Shown here: positions 1 through 46,920 of the stretch, piece after piece
Position numbering within the stretch: position 1 is the stretch's first letter
How the letters are laid out: every line of letters starts with the position of its first letter
From: Firmicutes bacterium HGW-Firmicutes-14
GTDB lineage: Bacteria; Bacillota; Thermincolia; Thermincolales; UBA2595
Direction of reading: 5' to 3'
DNA: 46,920 nucleotides
NCBI GenBank assembly: GCA_002840275.1
Contig: PHAB01000029.1
Location: forward strand, 1 to 46,920
Notes under the pieces: model-generated
Seen by the model: the letters and a program-made list of their open reading frames with translations, nothing else
Told to the model about the DNA's origin: nothing
Databases searched by the model: none
Made by a program: the position numbers and the translations under genes

Positions 1-114
1 TGAAAACACTGAAAACCGGAGCAAATGTTCATACCTGCAGCGAAATTATGATAACCAAACATTGAAGGATAAATTACCCAAATAATCTTGACAGCATCAC
101 AGGTTAACAGTCTC

Positions 115-143
115 TTGCCAATGCCTGTCAAATGTGTTATACT
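115..143 (+). promoter_or_regulatory. Sigma-A-type promoter for the rimP-nusA-infB operon
   Basis: TTGCCA at 115-120 and TATACT at 138-143 are separated by exactly 17 bases, close to the housekeeping consensus. It lies about 245 bases upstream of rimP, leaving a long structured leader. A TTGACA at 88-93 has no matching -10 at the right distance and was not chosen. Confidence 0.7.
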
Positions 144-190
144 AGATACGATGTGATTCAGTAGGTCCTTAATGCAAACTGTCAATGCTG

Positions 191-213
191 GAGTGGGGAA
201 ACCCCACTCTTTC
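191..213 (+). promoter_or_regulatory. Leader hairpin upstream of rimP
   Basis: GAGTGGGG (191-198) and CCCCACTC (202-209) form a perfect 8-bp stem with an AAA loop, followed by a short T run. It lies in the transcribed leader between the promoter and rimP. A weak intrinsic terminator or attenuator acting on the nusA operon is a reasonable inference. The short T tract makes full termination uncertain. Confidence 0.5.
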
Positions 214-300
214 GTGTTAAACGGTGTTTTAAGCGCAGAGTATAAGCCGTAAATATAGTTGGTACACTAGTTAATAAGATTATTGGTCCGATAGCTAACC

Positions 301-386
301 GCCGCTAAGACTCCCGCTCTTCAGGAGGGAGATAAGCGGCGCTAAGCTCCTGGATAACGATTTCTATGTTCAAGGGAGTGGGAGCG
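301..386 (+). repeat. Structured leader segment, possible IS200/IS605-type end remnant
   Basis: GCCGCT (301-306) pairs with AGCGGC (335-340), and inside it CTCCC (311-315) pairs with GGGAG (327-331). A second pairing, CTCC (347-350) with GGAG near 375-378, lies just before the GTG start of rimP. From memory, this type of folded sequence resembles the 3' ends of tnpB-bearing IS200/IS605-family elements. No transposase gene remains here. The folding is seen; the IS origin is only an inference. Confidence 0.35.
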
Positions 387-848
387 GTGAAAAAAAACCG
401 GGTTGAGGACATTGTATGGGAAATGAGTGAATCTGTTATTGAATCCCTTGGTCTGGAACTGGTTGATGTGGAGTATGTCAAAGAAGGGGGAGCATGGTTC
501 CTGAGGGTCTTTATTGATAAGGCCGGAGGAATTACCCATGATGACTGCCAGGAGGTTTCTGTCAGGCTGAGTGAACTTTTGGACCGGAAAGATCCGATCC
601 CGCAGTCATATATCCTGGAAGTATCGTCGCCGGGGATCGAGCGTCCTTTGAACAAACCCGGCGATTTTGAACGGTTCAGGGGATATAAAGTGAGGGCTTC
701 GACTTTTGCTCCTGTGGATGGCAGGAAAGAATTTATCGGAGAATTAAACGGCCTGATTGATGGGAATGTCCTTATACATACCGGTGGAGACCAGGTTTCA
801 CTGCCTCTGGAGCAGGTGGCCAAGATTAGGCTGGAGGCGGATTTTTAA
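387..848 (+). CDS. rimP: Ribosome maturation factor RimP (YlxS)
   Basis: RimP is needed for maturation of the 30S subunit. The 153-residue product has the usual two-part build: an N-terminal alpha/beta domain with the SLGLELVDVEY and FIDKAGGITHDDC segments, then an SM-like barrel with the family hallmark SSPGIERPL. Length matches the B. subtilis protein (about 156 aa). The GTG at 387 is chosen because AGGGAG (373-378) stands 8 bases before it. An in-frame ATG at 366 has no convincing ribosome binding site. It is the first gene of the operon, 60 bases before nusA, an almost invariant pairing in bacteria. Confidence 0.93.
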   Translation: MKKNRVEDIVWEMSESVIESLGLELVDVEYVKEGGAWFLRVFIDKAGGITHDDCQEVSVRLSELLDRKDPIPQSYILEVSSPGIERPLNKPGDFERFRGYKVRASTFAPVDGRKEFIGELNGLIDGNVLIHTGGDQVSLPLEQVAKIRLEADF

Positions 849-908
849 AATAAGTTTGACAGACGGTAAACGGAAGACAATTGAAAATTGAGGAGGTTAG
901 CTTAAAAA

Positions 909-2672
909 ATGAATACGGAATTCATGGAAGCCCTGGCAGAGATCGAGAGAGAAAAGGGTGTTTCGATGGATATACTTATCGATGCCCTGGAAGCTGCGTT
1001 AATATCGGCTTACAAAAGGAACTTCGGTTCTCTCCAGAACGTGAGTGTAATTATTAACAGGGAAACGGGAGAGATTAAGGTTTATGCCAGGAAGAACGTG
1101 GTTGAAGAAGTGAATGATGACCGCACCGAAATTCTACTTGGGGAAGCACGGGAAAAAGACCCAAGATATGAAATCGGAGATGTCGTGGAGATAGAGGTCA
1201 CTCCCAGGGACTTCGGAAGGATAGCTGCCCAGACGGCAAAACAGGTAGTTGTGCAGAGAATCAGGGAAGCTGAAAGAGGCATTATATATGAAGAATTTTC
1301 CAATCGTGAAGGTGATATTGTAACCGGGATTGTCCAGAGACAGGACCAGAAGAATGTTTACATAGATCTGGGAAAAACTGAAGCAACTCTGGGACCTACG
1401 GAACAAATCCCAGGGGAGGGCTACAAGCACGGTGATCGGATAAAAACATATATTGTTGAAGTAAAAAAGACCACCAAGGGACCCCAGATTCTTGTTTCAC
1501 GGACTCACCCCGGACTGTTAAAAAGGCTCTTTGAACTCGAGGTGCCGGAAATTCATGATGGAATCGTAGAATTAAAATCTGTGGCTCGTGAGGCGGGAGC
1601 CCGCTCAAAAATAGCCGTATATTCAAGGGATGAAAACGTTGACCCCGTTGGGGCCTGTGTTGGACCCAAGGGTATGAGGGTCCAGACAATCGTGAATGAA
1701 CTTAAGGGTGAGAAAATAGATATAGTCAAGTGGAACCAGGATTCCGCAAAATTTGTCGCTAATGCCCTAAGCCCCGCCAAAGTGATAGATGTTACAGTGT
1801 TTGAGGATGATAAGGTCGCCAGGGTTGTGGTTCCTGATTACCAGCTTTCCCTGGCTATTGGAAAAGAGGGCCAGAATGCACGGTTAGCCGCCAAGCTGAC
1901 AGGCTGGAAAATAGATATCAAGAACGAGACCCAGATGGAAGAAATAATGGCAGCCCAGGAATTTTATGACCAGGGCGAAGACCTTGAGGATGAATATGCT
2001 GAAGGTGAATATGCTGAAGGCGACTATGCCGAAGGCGACTATGTCGAAGGTGACTATACCGAGGATGACTATGTCGAAGGCGATTATGCCGAAGGTGACT
2101 ATGCTGAAGGCGACTATGCCGAAGGTGACTATGCTGAAGGCGACTATGCCGAAGGTGACTATGCTGAAGGCGACTATGCCGAAGGTGACTATGCTGAAGG
2201 CGACTATGTCGAAGGTGAATATGCCGAAGGCGATTATGCCGAGGATGACTATGCCGAGGATGATTATGCCGAGGGTGAATATGCCGAAGGCGATTATGCC
2301 GAGGGTGAATATGCCGAAGGTGAATACGAAGATTGGGAAGAAATCCCGGAAGACTACCATGAATACGAAAATGATGAGGAATATAATCAGGGCAATGAAC
2401 CGGTAGAGTTCGAGGAAGGAGAACATCAGGAACAGACATCCCCGGAGGCGCCTCCGGAAGAGGGAGGAGAAGCCGAAGCAGACAGAGGGGAAAACCTGGA
2501 ATTTGACGATGAAACATTAGAAGTAATAATTGAGGAAATCAAGGAAGAGGAAACTAAGCCAAAGACCAAAAAAGCTAAAAAGGGCGGTAAAAAACAGCCC
2601 AAGGTTAAACGGAAAAAGCTTTCCATTGAAGAGGTGGGAGAATACCTGGAAGAACTTGAAGAGGACACCTAA
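909..2672 (+). CDS. nusA: Transcription termination/antitermination factor NusA with a long acidic repeat tail
   Basis: NusA binds RNA polymerase and nascent RNA and controls pausing and termination. Residues 1-130 are the polymerase-binding N-terminal domain, about 134-200 the S1 domain, and 205-345 the paired KH domains (VGPKG at 251-255, IGKEGQN at 317-323). Most Firmicutes NusA proteins stop near residue 350-370, but this one runs to 587. The extra part starts with 22 pentapeptides of the type DYAEG (362-471), continues as Asp/Glu-rich sequence and ends with a Lys-rich patch (about 553-574). The repeats are in frame and the SD (GAGGAGG) is strong, so the tail is probably translated. The identity of the core is certain; the role of the tail is unknown. 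Confidence 0.97.
1992..2321 (+). repeat. 15-bp/30-bp in-frame tandem repeat in nusA
   Basis: Twenty-two 15-bp units encode pentapeptides of the form [D/E]Y[A/V/T]E[G/D]. A 30-bp double unit is repeated identically at 2101-2130, 2131-2160 and 2161-2190, which suggests recent slippage or unequal-exchange expansion. Each unit adds about two negative charges. Confidence 0.97.
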
Positions 2673-2703
2673 ACAATACGGCCCGGTGAGAGGGGAGGGT
2701 GTT

Positions 2704-2988
2704 ATGAGAACAAAAAAAATTCCTATGAGAATGTGCCTCGGATGCCAGGAAATGAAGCCTAAAAAAGAACTCATCAGGGTTGTCAGAACCCCTGAGGATG
2801 TTATTGAAATAGATTCAGGCGGGAAACGGTCCGGTCGGGGAGCATATATTTGTCTGGATGAACAGTGCCTTAGCAAAGCAGTAAAAGCCAAGCGGCTGGA
2901 AAAGGCCTTTAAACTGCCTGTCCCCCACGAGATTGTGGAGGAACTTAAGGAACGGCTGGTGAGAATGATTGATTCAAAAGGGCTATGA
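2704..2988 (+). CDS. ylxR: YlxR family RNA-binding protein (RnpM)
   Basis: This is a 94-residue basic protein of the YlxR family, which in B. subtilis was reported to bind RNase P RNA. It shows the family's MRMCLGCQ start region with the two Cys residues, the RVV strand and the GRGAYIC segment. The ATG at 2704 is preceded by AGGGGAGGG (2692-2700). Upstream in-frame codons lie inside nusA and are not used. It follows nusA by 31 bases and overlaps ylxQ by 20. Confidence 0.92.
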   Translation: MRTKKIPMRMCLGCQEMKPKKELIRVVRTPEDVIEIDSGGKRSGRGAYICLDEQCLSKAVKAKRLEKAFKLPVPHEIVEELKERLVRMIDSKGL

Positions 2989-3286
2989 CCTGCTGGGGCT
3001 GGCTCAAAAGGCCGGGCAGGTAAAATCAGGGGAGGCAGCTGCTGAGGAGGCCATAAATAAGGGAAAAGCCAAACTGGTCTTAGTGGCGGAAGATGCATCT
3101 CTAAGAACCAGGGACCGATTTATAAGCCTGGCAAAGTATAAAAAAATACCCTGGCTCGAGATCGGGGAGAAACTCCGTTTGGGAATTGCGATAGGAAAGT
3201 CTCCCAGGTCGGTAGTGACTGTAACTGAAAAAAACTTTGCTAAAAGGCTGTTTGAGTTGTTTGGTGGGGAAGAGGAGGATTTCTAA
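2969..3286 (+). CDS. ylxQ: L7Ae/L30e/S12e/Gadd45-family RNA-binding protein YlxQ
   Basis: This 105-residue member of the L7Ae K-turn-binding family is always found between ylxR and infB in Firmicutes. The GLAQKAGQVKSGE opening and the LVLVAEDAS strand are typical. Translation starts at a TTG (2969) inside the end of ylxR, with GGTGAG at 2958-2963 as SD, so the two genes overlap by 20 bases and are likely translationally coupled. Its exact RNA target is not settled for the family. Confidence 0.9.
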   Translation: MIQKGYDLLGLAQKAGQVKSGEAAAEEAINKGKAKLVLVAEDASLRTRDRFISLAKYKKIPWLEIGEKLRLGIAIGKSPRSVVTVTEKNFAKRLFELFGGEEEDF

Positions 3287-3321
3287 CCCGGTTAGGAATT
3301 CAATAAAACGGGGGTGAACCG

Positions 3322-5895
3322 ATGGGAAAAATTCGTGTTTATGAATTAGCAAAGGAATTGGGATTAGAAAGTAAAGAATTAATTACGAAACTTACCGTTA
3401 TGGATATAGATGTGAAAAACCACATGAGTACCCTGGAGGATGAGGATATAGCAAAAGCCAAAAAGGCTTTTAAGACTATGAAGGAAGGTCCGGGGCAGAA
3501 AGAGAAGGCCGGCCCTTCCGGGAGTGTGCCCTCAGGGCTGGAAGGCAGGCCCCAGGATGCAAGGCCGCCGGGTGCAAGGCCGGAAGGCAGGCCCCAGGGA
3601 ACAAGGCCGCCGGGTGCAAGGCCGGAAGGCAGACCCCAGGGTACAAGGCCGCCGGGAGCAAGGCCGGAAGGCAGGCCCCAGGGAACAAGACCGCCGGGAG
3701 CAAGGCCGGAAGGCAGGCCCCAGGGTACAAGGCCGCCGGGGGCAAGGCCGGAAGGCAGGCCCCAGGGTACAAGGCCGCCGGGGGTAAGGCCGGAAGGCAG
3801 GCCCCAGGGTGCAAGGCCGCCGGGAGCAAGGCCGGAAGGCAGGCCCCAGGGAACAAGGCCGCCGGGAGCGAGGCCGGAAGGCAGGCCCCAGGGTGCAAGG
3901 CCGCCGGGTGCAAGGCCGGAAGGCAGACCCCAGGGACCCAAGCCTGACAGTAATAGACGTCCTGCCAGACCTGGGGATAGGAAACCCGGTGAAAAAGGGC
4001 AGGCTCCAATAGGTGAAAGGCGTCAGGAAAAGCCTGCAGACAGAAGGCGCCAGGAAGGAAGGAAACCTTCACCGGTTAAAGGCCAGTCTCCTGCCCAGGC
4101 AGCAGGAAATGCAGCTCCGGCCCCAAAGGAAACTCCCAGGAAACTTAAGCCGATAACAATCGGTGAAACGCTGACGGTACAAGATTTGGCTTTGAAACTT
4201 GCCAAGCCTGCAACCGAACTTATAAAGAAACTCATTTCCCTGGGAGTGATGGCGACAATAAACCAGGAAATAGATTCAGATACAGCAGTGATCCTGGCAG
4301 GTGAGTTTGGCAGGGAAATTGAGGTTAAAATAGAAAATGAGGAAGCTGACCTCATCGAGGAAAAAGAAGACTCTCCGGAGGATCTGCTTCCCCGCCCGAG
4401 TGTTGTGACGGTAATGGGACATGTCGACCATGGCAAAACATCACTTCTGGATGCCATCCGGGAAGCAAACGTTACTGCCAGTGAAGCAGGGGGGATTACC
4501 CAGCACATAGGCGCTTACCAGGTCATGCATAATGGTAAAAAGATAACCTTTCTGGATACTCCTGGGCACGAGGCCTTTACAGCCATGCGGGCCAGGGGAG
4601 CCCAGGCAACAGATATAGCGATAATAGTTGTAGCTGCTGATGACGGGGTTATGCCCCAGACCATTGAGGCTATCAACCATTCTAAGGCAGCCAAGGTTCC
4701 TATAATTATCGCTGTCAATAAGATGGATAAACCGGGTGCCAATCCTGACCGGGTAAAACAGGAGCTGACTGAGCACGGCCTGGTAACGGAAGAGTGGGGT
4801 GGTGATACTATATGTGTCTCCGTTTCCGCCAAGACAAAACAGGGGATTGAAGACCTGCTGGAGATGATCCTGCTGGTATCTGAAATGCAGGAATTCAAGG
4901 CCAATCCTAAACGAAGGGCCAGAGGTACGGTTATCGAAGCCGAACTTGACAAAGGCCGCGGTCCGGTGGCTACAGTACTGGTCCAAACCGGCACTATGGA
5001 GATCGGAGATTCGATGGTGGCCGGCCATGCCTTCGGAAAAGTCAGGGCTATGATAGATGACAAGGGGCGCCGGGTAAAAAAAGCCGGGCCGTCCACTCCG
5101 GTTGAGGTTCTTGGCCTCTCAGACGTTCCCCTCGCCGGGGATGTGTTCAATGTAGTCAGGGACGATAAGACTGCCAAGATCATTGCTGCCAGGAGAATCA
5201 ACAAAAAACGGGAAGAAGACCACAGGGCCATGGCAAAAGTATCATTGGATGACCTCTTTAAACAGATTAAGGAAGGTAAGGTAAAAGACCTGAACATAAT
5301 CATAAAAGCAGATGTTCAGGGTTCTATTGAGGCATTAAGAGAGGCGCTCCTAAAACTATCCAATGATGAAGTCCGGGTCAACCCCATCCACGGTGGGGTT
5401 GGGGCGATTACCGAAACGGATGTTATGCTGGCTTCAGCATCAAATGCCATCATTATGGGGTTCAATGTAAGGCCTGACACCAATGCCCGCAAGGCTGCAG
5501 AGCGGGAAAAGGTGGACCTCAGGCTCTACAGGGTAATATATAATGCTATTGAAGATATTAAGGCAGCCATGGTGGGTATGCTGGAGCCCGAGTTTAAGGA
5601 AGTAGTCATCGGAAGGCTGGAAGTCCGTCAGACCTTCAAGGTATCTAAGGTGGGCACTATTGCCGGATGTTATGTGACTGAAGGCAAAATCACCAAGAGT
5701 TCCGATGTCAGGGTTATCAGGGACGGTATTGTGGTCCACGAAGGGAAACTGGATTCCTTAAAAAGGTTCAAGGATGATGCCAGGGAAGTTGCTGAAGGCT
5801 ATGAATGCGGGCTTACTATAGTACGGTTCAATGACCTTTTTGAAGGTGACGTTATAGAGGCCTTTGTAATGGAACAGATACAACGGGAATTATAA
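3322..5895 (+). CDS. infB: Translation initiation factor IF-2 with proline/arginine-rich repeat linker
   Basis: IF-2 is the GTPase that places initiator fMet-tRNA on the 30S subunit and promotes subunit joining. In the 857-residue protein, residues 1-50 are the first IF2_N domain, about 65-275 a low-complexity linker, 283-337 a second IF2_N domain, and then the GTPase domain with G1 GHVDHGKT (366-373), G3 DTPGH (about 412) and G4 NKMD (466-469). Domains II, III and the tRNA-binding C-domain follow. The linker holds ten copies of a 14-residue unit built on [18 protein letters not shown] precedes the ATG. B. subtilis IF-2 is about 716 aa, so most of the extra length is the linker. Confidence 0.97.
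3541..3936 (+). repeat. 42-bp in-frame tandem repeat in infB
   Basis: Ten units with a 42-bp period start at 3541, 3583 and every 42 bases to 3919; the last is partial. Each encodes a variant of [14 protein letters not shown] and adds about two positive charges. Near-identity of the units at DNA level points to recent expansion. Confidence 0.97.
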
Positions 5896-5932
5896 ACTGC
5901 TGACTAAGCAAAATTGTTGTGGGGGTGTTTCC

Positions 5933-6298
5933 ATGACTTCTCACAGGGCAAATAGGGTTGCCGAAGAAATTAAAAAGGAAATTACCCAGATGTTAAGAGA
6001 TGAAATGAAGGATCCGCGGCTGGGATTTATTACAGTCACCGGTGTTGAGGTCACTCCTGACATCAGGTATGCCAAGGTGTTTGTCAGTATATTCGGAAAT
6101 GATGAAAACAAGGCTCAGTCATTACAGGCCCTGGAAAGCGCCAAGGGTTTCGTGCGAAGTGAATTAGGTAAGAGGATGAGGCTGAGGTATACCCCGGAAA
6201 TCAGCTTCAAGTTTGATTCATCAATTGAATATGGGGCCCGGATCATGAAATTGTTAAAAGAAGTAAAAGATACGGAGAATGAAAATGAACACTCTTGA
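5933..6298 (+). CDS. rbfA: Ribosome-binding factor A
   Basis: RbfA is a 30S maturation and cold-adaptation factor acting near the 16S rRNA 5' helix. The 121-residue protein has the single KH-like domain: an opening helix with RVAEEIKKEI, the DPRLGFITVTGVEVTPD core and RYAKVFVS strand, and a C-terminal SIEYGARI segment. Length is typical. It lies 37 bases after infB, and its last codons overlap the start of nrnA by 14 bases. Confidence 0.95.
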   Translation: MTSHRANRVAEEIKKEITQMLRDEMKDPRLGFITVTGVEVTPDIRYAKVFVSIFGNDENKAQSLQALESAKGFVRSELGKRMRLRYTPEISFKFDSSIEYGARIMKLLKEVKDTENENEHS

Positions 6299-7262
6299 GG
6301 AAACAGCCGAATTTCTGCGTAGAGGAAAGAGAGCCCTGATTACCGGGCATGCCATGCCTGACGGCGACAGCGTGGGCTCAGTACTGGCCATGAGTTTTCT
6401 CCTATCGGAGACAGGAGTGGAATGCCATGTTATAACTCCTGATCCATTACCGGCAGTTTATGATTTCCTGCCTGGCGCTGAAAGGTTTACCATGGAGACT
6501 GATAGATTACCACAGTGCGACCTGGCGGTTATTCTCGACTGTACCGATTTGACCCGGCTCGGGGATAAGCTGGAAGCTTATATCAGCCGGGTACCTCTGT
6601 TAGTTAATATCGACCATCATGTCAGCAATCAGGAATTTGGACATTGCAACTTTGTTGATGCACAAGCGGCTGCAACCGGTGAGATAATTTATGACCTGGC
6701 AGCCGTGATGGGTGTGCCGGTTTCCAGGGAAATAGCAGCCAATCTGTACACTGCTATTGCTATGGATACCGGTTCCTTCAGGTTCGATAACACCACTGAC
6801 AGGACCCATGAAGTGATAGCGCGATTAATCCGCTCAGGAATTGATGCTGCTGAAATCAATAAGAACTTATTCGAAACAAAAGAGTATGTCCAGTTAAAAC
6901 TGCTGGGATATGCCCTCAACCAACTGAAGGTTACTGAGGATGGCCGGGTGGCCTGGATAACTATTCCAGCCCCGGTAATGCAGGAACTGGGCGCCCTGGA
7001 TGAACATGCCGACGGGATAATAAATTACCCGCGGATGCTTGAGGGTGTCGAGATAGGACTGCTGTTCAGGGAAATCAGTCCTGGTAAATTCAAGGTAGGA
7101 TTCCGTTCCAAAAAACGTATTGATGTCAACAGGCTGGCGTCTGCCTTCGGTGGAGGCGGTCATCCGAGAGCAGCAGGATGTTCTGTCCAGGGGGATATTC
7201 AAGAGGTGGAGAATAAGGTGATCGACCTTTGTATCAAGGCCCTTAAGGCAGACGATATTTAA
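6285..7262 (+). CDS. nrnA: DHH-family nanoRNase/pAp phosphatase NrnA
   Basis: NrnA degrades short oligoribonucleotides and dephosphorylates 3'-phosphoadenosine 5'-phosphate. The DHH domain has GHAMPDGDSVGS near the start, LDCTD and the signature NIDHHVSN. The DHHA1 domain ends with GGGGHPRAAG. The protein is 325 aa if it starts at the ATG at 6285, which has GGAG (6274-6277) seven bases upstream. The ATG at 6279 would leave only one base between SD and start. The gene overlaps rbfA, as in other Firmicutes, where nrnA sits between rbfA and truB. Confidence 0.93.
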   Translation: MNTLEETAEFLRRGKRALITGHAMPDGDSVGSVLAMSFLLSETGVECHVITPDPLPAVYDFLPGAERFTMETDRLPQCDLAVILDCTDLTRLGDKLEAYISRVPLLVNIDHHVSNQEFGHCNFVDAQAAATGEIIYDLAAVMGVPVSREIAANLYTAIAMDTGSFRFDNTTDRTHEVIARLIRSGIDAAEINKNLFETKEYVQLKLLGYALNQLKVTEDGRVAWITIPAPVMQELGALDEHADGIINYPRMLEGVEIGLLFREISPGKFKVGFRSKKRIDVNRLASAFGGGGHPRAAGCSVQGDIQEVENKVIDLCIKALKADDI

Positions 7263-7303
7263 TATACAGGACCCGGTTAAAAAATCGTTTGGCTGGTGTT
7301 TTA

Positions 7304-8266
7304 ATGGACTCAAGCGACCTTAATGGAATAATAAATGTATTGAAACCTCCGGGGATGACTTCCCATGATGTGATAAGTTTTCTTCGCCGCACCCTGAAAA
7401 TCCGCAAAGCCGGACATACCGGTACCCTGGACCCGGGTGTGGCGGGAGTACTGGCCGTGTGTCTGGGAAAAGCGACCAAGGCAATTGAATATATGGAAGA
7501 CGGAATAAAACATTACAGGGCAGAAGTTTCATTCGGCAGGACAACCGATACCCAGGACAGTTTCGGACATACTGTTAAAGTATATGACGCATCTCTTATT
7601 ACTGAGGGTCAGGCGAAAAACGCTATCCTGTCCTGGCGGGGCAAACATCTTCAGATGCCTCCTATGGTTTCTGCCGTCAAACATAAAGGGAAGAAACTTT
7701 ATGAACTGGCGCGGGAAGGTAAAGAAGTTCCCCGCTGTCCCAGACCGGTAGAGATTTATGAAATTAACATTATCAGGTTCAGGGGGTTTGGCACTCCTAA
7801 CCCGTCGGTACTTTTTGATCTAACCTGTTCCAGGGGAACATATGTGAGGACTCTCTGTCATGATACCGGAGAGGTACTGGGGTGTGGTGGATATATGTCC
7901 TTCCTGGTAAGAACCGGTACAGGCAATTTGGATATCTCTGATTCCCTCATGCTGGAGGAAATCCTTGAAAAGACTGAAAACGGAAACATCAGGGATTGTA
8001 TAATTCCTGTCCACAGGGCAATCCCGTTTGCAGAGATATGGGTCAAAGATAAGTCAGTGAACTCTGTCTGTCATGGCAACCGTATTCCTGTTTCAGAAAC
8101 AGAAGGTAAACCGGACAGCCTTGAGAAAAACCAGAAAGTGAAGTTAATGAACAGGGGCAGCGGCTGTCTTGCTATAGCCAGAGTAGTACATAACAGCCCA
8201 TCTGACTGCCTTTCCATCGAGAATAACAGCACAATCATGTTCCAGCCTATTAAGGTATTATGCTGA
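7304..8266 (+). CDS. truB: tRNA pseudouridine(55) synthase TruB
   Basis: TruB makes pseudouridine 55 in the T-loop of tRNAs. The protein opens with INVLKPPGMTSHDV, has the catalytic Asp43 in GHTGTLDPGVAG, and has the later SRGTYVRTLCHD motif typical of TruB. The C-terminal part (about 240-320) is a diverged PUA-like region. ATG 7304 is preferred (320 aa); a TTG at 7289 is possible, and neither has a strong SD. The gene lies between nrnA and ribF, its usual place. Confidence 0.93.
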   Translation: MDSSDLNGIINVLKPPGMTSHDVISFLRRTLKIRKAGHTGTLDPGVAGVLAVCLGKATKAIEYMEDGIKHYRAEVSFGRTTDTQDSFGHTVKVYDASLITEGQAKNAILSWRGKHLQMPPMVSAVKHKGKKLYELAREGKEVPRCPRPVEIYEINIIRFRGFGTPNPSVLFDLTCSRGTYVRTLCHDTGEVLGCGGYMSFLVRTGTGNLDISDSLMLEEILEKTENGNIRDCIIPVHRAIPFAEIWVKDKSVNSVCHGNRIPVSETEGKPDSLEKNQKVKLMNRGSGCLAIARVVHNSPSDCLSIENNSTIMFQPIKVLC

Positions 8267-8278
8267 AGGGGAGATACC

Positions 8279-9208
8279 ATGGAGGTATATCATGGCATAA
8301 AGGTTATGGACAAGTCAAAGAATATCGTAATTGCCCTGGGTAACTTTGACGGTGTTCACCTGGGTCACCGTGAACTTATCCGGAGGACCAGGGAAATCGC
8401 CGAAACAGAAAAAGGTATCCCGGCAGTTTTTACTTTTGATCCCCACCCGATGAAGGTGCTGCAGCCTGACCGTTACCCTCCCATGCTTCTGTCCAGGGAG
8501 GAGAAGATAAATATATTATCCGGGCTGGGAATAAGGCTTCTGATAATTACACCTTTTTCGAAAGACATCTCCATGCTGTCACCCGAAGCATTTGTGAATG
8601 AGATTTTGGTGGACAGGCTGAATGTCCGGGCCGTAATAGTGGGTTACAACTATAATTTCGGATACCGGGGTGAAGGGAATGTTGAGACTCTTAGGCACCT
8701 TACAGAAAACCGCGGCATAAGAACAGTGGTTGTATCCCCTGTTAAGCTGCATGGAGTGGAAGTAAGCAGTACCCTCATCAGAAGGCTGCTGCTGGAGGGT
8801 AAGGTGTTTGAAGCGGCAGAATACCTTGGTTATCATCCCTTTGTCACTTCAAGGGTGGTAGAAGGTGACAGGAGGGGAAGGGAGCTTGGTTTTCCCACAG
8901 CTAATATGGACCTGCCCGCAGATATCCTTGTCCCGGCAAACGGGGTTTATGCTGTCAGGGTATATTTAAACGGTTCTATTCTTAAGGCTATCGCGAACAT
9001 CGGAATAAAGCCCACCTTTCAAGCTGACCGGCCTATAAACCTGGAGGTTCATTGCCTGGGCTTCAGTGGAAATCTGTATGGTGAGCTTATAAAGGTGGAA
9101 TTTATAAAAAGGATCCGGGGTGAACAGGCTTTTTCATCAGCCGGGGAACTTACCCGGCGAATCAGGAAGGATATGGAGGAAGCTGAAAAGATTTTTCCCG
9201 GGCTGTAA
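8279..9208 (+). CDS. ribF: Bifunctional riboflavin kinase/FAD synthetase
   Basis: RibF phosphorylates riboflavin to FMN and adenylylates FMN to FAD. The N-terminal FAD synthetase domain has the nucleotidyltransferase motif GNFDGVHLGH and FDPHPMKVL. The C-terminal kinase domain has GRELGFPTANM and NIGIKPTF. At 309 aa it is of normal length. GGGGAG stands six bases before the ATG at 8279. It lies 12 bases after truB and probably ends the first operon. Confidence 0.95.
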   Translation: MEVYHGIKVMDKSKNIVIALGNFDGVHLGHRELIRRTREIAETEKGIPAVFTFDPHPMKVLQPDRYPPMLLSREEKINILSGLGIRLLIITPFSKDISMLSPEAFVNEILVDRLNVRAVIVGYNYNFGYRGEGNVETLRHLTENRGIRTVVVSPVKLHGVEVSSTLIRRLLLEGKVFEAAEYLGYHPFVTSRVVEGDRRGRELGFPTANMDLPADILVPANGVYAVRVYLNGSILKAIANIGIKPTFQADRPINLEVHCLGFSGNLYGELIKVEFIKRIRGEQAFSSAGELTRRIRKDMEEAEKIFPGL

Positions 9209-9253
9209 CGGGAATAAAGTGCACCGGCTCTAAATATACTAGTTATAAATCAA

Positions 9254-9282
9254 TTTACATTACTTGCATTGTGTGTTAAAAT
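9254..9282 (+). promoter_or_regulatory. Sigma-A-type promoter before the small gene pair
   Basis: TTTACA (9254-9259) and TAAAAT (9277-9282) are 17 bases apart, followed about 40 bases later by an AAAGGAGG ribosome site. It would separate transcription of the small genes and rpsO from the ribF operon. Confidence 0.6.
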
Positions 9283-9322
9283 TATGACGGTAAGCACTCC
9301 TTAACTGAAAGGAGGCTTTTAA

Positions 9323-9550
9323 ATGGTCATTGCTGTTCCCGATTCGAGAGATGAGGAGTTCAGAAAGATTATCGATCAGGTTGCAGAAATTTGCCTGAGC
9401 AAAGAATTTGATGACCTGAGAAGAGAACTTGAGACCATTTATGAAAACAACAATATTAAAAATGCATTATTGACCGCATTTCAGGACGCCTTATACTCTA
9501 TTCTTGCCGAAAAGGAAGAGGCAAGAAAAAGCAGGATGCTCATTTACTAA
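9323..9550 (+). CDS. Small hypothetical helical protein (75 aa)
   Basis: I do not recognise this protein. It is predicted to be mostly helical and acidic, with no membrane segment and no visible DNA-binding motif. AAAGGAGG lies 8 bases before the ATG and a good promoter lies upstream, so it is probably a real gene. It precedes a second small basic gene by 21 bases in the same direction. The acidic-then-basic pairing recalls toxin-antitoxin modules, but nothing else supports that. Confidence 0.7.
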   Translation: MVIAVPDSRDEEFRKIIDQVAEICLSKEFDDLRRELETIYENNNIKNALLTAFQDALYSILAEKEEARKSRMLIY

Positions 9551-9571
9551 ACAGTAGGGGAACGGTCCATC

Positions 9572-9793
9572 ATGCGGGTAATAATTACGGAACACGCCCG
9601 AAAGCGCCTGAAGGATTTGCGCCAGGAGAAGATTAACACGGCTGATATAATAAATGCGGCCAGAGAGATTCCCGGTAAAATCCCCACAGCTACCAGGTTC
9701 AGGGGATTTTTCGCCAAATCCGGGCGGGTGTTTGACATAGTTGCTAAGGACATCCCCGGTGGACGGCTTGTTATAACGGTTATAGGGAAATGA
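9572..9793 (+). CDS. Small basic protein, DUF4258-like
   Basis: This 73-residue protein begins with a strand and then a His-Ala-Arg-Lys-Arg-Leu helix. It continues with an 'IINAAREIPGK' segment and ends in strands rich in Val and Gly (GRVFDIVAKDIPGGRLVITV). This order resembles DUF4258/RelE-like small proteins, an assignment by resemblance only. GGGGAACGG precedes the ATG. It follows the 75-aa gene by 21 bases, so the two are probably co-expressed. Confidence 0.65.
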   Translation: MRVIITEHARKRLKDLRQEKINTADIINAAREIPGKIPTATRFRGFFAKSGRVFDIVAKDIPGGRLVITVIGK

Positions 9794-9795
9794 GA

Positions 9796-9927
9796 CAAAT
9801 GGTTACAAATAAAAGTTCATAGGAGAAGTATATTACGGGATAGGGTTAAAAACCGTTTCCGTTGATATAAGAACCATTTGCTAGGAAATGCGACTCTCCG
9901 GCGGTTATCTTGGCTTATGGGGATAAG
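9796..9927 (+). ncRNA. Structured 5' leader of rpsO, candidate S15 autoregulatory RNA
   Basis: CAAATGGTT (9796-9804) pairs with AACCATTTG (9872-9880). It encloses a hairpin made of ACGGGA (9835-9840)/TTCCGT (9857-9862) and GGTT/AACC (9844-9847/9851-9854). A further hairpin CTTAT-GGGG-ATAAG (9914-9927) stands just before the SD. Ribosomal protein S15 is known to bind its own mRNA leader in several bacteria. Whether this is such a site is inference. Confidence 0.45.
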
Positions 9928-9947
9928 AAAAAAAGGAGGTGAATTTC

Positions 9948-10217
9948 ATGGTACTGGCTACAGATCAGAAAAAGCAAATTATTGAGAAATATCAACTGCA
10001 CGAATCTGATACAGGTTCTCCGGAAGTTCAGATTGCCATTCTGACCGAAAGGATTAATTATCTTACCGGACACCTGCAAAAACATAAGAAAGACCATCAT
10101 TCCAGGCGCGGTCTTTTGAAGATGGTCGGTCAGAGAAGAGCGATGCTGAATTACCTCAAGCAAAACAACTTTGACCGTTACCGTGAAGTTATTGAAAAGC
10201 TCGGTTTGAGAAGATAA
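9948..10217 (+). CDS. rpsO: 30S ribosomal protein S15
   Basis: S15 is a primary 16S rRNA-binding protein of the 30S platform. The 89-residue length is standard, and the [19 protein letters not shown] and [12 protein letters not shown] segments and the LGLRR end are diagnostic. GGAGGTG lies six bases before the ATG at 9948. The in-frame GTG at 9939 falls inside that SD and is not used. It is followed by a terminator and then pnp, the conserved rpsO-pnp arrangement. Confidence 0.98.
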
Positions 10218-10230
10218 AGAAAAACCAAGA

Positions 10231-10253
10231 AGCGGGGTAACCCCGCTTTTTTT
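10231..10253 (+). terminator. Intrinsic terminator after rpsO
   Basis: AGCGGGG (10231-10237) pairs with CCCCGCT (10241-10247) across a TAA loop and is followed by a run of T. It may attenuate rather than fully block readthrough into pnp. Confidence 0.85.
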
Positions 10254-10270
10254 CAAGTCATGGTTGTGTA

Positions 10271-10338
10271 TCTTTAACATCGGCAGGAGGAAATACTAAG
10301 TTTAATGTCGAAATCCCATTCTCGGTTAATGTTAAAGA
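10271..10338 (+). promoter_or_regulatory. Long-range stem in the pnp leader
   Basis: TCTTTAACAT (10271-10280) is the exact reverse complement of ATGTTAAAGA (10329-10338), closing a 48-base loop in the untranslated region before pnp. In E. coli the pnp leader forms a long duplex that RNase III cleaves for autocontrol. A similar role here is only an analogy. Confidence 0.4.
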
Positions 10339-10372
10339 AATAAATAGCAAAAAGGAGTTGAACTGGTCCTTT

Positions 10373-12520
10373 ATGAACCAAAAGAGTGCTTTTGTGCGCA
10401 GCCTGCCGGTTGGAGGCAGGGAAATGTTAATTGAAACCGGACGCCTGGCAAAACAGGCCGGCGGGTCTGTCCTGGTCAGGTATGGGGACACGGTTGTCCT
10501 TGTTACGGCTACCAGGTCAGATGAGCCCAGGGAAGGAACGGATTTTTTCCCTCTGACCGTTGATTTCGAGGAGCGGCTATATGCAGTGGGAAGGATTCCC
10601 GGAGGTTTTATCAAACGTGAAGGCCGGCCAACTGAGAAGGCCACTTTGTCTGCCCGGTTGATAGACAGGCCTGTAAGGCCGCTGTTCCCAAAGGGTTACA
10701 GGAATGATGTACATGTTGTGGCTACAATCCTCTCTGTTGATCAGGATAATCCCCAGGATGTGATTGCCATAATTGGCGCTTCTGCGGCTCTTACCCTGTC
10801 GGACATTCCGTTCCAGGGTCCTATAGGAGCTGTTGTGGTTGGCAGGGTGGACGGGAAATTCATTATCAATCCTACCCTGGCCCAGTCAGAGCTTAGTGAC
10901 CTTCACCTTACAGTTGCGGGAACCAGGGATGCGGTTATCATGGTTGAAGCAGCAGCAAAGGAAGTTCCCGAAGCTGTAATACTTGATGCCATAATGTATG
11001 GGCATGAGGAAATTAAAAAGATTGTTGATTTCATTTCAGAATTTAGGGCAGCAGCCCTGCAGGCGGGACTGGCCAAACCGGATTATGATTACAGGCTTTT
11101 CCTGACAGACGGGGAAATAGAGGCAGAAGTAAGGGAATATGCAATGCCCAGGGCTGAAGCAGCAATCAGGGAATGTATTGAAAAAAGGCTTGGCAAACAA
11201 CAAAGGGAAACAATGTTTAAAAACCTGAAGGAAGAGATTAAACTGCATTTTGCCGGTACAAAATTCCCTGAAGATGAACAGCTGAAACATGTAGGGAACA
11301 CCATGGACAAGCTGGAAAAAGAGATGATGCGCCGGTTTATAATTGAAGAAGGGGTGCGTATTGACGGAAGGGCTCTGGATGAGGTGAGACCTATTTCGGT
11401 AGATGTTTCTGTGCTTCCCAGGACTCACGGGACCGGCCTGTTTACCAGGGGCCAGACCCAGATTCTGAGTGTCGTAACCCTGGGGGCTGTGGGTGATGAG
11501 CAGATTCTTGACGGTCTTGGTGTAGAAGAATCAAAACGATATATGCACCATTATAATTTCCCTCCGTACAGTGTGGGGGAAGCCAGGTTTATGAGAGGCC
11601 CGGGCAGGCGTGAAATAGGCCACGGCGCCCTTGCTGAACGTGCCCTAGAACCGATGATCCCGCCTGAAGAGGATTTTCCGTATACTATCAGGGTAGTATC
11701 TGAAGCCCTTGAATCAAACGGTTCAACATCGATGGGCAGTGTCTGTGGTTCAACCCTGGCCCTGATGGATGCAGGAGTACCCATTAAATCACCTGTAGCG
11801 GGAGTGGCCATGGGCCTTATAAAAGAAGAGGACAAGTTTGTGGTCCTGACAGATATTCAGGGAGTAGAAGACCACTTGGGGGATATGGATTTCAAAGTGG
11901 CCGGGACGAAGAATGGAGTTACCGCAATCCAAATGGATATCAAAATATCAGGTATAGACAGGGCTGTCCTGAGCGCTGCTCTCGATCAGGCCCATAAAGG
12001 CAGGATGCACATAATGGGCAAAATGCTGGACGTAATCGCCGAACCCAGACCTGAACTGTCGCCGTTTGCGCCAAGGATTATCACCACCACCATCGATCCT
12101 GATAAGATCCGTAATGTTATTGGACCAGGTGGTAAGACAATCAAGAAAATAATCGATGAAACAGGAGTCAAGATCGATATCGAGGATGATGGCCGGGTAT
12201 TTATCGCAGCCGTGGACGGTGAAGCAGGCAAGAGGGCTCTGGAGATAATAGAGAGCCTGACTGCTGATGTGGAGGTTGGCAAGATTTATCTTGGCAAAGT
12301 GGTCAAGCTAATGGATTTTGGCGCATTTGTCGAAGTCCTGCCTGGCAAGGAAGGGCTGGTCCATATTTCCCAGCTGGCTGAACAAAGGGTTGGTAAGGTC
12401 GAAGACGTTGTTTCCGTGGGAGACGAAATAATGGTTAAGGTAGTCAAAATAGATGAACACGGCAGGATCAACCTGTCCCGCAAAGAAGCTATTCGGGCCC
12501 AGCAGGCAACAGATAAGTAA
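10373..12520 (+). CDS. pnp: Polyribonucleotide nucleotidyltransferase (PNPase)
   Basis: PNPase degrades RNA 3' to 5' using phosphate and acts in the RNA degradosome. The 715-residue protein has two RNase PH-like domains (about 10-230 and 315-545), the linking helical domain, a KH domain near 555-615 with [12 protein letters not shown], and a C-terminal S1 domain (about 620-695) with [17 protein letters not shown]. The ATG at 10373 is used. The AAGGAG at 10352-10357 is 15 bases upstream, a rather long spacing, and abuts an in-frame TTG (10358), so the start has some doubt. Confidence 0.95.
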
Positions 12521-12524
12521 GGGA

Positions 12525-12553
12525 AAAAACCGATGAATATCGGTTTTTCTTTT
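12525..12553 (+). terminator. Intrinsic terminator after pnp
   Basis: AAAAACCGAT (12525-12534) pairs with ATCGGTTTTT (12539-12548) around a GAAT loop, followed by CTTTT. Confidence 0.85.
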
Positions 12554-12582
12554 ATACTATGGGAGATGGGGGGTATGACTGC

Positions 12583-13425
12583 ATGAGACTGGGGATTCAT
12601 ACATCGATAAGCGGGGGATTTGACAAGGCTGTCAAACGCCTGGCAGAACTGGAGTGCAATGCCTGCCAGGTGTTTTCCCGAAGCCCAAGGGGCGGTAAAG
12701 CGCGGAACCTGAGTGAAAAAGAGACTGAACGGTTCAGGGAACTCTGTGAAAAATATGATATCGACCCGGTGGTTGTGCATATACCTTATATACTGAACCT
12801 GGCCACTTCTGATGCTGAAATGCATGATTATGCCACATCGATGGTGAAGGAAGACATTCTTAGGGCTAATGCTCTTGGGGCCCGCTACCTGGTCCTGCAC
12901 ATGGGCAGTCACAGGGGTGCAGGCATCGAAAAGGGGCTTGAACAGGTTGCCCTGGCTCTAAAACATGCTTTGGACGGCTATGCCGGGGAAACAATGCTCC
13001 TGCTTGAAAACACCTCCGGGGCCGGTACCGAGGTAGGGTATAGATTTGAACACCTGGGGCAGGTCCTGAAGGAACTGAAAACTGTCCGGGAGACAGGCAT
13101 TTGTTTTGACACCTGCCACGGTTTTGCTGCCGGTTATGATTTATCTGATTCCAGACATGTTGAAGAAACTGTTCTGGAAATGGACAGGTTGATCGGGCTT
13201 TCCAGGCTGAAACTAATTCATGCCAATGATGCTATGTTTCCGCTGGGATCAAAGAAAGACCGGCATGCTGATATAGCCGCCGGTTATATTGGTGAAAAAG
13301 GCTTTAAGGCCGTTTTGAATCACCGGCAGTTGAAGGATGTTCCTTTAATACTTGAGACACCTGCTGACAGTGACCGGGACTGGGCACGCAACCTCAAAAC
13401 TATTAGAACACTTGTGAATAGATAA
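12583..13425 (+). CDS. nfo: Deoxyribonuclease IV (endonuclease IV, AP endonuclease)
   Basis: Endonuclease IV cuts DNA at abasic sites in base-excision repair and is a TIM barrel with three zinc ions. Recognisable parts are LGIHTSISGG near the start, VVVHIPYILNL, LVLHMGSH, LLLENTSGAG, the ICFDTCHGFAAGYD zinc-binding region, LKLIHANDA and the HADIAAGYIGEKGF stretch. The 280-residue length from the ATG at 12583 is standard. A GGGGGG SD lies nine bases upstream, and the ATG at 12559 lies before that SD. It is not part of the B. subtilis pnp neighbourhood. Spore-formers use Nfo to repair AP sites during germination. Confidence 0.95.
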   Translation: MRLGIHTSISGGFDKAVKRLAELECNACQVFSRSPRGGKARNLSEKETERFRELCEKYDIDPVVVHIPYILNLATSDAEMHDYATSMVKEDILRANALGARYLVLHMGSHRGAGIEKGLEQVALALKHALDGYAGETMLLLENTSGAGTEVGYRFEHLGQVLKELKTVRETGICFDTCHGFAAGYDLSDSRHVEETVLEMDRLIGLSRLKLIHANDAMFPLGSKKDRHADIAAGYIGEKGFKAVLNHRQLKDVPLILETPADSDRDWARNLKTIRTLVNR

Positions 13426-13519
13426 ATACAGGCCGCCAATGGATAAATTAGCCATGGCCGTCTTATCCGGATATAGTTTCAGATAATCAATAATAAATAA
13501 CTGCAGTACTATCTTACTG

Positions 13520-13544
13520 TCCCCGCAAGGGGATTTCTTGTTTT
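13520..13544 (+). terminator. Probable terminator after nfo
   Basis: TCCCC (13520-13524) and GGGGA (13529-13533) form a short stem with a GCAA tetraloop, followed by a T-rich tail to 13544. The stem is short, so strength is uncertain. Confidence 0.5.
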
Positions 13545-13562
13545 AAACGGGTTAGCGAGGGG

Positions 13563-13591
13563 TTGCCTCCCAGGGGGTTTTTTAGTATAAT
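13563..13591 (+). promoter_or_regulatory. Sigma-A-type promoter for the SleB-like gene
   Basis: TTGCCT (13563-13568) and TATAAT (13586-13591) are 17 bases apart. The start codon lies 51 bases downstream. Confidence 0.65.
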
Positions 13592-13641
13592 CGCAGGGCG
13601 TTGTGACAGACTTAAGAAAAAATTGGGAGGAGGGAAGTAAT

Positions 13642-14376
13642 ATGACCTGTAAAAAAACAAGAATGACCCAGTATTTTGTTATTGGTATCCTGGTTATGAT
13701 GATGTTTGCCGCTTTTTACGCTCCGGCAGACACCGGAGACGGCGGCCTGAGAGTGCTGTCCCTGGGCCAGGTGGGCGGTGATGTCCGCAAACTGCAGATC
13801 GAACTGGATAAAAAAGGGTATAATCTCAAACCTTATGATGGCATATATGGATTAAGGACTTTTGAGGCTGTAATGGATTTTCAGCAGAGAAACGGCTTGA
13901 AACCGACAGGAGCGGTCAATAACGAAACAAGGGCAGCTCTTGGTAAAAAGGAAAGCAGCGGAACCATTGCTGCCCGCACGGGTGGAACCAGGCCGCCAGG
14001 CATGCAGGTATCCAGGGGGATATCCAGGGAGGACAGAATAATGCTTGCCCGGATAATTCACGGTGAAGCCCGGGGAGAAGGATTTGAGGGCCAAATCGCC
14101 GTGGCAGCCGTGGTTCTGAACAGGGCTGAATCAGGTCAGTTCCCAGACTCCATCAATGGTGTTATATTTGAGAAAGGGGCCTTTGATGCAGTCAGTGACG
14201 GACAGATATGGTATGATCCTGACGATAAGGCCCTAAAAGCGGCAGAGCTTGCCCTGGCAGGCTATGACCCTACAGGAGGGGCGCTGTATTACTGGAACCC
14301 CGAAACGGCTACCAGCAAATGGGTTTGGTCCAGACCGGTGGTAAAACAGATTGGCGGACATGTTTTTGCCCATTAG
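13642..14376 (+). CDS. sleB: SleB-like cell wall hydrolase with peptidoglycan-binding domain
   Basis: This protein is probably a cortex-lytic transglycosylase of the SleB type, exported and acting on spore or vegetative peptidoglycan. In the 244 aa, residues 10-28 are a hydrophobic signal segment, 38-100 a PG_binding_1 domain (LGQVGGDVRKLQIEL, YDGIYGLRTFEAVMDFQ), and 130-244 the Hydrolase_2 domain with the likely catalytic Glu142 in HGEARGEGFEGQIAVAAVVLN (in two halves) and GALYYWNPETA. The ATG at 13642 has a GGAGGAGGGAAG SD. Upstream in-frame GTG codons are not needed. B. subtilis SleB has the same domain order and about 305 aa. No YpeB partner is seen nearby. Confidence 0.85.
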   Translation: MTCKKTRMTQYFVIGILVMMMFAAFYAPADTGDGGLRVLSLGQVGGDVRKLQIELDKKGYNLKPYDGIYGLRTFEAVMDFQQRNGLKPTGAVNNETRAALGKKESSGTIAARTGGTRPPGMQVSRGISREDRIMLARIIHGEARGEGFEGQIAVAAVVLNRAESGQFPDSINGVIFEKGAFDAVSDGQIWYDPDDKALKAAELALAGYDPTGGALYYWNPETATSKWVWSRPVVKQIGGHVFAH

Positions 14377-14435
14377 ACATGATCAACAGGCTGATTTCAG
14401 ACGCTCTCTGCGGAATACACTGTTTTATTAATTAT

Positions 14436-14500
14436 AGATGGCATCTTTGTTCATAATCGGCGCATGAAGATGTGAACAAATATGCCATCTTATTGTTTTT
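14436..14500 (+). terminator. Long-stem intrinsic terminator after the SleB-like gene
   Basis: AGATGGCAT (14436-14444) and TTTGTTCA (14446-14453) pair with TGAACAAA (14473-14480) and ATGCCATCT (14482-14490). This gives 17 pairs with one mismatch and a 19-base loop, followed by TATTGTTTTT. The rest of the 14377-14708 gap holds only the next promoter. Confidence 0.75.
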
Positions 14501-14641
14501 AAAGGTTTGTCAACTGGCCAACCAGTTGTCCTGCAATTTGGGCAGGATTTCCATTACCCAGCAATTTTATGGATTTCCCTGGATTAATTCTCAGGGGAAA
14601 TGCCCTTATATATGGCAAAAAACCAGAAACTCTTACAGTCA

Positions 14642-14670
14642 TTGTCTGGTTCACCAGCAACCTCTATAAT
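14642..14670 (+). promoter_or_regulatory. Sigma-A-type promoter for the GH18 gene
   Basis: TTGTCT (14642-14647) and TATAAT (14665-14670) are separated by 17 bases, 38 bases before the start codon. Confidence 0.6.
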
Positions 14671-14708
14671 TTTAATAGTATACCACCACAGGAAGAAAGG
14701 AGATGTAA

Positions 14709-15866
14709 ATGAACAAATATACAAATAGAATAATAGCTGCCATCCTTGGTTATATTTTATCTTTGATGATTCTTCTGGTAATAGCCCAGCCTGAACAGGC
14801 CGAGGCAGCCCAAAAGTCCCGCATCAGCGCTGCCAAGGGTAAAGGGGTGCTAAGCCTGGCCCGGAAATGGAACAACAGGTATATCAGAAAATCAGCAAAT
14901 AAATATAAGGACAACAAGGAAATACTAGGGTATTATACGAAGGACTGGCCTACTGATACCCTCTCCCATGATTCTCTTGTCAGAAATGCCGAAAAAATTA
15001 CCGGAATAGCTACATTTTCTTACAAGATAAATGCCTCGGGAAGTCTGGAAGGAGAAACTCCACGACAGGCCCTGGAAGTTGCAAAAGATGAAAACATTGA
15101 AGTCTTAGCCCTTGTTCACAACCTGGATTCCTCGGGATTTAACCGCACCCTCATCCACTCCATATTTTCAAACCCTAAATTGAGTTCAAATGCTATTAAC
15201 AATATATACAAAGTGGTAGATGACAATGGTTTTGACGGTGTGAACATTGATTTTGAAAATATCCCTCCGGGGGATCGGCAGGCCCTCAATGATTTTTTGA
15301 CTGAACTTGCAGAAAAGTTTCGGCCAATGGGTTACATAGTCACCATATCAGTACCGGCAAAGACAGCCGACAGCCCTTCTAACGCGTGGAGCGGCGCTTT
15401 TGATTATGAATACCTGGGCCAGGTGGCTGACAGGATAATGCTCATGACTTATGATGAACATTGGTTCGGGGGCGCTCCGGGACCTGTGGCCTCCAGTCCC
15501 TGGGTAGAGAATGTGGTGAAATACTCTTCCAGTCTTATTCCGAAGGACAAGCTGCTTTTGGGCATTGGCAACTACGGTTATGACTGGGTGGTGGGTAAGG
15601 GAGGTTACAAATCCGTCCCCGCCAAAAACGCCCTGGAACTGGCCGGTAAATACGGTGCAAAAATTATATGGGATGATTACTTCCAGACCCCTTATTTTTA
15701 TTACTGGAAGGCCGGGCAGAAACATGTTGTTTGGTTTGAAAGTGTGGACAGTGCATCCTTTAAGGTTCAAATGGTCGAAAAATATTACCTCAGAGGCATA
15801 GCCGTCTGGCGGTTGGGATTCGAATCATGGGATTTCTTTGATATGGTATCAAATAAGCTAAATTAA
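14709..15866 (+). CDS. Exported glycoside hydrolase family 18 protein (spore-type)
   Basis: The 385-residue protein has an N-terminal signal segment (about 8-33, ending in the Ala-rich QAEAAQ) and a GH18 TIM barrel (about 72-380). Catalytic DGVNIDFE at 176-183 has Glu183 as the proton donor. LALVHN, VTISVPAKT, IMLMTYDEHW and the final RGIAVWRLGFESWDFF strand match the YaaH/YvbX/CwlL type of GH18 found in spore-formers. The likely substrate is peptidoglycan N-acetylglucosaminyl linkages, inferred from relatives. Unlike YaaH it has no LysM repeats. A strong AAAGGAGATG site precedes the ATG. It is a single-gene unit with its own promoter and terminator. Confidence 0.88.
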   Translation: MNKYTNRIIAAILGYILSLMILLVIAQPEQAEAAQKSRISAAKGKGVLSLARKWNNRYIRKSANKYKDNKEILGYYTKDWPTDTLSHDSLVRNAEKITGIATFSYKINASGSLEGETPRQALEVAKDENIEVLALVHNLDSSGFNRTLIHSIFSNPKLSSNAINNIYKVVDDNGFDGVNIDFENIPPGDRQALNDFLTELAEKFRPMGYIVTISVPAKTADSPSNAWSGAFDYEYLGQVADRIMLMTYDEHWFGGAPGPVASSPWVENVVKYSSSLIPKDKLLLGIGNYGYDWVVGKGGYKSVPAKNALELAGKYGAKIIWDDYFQTPYFYYWKAGQKHVVWFESVDSASFKVQMVEKYYLRGIAVWRLGFESWDFFDMVSNKLN

Positions 15867-15871
15867 AGAAT

Positions 15872-15955
15872 AGAATAAAGAAAAGAGGGCAAATGAATCC
15901 TCTGCGGATGCAGTTATCCGCCTGGGGAAAACATTTGCCCTCTTTTCTTTATTCT
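15872..15955 (+). terminator. 24-bp perfect inverted repeat after the GH18 gene
   Basis: The 24 bases at 15872-15895 are the exact reverse complement of 15932-15955. The enclosed loop carries its own 6-bp hairpin (15904-15909/15916-15921). The descending arm is T-rich, so it could act as a terminator, but the stem is much longer than usual. Confidence 0.7.
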
Positions 15956-16065
15956 TATCAAACTCCCCCCGGTGTCATATCTGGATGTAATTGGGCATAT
16001 CTGATATGCATGCTGAATAATATCATTACAAAAACACCTTATAAGCTAAATAGGAGGCGCTGCCC

Positions 16066-16779
16066 GTGAAGGTCTATTATTTTAATTTCAACTTTTTTGT
16101 CAGAAAAATGATAACCGTGCTGCTGGTAATCCTTGCAGTTCTGCTGGCATTTAAGATAGTCCAGTATAATTTGTTTAAGCCCGCAGTGACCCATGTGGAA
16201 CCGATATACCAGGGAAACACAGGGAACAAAAAGATTGCCCTGACCTGTAACGTGGTCTGGGGAGAGGAATTTGTGCCCCGGATGCTGGATGTCCTAAAAA
16301 AAAATGATGTAAAGATGACTTTTTTTATGGGAGGCAAATGGGTAAGAGATTTTCCTGACCTGGCCAGGCAGATTGCCCTGGGCCATGAATTAGGCAACCA
16401 CAGTTACTCTCACCCCCATCCCACCTTTATTTCCAAGAATGAAAACATAGCAGAAATAAAAAAGACTGAACAGGCTGTTTATGAGGTAACCAAAATAAAG
16501 ACTATCCTTTACGCACCTCCTTACGGCGAGTTTAATAACACGGTGCTGGAAGCTGCCGATGACTGTGGATACAGGACCATCCTATGGAGCATTGATACCG
16601 TCGACTGGCAGCGGCCGTCTCCCGATGTGATTGTACGAAGGGTACTGGAAAAAGCTCATAATGGAGCAATCGTCCTCATGCACCCCACCGAACCGACGGT
16701 GAAAGCCCTGCCAACCCTGATAGAGAGTTTGCGGGAACAGGGTTATGAACTCACAACCGTTTCCGAGCTGCTGAACTAA
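16066..16779 (+). CDS. ylxY: Polysaccharide deacetylase-like protein (YlxY-type), catalytic residues degenerate
   Basis: The protein has 237 aa with one N-terminal membrane anchor (about 15-33) and a NodB-type domain. Its place after pnp and before the M16 peptidase matches B. subtilis ylxY. The zinc-site His residues are kept (His112 and His116 in NHSYSHPH), as is a C-terminal IVLMHPT. The usual TFDDG motif reads LTCNVVWG (59-66), so both catalytic or metal-binding Asp positions are replaced, and the RPPYG arginine is Ala in YAPPYG. It may therefore be a non-catalytic or altered member acting on the spore cortex or envelope. GTG start at 16066 with AGGAGG eight bases upstream. Confidence 0.85.
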   Translation: MKVYYFNFNFFVRKMITVLLVILAVLLAFKIVQYNLFKPAVTHVEPIYQGNTGNKKIALTCNVVWGEEFVPRMLDVLKKNDVKMTFFMGGKWVRDFPDLARQIALGHELGNHSYSHPHPTFISKNENIAEIKKTEQAVYEVTKIKTILYAPPYGEFNNTVLEAADDCGYRTILWSIDTVDWQRPSPDVIVRRVLEKAHNGAIVLMHPTEPTVKALPTLIESLREQGYELTTVSELLN

Positions 16780-16812
16780 ATTTAAGAACGCGAAATACAG
16801 GAGAACAGGAGA

Positions 16813-17937
16813 ATGAGATTGATCAGAATCCTCTTCAGGCCGGTCCTTCTAATTGTAATAACAATATTATTTTTTGCTCAGATACTCCCTGCCGCGGCAA
16901 ATGACAAAATAAGTGTATCGGCTGATGCGGCTGTGCTATTGGATGCCCGGACAGGACAAGTGCTTTATGCCAAAAACCCTTTCAAACAGAGACCGCCTGC
17001 CAGTACCACCAAAGTCGTCACAGCCCTTTTAGCCATTGAGGCGGGAGACCTGGGGGACAAAGTGACTGTAAGCCCTGGAGCTGCAGCGACAGAAGGATCA
17101 AGCATATATCTTTCGGCAGGTGAGGTATTATCCCTTTCCGATCTCCTTTACGGCGCTCTCCTAAAATCCGGAAACGATGCCTGTGAAGCTATAGCCGAAC
17201 ATATAGGGGGAAGTATTGACAAATTTGCGGCGCTCATGAATTTCAAAGCCCTATCCCTGGGAGCGGTCAATACTCATTTTGCCAATCCCCACGGGCTTCC
17301 CGATAAAGAACATTATACGTGTGCATATGACCTGGCCCTTTTTGCCAGGAACGCCCTGGCAAATCCCACCTTTTCAGAGATTGTCAGTACCAAGGGTAAG
17401 ACTATCGATTGGCCGGGGAAAGAATGGGACAGGAAATTGAAAAATACAAATAAGTTATTGTGGAGGTACCTGTGGGCTGACGGTGTCAAGACAGGAACTA
17501 CCAATGCCGCGGGACAGTGCCTGATAGCGTCTGCCAGCAAGGATAACAGGCAGCTGATTGCGGTTGTGCTGAGAAGCGGGGACCGGTGGAATGACAGTGT
17601 AAACCTGTTTGAATATGGTTTCAACAATTATTCATATTCCCAGGTGGCTGTGGCAGGCGCTGAATTCAGCCGGTATATGATCCAGGGGGGCTCCCGGGAC
17701 TTTGTGGAGGCTGTCTACGAAACAGACCTGGGCATTCTTAAACCGGCCAATGATCCAAAGGCACCGGAGAAAAGGGTCATTGTTGATTTTCCTCCGGAAG
17801 CGCCTGTTTACAGGGGGCAGGTATTAGGTTCCATTAACTATTATATTAACGGCTGTTTTGCGGGCAGGGTAAACCTGGTGGCAGGATCTGACGTAAAGAA
17901 AAAAGGTATTTGGCGAAGATTGTTAGATTGGCTGTAA
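16813..17937 (+). CDS. dacF: D-alanyl-D-alanine carboxypeptidase, DacF/DacB type
   Basis: This penicillin-binding serine peptidase trims the terminal D-Ala of peptidoglycan stem peptides. It has 374 aa with a signal peptide (1-29, ending PAAAN). The active-site triad is SxxK at Ser64-Lys67, SGN at 119-121 and KTG at 226-228. A C-terminal beta domain (about 275-360) is typical of PBP5-like enzymes. It follows the deacetylase-like gene by 33 bases, so the two are co-transcribed. In Bacillus, DacF and PdaA-type deacetylases shape the spore cortex. The dacF versus dacB name is inferred. Confidence 0.9.
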   Translation: MRLIRILFRPVLLIVITILFFAQILPAAANDKISVSADAAVLLDARTGQVLYAKNPFKQRPPASTTKVVTALLAIEAGDLGDKVTVSPGAAATEGSSIYLSAGEVLSLSDLLYGALLKSGNDACEAIAEHIGGSIDKFAALMNFKALSLGAVNTHFANPHGLPDKEHYTCAYDLALFARNALANPTFSEIVSTKGKTIDWPGKEWDRKLKNTNKLLWRYLWADGVKTGTTNAAGQCLIASASKDNRQLIAVVLRSGDRWNDSVNLFEYGFNNYSYSQVAVAGAEFSRYMIQGGSRDFVEAVYETDLGILKPANDPKAPEKRVIVDFPPEAPVYRGQVLGSINYYINGCFAGRVNLVAGSDVKKKGIWRRLLDWL

Positions 17938-18075
17938 AGAAAATACATTTTTCCGACGTATTTCTACTAATAACCTAAAAAATCCTGTTAGATAAAAATT
18001 GTTAGAGGAATTCTGATAATTTTCTCGAATGATAGATGATGTATGGTTGCCGCAAATTTACTGGGAGGGCTATTA

Positions 18076-19329
18076 ATGTATAGAAAAGAAACATTACCAA
18101 ACGGAGTAAGAATTGTAACAGAGGAAATACCTTACGTGCGGTCTGTGGCCTTAGGCATCTGGGTCGGGGCAGGTTCCCGGGATGAGGATGACAGTAATAA
18201 CGGGATCGCCCATTTTATCGAGCACATGATGTTTAAGGGAACTGCCCGGAGGTCGGCAAAAGAGATAGCTGAGGCCCTCGATGCAGTCGGCGGGCAGTTA
18301 AATGCATTTACCTCGAAGGAATATACCTGTTATTATGCCAAGGTTCTGGACGAGCACCTGGATGTTGCTGTTGACCTGCTCAGTGACATGTTTTTCAATT
18401 CCCTTTTCCGGGAAGAAGACATTGAAAAGGAAAAGAACGTAATTATCGAAGAAATAAAGATGTATGAAGATACTCCTGATGAGCTTGTCCATGACATCTT
18501 TGCCAGCACTCTCTGGCATGGCCATGCTCTTGGAAGGCCGGTCATAGGGACTGATAAAATTATAGGTCATTTGGGGAAAAAAGAACTGCTGGCATTCAGG
18601 GAGAAATTTTATTCACCTGATTCCCTTGTTGTGGCAGCTGCCGGGAACATCCAACATGAAACAGTGGTAGGGAAACTGGCATCCTTGTTCGGAAACATAA
18701 ATTCCCTCCGGCCTGTCAGGAACTACGGTGTTCCAAAACCCAACTGCCGCGTGAGCTGCAAAGACAAGGACACGGAACAGGTACATGTTTGTATCGGTAC
18801 CCCCGGATTGCCAATGGATGATAAAAACATATATGTTCTTCATATTATGAACAGTATACTTGGAGGAGGCTTAAGTTCCAGACTGTTTCAGGAAATCCGC
18901 GAAGAACGGGGGCTCGCTTATTCTATCTTTACCTACCACAGCTCTTACCAGGATGCAGGGTTGTTTTCGATTTATGCGGGTTTGAGCAGGAACAACCTGG
19001 ATGAGGTTATTTCTCTTATCAGCAGGGAAGTAAGGGATGTGCGTTATAACGGGGTGACAGGTGAAGAGCTGACAAGGGCTAAGGAACAACTCAAAGGAAA
19101 TATCCTGTTGGGGCTTGAGAATGTCAGCAACCGGATGACAAGGCTCGGAAAATCGGAACTTTCCCTGAACCGGATTGTGACGGTTGAGGAGGCTGTAGAA
19201 AAAATTAACAGGGTGTCTCTTGAAGACATTAGTGACCTAGCCGGGGAATTGTTCCGGAGTGAGAATGTGGTCATCTCTTCAATAGGACCGGGGTTAGATG
19301 AAAAAAAGCTGAAGGTTTGTATTGATTAG
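18076..19329 (+). CDS. mlpA: M16 family zinc metallopeptidase MlpA
   Basis: This is a 417-residue insulinase-type peptidase with the inverted zinc motif HFIEH (46-50) and the distal Glu region in [13 protein letters not shown]. The second M16 half contains [21 protein letters not shown]. The gene corresponds to B. subtilis mlpA (ymxG), which sits next to ylxY and ymxH. ATG 18076 has GGGAGGG six bases upstream. An ATG at 18043 has none. The preceding 138-base gap is AT-rich, with no clear terminator. Confidence 0.92.
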
Positions 19330-19337
19330 GAGGTATT

Positions 19338-19790
19338 ATGGACCAGGTCAAAATTCTTGTGAAAAGGACAGAGTCAGGAAAAGGGATTCCCCTGCCCGGT
19401 TATATGACAGAAGGGGCGGCGGGGATGGATCTTTATGCCGCAGTAGAACGGCAGGAGGTCCTCCAACCGGGAGAAATTAAACTTATTCCCACTGGGCTGG
19501 CAATCTCCCTGCCAGAGGGTTATGAAGCCCAGATCAGGCCCCGCAGCGGCCTGGCCCTAAAACACGGTATTACGATGGTCAATACTCCCGGGACCATAGA
19601 TGCCGACTACAGGGGTGAGATAGGGCTGATAATGATTAACCTGGGTAAGGCCCCATTTGAAATTAACAGGGGTGACCGGGTAGCCCAGATGGTGGTTAAC
19701 AGGATTGCCAGGGCAGTTTTTAGGGAAGCAGCGGACCTGGACGATACCTCCAGGAACTCCGGCGGTTTCGGGTCTACAGGTAAACAGTGA
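19338..19790 (+). CDS. dut: dUTP diphosphatase
   Basis: dUTPase hydrolyses dUTP to dUMP, keeping uracil out of DNA and supplying the thymidylate precursor. All five trimeric dUTPase motifs are visible: [42 protein letters not shown] and the C-terminal NSGGFGSTG. The 150-aa length is standard. AGGAGG lies close before the ATG, eight bases after mlpA, so the two are co-translated. Confidence 0.97.
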
Positions 19791-19917
19791 CATGACAGAA
19801 AACAGTAACATAACTGAAAACAGGTTGGTATAGCATGGGACACCCTGACATAAACATGTATTGTGGGGTCCCTAATTTTTTCCCTATATCCCGCTGAATA
19901 AAAAGGGGTGTTTCAGA

Positions 19918-20196
19918 GTGAGTTACCTGAGGCTGAGTGATTTGGAAGGCAAAGAGGTAATCAATATGCTGGATGGAGCCCGGCTAGGTGTTATCGGCGA
20001 TGCTGATATGGTCATAGATGTTCATACCGGGGAAATACAATCCATAATCCTGCCCAGGAAGAACACCTTCATAAGCATGTGGGCAGACCGCCAGCATATC
20101 ATCATACCCTGGCAGTGCATAAAAAAAATAGGCAATGAAATCGTCATTGTAGAATTGGACAATACTGTGCCAAACCTGACGAGATACCCCGGCTAG
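19918..20196 (+). CDS. ymxH: PRC-barrel protein of the YlmC/YmxH sporulation family
   Basis: A 92-residue PRC-barrel protein whose SDLEGKEVINMLDGARLG opening is typical of YlmC/YmxH. Its place, between the M16 peptidase and dipicolinate genes, is that of ymxH in B. subtilis. The precise function is unknown; family members are linked to sporulation. GTG start at 19918, with AAGGGGTG upstream. A terminator follows. Confidence 0.88.
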   Translation: MSYLRLSDLEGKEVINMLDGARLGVIGDADMVIDVHTGEIQSIILPRKNTFISMWADRQHIIIPWQCIKKIGNEIVIVELDNTVPNLTRYPG

Positions 20197-20254
20197 CTGC
20201 TTGTCCGGCGATACTGCCTGTTTTGTGTAACTTACATATAAATTCATGTTCACT

Positions 20255-20293
20255 GAAGGAAGTGTCCCTTAGGTAAATGGGACCTTCTTTTTT
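20255..20293 (+). terminator. Intrinsic terminator after ymxH
   Basis: GTCCC (20264-20268) pairs with GGGAC (20279-20283), and outer GAAG (20255-20258) with CTTC (20284-20287). A run of six T follows. Confidence 0.7.
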
Positions 20294-20299
20294 GCCTAT

Positions 20300-20424
20300 G
20301 AAAGCAGGGAGAGGCAGATATATTCCTCCAGAAACGGCTACAACTCAGTTTGTTACCAAATCGCGAAAACCGCGCGATTTGACAAACGGACGTCAGACTC
20401 GTTTCTTCTGCCTCTTCTGCTTTC
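20300..20424 (-). repeat. Structured intergenic element, copy 1
   Basis: GAAAGCAG (20300-20307) pairs with CTGCTTTC (20417-20424), and AGAGGCAGA (20310-20318) with TCTGCCTCT (20407-20415). Inside, GTTTGT (20348-20353) pairs with ACAAAC (20382-20387), and an apical CAAATCGCG/CGCGATTTG hairpin spans 20357-20381. The conserved segments match copy 2 (30818-31010) on the opposite strand. The remaining 20425-20772 holds no convincing gene; an 85-codon ORF there is rejected. Confidence 0.85.
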
Positions 20425-20660
20425 CTTGGTGATAATAAGAAAACTGCCCCGTTATTTCAACTTATGGGACAGCCCCTTATTAAACATTATTTTATACAAT
20501 GATTGTTTCTACCTGTTCCAGCGGAAAAGGTTTTTCAGGTTGCGCACAGCTATGGCCGGCGAATTCAATGTCATCATATCCGTAAATTTTAACCACCCCA
20601 TAATAGTAATTTGCGTGTTTGGGCCGGGGTATGCAGAAGGATTCAGTCAATCTTCTGCCC

Positions 20661-20689
20661 TTGACAGATTATCCTATTTGTAAGAAAAT
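20661..20689 (+). promoter_or_regulatory. Possible promoter for dapB
   Basis: A perfect TTGACA (20661-20666) is followed 17 bases later by GAAAAT (20684-20689), a weak -10. It lies 83 bases before the dapB start. Confidence 0.35.
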
Positions 20690-20772
20690 AAAGTTTAAGG
20701 TATTTTGTGTTATTTGGACAGGGTTGGGATGTCCGGCGATTGTATCCAGACAATACGGGAGGTATTAAATAT

Positions 20773-21570
20773 ATGCTGAAAGTTGTTGTTACAGGAGCTG
20801 ACGGCAGAATGGGCAGAGAGGTGGTTAAGGCTGTTCTCGGCGAAGAAGACATTGAACTTGTCGGAGCTGTAGACAGAAACAACCAGGGCCAGGACATAGG
20901 AACCCTTGCCGTTGGCAGGTCCTGTGGTGTTCCGGTTACCGGGAACCTGGGCCGGGTGCTCGAGGAAACGGGCGCACATGTAGTAGTTGATTTTACGACT
21001 CCTGCCAATATCAGGGAAAACATTGCCATAATGCTGCAGCACAAGGTGAATGCTGTTATCGGGACGACCGGCCTGTCCGGGGATGATATCGCGGAAATTG
21101 ACAGGGAAGCCCTGGAAGCAGGTGTGGGAGTCCTTATAGCGCCTAACTTTGCCATTGGCGCAGTTTTAATGATGAAGTTTGCGGCAGAGGCGGCCAGGTA
21201 CCTGCCTCATGTAGAAATTATAGAACTGCACCATGACCGCAAACTTGATGCGCCTTCAGGGACGGCGGTGAAGACTGCCGAACTGATAAAAACCCAGCGG
21301 GAGTCCTTCAGGCAGGGCCATCCCGAAGAACATGAAAAATTTTCCGGTGTCCGGGGAGGAGATTTTGACGGGATGAGGGTTCATAGTATCCGCCTGCCTG
21401 GATTGGTGGCCCATCAGGAGGTAATTTTCGGGGGTCTCGGCCAGACCCTGAGAATAAAACATGACTCCATAAGCAGGGAATCATTTATGCCGGGAGTCAT
21501 ATTGGCAGTAAGAAAGGTGACCGAATTGAAGGGAGTGACTTACGGCCTGGAAAAACTTTTAACTGAATAA
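20773..21570 (+). CDS. dapB: 4-hydroxy-tetrahydrodipicolinate reductase
   Basis: DapB reduces the DapA product towards diaminopimelate and lysine. The N-terminal Rossmann fold has VTGADGRMGREV. The substrate site shows the family signature as IELHHDRKLDAPSGTA, followed by VHSIRLPGLVAHQEVIFGG. The protein has 265 aa, standard. ATG 20773 is preceded by GGGAGGT about ten bases upstream. Longer in-frame reading to 20707 would add residues before the Rossmann strand and is unlikely. The gene heads the DAP/dipicolinate cluster; in B. subtilis it is elsewhere. Confidence 0.95.
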   Translation: MLKVVVTGADGRMGREVVKAVLGEEDIELVGAVDRNNQGQDIGTLAVGRSCGVPVTGNLGRVLEETGAHVVVDFTTPANIRENIAIMLQHKVNAVIGTTGLSGDDIAEIDREALEAGVGVLIAPNFAIGAVLMMKFAAEAARYLPHVEIIELHHDRKLDAPSGTAVKTAELIKTQRESFRQGHPEEHEKFSGVRGGDFDGMRVHSIRLPGLVAHQEVIFGGLGQTLRIKHDSISRESFMPGVILAVRKVTELKGVTYGLEKLLTE

Positions 21571-21655
21571 AATTTTAAACCTGTAACAAACAAGCACCAC
21601 CCCTTGTATGGCTTCATATACTGTCAGTAGTTAGTCGTACAAAGGAGGATATGGT

Positions 21656-22597
21656 ATGAGTTCGATACTCGCGGGAGCAACTGTTGCTGTTCTGGGAGGG
21701 GATGACAGGGAACTGATCCTTATCCCGGAGATGCTTCACATGGGGGCTTCCGTTAGAGTTGCCGGGATTTCCAAACTGACCGGTCAATCCGGGATTCAGT
21801 GTTTTGAAACTGTGGAGGAAGCTGTCCGCAATGCAGGTTTTGTCGTCCTTCCCATGCCCGGTATCGACGAAACCGGGCAGATCAGGGCCAAATATGCTGA
21901 AAAGCCGTTGTACCTGAACAGGGAAGTAATATCATCCTTTGATAACGGCTGTGTCCTTATTGCAGGCTTTGCCAGGCCTCTTCTGAAAGAACTGGCTGCC
22001 GGGAGAGGGCTGAAACTGGTTGAAATTGCCGAGATGGATGAAGTAGCAATCCTAAACTCTGTTCCATCCGCCGAGGGCGCTATCCAGATGGCCATGGAAG
22101 GCACTGAAATAACCATTCACGGCAGCAGGTCCATCGTACTCGGTTTCGGCAGGTGCGGAATGACCCTGGCCAGGAAGCTGGCTGCAATGGGGGCCATAAC
22201 GTCTGTGGCAGCGAGAAAAGGTTCGGACCTGGCAAGAATCCGGGAAATGGGAATGGAACCCCTGACTTACGGGCAATTGGAAGAGAAACTGGGAGAAGCG
22301 GATATTATTTTCAATACCGTGCCTTTTCCTGTGTTGGACAGAAGCAGGCTGGAGAAGACAAGTCCAACGGTATATATCTGTGATATAGCTTCCCCACCCG
22401 GAGGAGTTGACTTCAAAGCCGCAGAAGAGCTGGGCCGCAAGGCGGAACTGGCTCCGGGCCTGCCGGGAAAAACAGCTCCCAGGACAGCCGGCCTGATTTT
22501 GGCAAAGGTTATTCCGGAAATCATATCATGTGAACTCGCCAGTTCTTCGTCCCCACCGTTTGAATGGGACAGGAGACAGTCGGGGGTGCTTGAATGA
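21656..22597 (+). CDS. dpaA: Dipicolinate synthase subunit A (SpoVFA)
   Basis: With DpaB it converts (hydroxy-tetra)dihydrodipicolinate to dipicolinic acid, the calcium chelator of the spore core, in the mother cell. The 313 aa carry an N-terminal domain (VAVLGGDDRELIL) and a NAD(P)-binding Rossmann segment (SIVLGFGRCGMTLARKL, about 160-177). B. subtilis DpaA is 297 aa. AAAGGAGG precedes the ATG. The stop overlaps the dpaB start as ATGA, so the subunits are translationally coupled. No clear sigma-K promoter was identified. Confidence 0.95.
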   Translation: MSSILAGATVAVLGGDDRELILIPEMLHMGASVRVAGISKLTGQSGIQCFETVEEAVRNAGFVVLPMPGIDETGQIRAKYAEKPLYLNREVISSFDNGCVLIAGFARPLLKELAAGRGLKLVEIAEMDEVAILNSVPSAEGAIQMAMEGTEITIHGSRSIVLGFGRCGMTLARKLAAMGAITSVAARKGSDLARIREMGMEPLTYGQLEEKLGEADIIFNTVPFPVLDRSRLEKTSPTVYICDIASPPGGVDFKAAEELGRKAELAPGLPGKTAPRTAGLILAKVIPEIISCELASSSSPPFEWDRRQSGVLE

Positions 22598-23178
22598 AAC
22601 TTAAAGGTATAAAGATTGGTTTTGCGGTTACAGGCTCTCATTGCACCATACGGGAGGTCCTGAATCAGGTTCCCGTTCTCATAAATAACGGAGCTGATGT
22701 TTACCCCATTTTCTCGGAAACTGCAGACAGGTATGACACGAGATTCGGACAAACAAGTGAGTGGAAGGGGTTTCTGACAAAGACGACCGGCCATAACATA
22801 ATCAGTACCATTATTGATGCCGAACCCATAGGACCCAATAAGCTTTTTGACATTATGGCCGTAGCGCCGTGTACAGGGAATACCCTGGCCAAACTGGTTA
22901 ACGGAATTACCGATACTCCGGTACTGATGTCCGTTAAGGCCCAGCTTCGCAATCAAAGGCCTGTGGTACTGGCTATTTCCACCAATGACGGGCTGGGGAT
23001 GAATGCCAAAAACATAGGGCTGCTTTTAAACATGAAAAATATTTACATGGTCCCCTTCGGACAGGATAATCCCATGATAAAAGCGAATTCTTTAGTTGCG
23101 AAAATGCCGCTGTTGACCGAAACGGTTATTCATGCCCTGCAGGGAAAACAGCTGCAGCCTGTTATTATCCAGTACTGA
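22594..23178 (+). CDS. dpaB: Dipicolinate synthase subunit B (SpoVFB)
   Basis: A 194-residue flavoprotein-family (UbiX/Dfp-like) subunit of dipicolinate synthase. It shows the GFAVTGSHCTI start, the VAPCTGNTLAKLVNGITDTPVL core (split here in sense by Thr-Gly) and the QDNPMIKANSLVAKM end seen in SpoVFB. B. subtilis DpaB is 200 aa. Its ATG overlaps the dpaA stop by four bases. It demonstrates the ability to form true endospores. Confidence 0.95.
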   Translation: MKLKGIKIGFAVTGSHCTIREVLNQVPVLINNGADVYPIFSETADRYDTRFGQTSEWKGFLTKTTGHNIISTIIDAEPIGPNKLFDIMAVAPCTGNTLAKLVNGITDTPVLMSVKAQLRNQRPVVLAISTNDGLGMNAKNIGLLLNMKNIYMVPFGQDNPMIKANSLVAKMPLLTETVIHALQGKQLQPVIIQY

Positions 23179-23278
23179 CTAATCCGTAAATGCCCAGACC
23201 GGCCTGCTGAGGACGGTATAATAACAGCCGAGGGTGCAAATGAAGCTTAATAATAACTTATTAAACGGAGGGATAGAT

Positions 23279-24289
23279 GTGAAAGGATATAATGTTGCAG
23301 TCGTTGGCGCCACCGGCGCAGTTGGACAAGAATTGCTGAAGATACTGCTGGAACGGGATTTCCCCGTCGACGGACTGAAACTCCTGGCTACCGAAAGGTC
23401 AGCAGGAAAAAAGATAGAATTCAGGGGCCGGGAATATACTGTTGAACCGACAACCGCCGAAGCCTTTGAGGGAGTTAATATAGCCCTTTTTGCCGGAGGT
23501 TCCGCCAGCAAGGATTACGCCAGGGAAGCCGCCGGGAGAGGCGCCGTGGTGGTGGATAACAGCAGCGCCTTCAGGATGGACCCCGATGTGCCGCTGGTAG
23601 TCCCTGAAGTTAACCCTGAGGATGTCAAACTTCACAAAGGCATTATTGCTAACCCCAACTGTTCCACGATTATAATGGTGGTACCGCTGAAGGTAATCCA
23701 TGATGCTGCCAGGATTAAGAGGGTAGTTGTTTCTACCTACCAGGCGGTATCGGGAGCAGGCAAGGAAGCCATAGATGAACTTGACGCCCAGGTTAGGTCG
23801 CTGGCAGAAGGAAAAGAAGCTGTTCCCGAGGTGTTTCCCTACCAGATAGCATTTAATCTGATTCCCCACATAGACGTATTCTCAGAGATGGATTATACTA
23901 AGGAAGAATGGAAAATGGTCAATGAGACCCAAAAAATAATGCATGATGACAGTATCCGGATCACGGCAACTACTGTCAGAGTGCCGGTTTTCAGGAGCCA
24001 TTCCGAATCGGTTAATATCGAAACGGAAAAGAAGCTGACGGCAGCAGAGGCCAAAGAACTGCTGGCCAAGGCTTCAGGGGTCATAGTCCAGGATGCCCCT
24101 GAGAAAAAAGAGTATCCAATGCCTCTCTTCACTTCTGACAGGGACGAGGTTTTTGTGGGAAGGATCAGGGAAGATAACTCAGTGGAAAACGGTTTGAATA
24201 TTTGGGTGGTTTCCGACCAATTGCGCAAGGGTGCTGCGACTAATGCTGTCCAGATCGCAGAACTGGTAGTAAAATATGGCTGCCTGTAA
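23279..24289 (+). CDS. asd: Aspartate-semialdehyde dehydrogenase
   Basis: Asd reduces aspartyl phosphate to aspartate semialdehyde, the branch point to lysine/DAP, threonine and methionine. It has the NADP-binding VVGATGAVGQELL motif, the active-site Cys128 in NPNCSTI, and the later STYQAVSGAG stretch. It has 336 aa from the GTG at 23279, which has CGGAGGG seven bases upstream. A longer reading from 23234 would place extra Asn-rich residues before the Rossmann strand. It follows dpaB as in B. subtilis (spoVFB-asd). Confidence 0.95.
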   Translation: MKGYNVAVVGATGAVGQELLKILLERDFPVDGLKLLATERSAGKKIEFRGREYTVEPTTAEAFEGVNIALFAGGSASKDYAREAAGRGAVVVDNSSAFRMDPDVPLVVPEVNPEDVKLHKGIIANPNCSTIIMVVPLKVIHDAARIKRVVVSTYQAVSGAGKEAIDELDAQVRSLAEGKEAVPEVFPYQIAFNLIPHIDVFSEMDYTKEEWKMVNETQKIMHDDSIRITATTVRVPVFRSHSESVNIETEKKLTAAEAKELLAKASGVIVQDAPEKKEYPMPLFTSDRDEVFVGRIREDNSVENGLNIWVVSDQLRKGAATNAVQIAELVVKYGCL

Positions 24290-24341
24290 ACACATTTATA
24301 CAATCTAATAATGGGGTTGAATCTTAACGGGAGATGATGTA

Positions 24342-25562
24342 ATGAGATACCTGGTGCAGAAATTCGGCGGGACATCACTGGTAACTCCCGAACTAAGGGA
24401 GCAGGTAGCCCGGAAGATTATTACTGCCAAAGAGGAAGGCTATATGCCTGTCGTAGTTGTCTCCGCGATGGGTCGGGAGGGAGACCCATATGCCACTGAT
24501 ACACTGATAAGATTTGTCGAGGGTATAAATACTGAGATTCCCCTTACTGCCCTGGACAGCCTAATGGCATGTGGAGAAGTAATCTCCGGAGTGGCCATGG
24601 TAGCAACACTGGAGAAAAACGGGTGCAAATCCGTGTTTTTGACCGGGGGCCAGGCCGGAATAATTACAGATGACCGGCATACCGATGCCCACATAATAGA
24701 AGTCAACCCCAGGTTCATTCATAAGTACGCGGCAGAAGACACTATCGTGGTGGTGGCGGGGTTCCAGGGTCAGACTGAGGAAGGACTTGTGACCACCCTT
24801 GGCCGCGGGGGGAGTGATACCTCGGCAGCTGCCCTGGGTGTGGCCCTCAATGCCGATGCTATAGATATATATACAGATGTTGAAGGCATCATGACGGCAG
24901 ACCCGCGGATTGTCAAGAATGCCAGACCCATTGATATGATCACATATAATGAAATATGCCAGCTGGCCCATGAAGGAGCTAAGGTCATCCACCCCCGGGC
25001 AGTGGAAATTGCTATGCAGAAAAATATTCCCATCAGGGTTAAGTGCACATTTTCTGATGCTCCCGGGACACTGGTTACCTCCATTTCAGACAATGGTCCC
25101 GTCGAAATAAAGAGGGACCGCATTATCACAGGTATCACCCATATCCCCAACGTTACCCAGATAGAAGCGGCCACATCCGAATTCCCTGAATCAGAACACC
25201 CCCAGTTAAAGATATTCAAGTCTATGGCTGCGGCGGGAATAAGTGTGGATTTTATAAACATTCACCCTGATGTGACAATTTATACCGTTAAGGATGAAGT
25301 AGCCCCCAAGGCGGTACAGATACTCGCAAACATGGGGTTTTCCCCCATAGTGACTCCTCACTGTGCCAAGGTTTCCGCAGTAGGTGCGGGAATGGCCGGG
25401 GTTCCGGGAGTCATGGCCAGCATAATTGAGGCTCTGTCGGCAGAGAATATTAGAATCCTGCAGACAGCGGATTCCCATTCCACAATCTGGTGCCTGGTCA
25501 AACAGGAAGAAATGGAAAAGGCCATCAGGGCGTTGCATAACCATTTTAAATTAGGAAACTAA
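24342..25562 (+). CDS. dapG: Aspartokinase I (diaminopimelate-regulated type)
   Basis: This enzyme phosphorylates aspartate, the first step of the pathway. The 406-residue protein has the KFGGTS kinase motif at residues 7-12, GRGGSDTSAAALG in the catalytic core and IYTDVEGIMTADPRIV. Two ACT domains occupy about 265-400, the regulatory part. The order asd-dapG-dapA is the same as in B. subtilis, where DapG is inhibited by meso-DAP. The gene may serve both cell wall DAP and spore dipicolinate supply. SD GGGAGATG precedes the ATG. Confidence 0.95.
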   Translation: MRYLVQKFGGTSLVTPELREQVARKIITAKEEGYMPVVVVSAMGREGDPYATDTLIRFVEGINTEIPLTALDSLMACGEVISGVAMVATLEKNGCKSVFLTGGQAGIITDDRHTDAHIIEVNPRFIHKYAAEDTIVVVAGFQGQTEEGLVTTLGRGGSDTSAAALGVALNADAIDIYTDVEGIMTADPRIVKNARPIDMITYNEICQLAHEGAKVIHPRAVEIAMQKNIPIRVKCTFSDAPGTLVTSISDNGPVEIKRDRIITGITHIPNVTQIEAATSEFPESEHPQLKIFKSMAAAGISVDFINIHPDVTIYTVKDEVAPKAVQILANMGFSPIVTPHCAKVSAVGAGMAGVPGVMASIIEALSAENIRILQTADSHSTIWCLVKQEEMEKAIRALHNHFKLGN

Positions 25563-25595
25563 AATTGCTTTTAGAAAGAGGAAGGTGAAAGAAAG

Positions 25596-26477
25596 GTGAC
25601 AGATTTCGGCAGAGTGCTTACGGCCATGGTAACCCCGTTTACTTCTGATATGGAGGTGAACTACGGAAAAGCCCGGCAGTTGGCATCCTATCTGGTGGAA
25701 ATCGGTTGCGACGGCATTGTTGTGGCCGGCACCACAGGCGAATCACCCACACTGACCAGGGATGAGAAGCTGAGATTATTTGAAACTATCGTTAATGAAG
25801 TGGGTGGAAAAGCAAAGGTTATAGCCGGGACAGGGTCCAATGTCACGGCTGATACGGTATCACTGACCAAAGACGCGGAAAAAACCGGAGTAGACGGTAT
25901 TATGCTGGTGACTCCGTACTATAACAAACCTCCCCAGGACGGCCTTTATAATCACTTTAAAATTGCAGCGGCAGCCACAAACCTGCCTGTTATGCTCTAT
26001 AATGTACCGGGCCGGACTTCGATTAACCTGTTGCCGGATACAGTAGCTAAACTGGCCCGGATTGAAAATATAGTCGCAGTCAAAGAGGCATCGGGAAACC
26101 TTGATCAGGTAGCCGAAATAAGGAGATCAACACCCAGTGATTTCCTTATTTACAGCGGTGATGATTCTCTGACCTTACCGATGCTGACGGTCGGAGGTCA
26201 CGGTGTGGTTAGTGTCGTGGGTCATGTTGTGGCCGGAGAAATGAAAAAAATGATTGAAGCCTTTTTTGCAGGGGATACAGCCACTGCCACAGAGATTCAT
26301 CTTGACCTGTGTCCGGTTTTCAAGGCCATGTTCATAACGGCCAACCCAATACCGGTTAAAACCGCGATGAACATTATGGGCCACGAAGTGGGAGATGTGA
26401 GGCCGCCGCTTTCGCCTGCAGGGGAAGCGGAAGTAAAGGTAATAAAAGAAGTACTCAGGTACTGTAACAAGATTTAG
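25596..26477 (+). CDS. dapA: 4-hydroxy-tetrahydrodipicolinate synthase
   Basis: DapA condenses pyruvate with aspartate semialdehyde. It is a TIM barrel with the Schiff-base Lys in VAVKEASGN (about residue 161), the Tyr in [13 protein letters not shown] (about 133), and GTTGESPTL binding the keto acid. At 293 aa it is standard. It starts at GTG 25596, with a GAGGAAGG site upstream. Its product feeds DapB (lysine/DAP) and DpaAB (dipicolinate), all encoded in this cluster. Confidence 0.96.
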
Positions 26478-26483
26478 GCAGTC

Positions 26484-26526
26484 AAAGGGGGGCCCCAATG
26501 ATAAAAACCTGGGGACCTCTCCTTTT
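26484..26526 (+). terminator. Intrinsic terminator after dapA
   Basis: AAAGGGGGG plus CCCCA pair with TGGGG plus CCTCTCCTTTT around an ATGATAAAAACC loop, ending in TTTT. It closes the DAP/dipicolinate operon. Confidence 0.65.
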
Positions 26527-26618
26527 AATGATTGAGGGTTGTATTAGCGGGCCCCAAAATGTCAATACTATAACAGGATTAAGGCCTGTTGTTTAGTTAA
26601 ACATTCAAACGACAATAC

Positions 26619-26647
26619 TTGTGAATCAAAAGGAAATCAAGTATAAT
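26619..26647 (+). promoter_or_regulatory. Sigma-A-type promoter for RNase J
   Basis: TTGTGA (26619-26624) and TATAAT (26642-26647) are 17 bases apart. They leave a leader of about 140 bases before the gene. The 26478-26795 gap holds this promoter and the dapA terminator only. Confidence 0.65.
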
Positions 26648-26795
26648 GTTATCAGGTGTTTATGGGCGGTTTTTCTTTGTGACCTGAGAATTGGTACGGA
26701 CAACAACCAAATATTTTCTCCTGCTTCTCCTGGTTTTCTCAAAACAGTTATACCACGAGTCTATGCGTGTTTTTTTGTTTTCAGGAGGTGTAGAG

Positions 26796-28460
26796 ATGGC
26801 AAGAGATGCAAAACTATCATTGATTCCCCTGGGTGGAATGGGGGAAATCGGAAAAAACATGATGGTTGTGAAGTATGGAGAAAATATTTTGGTTATTGAC
26901 TCAGGTTTAAAGTTTCCGGAAGAAGAGATGCTGGGGATAGACATAGTTATCCCTGATATCACTTATCTTCTGGAAAACAGAGAAATTGTGAGGGGAATTG
27001 TACTTACCCACGGGCATGAAGACCATATCGGGGCCCTGCCTTATGTGCTCAGGCAAATAAATGTTCCTGTGTACGGGACGAAACTGACCCTTGGTTTGCT
27101 CCAGGGCAAGCTAAAGGAAAACAATGTTGCCGGCGGGGTGACGCTGAACACGGTGAAACCGCGGGATAGTGTGGAGATCGGACCCTTCAGGGTGGAATTT
27201 ATAAGGGTTAGCCACAGTATTCCGGATGCAGTTGCCATTGCGGTCCATACCCCGATTGGCACAGTCCTTCATACGGGAGACTTTAAGTTTGACCAGACAC
27301 CGGTGGACGGACAGATTACTGACTTCCAGAAATTTGCCGAATTGGGGCAGAAAGGGACCCTTGTCCTTCTGTCAGACAGTACAAATGTGGAACGTCCGGG
27401 AGTTACCATGTCTGAGAGAGTGGTAGGGAATACCTTTGACGAAGCCTTCAGAGCAGCCAAAGGCAGGATTATTATTGCCACGTTTGCTTCTAACGTACAC
27501 AGGCTGCAGCAGGCTATTGCCGCTGCTTACCGGTATGACAGGAAGGTGGCGATTGCCGGCCGGAGTATGGTCAATGTCGTGGGAATTGCAACAGAACTGG
27601 GGTACATAGATTTTCCAAAGGAACTTTATGTAGAGCTGGATGAGATAAACCGGCTGCCGGCAGACCGGGTAACTATCCTAACAACCGGAAGCCAGGGTGA
27701 ACCCATGTCAGCATTGACCAGAATGGCCATGAGTGACCACCGGCAGGTAGAAATCATCCCAGGGGACACAGTTATTATTTCCGCCTCACCCATTCCGGGA
27801 AACGAGAAATTAGTCGCCCGTACCATAGATCACCTTTTCAAACAAGGTGCAGATGTAATTTATGAATCATTTTCCGGCATACACGTTTCAGGCCACCCAA
27901 GCCAGGAAGAGCTTAAAATGATGCTCAACCTGGTTAAGCCTAAATTCTTTATTCCTTTGCACGGGGAATACAGGCACCTGATCAAACACGCGAACCTGGC
28001 TGCAGAGACCGGGGTACCGCGAAGCAATGTATTTGTAGTCGAAAACGGTCAGGTTGTCGAGGTCAAGCGAAATTCTGCCCGGCTCAACGGCAGGGTAACT
28101 GCCGGCAGGGTATTGGTTGACGGCTTGGGTGTCGGTGATGTGGGGAACATTGTTCTCCGGGACCGCAAACTGCTTTCTCAGGACGGTATCCTCATAGTAG
28201 TTGTCACCATGAATAAGGAAAGCGGGACAATTGTAGCCGGACCGGACATAGTATCCCGGGGTTTTGTCTATGTCAGGGAATCTGAAGAACTAATTGAGGA
28301 AGCCAAGGAAAAGGTAAAAATTGCTCTGCAAAAGTGCGAAGAAAAAGGCATAACCGAATGGGCCTCAATCAAGTCCAATGTCAGGGATGCCACAAGCAAG
28401 TATCTTTATGAGAAAACCAGAAGAAGACCAATGATTCTTCCAATCATCATGGAAGTATGA
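26796..28460 (+). CDS. rnjB: Ribonuclease J
   Basis: RNase J is a metallo-beta-lactamase/beta-CASP enzyme with endo- and 5'-3' exoribonuclease activity, central to mRNA decay in Firmicutes. The 554-residue protein has the zinc motif HGHEDH at 72-77, a later LHTGDFKFD, the beta-CASP segment and [12 protein letters not shown] with [11 protein letters not shown]. The C-terminal domain ends near [15 protein letters not shown] 26796 has AGGAGGTG five bases before it. The position downstream of dapA matches B. subtilis rnjB (ymfA), so rnjB is favoured over rnjA by synteny. Confidence 0.93.
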
Positions 28461-28493
28461 AACCAAGGGTTTCAAAAGGAAACAACCACAGCT

Positions 28494-28518
28494 AAAGCCG
28501 CTTTTATGCGGCTTTTTG
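28494..28518 (+). terminator. Intrinsic terminator after RNase J
   Basis: AAAGCCGC (28494-28501) pairs with GCGGCTTT (28508-28515) around TTTTAT, with a T-rich tail. Confidence 0.85.
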
Positions 28519-28593
28519 CTTTTTGGGCAGAGTGTATTTTTTACCCTGTGGGATTACATACTAAGGAAGAAACAACATTGGGAGTGTGATCAT

Positions 28594-29532
28594 ATGTTTG
28601 AATATTACCGGACACGTGACCGGAGTGGTCTGACAACAGAAAGGCAGTCTTCGGGACAACAATTCATTCCCGGACAACAGCCTTTCCCCGAACAACCGGG
28701 GATTCAGCCCGGTCCGCAGCCGGGCGTCCAGCCAGGGCCGGAAACATTTTCCCCCCATGGACCGGAGCCGGATAAAACTGAAATTCCTCCAGGACCTAAC
28801 CAGGACCCGGAGACAGAACCACAACGGGTAAAAAAGACAGTCCAGGGAACAAATAAAAAAGGAGAGGTCAATACCATTAAAGAGCTGGGGCAGCTGAGTA
28901 TACCCCAGACCAAAAGCAGTATTCACTGCATGCCTATCGTGGGCCAGATTGAAGGTCATATGGTCCTTCCACCCCAGAACAAGACAACTAAGTATGAACA
29001 TATTATACCCCAGCTGGTAGCATTAGAGGAGAACCCTGAGATTGAAGGGGTCCTTATAGTCCTGAACACCATAGGGGGCGATGTGGAAGCCGGGCTCGCT
29101 ATAGCGGAAATGATTACAAGCATGTCCAAACCCACTGTTTCACTGGTATTGGGCGGAGGTCACAGCATAGGGGTCCCGGTTTCGGTAGCGGCAAATTATT
29201 CATTTATTGCGGAAACTGCCAGTATGACCATACATCCCATCAGGCTGACCGGACTTGTTATCGGTGTGCCCCAAACCTACGAATATCTGGACAAGATGCA
29301 GGACAGGGTTGTCAATTTCATTACCAGGCATTCAAAAGTAACAGATGTCAGGCTGCGGGAACTTATGTTCAGAACCGGTGAACTGGCCAGGGATATAGGG
29401 ACAGTTTTGATAGGCAATGATGCGGTGGAATGCGGTCTTATCGACGAAGTAGGGGGAATATCAAGCGCCGTGGCAAAACTAAACCAACTCATAGAGGAAA
29501 AGCGGCAAAACCCGGGAGGGTTGGTACAATGA
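28594..29532 (+). CDS. tepA: ClpP/SDH-family serine protease TepA
   Basis: A ClpP-like protease of the TepA/YmfB type, linked in B. subtilis to protein translocation and degradation of spore proteins. The C-terminal 225 residues hold the fold: [12 protein letters not shown], the nucleophile Ser191 in [10 protein letters not shown], and [10 protein letters not shown] with the likely His. The N-terminal 90 residues are an unusual Gln/Pro/Gly-rich linker (about 19-72). B. subtilis TepA has about 245 aa and this one 312. The ATG at 28594 has GGGAG nine bases upstream. Its stop overlaps the ylzJ start (ATGA). Confidence 0.9.
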
Positions 29533-29768
29533 GTATAATATATACACCACTGCCAATTGAAATAGTCCTGGAGGGGATAGACAAACAGGGGCCGGAATAC
29601 CAGGAAATTGAGGTGGGCGGGGCCAAACTGCTGGTAGAACAGCAGAACATGGATTCATGCCGTGTGGTGCGCCTGATCAGCACTGACCCCATGGATTACC
29701 TGAGAGACGAGTTCCAGCCGGGAACGGAACTAAAGTTCATCCCCCGGTTCAACCAAGGCGAAGTTTAA
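29529..29768 (+). CDS. ylzJ: YlzJ-like small protein
   Basis: A 79-residue protein of the YlzJ-like family, always next to tepA in spore-forming Firmicutes. It begins [13 protein letters not shown] and has [10 protein letters not shown] and [10 protein letters not shown], which fit the family. Function is unknown. Its ATG overlaps the tepA stop by four bases, indicating coupled translation. It ends just before a strong terminator. Confidence 0.88.
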
Positions 29769-29775
29769 GGGGTAG

Positions 29776-29836
29776 GTGGAGATGTTTTCCGGTGGCGATA
29801 TTACCCGCCGGAGGAAACATCTCCACTATTTTTTTT
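29776..29836 (+). terminator. Strong intrinsic terminator after ylzJ
   Basis: GTGGAGATGTTT (29776-29787) pairs exactly with AAACATCTCCAC (29815-29826). An inner TCCGGTGG/CCGCCGGA pairing is present, followed by a run of eight T. Confidence 0.9.
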
Positions 29837-29905
29837 ATAATTTATATGCCATTCAGTTGGAGCGTAAAAACTCTAATGAAGCAGTTCCCTTTACAAGCTG
29901 CTTTA

Positions 29906-29914
29906 TGGTATAAT
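29906..29914 (+). promoter_or_regulatory. Extended -10 promoter for uppP
   Basis: TGGTATAAT (29906-29914) is an extended -10 element. The -35 region, TTCCCT at 29885-29890 with 18 bases between, is weak. The start codon follows 37 bases later. Confidence 0.5.
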
Positions 29915-29950
29915 GACTGAGGTTGTAGTAAAAAACGGAGGATTTTTAAA

Positions 29951-30736
29951 ATGACGGTTTTTCAATCTGTAATCCTTGGCATTATTCAGGGCCTGACAGA
30001 GTTTTTGCCCATAAGCAGCTCCGGCCACCTGGTGCTTTTTCAGAGTTTGTTCGGCCTTAAGGAAGGTGTACTGACTTTCGATGTCCTTGTTCACCTTGGC
30101 ACCCTTGCTGCTGTACTGGCTGTGTTTAAAAATGATATATTATCAATCCTGAGGAAACCGTGGCAGAGATTAACCATGCTCCTGGTCGTAGCAACCATTC
30201 CCACAGGCATCATAGGCCTCACCTTCAAGGATTTTTTTAAAAACCTCTTTGAAACAGGCAGTTCCCTTGGCATTGAGTTTATTGTAACCGGCCTGGTGAT
30301 ATGGTTTGCTGACGGATTTAAGGAGCGGGACAAAGACATGGACAGGATTTCATATTTTGATGCGGCTTTTGTCGGGCTAATGCAGGGGATAGCCATTCTG
30401 CCTGCGATATCCCGGTCAGGCCTGACCATAGCAGGCTCTTTATTCAGGGGTATCAACAGGGAAACAGCCGCCAGGTTTTCATTTCTGGTCTCTATCCCGG
30501 CCATTGCGGGGGCCACTGTCCTTGACCTCAAGGATATAGTTCTGGCAGGCCAGGGAATCCCTGGGGGAATGGGCCTGCCATTTCTTATTGGACCGGTGAT
30601 GGCAGCGATATCGGGCTATTGGGCTGTGAAATTTATGATCAGGGTCCTGCAGAGAGGAAGCATGAAGGGCTTTGCCTATTACGTCTGGGCCTTGGGAGTA
30701 TTGGTAATCATCCTGCAGCTGACAGGCCGGCTTTAG
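29951..30736 (+). CDS. uppP: Undecaprenyl-diphosphate phosphatase
   Basis: UppP recycles the undecaprenyl pyrophosphate carrier used for peptidoglycan and other lipid-linked sugars, and affects bacitracin resistance. The 261-residue polytopic membrane protein has both BacA motifs, GLTEFLPISSSGH (14-26) and PAISRSG with the GxxR region. Eight or so hydrophobic segments are visible. GGAGG lies ten bases before the ATG. It interrupts the tepA-ylzJ-spoIIIE order of B. subtilis. Its lipid-carrier role may link it to the glycosylation locus downstream, an inference. Confidence 0.95.
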   Translation: MTVFQSVILGIIQGLTEFLPISSSGHLVLFQSLFGLKEGVLTFDVLVHLGTLAAVLAVFKNDILSILRKPWQRLTMLLVVATIPTGIIGLTFKDFFKNLFETGSSLGIEFIVTGLVIWFADGFKERDKDMDRISYFDAAFVGLMQGIAILPAISRSGLTIAGSLFRGINRETAARFSFLVSIPAIAGATVLDLKDIVLAGQGIPGGMGLPFLIGPVMAAISGYWAVKFMIRVLQRGSMKGFAYYVWALGVLVIILQLTGRL

Positions 30737-30817
30737 GCCTGTTTCCACATGTGCAAATTAGCAGTTTAAACTTGTACTCTTTCTTGAGGGAGGTTCCATA
30801 AATAAACGCGGAACAGC

Positions 30818-31010
30818 TTTTATTATAAGATTCACAGGGAGGGGCAGATATGTTCCGGAAGGCGGACTGATGTCCGTTTGTCCAACATGGCAGGTCTTAG
30901 CTCTTAGTGCTTTAGCGCTTAGAGCTAAGACCTGCCATGTTGGGTAACAAACTGAATCGCAGCCGTCCTGGAGAAATATATCTGCCACTCCCTTAGCTTT
31001 CATAATAAAA
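30818..31010 (+). repeat. Structured intergenic element, copy 2
   Basis: Outer arms TTTTATTAT (30818-30826)/ATAATAAAA (31002-31010), GGGAG (30837-30841)/CTCCC (30988-30992) and GGCAGATAT (30843-30851)/ATATCTGCC (30978-30986) enclose a GTTTGT/ACAAAC pair (30876-30881/30947-30952). The apical hairpin (30882-30943) has a 23-bp perfect stem that continues, after one mismatch, to a TTTA loop. The flanks match copy 1 in reverse orientation. It fills most of the uppP-spoIIIE gap. Confidence 0.9.
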
Positions 31011-31104
31011 AGGGATGCAAGCCCCATTTACTTAGGTGCCTCATCATTTTAAAAAAGGAATTGATTTGAGAATGTAGAATTTAATAGAGTTGAGGTGAAG
31101 AGTA

Positions 31105-33384
31105 GTGGCAAAAACGTCAGAACAGCAAAAAAACCCGCTTAAATATGAGATTGCCGGTATCGGCTGTCTGGCTTTTGCAGTACTCTGTTTTGTCAGCCTG
31201 TTTACCAATTCCACCGGAGCTGTGGGAGGTTTTGTAGTAAACGCTGTCAATGCCATCGCCGGGGAAGGGAAATATGTTTTCCCGCTGGTAATAGCTTTTT
31301 TTGGCATCAAGATGATTAAAGAACGGAAAAAAGCCAGGTTTGGCAGTACTGCAGCAGGAGGCCTGGCCTTTTTTGCCCTGGTCCTGATATTTCTCCATCT
31401 TCAGCTAAATGTGGATGAGAAGGAATTGTTCAAAGCCGGTGTACAGGGCAGGGGCGGAGGTATCATCGGCGGAGTCCTGGCTGCTGTTCTCCTGGCTGCA
31501 TTCGGCAGGATGGGAACTTATATTGTTTTGACCGCTTTGGCAATTATCACGGTGATACTGATTACCAATGTTTCATTCCTGGTTATTTCCAGGTTTGTTA
31601 CAGAACGGGCAGGTGTCGCCTGGAACCGGATTAAAGAGATGGTGTCAGGTTTCATTTTCACCGATGTAGAGGATGAGGATGAAGATACAGTTCCTGAACC
31701 CCTGCCGGCAAGGGAAAGAGTAATATTTGACGGCAGCATTTTCGATTTCCGGTCGGGAAGTGATTCAGGGGAAGATGTGACTGTCAGGGAAGATGTTGAC
31801 GGGGAAGCCCCGAAAATCAACATATATCCTGACCCCATAGACAGGGTTATAGCCCATGAAGAGAACAGGGAGAGGGCAGAAATTATCAGCCTGGAGGAAC
31901 GGAAAGCCAGGAACAGGAAAACAGAAGGTCAATTACCGGTGAGCAGGAAAACAGATTTCAGCTTTCCACCCCTTACCTTGTTTTCCCGGACCACCAGGAC
32001 CAAGAGCTCCAGGATGAACAAAGATATAACCGATAATGTCAGAATTCTGGAAGATACCCTGGAAAGTTTCGGGGTCAAAGCCAAGGTAACCCAGGTATCA
32101 AGAGGTCCGGCAATAACCCGGTACGAGATACAACCTGCTCCGGGGGTCAAAGTGAGCAGGATTGTCAGCCTGGCGGATGATATTGCCCTTAGCCTGGCAG
32201 CATCCGGGGTGAGAATAGAGGCCCCCATACCCGGTAAAGCAGCTGTGGGTATAGAAGTTCCCAACAAAGAAGTGTCTATGGTCACTATGCGTGAACTTCT
32301 GGAAACCGAAGAATTTGGTAAATCACCCTCAAAACTTACTTTTGTTCTGGGCAAAGATATCGGTGGTTCACCTATAATTGCCGACCTGGCCCAGATGCCC
32401 CACCTGCTTATTGCAGGGGCAACCGGTTCCGGGAAAAGTGTTTGTATGAACTCCCTGATAGCCGGCGTACTCTTTAAAGCCAGCCCCGACCAGGTAAAAA
32501 TCCTCATGATAGACCCGAAAATGGTCGAATTGACAACATATAACGGGATTCCCCACCTCATATCCCCTGTGGTAACTGATGCTAAAAAAGCGGCTTCATC
32601 CCTTAGATGGGCTGTGCGGGAGATGGAAAAAAGGTATGAAACCTTTGCCAGGGCGGGGGTAAAGGATATTATAAGGTTTAACTATGCCGTAGAAACAGGG
32701 GCCTTTGAATATGAGAAGGGTCCTATGCCATATATTATGGTTGTAATAGACGAACTGGCAGATCTGATGATGGTGGCGCCGGCCGATGTGGAAGATGCTA
32801 TCTGCAGGCTGGCCCAGATGGCCAGGGCGGCGGGTATGCACCTTGTTGTGGCGACCCAGAGACCTTCGGTCGATGTAATAACAGGTCTGATTAAGGCAAA
32901 CATACCTTCGCGGATTGCTTTTGCCGTATCTTCCCAGACTGATTCACGGACAATCCTCGATATGGCTGGAGCAGAAAAACTGCTGGGCAGGGGTGACATG
33001 CTCTTTCACCCGGTGGGGGCGGCCAAGCCCATAAGGGTACAGGGAGCATTCATGTCTGACAAGGAAGTGGAGGCACTGGTTTCTTACCTGAAACAACAGG
33101 GTGTACCTGAATTTATTGAAGGAATTATTATGCCCGAATCTCATGGCAGTGTTGACAGCGGCGAAGAGGACGACCTGTTTCCCGAAGCCGTAAAAATACT
33201 TATCGAATGTGGACAGGCATCGATTTCGATGCTCCAGAGGAGACTCCGTATTGGCTACGCAAGGGCGGCGAGATTAATTGATATGATGGAAGAACGGGGC
33301 ATAGTAGGGAAATATGAGGGCAGCAAGCCCAGGGCTGTCCTGATGACAATGGAGCAGTACCTGAATACGTTTGAGAACAATTAG
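31105..33384 (+). CDS. spoIIIE: DNA translocase FtsK/SpoIIIE
   Basis: This ATP-driven hexameric DNA pump moves the chromosome into the forespore and clears DNA from the septum. The 759 aa show about four N-terminal membrane segments (20-170), an acidic linker (190-300) and the RecA-like motor with Walker A GATGSGKS (438-445). Walker B is near MVVIDELADLM, followed by ATQRPSVDVITGLIKANIPSRIAF (in two parts). The winged-helix gamma domain (about 690-755) recognises orienting DNA repeats. B. subtilis SpoIIIE is 787 aa. GTG start at 31105 with GAGGTGA seven bases upstream. Confidence 0.95.
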   Translation: MAKTSEQQKNPLKYEIAGIGCLAFAVLCFVSLFTNSTGAVGGFVVNAVNAIAGEGKYVFPLVIAFFGIKMIKERKKARFGSTAAGGLAFFALVLIFLHLQLNVDEKELFKAGVQGRGGGIIGGVLAAVLLAAFGRMGTYIVLTALAIITVILITNVSFLVISRFVTERAGVAWNRIKEMVSGFIFTDVEDEDEDTVPEPLPARERVIFDGSIFDFRSGSDSGEDVTVREDVDGEAPKINIYPDPIDRVIAHEENRERAEIISLEERKARNRKTEGQLPVSRKTDFSFPPLTLFSRTTRTKSSRMNKDITDNVRILEDTLESFGVKAKVTQVSRGPAITRYEIQPAPGVKVSRIVSLADDIALSLAASGVRIEAPIPGKAAVGIEVPNKEVSMVTMRELLETEEFGKSPSKLTFVLGKDIGGSPIIADLAQMPHLLIAGATGSGKSVCMNSLIAGVLFKASPDQVKILMIDPKMVELTTYNGIPHLISPVVTDAKKAASSLRWAVREMEKRYETFARAGVKDIIRFNYAVETGAFEYEKGPMPYIMVVIDELADLMMVAPADVEDAICRLAQMARAAGMHLVVATQRPSVDVITGLIKANIPSRIAFAVSSQTDSRTILDMAGAEKLLGRGDMLFHPVGAAKPIRVQGAFMSDKEVEALVSYLKQQGVPEFIEGIIMPESHGSVDSGEEDDLFPEAVKILIECGQASISMLQRRLRIGYARAARLIDMMEERGIVGKYEGSKPRAVLMTMEQYLNTFENN

Positions 33385-33417
33385 ACCGCAGCCTGAATTT
33401 TTAGGGAGGGGAAACTA

Positions 33418-34824
33418 ATGGCCGTAAGACGCAGCGCTATAACCTGCCTTTTAATAATAATGCTGACCCTTTTTAGCGGTTGTGCCCGGGATGGCCAGGA
33501 CAATCAGGAGTATTACGGAATTTATGGTTCCGCCGGGCCCTGGAAGGTTGGCATCGTAAAGGGGGCGGCAGATAAGACCCCGTCCGGTCTGAATGAGGCA
33601 GTGGCAGCCGGAATCAGCAAAATAATTAAAGACTATGATGCAGAATACACTGTGCTTGACCAGGGTGACCTGGTAAATAACGAGGAATGCCTGAGATACC
33701 TGGCAGAGAACGGTTATAACCTGGTGATCGCCGTTGGGGCGGGCATGGAAGAATCCCTGGCGAAGATTGCCCCAGATTACCCGGACGTGAGTTTTATTAT
33801 TTTTGACGGGGAAGTTGAACAGGATAATGTGTCAAGTGTCAAGATAACAGAAGAAGAAGGGGCCTTTTTGGCCGGGGTTGCTGCTGCTGCTTTCACAAAA
33901 TCAAATATGGTGGGTTATGTTGGCGGGGCAATGACAGACCATACAATGGAACAAGGGTTTGCCAGGGGCGTACAGTATGTCAATATAACGGAAGGTAAAA
34001 AGGTTAAGGTTTATGTATCTTATGCCGGAGTAACGGAAAAAGCCGCCGGTGATTCTGAACGGGGAAAACAGCTGGCCGCCAATATGTACTGGTCAGGTGT
34101 GGATGTGGTATACAGCGGGCCGGGCAGCCTGGGAAGCGGTGCAGCCAAAGCCGCTGCCGAAAACCGGAGTATAGCTTTTGTCAATGATGCCTCACTGGTA
34201 AATACTATGCCCTGGAACGTATATGGGTCAGTGATAAAAAAACCTGAAGAGGTGGTTTATGCCCTGGCTAAAAAGGCCCTGGGCGGAGAATTTGCTGCAG
34301 GGAGAGCGGGGTTCGGATTGACCCACGGTGCGGTGGATTTTATTCTCAGCCAGGCTGTGCCGGAAGATACTGCCGGTAAATTGAACCGGATTAAAGACCA
34401 GATAAAAAAAGGGGAGATTAAACCTTATGCAATAGAGATTCCGGTTGGGCTGGTCACAGACATGAAAGAACTGCCTGTTGACAGAAACAGACCTCCCGCA
34501 GGAGCACAGCCGGGTACCGGGAACAGCGGCAGGACCGGAGGGGGAAGCAACTCTTCCGGCGGCAGCACCGGTGGGAGCAGCAACGGCGGCACTGCCGGAA
34601 GCGGTGAAAACACTGGTGGAACGACAACCGGGCCGTCAACCGGAACGAATACCGGCGAAGCGGCCGATAATCCGGGTAATGATGATAGTGCCGGCGGTTC
34701 AGAGACGACAGATGGTTCAGGAACCGACGGGACGACAGGCGGTTCAAATGGAAACGGGACTGCAGGTGATTCAGGTTCGGGTGACACGACTGACCCGCTT
34801 CCACAGGATATCGGGAGTACCTAA
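33418..34824 (+). CDS. BMP/Med-type substrate-binding lipoprotein with Gly/Ser/Thr/Asn-rich tail
   Basis: A 468-residue lipoprotein: signal sequence with lipobox LFSGC (Cys22), then a BMP-family periplasmic-binding fold (about 40-350) with NLVIAVGAGMEESLAKIA, GYVGGAMTDH and the AFVNDASLVNT region. The fold binds nucleosides or related ligands in known members (PnrA), and B. subtilis Med belongs to the same family. Residues about 355-468 form a long low-complexity tail of Gly, Ser, Thr, Asn and acidic residues, unusual for a binding protein. No permease or ATPase gene lies beside it. It follows spoIIIE by 33 bases with AGGGAGGGG as SD. The real ligand is unknown. Confidence 0.88.
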   Translation: MAVRRSAITCLLIIMLTLFSGCARDGQDNQEYYGIYGSAGPWKVGIVKGAADKTPSGLNEAVAAGISKIIKDYDAEYTVLDQGDLVNNEECLRYLAENGYNLVIAVGAGMEESLAKIAPDYPDVSFIIFDGEVEQDNVSSVKITEEEGAFLAGVAAAAFTKSNMVGYVGGAMTDHTMEQGFARGVQYVNITEGKKVKVYVSYAGVTEKAAGDSERGKQLAANMYWSGVDVVYSGPGSLGSGAAKAAAENRSIAFVNDASLVNTMPWNVYGSVIKKPEEVVYALAKKALGGEFAAGRAGFGLTHGAVDFILSQAVPEDTAGKLNRIKDQIKKGEIKPYAIEIPVGLVTDMKELPVDRNRPPAGAQPGTGNSGRTGGGSNSSGGSTGGSSNGGTAGSGENTGGTTTGPSTGTNTGEAADNPGNDDSAGGSETTDGSGTDGTTGGSNGNGTAGDSGSGDTTDPLPQDIGST

Positions 34825-34828
34825 GGAA

Positions 34829-35027
34829 CTGGCTTCATGAGGCTTGTTGACAAATAAGCGGGGTAATAAAAGGGGATGGGCATGTTCCAAAAGGGCGAGT
34901 CTGTCATCCGTCCGGCCGATGACCCGCGAAGCGGGAATCGTTGCCGGCGGAGACGTTGCCGCCCGTTGGAACGTGCCCATCACCTTTTTAGACTGGTAAT
35001 TTTGTCAACTGGCTTCAATGAAGCCAG
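34829..35027 (+). repeat. Structured intergenic element, copy 3, with flanking inverted repeats
   Basis: The core outer stem pairs 34868-34890 with 34966-34988 (22 pairs, one G-A mismatch, one G-U). Inside, a CCG.CCGGC/GCCGG.CGG pair and an apical CGAT/ATCG plus CCCGC/GCGGG hairpin (about 34918-34940) mirror copies 1 and 2. Outside, GTTGACAAA (34846-34854) pairs with TTTGTCAAC (35001-35009), and CTGGCTTCAT (34829-34838) with ATGAAGCCAG (35018-35027). The CGAGTCTG(T/A)C(A/G)TCCGT segment is shared with copy 1. The stretch 35028-35168 shows no clear feature. Confidence 0.75.
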
Positions 35028-35168
35028 GTCCTTAGTTATATTGTGTGAATTGTCAAAAATTGACGAAATTGCTTAATAACAGTCGAAGCTTGCAGGGGAT
35101 TATATCATTTATGACGAAATATTACCAGTGGAAAAATATCAAGGGAATATCGTCCCAGGGGGAAGCTT

Positions 35169-36608
35169 ATGTTTAAAAAGCTCAAACTTCAGCATACTGC
35201 CGGCTTTTTTCTTCTCCTGCTTTTTTCACTGGCTGCCGGACAACCGATAAGTGACACAGACATTTGGTGGCACCTGAGGGTGGGCCGGTACATCTGGCAA
35301 AACAGCATGATTCCGGGGACAGACCCCTTTTCTTTTTCCAACATGGGGCATTTATGGATTACTCATGAGTGGCTGTCAGAAGTTATATATTACCTTTCCT
35401 ACCAATACGGAAACCTATATGGACTGGTTACCGTCAATTTGCTCCTGCTCTGCCTGGTTTTTACCATCCTGTACCGGATTACAGTATTGCGGACGGGAAG
35501 GCCCTTTATGAGTATCGTATTGACGGTCGTGGCTGCCGTACTTTCCTCACCGTTCTGGGTTTACCGGCCCCATATGTTCGGGTATGCAGGTTTCATGGCA
35601 TACATCTATATTCTTGAACATTATAAAAAGGGCAGAAGCAAACTTCTGTGGTGCCTGCCGCTGATTATGGTGTTCTGGGTAAATGCCCACGGTTCATACA
35701 TAATCGGATTGGTACTTATAGGAATATACCTGGTTTCCGGCCTGGTAAAAAAGGGTCCGGGGGGAACAGAAGCAGAGCCTTGGACCAGGGAGCAGGCCCG
35801 CAACCTGGCCTTTTCCCTGGCTGCATCCTTTGCCATAACCTTCCTGAACCCCAATACTTATAAGATGGTTATTTACCCCTTTTTCACCATTGGGAATTCC
35901 AATATTGTGGATAAAATCAATGAATGGTCCTCACCGGATTTTCATGAGCCGGTTTTCCAGGTTTTCCTGGTGGTTGTCCTTGCCGGATTCTTACTTACCG
36001 CAGTCTATGAGGGAAGGCACAGGATATCTGACCTGCTTCTCCTGGCCGCCTTCACAGGCCTGGCCCTGTTTGCGGTCAGGAATATAGCTCTTTACCTGTT
36101 TGCCTGTACCCCGGTCCTGGGTTATTACCTGTCGGGGCTTATCCGCCCCCGGGCTGACCACAGGCAGTATTATGCGGTGAATTGGCTCCTGGCCCTGGTT
36201 ATTGCTTTTGCAATATTCATTTCCTGGCCTGCCAAAAACGATCTTTCTGCCCACCAGGACACTTCCGTTTTCCCGGCCGGAGCCGTAAAGTACCTGGCGG
36301 AAAACAGGATTGAAGGGGACATATTTAATGATTATAACTGGGGGGGTTACCTCCTTTGGTACCGCTACCCGGATAACCGGGTATTCATTGACGGGAGGAC
36401 TGATATATATGCCGACAGGGTCTTCCCTGATTACCTGAAGGTGATGAACCTTTCTCCCGGCAATATGGAGATCCTTGAAGACTACGGTCCTGATCTGATA
36501 CTCATCAAAACCGGCGCTGCCCTTAACGGGATACTTATCAAACGCCCCGAGTGGAAGGTCATTTACAGTGATAGTATATCAGTTATCTATAAACGGGCTG
36601 AAGGTTAA
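35169..36608 (+). CDS. Polytopic membrane protein, GT-C-like, paralogue A
   Basis: A 479-residue protein with about 10-12 hydrophobic segments in the first 380 residues and a soluble C-terminal part. Residues 29-39 read DTDIWWHLRVG, followed by SFSNMGHLWITHEWLSE. The C-terminal domain has GDIFNDYNWGGYLLW and DGRTDIYADRVFPDY. An Asp-rich first loop and many membrane spans resemble GT-C glycosyltransferases (PMT/ArnT-like), but I cannot assign a named family. It shares all these motifs with the next gene, so it arose by tandem duplication. It heads the glycosylation-type operon. Confidence 0.75.
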   Translation: MFKKLKLQHTAGFFLLLLFSLAAGQPISDTDIWWHLRVGRYIWQNSMIPGTDPFSFSNMGHLWITHEWLSEVIYYLSYQYGNLYGLVTVNLLLLCLVFTILYRITVLRTGRPFMSIVLTVVAAVLSSPFWVYRPHMFGYAGFMAYIYILEHYKKGRSKLLWCLPLIMVFWVNAHGSYIIGLVLIGIYLVSGLVKKGPGGTEAEPWTREQARNLAFSLAASFAITFLNPNTYKMVIYPFFTIGNSNIVDKINEWSSPDFHEPVFQVFLVVVLAGFLLTAVYEGRHRISDLLLLAAFTGLALFAVRNIALYLFACTPVLGYYLSGLIRPRADHRQYYAVNWLLALVIAFAIFISWPAKNDLSAHQDTSVFPAGAVKYLAENRIEGDIFNDYNWGGYLLWYRYPDNRVFIDGRTDIYADRVFPDYLKVMNLSPGNMEILEDYGPDLILIKTGAALNGILIKRPEWKVIYSDSISVIYKRAEG

Positions 36609-36672
36609 AACCGGGCTGACGTATGAATCCTAGCTGACGGGAGAACCCAGGGGCGGAACAGGAGAGGGACTG

Positions 36673-38118
36673 ATGCGCAAGATCCTGGCCGGAATAAAAA
36701 TCCAACATGTGGCTGCTGCCGGAATAATTTTGCTGCTGGTAATAGGGAACGCGGCCCCGGTTGATGACCCCGATGTCTGGTGGCACCTGAGAGTGGGGCA
36801 GGATATCTGGGCACAGGGGGAGATTCCTGTAAAGGACGCCTATTCCTTTTCCAATGCAGGACACACGTGGGTGGCCCATGAGTGGCTGGCAGAGGTTTTT
36901 TATGGGCAGGTTTACGCAACATCCGGCTACCAGGGGCTGCTGGTATTCAATATAACTGTCATCTCCCTAACTTTATTTCTGCTGTATAAAGTGATAATGG
37001 ATTATCTGGGGGAGAGGAAGGCTGCCGCCCTGGCCATGCTGATTGTTGCGGCTGTGCTCAATTCCGTTTTCTGGATGTTCAGGCCTCATATACCGGCATA
37101 CCTGCTTTTCGCCAGCTTTATATTCCTGCTGTACAGGGAGAAAAAATTCAGGAAGGGTATTTGCCTGCTGCCTTTTCTGATGATACTGTGGGTAAACATC
37201 CACGGGTCATATATCCTCGGAATTTGGCTGGCAGGAATCTACCTGCTGTCAGGGACAGTCAGGCTGGAAATAGGCAGGATGGTTCCCAGGCTCATGGACA
37301 GGGACCGGAAGAAAACTACAGTTGCTGTATTAGCGGCAATCATTCTGGCCGTATTTGTAAACCCGAACACATATCATATGTTCCTGTATCCTTTTCAGAC
37401 CGTCAACTCAGAAATGATCACATCCAATGTGCTTGAATGGCTGTCACCGGATTTTCACCAAAAACGCATGGCCCTTTTTCTTGCTTATATAATGTTCACC
37501 TACGGTATACTGGCTATCTCCCGTGAACGGATATATATTGATGAAATGGTCAATATGCTAGCTTTTACGGCCCTGGCGATGTTTGGGGCCAGAAACCTGG
37601 CGCTGTACGTGTTTATTTCCCTCCCGGTAATGGCCAGGCACCTTAAGGGGCTTCTGGGTCAACCTGTTAAAAGGGTGAACATGCCTTTTGTGAACTGGGC
37701 TGCAGTACTATTGACAGTTGTTTTGACAGTTGTTTTCTGGCCTTCTGCCCGTAGCCTGGAAGATAACACAGGCAAAGGGGAGTTTCCCCAGGCGGCACTG
37801 CGATATATGGAAGAACACTCCCTGAAAGGGAACATCTTTAATGATTACGACTGGGGTGGATATCTCATATGGAAGGGTTATCCTGACTTCAGGGTTTTTG
37901 TGGACGGCAGGGCTGACATATATGCTGACAGGGTTATACCTGATTATATCACCATCATGTCGGCCGGCAAAGAGTCGTATAGGGTATTTGAGAGTTATAA
38001 TACCGATTATGCCCTCCTGCGCAGGGATGAACCCTTTGCCGCCCTGCTGTCAGCCAGTCCCGGGTGGTCAGGGATATACAGGGATGAAACGGCAGTCATA
38101 TTTGCCAGGGTACGGTAA
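36673..38118 (+). CDS. Polytopic membrane protein, GT-C-like, paralogue B
   Basis: A 481-residue paralogue of the preceding gene with DDPDVWWHLRVG at 31-42, YSFSNAGHTWVAHEWLAE following, and GNIFNDYDWGGYLIW and DGRADIYADRVIPDY towards the C-terminus. About a dozen membrane segments occupy residues 12-370. GGAGAGGG precedes the ATG by a few bases, 64 bases after paralogue A. The conserved Asp/Trp/His cluster on the first extracytoplasmic loop is a likely active site. Glycosyl transfer from a polyprenyl-phosphate sugar is inferred from context. Confidence 0.75.
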   Translation: MRKILAGIKIQHVAAAGIILLLVIGNAAPVDDPDVWWHLRVGQDIWAQGEIPVKDAYSFSNAGHTWVAHEWLAEVFYGQVYATSGYQGLLVFNITVISLTLFLLYKVIMDYLGERKAAALAMLIVAAVLNSVFWMFRPHIPAYLLFASFIFLLYREKKFRKGICLLPFLMILWVNIHGSYILGIWLAGIYLLSGTVRLEIGRMVPRLMDRDRKKTTVAVLAAIILAVFVNPNTYHMFLYPFQTVNSEMITSNVLEWLSPDFHQKRMALFLAYIMFTYGILAISRERIYIDEMVNMLAFTALAMFGARNLALYVFISLPVMARHLKGLLGQPVKRVNMPFVNWAAVLLTVVLTVVFWPSARSLEDNTGKGEFPQAALRYMEEHSLKGNIFNDYDWGGYLIWKGYPDFRVFVDGRADIYADRVIPDYITIMSAGKESYRVFESYNTDYALLRRDEPFAALLSASPGWSGIYRDETAVIFARVR

Positions 38119-38139
38119 TCTTTTGAAGGGAGAAGACAA

Positions 38140-39144
38140 ATGGACCCTTCCCTTGATTTAAAACAGAAGTTTTTCTCACTGAAGACCCTGTTTTCGTTTC
38201 TGCTGGCTTTTGCCATTATATACCTGCTGGTGACCAGGATGGATACGGCAGAGGTGGCCGGAGTAATCAAAAACACCAGTTTACCTGTTTATGCAGCCGG
38301 TTTCCTGGTGTATTATGCGGCTTTTCCCCTGAGGGGATTCAGGTTTCGGATAATGTTGGAGAACAATGGCTGTGAGGCCCGTCCAGGGGACCTGACCAGG
38401 ATTATTTTCATATCCTGGTTTGCCAACTGTATTGCACCGGCCAAACTGGGTGACCTGTTTAGGGCTTATCTGGTCAAAACCAGGTATTGCCATTCTTTTG
38501 CCGGTACCGTTGGCACCATTTTTGCCGAGAGAGTTTTTGACCTGTTCATCCTTTATCTTTTGATAGGAGGCAGTGGGTTACTGGCATTCAGGGGAAAAAT
38601 TCCCGGTAACATGATGGCTGTCCTTCAGACCGGTTTCATTATTCTGGCGGCAGTCCTGGCAGTTCTGGTATTAATGAGATACCGGGGGGAAGGCCTGGTG
38701 AACAGGCTGCCTGAAAAGGCAAGGGGAATCTATAAAAAATTTCGCAGTGGAACGATGAGTTCTTTCCGCAACAACGGGAAAATTGCTGCCCTGACGACAA
38801 TGGTATGGCTTCTTGAGGGCATCAGTTTCTATCTGGTTACCGGGTCCATAGGGATGAATATTTCATTTATTGCCGTTATCTTTATCGGACTTCTTTCCGC
38901 CCTGCTGACCGCTCTTCCCATCACCCCGGCAGGGCTGGGTTTTGTGGAAACAGCCAAAGTCGGTGTCCTGCTGTTTTTTCAGGTGGACAGCAGTATTGCT
39001 GTTTCAGCCGCACTTCTGGACCGGGTTATTAACTACTGGAGCCTTCTGCTGTTTGGGTTTGTGGTCTATATGGCCACAGAACACGGCAAAATGCAAAAGG
39101 AGGAAGGCATTTATGAAAGCAATGATAGTAATACCTACTTATAA
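38140..39144 (+). CDS. UPF0104/AglD-like flippase-domain membrane protein
   Basis: A 334-residue integral membrane protein of the lysylphosphatidylglycerol synthase transmembrane/UPF0104 family. FISWFANCIAPAKLGDLFRAYL and GTIFAERVFDLF in the first half and ALPITPAGLGFVE in the second are typical. Members occur beside polyprenyl glycosyltransferases and are proposed to flip lipid-linked substrates; proof is limited. SD GAAGGGAG precedes the ATG, and its end overlaps the next gene by 32 bases, indicating one transcript. Confidence 0.85.
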   Translation: MDPSLDLKQKFFSLKTLFSFLLAFAIIYLLVTRMDTAEVAGVIKNTSLPVYAAGFLVYYAAFPLRGFRFRIMLENNGCEARPGDLTRIIFISWFANCIAPAKLGDLFRAYLVKTRYCHSFAGTVGTIFAERVFDLFILYLLIGGSGLLAFRGKIPGNMMAVLQTGFIILAAVLAVLVLMRYRGEGLVNRLPEKARGIYKKFRSGTMSSFRNNGKIAALTTMVWLLEGISFYLVTGSIGMNISFIAVIFIGLLSALLTALPITPAGLGFVETAKVGVLLFFQVDSSIAVSAALLDRVINYWSLLLFGFVVYMATEHGKMQKEEGIYESNDSNTYL

Positions 39145-39817
39145 TGAGAAAGAGAACATAACCCGTCTTATACCGGAAGTCCTGGTCCAGGACCCAGGAT
39201 CGGAAGTCCTGGTAGTGGACGACAATTCCCCTGACGGCACAGGGAGCCTGGTGGAAGAAATGTCAGGACAGAATGAGCGTATCCACCTGATAAGAAGGCC
39301 GGGGAAAATGGGTCTTGGGACTGCCTATATCACCGGGTTCAGGTATGCCCTGGAAAGGCCAGGGATAGACTGTATTTTTGAAATGGATGCGGATTTTTCC
39401 CACCAACCGGGGTATATTCCTGATTTTTTAAAGGCCGCTGAATCAGCGGATGTGGTCCTTGGGTCAAGGTATGTACCGGGTGGGGGAGTCCGGAACTGGG
39501 GCATCACCCGGAAGGTGTTAAGCCGCGGGGGCAGCATCTTTTCCAGGTTCATGCTGGGGCTGCCCGCCAGGGATTGTACTGGGGGCTTCAGGTGTTACAG
39601 GAGAGAGGTATTAGGCGCCCTCGACCTGGACCGGATTAGTTCAGAAGGTTTTGGGTTCCAGGTGGAGATGCTCCACGAATGCAATAAAAGGGGATTCAGG
39701 ATTAAAGAAATCCCGATAATATTTCCCGACCGGGAACAGGGCACGTCAAAAATATCAAAGAAAATTGTTTTTGAGGCTTTTTTCCTGGTCTGCAGGCTCA
39801 GGTTTTCCAAACAATAA
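39113..39817 (+). CDS. GT2 glycosyltransferase, polyprenol-phosphate mannose synthase-like
   Basis: A 234-residue soluble DPM1-type GT2 enzyme expected to transfer a hexose (probably mannose) from a nucleotide sugar to polyprenyl phosphate on the cytoplasmic face. It opens with MIVIPTYNEKENI, has VVDDNSPDGT, the metal-binding MDADFSHQP (DXD-like) and DCTGGFRCYRREVL. It lacks the membrane tail of some relatives. ATG 39113 has AAAGGAGG about nine bases upstream. The start lies inside the end of the flippase-like gene. Confidence 0.9.
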   Translation: MKAMIVIPTYNEKENITRLIPEVLVQDPGSEVLVVDDNSPDGTGSLVEEMSGQNERIHLIRRPGKMGLGTAYITGFRYALERPGIDCIFEMDADFSHQPGYIPDFLKAAESADVVLGSRYVPGGGVRNWGITRKVLSRGGSIFSRFMLGLPARDCTGGFRCYRREVLGALDLDRISSEGFGFQVEMLHECNKRGFRIKEIPIIFPDREQGTSKISKKIVFEAFFLVCRLRFSKQ

Positions 39818-39856
39818 CGACCGGATCAGGGCTGTGCTTTGAAGTGGGGGGAGACC

Positions 39857-41095
39857 ATGAACAGAAGAGTACTGGCAGCAATTTGGTTATTAACACGTAT
39901 AATGATAATAGTCCGTATCGGGTTGCTCCAGGAAATCGAACAGGATATTCAGATCTATTTTAACTATTCGTCAAATATTTTTGCAGGACTTGTCCCATAC
40001 AGGGATTTTGTCGCAGAATACCCGCCCGGTGCCCTGGCTTTCTTCCTCCTGCCCAGGATATTTTCCGGTGAGGATATCCTCCTGTACCGCCTGTTTTTTG
40101 TCCTGGAGATAATGCTGGTGGAGTTATGGGGTTGGTTCCTTACAGACAGGTTTTACCGGGACAAGGGTTGTTCAGAGAAACACAGGAACCTGGCCGGACT
40201 TTTTTATATCACGGTCCCCACCCTGATCTGGTTTGTTTCTTACCAGAGGTTTGATTTTATCCCCGCAGTTCTTGTCCTCTGGTCAGTCATCCTCTATGAC
40301 AGGGGTAAACGGGTACCGGCATGGGCTCTGATGGGTCTGGGATTTGCGGTCAAGCTTTACCCGGTAATCCTGGCCCCGGTGTTCCTGGCCTATGCATTCA
40401 GGCATAAGACCCTGACGGCTGACTTCCTGAAGGGCGTCCCGGCTGCCGTGGCGGCAGTATCTGCTATATGGATTCCTTTTATGGCTGCAGCAGGAAACAG
40501 GTTCTGGGTCTTCCTGAGCTATCACGGACAGAGGGGAATTCAGCTGGAAAGCATTTATTCCTCTGTTCTGATCACTGCCCACTGGTTTGGGTACCCGGCA
40601 GAAACTAATTTTTCCTTCGGGTCATGGAACCTGGTTTCGCCGGTGTCTCCCTTCCTGGCCAGGATTTCCCTCGGAATTATGGCAGCACTGATGATTTTGG
40701 TATTTATTCGTTACCTTCCCCTAATGAAATCTCCGGGCAGGGGGGTAAGGGGTGAAGAAGTGTTTGAACTTCCATGGCTGGCAATCCTGATGGTCCTGGC
40801 CTTTGTAATTGGGGGCAAGGTCCTTTCACCCCAGTATCTGCTATGGATTCTTCCCCTGCTGGTAGTGGTTTTCAGAGAAGGGTCTGATCATACCAGGAGC
40901 TTTTTTATGGTATTTGGCCTCATTGCCTTTCTTTCGTTACTGATTTACCCCCTCAGTTACAGGAGTATGACAGAACTGGCCCTGTTTCCGTCGCTGCTTC
41001 TGCTCATAAGAAACGGCCTGCTGGTATTGATGTTCTACTTCCTGTTGAGTATCGGGAAGACCAGCAAAGCTGCCAAAAAAACAAAGGATACGTAA
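39857..41095 (+). CDS. GT87/DUF2029-like membrane mannosyltransferase
   Basis: A 412-residue polytopic membrane protein with about nine to ten segments. VPYRDFVAEYPPGALAFFLLP near residue 49 and GFAVKLYPVILAPVFLAY are characteristic of the GT87 (PimE-like) polyprenyl-phosphate-mannose-dependent transferases. It likely acts on the outer face with the sugar donor made by the upstream GT2. ATG 39857 has GGGGGGAG close upstream. Its last 61 bases overlap the 3' end of the opposite-strand permease gene. Confidence 0.8.
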   Translation: MNRRVLAAIWLLTRIMIIVRIGLLQEIEQDIQIYFNYSSNIFAGLVPYRDFVAEYPPGALAFFLLPRIFSGEDILLYRLFFVLEIMLVELWGWFLTDRFYRDKGCSEKHRNLAGLFYITVPTLIWFVSYQRFDFIPAVLVLWSVILYDRGKRVPAWALMGLGFAVKLYPVILAPVFLAYAFRHKTLTADFLKGVPAAVAAVSAIWIPFMAAAGNRFWVFLSYHGQRGIQLESIYSSVLITAHWFGYPAETNFSFGSWNLVSPVSPFLARISLGIMAALMILVFIRYLPLMKSPGRGVRGEEVFELPWLAILMVLAFVIGGKVLSPQYLLWILPLLVVVFREGSDHTRSFFMVFGLIAFLSLLIYPLSYRSMTELALFPSLLLLIRNGLLVLMFYFLLSIGKTSKAAKKTKDT

Positions 41096-42099
41096 CCGAA
41101 CAGGGGATAAAGGGTCCCGACCAGGCCTGAAAAACCGAACTGGCTTAAGGCGAGGGCAGCCAGCATAAGGACAACAGCGGCTGTCCTGTAACTAAAGCCG
41201 GTACCGTCCGACAGCCTTGCAGAAAGGCCGTATACTGTCCCTATTATTGTAGTGAATATTTCAGCCCATAAGACAAAAGAAAAAATCAGCTGCAGGAAAT
41301 AGGCCAGCCTGCCTGCCACAAAGAGGCTGGGTATCTCATAAGCTGACGAATCCGGGTAATGGCTCAGGATCGCCAGGTTGATAAGCATCGCCATTGCCCC
41401 GAGGCTTAAACCTCCCAGGACCCCTCCCCACAGAAGGGAACGGGGGTTTTTTATTTCCCGGCCCAGGGGGGCAAGGACCGAAACTCCAAGGGTTATGTTA
41501 TAAGAAACATAGAGCAGGGCGGAAAGGAACCATTGGGAAGACGCCCCTGATCCTGCCGGGACAAACCCGGAGCGCATGGCCAGGAGAGAGTTTCCCGAAA
41601 TCGCCGGGGTAACAGCCAAAAGACAGATGGTGACCATGAGCGGGACAACGACGGTATTAGCCCTGATAATACCTTTTATGCCAAACAGCACGATGATTAT
41701 GGAAACAATAACGGTAACACAGGTTCCCAGGGAATAAGACAGTCCCCACTGCTGAAAAAAAACGGCTCCGGAACCTGCCAGCATAACACTTAGACTGCCA
41801 AAGAGGAAGAGCCCGAGGAGGAAATCCATAATGGGGCCTAACCACCTGCCACATACATGTCTGACGACCTCGCCAAAGGATGCCGCCTGGAGCCTGCGGC
41901 CCAGGAACATAATAATTGTGCCCAGGATACAGAACAGGACGGTACTTAACATTAATCCGATAATACCGGCATACCCGAAGTGAGAAAAGAATTTGAGGAT
42001 TTCCTGGCCGGAGGCAAACCCGGCTCCCACTATGGTGCCAATGAAGGTTGTGGCAACCTTCCATGTGTCTTTTATGTTTTCACTGCAGATTTTGGACAT
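41035..42099 (-). CDS. YkvI-like transporter of the APC superfamily
   Basis: A 354-residue membrane protein with about ten segments, of the YkvI group of uncharacterised amino-acid/nucleobase-type permeases. TTFIGTIVGAGFASGQEILKFF (in two halves) near the start and GLFLFGSLSVMLAGSGAVF are typical. The start at 42099 (MSKICSEN) has GGGAG seven bases upstream on the minus strand. It converges on the GT87-like gene, with a 61-base overlap of the coding ends. The substrate is not known. Confidence 0.82.
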   Translation of the reverse strand: MSKICSENIKDTWKVATTFIGTIVGAGFASGQEILKFFSHFGYAGIIGLMLSTVLFCILGTIIMFLGRRLQAASFGEVVRHVCGRWLGPIMDFLLGLFLFGSLSVMLAGSGAVFFQQWGLSYSLGTCVTVIVSIIIVLFGIKGIIRANTVVVPLMVTICLLAVTPAISGNSLLAMRSGFVPAGSGASSQWFLSALLYVSYNITLGVSVLAPLGREIKNPRSLLWGGVLGGLSLGAMAMLINLAILSHYPDSSAYEIPSLFVAGRLAYFLQLIFSFVLWAEIFTTIIGTVYGLSARLSDGTGFSYRTAAVVLMLAALALSQFGFSGLVGTLYPLFGYVSFVFLAALLVFPILNRK

Positions 42100-42350
42100 G
42101 GCACATCTCCCGGGTGTCTTTAGAACAAATATATTAACTTTCTGGAGATGTATTCCTCCGGCAGGCAACAACTCGACCGGCTAACCACTCCCGCTTTACA
42201 ATCACCCGCTGAAAACAGGCGGTACCAGCCAAGGTTGGTTTAAGCACGAAGAATTAGGAGAATATAAAAATAATACTGAGAATAACAAAGCATATGGCCG
42301 TGAGACGGGCGATAGGAAGTGAGTCATTGGATCTGCCATTGTTATTAAGT

Positions 42351-42379
42351 TTTACAAGAGTCTAATATGGTGATAAAAC
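42351..42379 (+). promoter_or_regulatory. Candidate promoter for the betaine transporter operon
   Basis: TTTACA (42351-42356) and TAAAAC (42374-42379) are 17 bases apart, upstream of the riboswitch. The -10 is weak. The region 42100-42350 shows only short hairpins (CCGC/GCGG near 42209 and CCAA/TTGG near 42231). Confidence 0.4.
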
Positions 42380-42416
42380 AAAATTTTAATACTATACGCT
42401 GAATTTTTTGCTCTGC

Positions 42417-42556
42417 AAAAAACGGGGGAACCAATTCGTGGGGTGAATTCTTACAGGCTTGGTAAGATAGGGCTGTCCTGGCCCGAATCCGTCAGCTAAC
42501 CTCGTAAGCGTCAAAGGGAAATGTTATTGCTAACTCACTGGATGCCGTGAACAGGC
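42417..42556 (+). ncRNA. c-di-AMP (ydaO/yuaA) riboswitch
   Basis: The conserved blocks are present in order: GGGGGAACCAAT (42424-42435), GGGGTGAATTC (42440-42450), GGGCTGTCCTGGCCCGAATC (42470-42489) and GTCAGCTAACCTCGTAAGCG (42491-42510). These match the ydaO class, which switches genes off when c-di-AMP is bound. A terminator follows at 42585. In many Firmicutes this riboswitch controls osmolyte and K+ transport, which fits the genes downstream. Confidence 0.85.
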
Positions 42557-42584
42557 TTTAAGGTTTTCCATAACGTGTTCTTAT

Positions 42585-42620
42585 AAACCCTGCGAATTTC
42601 CGCAGGGTTTGTATTTTTTT
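42585..42620 (+). terminator. Riboswitch expression-platform terminator
   Basis: AAACCCTGCG (42585-42594) pairs perfectly with CGCAGGGTTT (42601-42610) around AATTTC and is followed by TGTA and a T run. It lies between the riboswitch and the first gene. Confidence 0.88.
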
Positions 42621-42757
42621 GGAATTCCAAATATTAGCGGATTGAGAGGTGATAAGAGGAAATAGGCAGTGAGAAAACTGCCGGATGATTGAAATTGGAA
42701 AAGAGAGTACAAGTGACTAAAGAGGTGAAATAAAAAAAAGGGAGGAAGACTCTTAAT

Positions 42758-43666
42758 ATGAAATTAAACACTCTGTTCAGGAAAAAAACCCTTATTGCAC
42801 TTGGCGCCTTTCTGGTAACCGTGTCCTTCTTGATTGCCGGGTGCGGCGGGGCGGATACAGGCAGTACCGCAGGTGACCTGGAAGAAAAAACGGTAATCAA
42901 TATCGGCAAGGATGTCTATCCCAACAGTTGGCCCAGTGCCTACGTAATAAAATACGTTGCTGAGGAACTGGGTTATGAGACAAATTTTGTGGAGGGTGAT
43001 ATAGGTTTTATGTTCACGGGCTTAGCTCAGGATGATATTGATATTTTCGCTGATGCATGGCTGCCGACTCTTCATAAGAGCTACATAGATAGATACGGAG
43101 ACAAAATAGAATTGGCAGGGGTACATTATGAAGATGCGGCCATGGGAATTGGGGTGCCTGCGTATGTGGACATTCAAGATTACGCGGACCTGAAAGGCAG
43201 GGGTGACGAATTCAATAACCAGATTATAGGTATCGGCCCCAGTGCCGGAATCATGATTACCGCACAAAAAACACTGGAACATTACGGGATTGAGGATGAA
43301 TATGACATAGTGGAGGGAAGTACAGCAGCCATGCTGGCCGCGTTAGATAAGGCCACCAAGCTGAAGAAGCCCATCCTGTTCCTGCCGTGGCGGCCTCACA
43401 CCATGTGGCAGAAATATGATATCAAACTGCTCCAGAATGATACATCCGGCCTGTGGAAGTTTGATAATTGTTATACTGCAGTAAACGACGACTTTAAGGA
43501 AAAGGCGCCTGACCTCTACACATTCGCACAGAACTTTAAAATGAGCATAGGTGAGATAGAAAAACTGATGCTTGAGAGTGATGAAGACGAAGAAAAAACC
43601 GCTGCACTGGCCCAGCAGTGGATGGAAGATAACCGTTTGAAAATTGATGAATGGCTGGGTAAATAG
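42758..43666 (+). CDS. opuAC: Glycine betaine/proline-type substrate-binding lipoprotein
   Basis: A 302-residue OpuAC/ProX-type binding lipoprotein for betaine-like osmoprotectants. The signal segment ends at the lipobox LIAGC. The ligand-binding fold includes VYPNSWPSAYV, FADAWLPTLHKSY and LPWRPHTMWQKYDI, whose Trp residues form the aromatic cage for quaternary ammonium groups in this family. GGGAGGAAG lies about ten bases before the ATG. It is the first gene after the c-di-AMP riboswitch. Confidence 0.92.
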   Translation: MKLNTLFRKKTLIALGAFLVTVSFLIAGCGGADTGSTAGDLEEKTVINIGKDVYPNSWPSAYVIKYVAEELGYETNFVEGDIGFMFTGLAQDDIDIFADAWLPTLHKSYIDRYGDKIELAGVHYEDAAMGIGVPAYVDIQDYADLKGRGDEFNNQIIGIGPSAGIMITAQKTLEHYGIEDEYDIVEGSTAAMLAALDKATKLKKPILFLPWRPHTMWQKYDIKLLQNDTSGLWKFDNCYTAVNDDFKEKAPDLYTFAQNFKMSIGEIEKLMLESDEDEEKTAALAQQWMEDNRLKIDEWLGK

Positions 43667-43701
43667 GAAGAGCGGTTAGCAAAAGAATTGGGAAGGTAAA
43701 T

Positions 43702-43733
43702 AAGGCCAGGCTTGAAACATTGAGCCTGGCCTT
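43702..43733 (+). terminator. Hairpin between binding-protein and ATPase genes
   Basis: AAGGCCAGGCT (43702-43712) pairs with AGCCTGGCCTT (43723-43733). Almost no T run follows, so it is more likely an mRNA-stabilising or partial-termination hairpin that raises expression of the binding protein over the other subunits (inference). Confidence 0.6.
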
Positions 43734-43747
43734 ATAGGGTGAAAATC

Positions 43748-44941
43748 ATGTCAAAAATTGAAGTAAAAAACCTTTATAAGATTTTTGGAAAACAACCTGA
43801 TAAAGCAGTAGAACTGCTGCAAAAAGGGGAGTCCAAAGAAAATATCCTTAATCAGACGGGGCAGGTTGTGGGCCTCAGGAATGTTTCCTTTTCCATTAAA
43901 GAAGGGGAAATTTTTGTTGTGATGGGCCTGTCAGGAAGCGGGAAATCGACTCTCATCAGGTGCCTGAACAGGCTCATCGAACCAACCAGGGGTGAAATTT
44001 TCATTGATGGTGAAAACGTAACTGATATGTCATACCACCAACTACTACGGTTCCGGAGAGAAAGACTGGGTATGGTTTTCCAAAGTTTTGCTCTCTTTCC
44101 GCACATGACCGTCCAGGAAAATGCAGAGTATGGATTAAAGGTCCAGGGAATTGCCAAAAAAGAGCGGGAACGAAAAGCTTGTGCGGCTTTGGAAACAGTA
44201 GGTTTGCAGGGGTGGGAAAAAAACAGTCCCCAGCAGCTGAGCGGAGGAATGCGCCAGAGGGTCGGCCTGGCCAGAGCCCTGGCCAATGACCCGGATATCC
44301 TGCTCATGGACGAGGCTTTCAGTGCCCTGGACCCGCTTATCAGACGGGAGATGCAGGACGAATTGATGGCCCTTCATGCCAAAGTCTGTAAGACGATAAT
44401 ATTTATTACCCATGACCTGGATGAGGCCCTGAAACTGGGAGACCGTATTGCTTTGATGAAGGATGGCGAGATAGTACAGACAGGGACACCGGAAGAGATT
44501 TTGACCTGCCCGGCTACTGAATATGTTGCCCGATTTGTGGAGGATGTTGATAAAACCAAGGTGCTCACAGCTTCCCAGGTTATGAAAAAACCGGAACCGG
44601 TAGTCTACCTTAAAGACGGGCCGAGGGTTGCCCTTCATAAAATGAAGGACCATGGCATATCCAGCATTTTTGTTCTTGATAAAAACCGGAGGCTGAAGGG
44701 CTTGATGATGGCTGATAAGGCGGCAGAAGCAGTCCGAAAAGGGATTACAGCTATTGAAGAATGTTTAGAACCTGATTTTGGCAGGGTGGATCCTAACACT
44801 CCTGTTAAGGATTTGTTCCCGCTGATGGCTCGGGTTCAGGGGCCGGTAGCCGTTGTTTCGGAAGAGGACCGGTTATTGGGAATAATAGTCCGTGGGTCTG
44901 TGCTTGCGGGTCTGGCAGGAGGCGAGAACGAAAATGACTAA
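43748..44941 (+). CDS. opuAA: Betaine/proline ABC transporter ATP-binding protein with CBS domains
   Basis: A 397-residue ATPase of the OpuAA/ProV type. It has an N-terminal family-specific extension, then Walker A GLSGSGKST, the Q-loop, signature LSGGMRQRVG, Walker B ILLMDEAFSALDP and the switch His in ITHDLDEA. The C-terminal 110 residues are paired CBS modules, which sense ionic strength in OpuA homologues. ATG 43748 has AGGGTGA six bases upstream; the GTG at 43739 lies inside that SD. It overlaps the permease gene by 8 bases. Confidence 0.93.
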   Translation: MSKIEVKNLYKIFGKQPDKAVELLQKGESKENILNQTGQVVGLRNVSFSIKEGEIFVVMGLSGSGKSTLIRCLNRLIEPTRGEIFIDGENVTDMSYHQLLRFRRERLGMVFQSFALFPHMTVQENAEYGLKVQGIAKKERERKACAALETVGLQGWEKNSPQQLSGGMRQRVGLARALANDPDILLMDEAFSALDPLIRREMQDELMALHAKVCKTIIFITHDLDEALKLGDRIALMKDGEIVQTGTPEEILTCPATEYVARFVEDVDKTKVLTASQVMKKPEPVVYLKDGPRVALHKMKDHGISSIFVLDKNRRLKGLMMADKAAEAVRKGITAIEECLEPDFGRVDPNTPVKDLFPLMARVQGPVAVVSEEDRLLGIIVRGSVLAGLAGGENEND

Positions 44942-45779
44942 TTTCAGAATTCCTCTGGGGGAAACGGTTAATAATTTTTTTGATGAGATGATTATCCGGT
45001 ACAGCTCTGTTTTTGATTCTATCAGTGATGTTCTCCGGACAATGCTGAAGGGTTCAGAAGAATTTCTCCTGATGTGGCCCCCCTGGTTTTTAATTACAGT
45101 CTTTAGTCTGTTGGTGTTTCTTTTAATAGAGAAAAAACTGGGGCTTTTTACAGTTATCAGCTTAATTTTCATGTATGGACTGGATTTATGGCCAGAGACA
45201 GTCAGCACCTTGGCTCTAATCCTGGCGGGAACCTTCTGGTCCCTGGCAATCGGTGTACCTACGGGGATTTTGGCATCCCAATATGACACCTTTGAAAAAA
45301 TACTTCGTCCTATCCTGGACTTTATGCAGACTCTTCCTTCCTTTGTATATCTTATTCCTGCGGTAATTTTCTTTGGCCTGGGCAAGGTGTCAGGTCTCGT
45401 AGCTACCCTGATTTTTGCCATGCCTCCGGCAATACGATTGACAAACCTGGGCATACGCCAGGTGCCGGCAGACATGATGGAAGCAGCTAAAGCTTTTGGA
45501 TCCACCCGATGGCAGATCCTGACGGGAATCCAGCTGCCGCTGGCTCTTCCCACCATCATGGCTGGGGTTAACCAGTGTATAATGATGGCTCTTTCCATGT
45601 CGGTTATCGCGGCCATGATCGGAGCCGGCGGCCTTGGCCGAGTGGTCCTAATGGCTATGGAAACCGTTAATATTGGAAAAGGAGTGGAAGGCGGGATAGG
45701 GATTGTCCTGCTGGCAATTCTGCTGGACCGGGTAACGGAAAATATCAGCAAACGGTTCGGGGCCGCTGAAGAGAAATAA
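44934..45779 (+). CDS. opuAB: Betaine/proline ABC transporter permease
   Basis: A 281-residue integral membrane permease of the OpuAB/ProW type with about six to seven spans. The EAA-like coupling loop appears as MMEAAKAFGSTRWQIL, and FMQTLPSFVYLIPA is characteristic. The ATG at 44934 overlaps the ATPase stop region and has AGGAGG eleven bases before it. With the upstream genes it forms a complete osmolyte importer for compatible solutes. Confidence 0.93.
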   Translation: MTNFRIPLGETVNNFFDEMIIRYSSVFDSISDVLRTMLKGSEEFLLMWPPWFLITVFSLLVFLLIEKKLGLFTVISLIFMYGLDLWPETVSTLALILAGTFWSLAIGVPTGILASQYDTFEKILRPILDFMQTLPSFVYLIPAVIFFGLGKVSGLVATLIFAMPPAIRLTNLGIRQVPADMMEAAKAFGSTRWQILTGIQLPLALPTIMAGVNQCIMMALSMSVIAAMIGAGGLGRVVLMAMETVNIGKGVEGGIGIVLLAILLDRVTENISKRFGAAEEK

Positions 45780-45799
45780 TACTTGGAGAAAAATACAAC

Positions 45800-45832
45800 A
45801 AAGCCACAAGTGCAAATGCTTGTGGCTTTTAT
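45800..45832 (+). terminator. Intrinsic terminator of the transporter operon
   Basis: AAAGCCACAAG pairs with CTTGTGGCTTT (45819-45829) around TGCAAATG, followed by T and ATAT. The group II intron starts four bases later. Confidence 0.85.
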
Positions 45833-46239
45833 ATAGTGCGCCCGGCATGTGCGCAGTCTAACGGGTGAAAGTCCCGAGTGCGGGTTGATAGTGCCAAGCA
45901 CATAGCCAAAGGCAAGGGTGTCCATCGCGAGGTGGAATCTGAAGGAAACCGGAGGCAAACTTCTGGCCTGACGAACAGAAATCACATCAGGCATATGTAG
46001 GCTGGGTAAGGTTGCTATACAAACCAAAGCCCTAAACTATCCGGAAGCCTACGGTGTAAATGTGGCAGGTAGATGGAAGGAAAGATTGCGCTCTTACCCG
46101 GGGAGGTCTCACGGACGTGCGGAAACATAACGTATGAAGCGCGGTTGAAACAAGATTTATCGTGAGAAGTCAGCAGAAGCCATAGTACGCAGGTGTCGCG
46201 ACACCTGCGGAAGGGCTGAACCAGAGGAGGTGAAGGTCA

Positions 46240-46836
46240 ATGAAAGTCACTGAAAGTGGCGAAATGAAACACAGACAACTTCATCTTGAAGACTATCTGC
46301 AAAGGGTATCTGCGGAACAGAGAGAGTATGCAGAAGTGTGCGAGCCACCCAAGATGGCTGAAACCGACATCACCAACACAACCGAGCAGGCGGAAGGACT
46401 GCTGGAGCAAATTCTAACCCGAGACAATCTGAACCGGGCATACAAGCAGGTGAAGAGAAACAAAGGTGCAGGTGGAATTGACGGAATGCAGGTGGATGAA
46501 CTTCTACCCTACCTGAAAGAAAACCAGAAGGAGCTAATACAGTCCCTCCGGGACGGAAAATACCGTCCGAAGCCCGTTCGAAGGGTAGAAATACCCAAAG
46601 AAAACGGGAAAACCAGAAAACTAGGGATACCAACTGTTGTCGACAGGCTCATCCAACAGGCGATAAGCCAAATCCTGACGCCAATCTTTGAAAAGCAGTT
46701 CTCGGACAATAGCTTCGGGTTCCGTCCAAAACGAAGTACTCACGACGCTCTGAGGAAATGTCAGACCAATATCACAGAAGGCTACAAGTATGTAGTCGAT
46801 ATGGATTTGGAGAAGTACTTCGGTGCGCCAGGCTAA
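46240..46836 (+). CDS. ltrA: Group II intron reverse transcriptase/maturase, interrupted by a second intron
   Basis: The N-terminal RT part is intact. NRAYKQVKRNKGAGGIDG, LRDGKYRPKPVRRVEIPK, RKLGIPTVVDRLIQQAI, FSDNSFGFRPKRSTHDAL and YVVDMDLEKYF are RT0-RT3 motifs of LtrA-like proteins and close to class IIC enzymes. The catalytic YADD, the maturase X domain and any endonuclease are absent because, just after Phe of EKYF (46821), the sequence changes into another intron 5' end. Only four foreign codons and a TAA remain in frame. Splicing of the inner intron would restore the frame. SD GAGGAGG precedes the ATG by nine bases. Confidence 0.88.
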   Translation: MKVTESGEMKHRQLHLEDYLQRVSAEQREYAEVCEPPKMAETDITNTTEQAEGLLEQILTRDNLNRAYKQVKRNKGAGGIDGMQVDELLPYLKENQKELIQSLRDGKYRPKPVRRVEIPKENGKTRKLGIPTVVDRLIQQAISQILTPIFEKQFSDNSFGFRPKRSTHDALRKCQTNITEGYKYVVDMDLEKYFGAPG

Positions 46837-46920
46837 GCCGGGTGCTTTCAGCAGGTGAAATTCCTGTTCGGGAAAAGGGAACGAGCCGCCCTACCCGAAA
46901 TCGAGTCTTGAACACGTGAA
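46823..46920 (+). mobile_element. Second group II intron, 5' end only, nested in the RT gene
   Basis: GTGCGCCAGGC at 46823 fits a group II 5' splice site and domain I start. AGCAGGTGAAATTCCTGTTC follows in the position of the usual GGTGAAA-containing stem. It begins after G46822, the first base of the Asp codon expected after EKYF in related RTs. It differs in sequence from the host intron, so it is of another lineage, and it runs off the window. Confidence 0.8.

Follow-up and report, generated by a model that had tools for sequence, protein, structure and literature searches.

GT-C enzymes require a polyprenyl-linked sugar donor. In Gram-positive bacteria, the closest described arrangements are the three-component glycosylation systems GtlA/GtcA/GtlB, CsbB/GtcA/YfhO and GacI/GacK/GacL (PMC8035078). 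Proteins of the TIGR00374 type are better tied to the flipping of phospholipids and glycolipids, as with MprF and the putative flippases HexF and GpgF, than to polyprenyl-phosphate sugars (PMC10128005, PMC12713373). We analyzed a 46,920-nt stretch of DNA from Firmicutes bacterium HGW-Firmicutes-14 (contig PHAB01000029.1; the window), in which an operon at positions 35169−41095 comprises five genes, for two WWHL proteins (WWHL-A and WWHL-B), a TIGR00374 flippase-like protein, a GT2 protein of the dolichyl-phosphate mannose synthase (DPMS) type and a GT87-like GT-C protein. The best reading of this cassette, to which we assign a probability of about two in three, is a multi-component, outward-facing transmembrane glycosylation route that depends on a lipid carrier.

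All six genes that the sequence-only reading had placed in order on the plus strand, the operon and a lipoprotein gene before it, were recovered as open reading frames at the same coordinates (Table 1). The operon is tightly packed, with intergenic gaps of 64, 21, −32 and 39 nt in gene order. The GT2 gene most likely starts at the ATG at 39113, which has a strong RBS and gives a 32-nt overlap with the flippase gene, and the start of the GT87-like gene, whose reading frame opens with a TTG at 39839, was placed at an ATG preceded by an RBS. A palindromic repeat of ~200 nt separates the lipoprotein gene from the operon, and no promoter or terminator scored above shuffled sequences.

Table 1 Features of the glycosylation cassette and its neighbours in the window.
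Feature	Coordinates	Strand	Evidence and remarks
UppP/BacA	29951..30736	+	PF02673, 4e-78; resident neighbour, no cassette linkage
PnrA/BMP-like lipoprotein, Ser/Thr/Gly-rich C-terminal tail	33418..34824	+	PF02608, 1.6e-48; resident neighbour, judged outside the cassette
Dispersed palindromic repeat	34830..35040		25 matching places genome-wide, some being two arms of one copy; predicted hairpin (−134.6 kcal/mol, z −12.9)
WWHL-A	35169..36608	+	Membrane protein with predicted GT-C fold; 11 TM helices predicted, C-terminal domain outside; first external loop holds D29-x-D31
WWHL-B	36673..38118	+	WWHL-A paralogue; orthologue of second G009 copy
TIGR00374/LPG_synthase_TM flippase-like protein	38140..39144	+	PF03706, 6e-47; TIGR00374, 3e-33
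Soluble GT2, polyprenyl-phosphate-sugar-synthase-like (DPMS type)	39113..39817	+	PF00535, 7e-33; solved relative 5mlz, 5.6e-35
GT87-like GT-C transferase	39857..41095	+	PF09594, 5e-10; model with modest confidence

The two WWHL proteins are indeed paralogues, with 39% identity over 475 residues, and carry the D-x-D-x-WWHL motif reported earlier (D29-x-D31-x-W-W-H-L in WWHL-A). No Pfam family matched any of the 79 members scanned, neither Pfam nor NCBIfam holds an entry for them, and sequence searches found no solved relative. Position 29 was Asp or Glu in all 79 sequences, and D31, H35, D52, R133, N172, H174, E252 and R304 were invariant. By the positive-inside rule (K+R 18.9% inside vs 6.8% outside), these invariant residues are placed externally, conserved residues with polar or aromatic side chains are predicted to face outward in 22 of 24 cases in WWHL-A, and the DxD, or modified DxD, falls in the first external loop. 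The C-terminal motif of the family reads N-x-Y-x-W-G-G-Y. We rejected an assignment to the oligosaccharyltransferases (OST; GT66), since none of the 79 members matched the STT3 profile PF02516 at E ≤ 0.01 and the exact WWDYG motif is absent; PF02516 gave no match in genome G000 either, and a search of the phylum sample for genuine STT3 returned weak matches only.

The AlphaFold2 model of WWHL-A (residues 1−479; pLDDT 93.4, pTM 0.91) showed an STT3-type fold including the external C-terminal domain. Its top matches in Foldseek and VIA searches were GT-C proteins, as were the best 50 VIA matches, which included PIG-U, the GT-C-fold subunit of GPI transamidase. The closest structure was STT3/OST (Z 23.5, rmsd 3.9, 432 of 479 residues aligned), and a viral structure library yielded no match at E ≤ 0.001. 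STT3 was not merely a default answer, because the model of the GT87-like protein, used as a control, ranked ALG3, PIG-M and PimE first and STT3 at Z 7. The sequence-only reading had called the WWHL proteins GT-C-like and named lack of that fold as one possible refutation; since WWHL-A is predicted to be a GT-C protein, this objection does not arise. The WWHL proteins are confidently predicted from the model to be a GT-C family, as yet without a name, whose architecture is STT3-like.

The other three assignments also held. The flippase-like protein matched TIGR00374 above the cut-off as well as PF03706. The GT2 protein, proposed earlier to resemble polyprenol-phosphate-mannose synthases, has the P. 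furiosus DPMS as its best solved relative and contains no hydrophobic segment, indicating a soluble enzyme. The GT87-like protein scored 39.9 bits against the curated PF09594 cut-off of 25, and its model, although of modest confidence (pLDDT 64), was nearest to ALG3, PIG-M and PimE (Z 13−14). Mannosylation, judged only from family resemblance to DPMS and to PimE/ALG3/PIG-M, is plausible.

In the glycosylation route that we favor, the soluble GT2, as its homology suggests, would load a hexose from a nucleotide sugar onto polyprenyl phosphate on the cytoplasmic side, the TIGR00374-type protein would flip to the outer leaflet either the lipid-bound sugar or a glycolipid, and WWHL-A, WWHL-B and the GT87-like protein, three GT-Cs, would transfer sugar on the outer face. 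With three GT-Cs and a single donor, the enzymes most likely work one after another on a short surface glycan or glycolipid, or else serve different acceptors. The earlier proposal of a path of donor synthesis, flipping and transfer survives in part as the best reading of the cassette, but without UppP and the lipoprotein, which were judged to lie outside it.

The flippase-like and GT2 genes stay paired in all four genomes that have the flippase orthologue. In three of these a GT87-like gene comes immediately next, and in the fourth a sulfatase-family gene intervenes before it. This core supports the sequence-only reading. Co-occurrence of the full set is incomplete: one relative (G006; 63% complete, contig continuous there) has lipoprotein, flippase, GT2 and GT87 genes and no WWHL gene at the locus, and another (G002) has a single WWHL gene elsewhere. 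In G005 the contig stops at the flippase gene and is uninformative on WWHL absence. The orthology of WWHL-B to the second copy in the relative G009 has a tree support of 95, and in two families of the order the pair has long belonged to the locus and been inherited vertically.

Two other readings are possible, each with a clearly minor share of our confidence. The first is that a membrane glycolipid is made and elaborated, the GT2 glycosylating a lipid, the TIGR00374 protein flipping it in the way proposed for HexF and GpgF, and the GT87-like and WWHL proteins extending its head group outside. Known SDF operons make glycolipids by coupling a glycosyltransferase to a flippase of the MprF-like kind (PMC10128005, PMC12713373), among the proteins that the GT87-like model resembles is PimE, which mannosylates a glycolipid, and an LtaS-like gene of the sulfatase superfamily lies within the G009 cluster. 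However, the GT2 is nearest to DPMS, a maker of polyprenyl-phosphate sugars, the cassette has no deacetylase gene, and a donor synthase would be required even for glycolipid synthesis because the GT-Cs use polyprenyl-linked sugar.

The second, equally tentative, is that the WWHL proteins are OST-like or DPY19/PMT-like protein glycosyltransferases that modify surface or pilus proteins. The best structural matches of WWHL-A, namely STT3, AglB, DPY19, PglB and Pmt, are protein glycosyltransferases, and the genomic context in other phyla points the same way. One scan of named genomes gave more than 550 WWHL relatives among the matches listed, and those in Chloroflexota, Acidobacteriota and other Bacillota had recurrent GT2 and Tad pilus gene neighbours. 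A GT2 gene was found near WWHL at 37 of 80 loci, in 36 cases no more than 3 kb away, an independent linkage that speaks for the route we favor, and Tad genes at 31 of 80 (21 within 3 kb); at three other Bacillota loci (L159, L160 and L161) WWHL lies directly 3′ of TadB or TadE-like genes. Against this, PF02516 and the exact WWDYG are lacking, the two Tad loci of the host genome adjoin no WWHL gene, and a common fold does not identify the acceptor. The TIGR00374 flippase was rejected as a general WWHL partner, being near WWHL at 2 of 84 loci and not seen with it outside this order. A search of the literature library used here, on the WWHL motif or on Tad-linked GT-C enzymes, found nothing. These neighbourhoods suggest that WWHL is an unrecognised family of surface or pilus glycosyltransferases. 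More speculatively, the family may be a widespread, unrecognised bacterial class of OST-like protein glycosyltransferases whose donors are polyprenyl-phosphate monosaccharides supplied by GT2 enzymes. Their main targets in Chloroflexota, Acidobacteriota and Bacillota would be Tad/type IV pilus proteins or others on the cell surface, and in this order the class would have been joined to a flippase-GT2-GT87 cassette. Naming the family would provide an annotation for hundreds of "hypothetical membrane proteins". From its repeated place beside Tad operons in three phyla comes a testable claim, that these pili or other surface proteins may be glycosylated by an overlooked enzyme class.

PIG-U has a GT-C fold without transferase activity and serves as a scaffold in GPI transamidase. 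By analogy, the WWHL proteins might be catalytically dead membrane scaffolds for another GT-C, which would agree with the PIG-U chains matching WWHL-A at Z 13 and with the absence of the exact OST motifs; we regard this as unlikely, as the strict conservation of external acidic, His and Arg residues in 79 members fits catalysis better and WWHL is the sole recognised GT-C next to GT2 at many loci.

The remaining neighbours are residents of the region. UppP is present upstream as noted before, although not just upstream: 4.4 kb separate it from the operon, a stretch that holds ftsK/spoIIIE and the lipoprotein gene. The UppP-FtsK-lipoprotein order is kept in relatives without the cassette, and UppP was rejected as a component because this synteny persists there; the lipoprotein gene likewise follows ftsK with or without the cassette. 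The PnrA-like lipoprotein does bear the reported Ser/Thr-rich tail (120 residues, 30% Ser+Thr, 28% Gly). Its gene adjoins the cassette, and in G009 it directly abuts the first WWHL gene. However, G008 (99% complete; no WWHL and no flippase orthologue) retains the Gly-rich tail with 22% Ser+Thr, so that the tail is not confined to genomes with the cassette, and the tail in cassette-bearing G009 is no richer (20%). A dedicated mannosylation system with this lipoprotein as its own substrate, as first proposed, is therefore very unlikely and was rejected on G008 and on tail composition in relatives, and it sits poorly with the intervening palindromic repeat and with the WWHL loci of other phyla, where no PnrA-like tailed lipoprotein was seen nearby.

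Compared with the three-component systems, the glycosylation cassette shares a GT-A/GT2 enzyme (by homology to DPMS) that would load the lipid carrier, a putative flippase, and external GT-Cs in the same locus (WWHL-A by model, WWHL-B by its identity to WWHL-A, the GT87-like protein by profile) with a DxD in an external loop. It differs in that the GT2 is soluble and DPMS-like, the flippase is of the TIGR00374/LPG_synthase_TM and not the GtrA or Wzx type, and there are three GT-Cs, two from an unnamed STT3-like family. The HexSDF and GpgSDF glycolipid operons (PMC10128005, PMC12713373) also have an MprF-like flippase adjoining a glycosyltransferase, whereas the cassette lacks a deacetylase, has a different glycosyltransferase and contains extra GT-Cs. 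The GT87-like protein, a Pfam GT87 member, compares best with the polyprenyl-phosphate-mannose mannosyltransferases PimE, ALG3 and PIG-M. WWHL-A resembles STT3, AglB and PglB (GT66) in its predicted GT-C fold over nearly the full length, including the external C-terminal domain, and the family resembles them in having acidic residues on the outside, an invariant Arg close to the membrane's external face and an aromatic-Gly C-terminal motif. In contrast to these enzymes, the WWHL proteins show 10−14% identity, no PF02516 match, 479 vs 640−870 residues, Y-x-W-G-G-Y in place of WWDYG, and linkage to monosaccharide-type GT2 genes.

The open reading frames at this locus all proved to lie where the sequence-only reading had placed them. 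Pfam and NCBIfam assigned the families of a PnrA/BMP-like lipoprotein, a TIGR00374/LPG_synthase_TM (flippase-like) protein, a GT2 and a GT87-like protein, and neither database returned a family match for the two paralogous WWHL ORFs, which carry a D-x-D-x-W-W-H-L motif. The last five genes form a tight operon with intergenic gaps of 64, 21, -32 and 39 nt, assuming ATG starts at 39113 for GT2 and 39857 for the GT87-like gene. A 344-nt interval divides the operon from the lipoprotein gene upstream, and it contains a strong palindromic repeat whose hairpin scores -134.6 kcal/mol (z -12.9). This repeat, a MITE- or REP-like element by its appearance, has 25 matching places across the genome, some of them two arms of one copy, with 68-93% identity at the other matches.

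Features of the contig and of the compared loci
Feature	Location	Strand	Remark
Palindromic repeat	34830-35040		nested, ~200 nt; folds strongly as RNA
Five-gene operon	35169-41095		WWHL-A, WWHL-B, flippase-like, GT2, GT87-like
WWHL-A	35169-36608	+
WWHL-B	36673-38118	+
Reverse-transcriptase ORF	46240-46836		group II intron type; close to contig end
Sulfatase-superfamily gene, G009	L007:14419-16212		LtaS-like
Distant third WWHL-like gene, G009	L009:6902-8368		motif D-D-T-W-Y-H-L; adjoins cytochrome c biogenesis-like genes and a large multihaem protein gene
Region of a divergent WWHL gene	L162, ~5188-9660		directly after PilM/PilN/PilO-like (type IV pilus system) genes

The AlphaFold2 model of WWHL-A, based on a 76-sequence alignment (pLDDT 93.4, pTM 0.91), had GT-C proteins as its closest solved structures, with STT3 from OST complexes of yeast and human (Z 23.5-20.5 over 420-435 of 479 residues) followed by AglB (19.9), DPY19 (18.3), PglB (18.1), Pmt4 (17.8) and ArnT (16.8). 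The GT-C fold proposed for the WWHL proteins is thereby borne out, by prediction, for WWHL-A. Profile searches with diverse GT-C proteins match STT3 and a few other structures (review, PMC8035078). As a control, the product of the operon's GT87-like gene was modelled, with weaker confidence (pLDDT 64); it ranked ALG3, PIG-M and PimE first (Z 13-14) and STT3 only at Z 7, so the STT3 likeness of WWHL is more than a default outcome. WWHL resembles STT3 in fold and is not a member of that family; the PF02516 profile did not match it, and the WWDYG motif is absent. Alignment of 79 WWHL sequences revealed 16 invariant columns, including D31, H35, D52, R133, W170, N172, H174, E252, W253, R304 and G392-G393. 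In the 11-pass topology drawn from the helices of the model, Lys and Arg made up 18.9% of loops on the assumed cytoplasmic side versus 6.8% on the opposite side. Of the 24 polar or aromatic residues that are conserved, 22 mapped to the exterior, either to a loop or to the C-terminal domain there; this predicted layout is that of an outer-face enzyme.

WWHL-A and WWHL-B are 39% identical. A scan of named genomes yielded at least 552 relatives, the best 80 of which, mainly from Chloroflexota and Acidobacteriota, share 30-35% identity over almost full length; within the window's phylum the family occurred in 18 of 398 sampled genomes. None of 79 aligned members matched any Pfam model, and NCBIfam gave scattered weak matches only. 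In the tree, WWHL-A clustered with the lone copy of G002 and the first copy of G009, a relative from a different family of the same order, and WWHL-B with the second G009 copy, indicating that the duplication is older than the divergence of the two families and that both copies were inherited with the locus.

Co-occurrence of the cassette genes held in part. The flippase-like orthologue was found in only 4 of 398 sampled genomes, every one within the window's order, and the GT2 gene directly followed it in all four; the WWHL pair, however, is missing from the otherwise same locus of G006. The GT87-like gene comes next after GT2 in the window's genome, G005 and G006. In G009 the sulfatase-family gene lies between them, hinting at phosphoglycerol-type or similar decoration.

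The lipoprotein tail, suggested earlier as the system's own substrate, does not track the cassette, since the 99% complete G008, lacking both WWHL and the flippase orthologue, keeps a 118-residue tail (22% Ser+Thr, 31% Gly), and the cassette-bearing G009 has 20% Ser+Thr (30% in the window). This leaves the proposal of a built-in substrate unsupported. Nor is uppP part of the system, as had been supposed: in seven relatives the lipoprotein gene follows ftsK with uppP upstream, cassette present or not.

Among the 80 named WWHL loci, picked for closeness to the query and so not independent samples, 37 carried a GT2 gene of the cassette type, in 36 cases at most 3 kb away. Genes of the Tad pilus (CpaB, CpaC, CpaF or TadB) occurred at 31 of the 80 loci, 21 of which had them within that distance. 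WWHL loci near Tad/Flp genes often also carry GT2 and a SAM-dependent methyltransferase gene. Separately, in Bacillota, TadB or TadE-like genes precede WWHL at three loci (L159-L161), and Tad genes lie near it at four more (L157, L163, L165, L168). CpaB matches above cut-off occurred within 10 kb of WWHL in 5 of 15 such Bacillota genomes, each 2-7 Mb in size with no more than a few CpaB-like genes; by our estimate, chance would give well under one genome. This link spans three phyla with differing gene orders, and our literature search found no published connection between WWHL-family GT-C genes and the Tad/Flp pilus. The window's own genome has two Tad loci, on other contigs and without WWHL.

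The cassette is best read as an outward-facing, lipid-carrier-dependent glycosylation route. GT2, a soluble protein with no hydrophobic stretch and nearest to the dolichyl-phosphate mannose synthase of P. furiosus (5.6e-35), would charge the lipid carrier, with a sugar that by family resemblance may be mannose; bringing the product outward would fall to the TIGR00374 protein or to a different flippase; and three GT-C enzymes, WWHL-A, WWHL-B and the GT87-like protein, would use it. Of the donor synthesis, flipping and transfer claimed previously, structural prediction supports the outer-face GT-C fold of WWHL-A, and we infer the donor, flipping and acceptor. The main alternatives concern the product, which may be a glycolipid, by analogy with HexSDF and GpgSDF, or may be formed on a protein or pilin acceptor. 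The glycosylation route itself can be likened to multi-component transmembrane glycosylation systems (PMC8035078), from which the cassette differs in its flippase family and its unnamed GT-C family.
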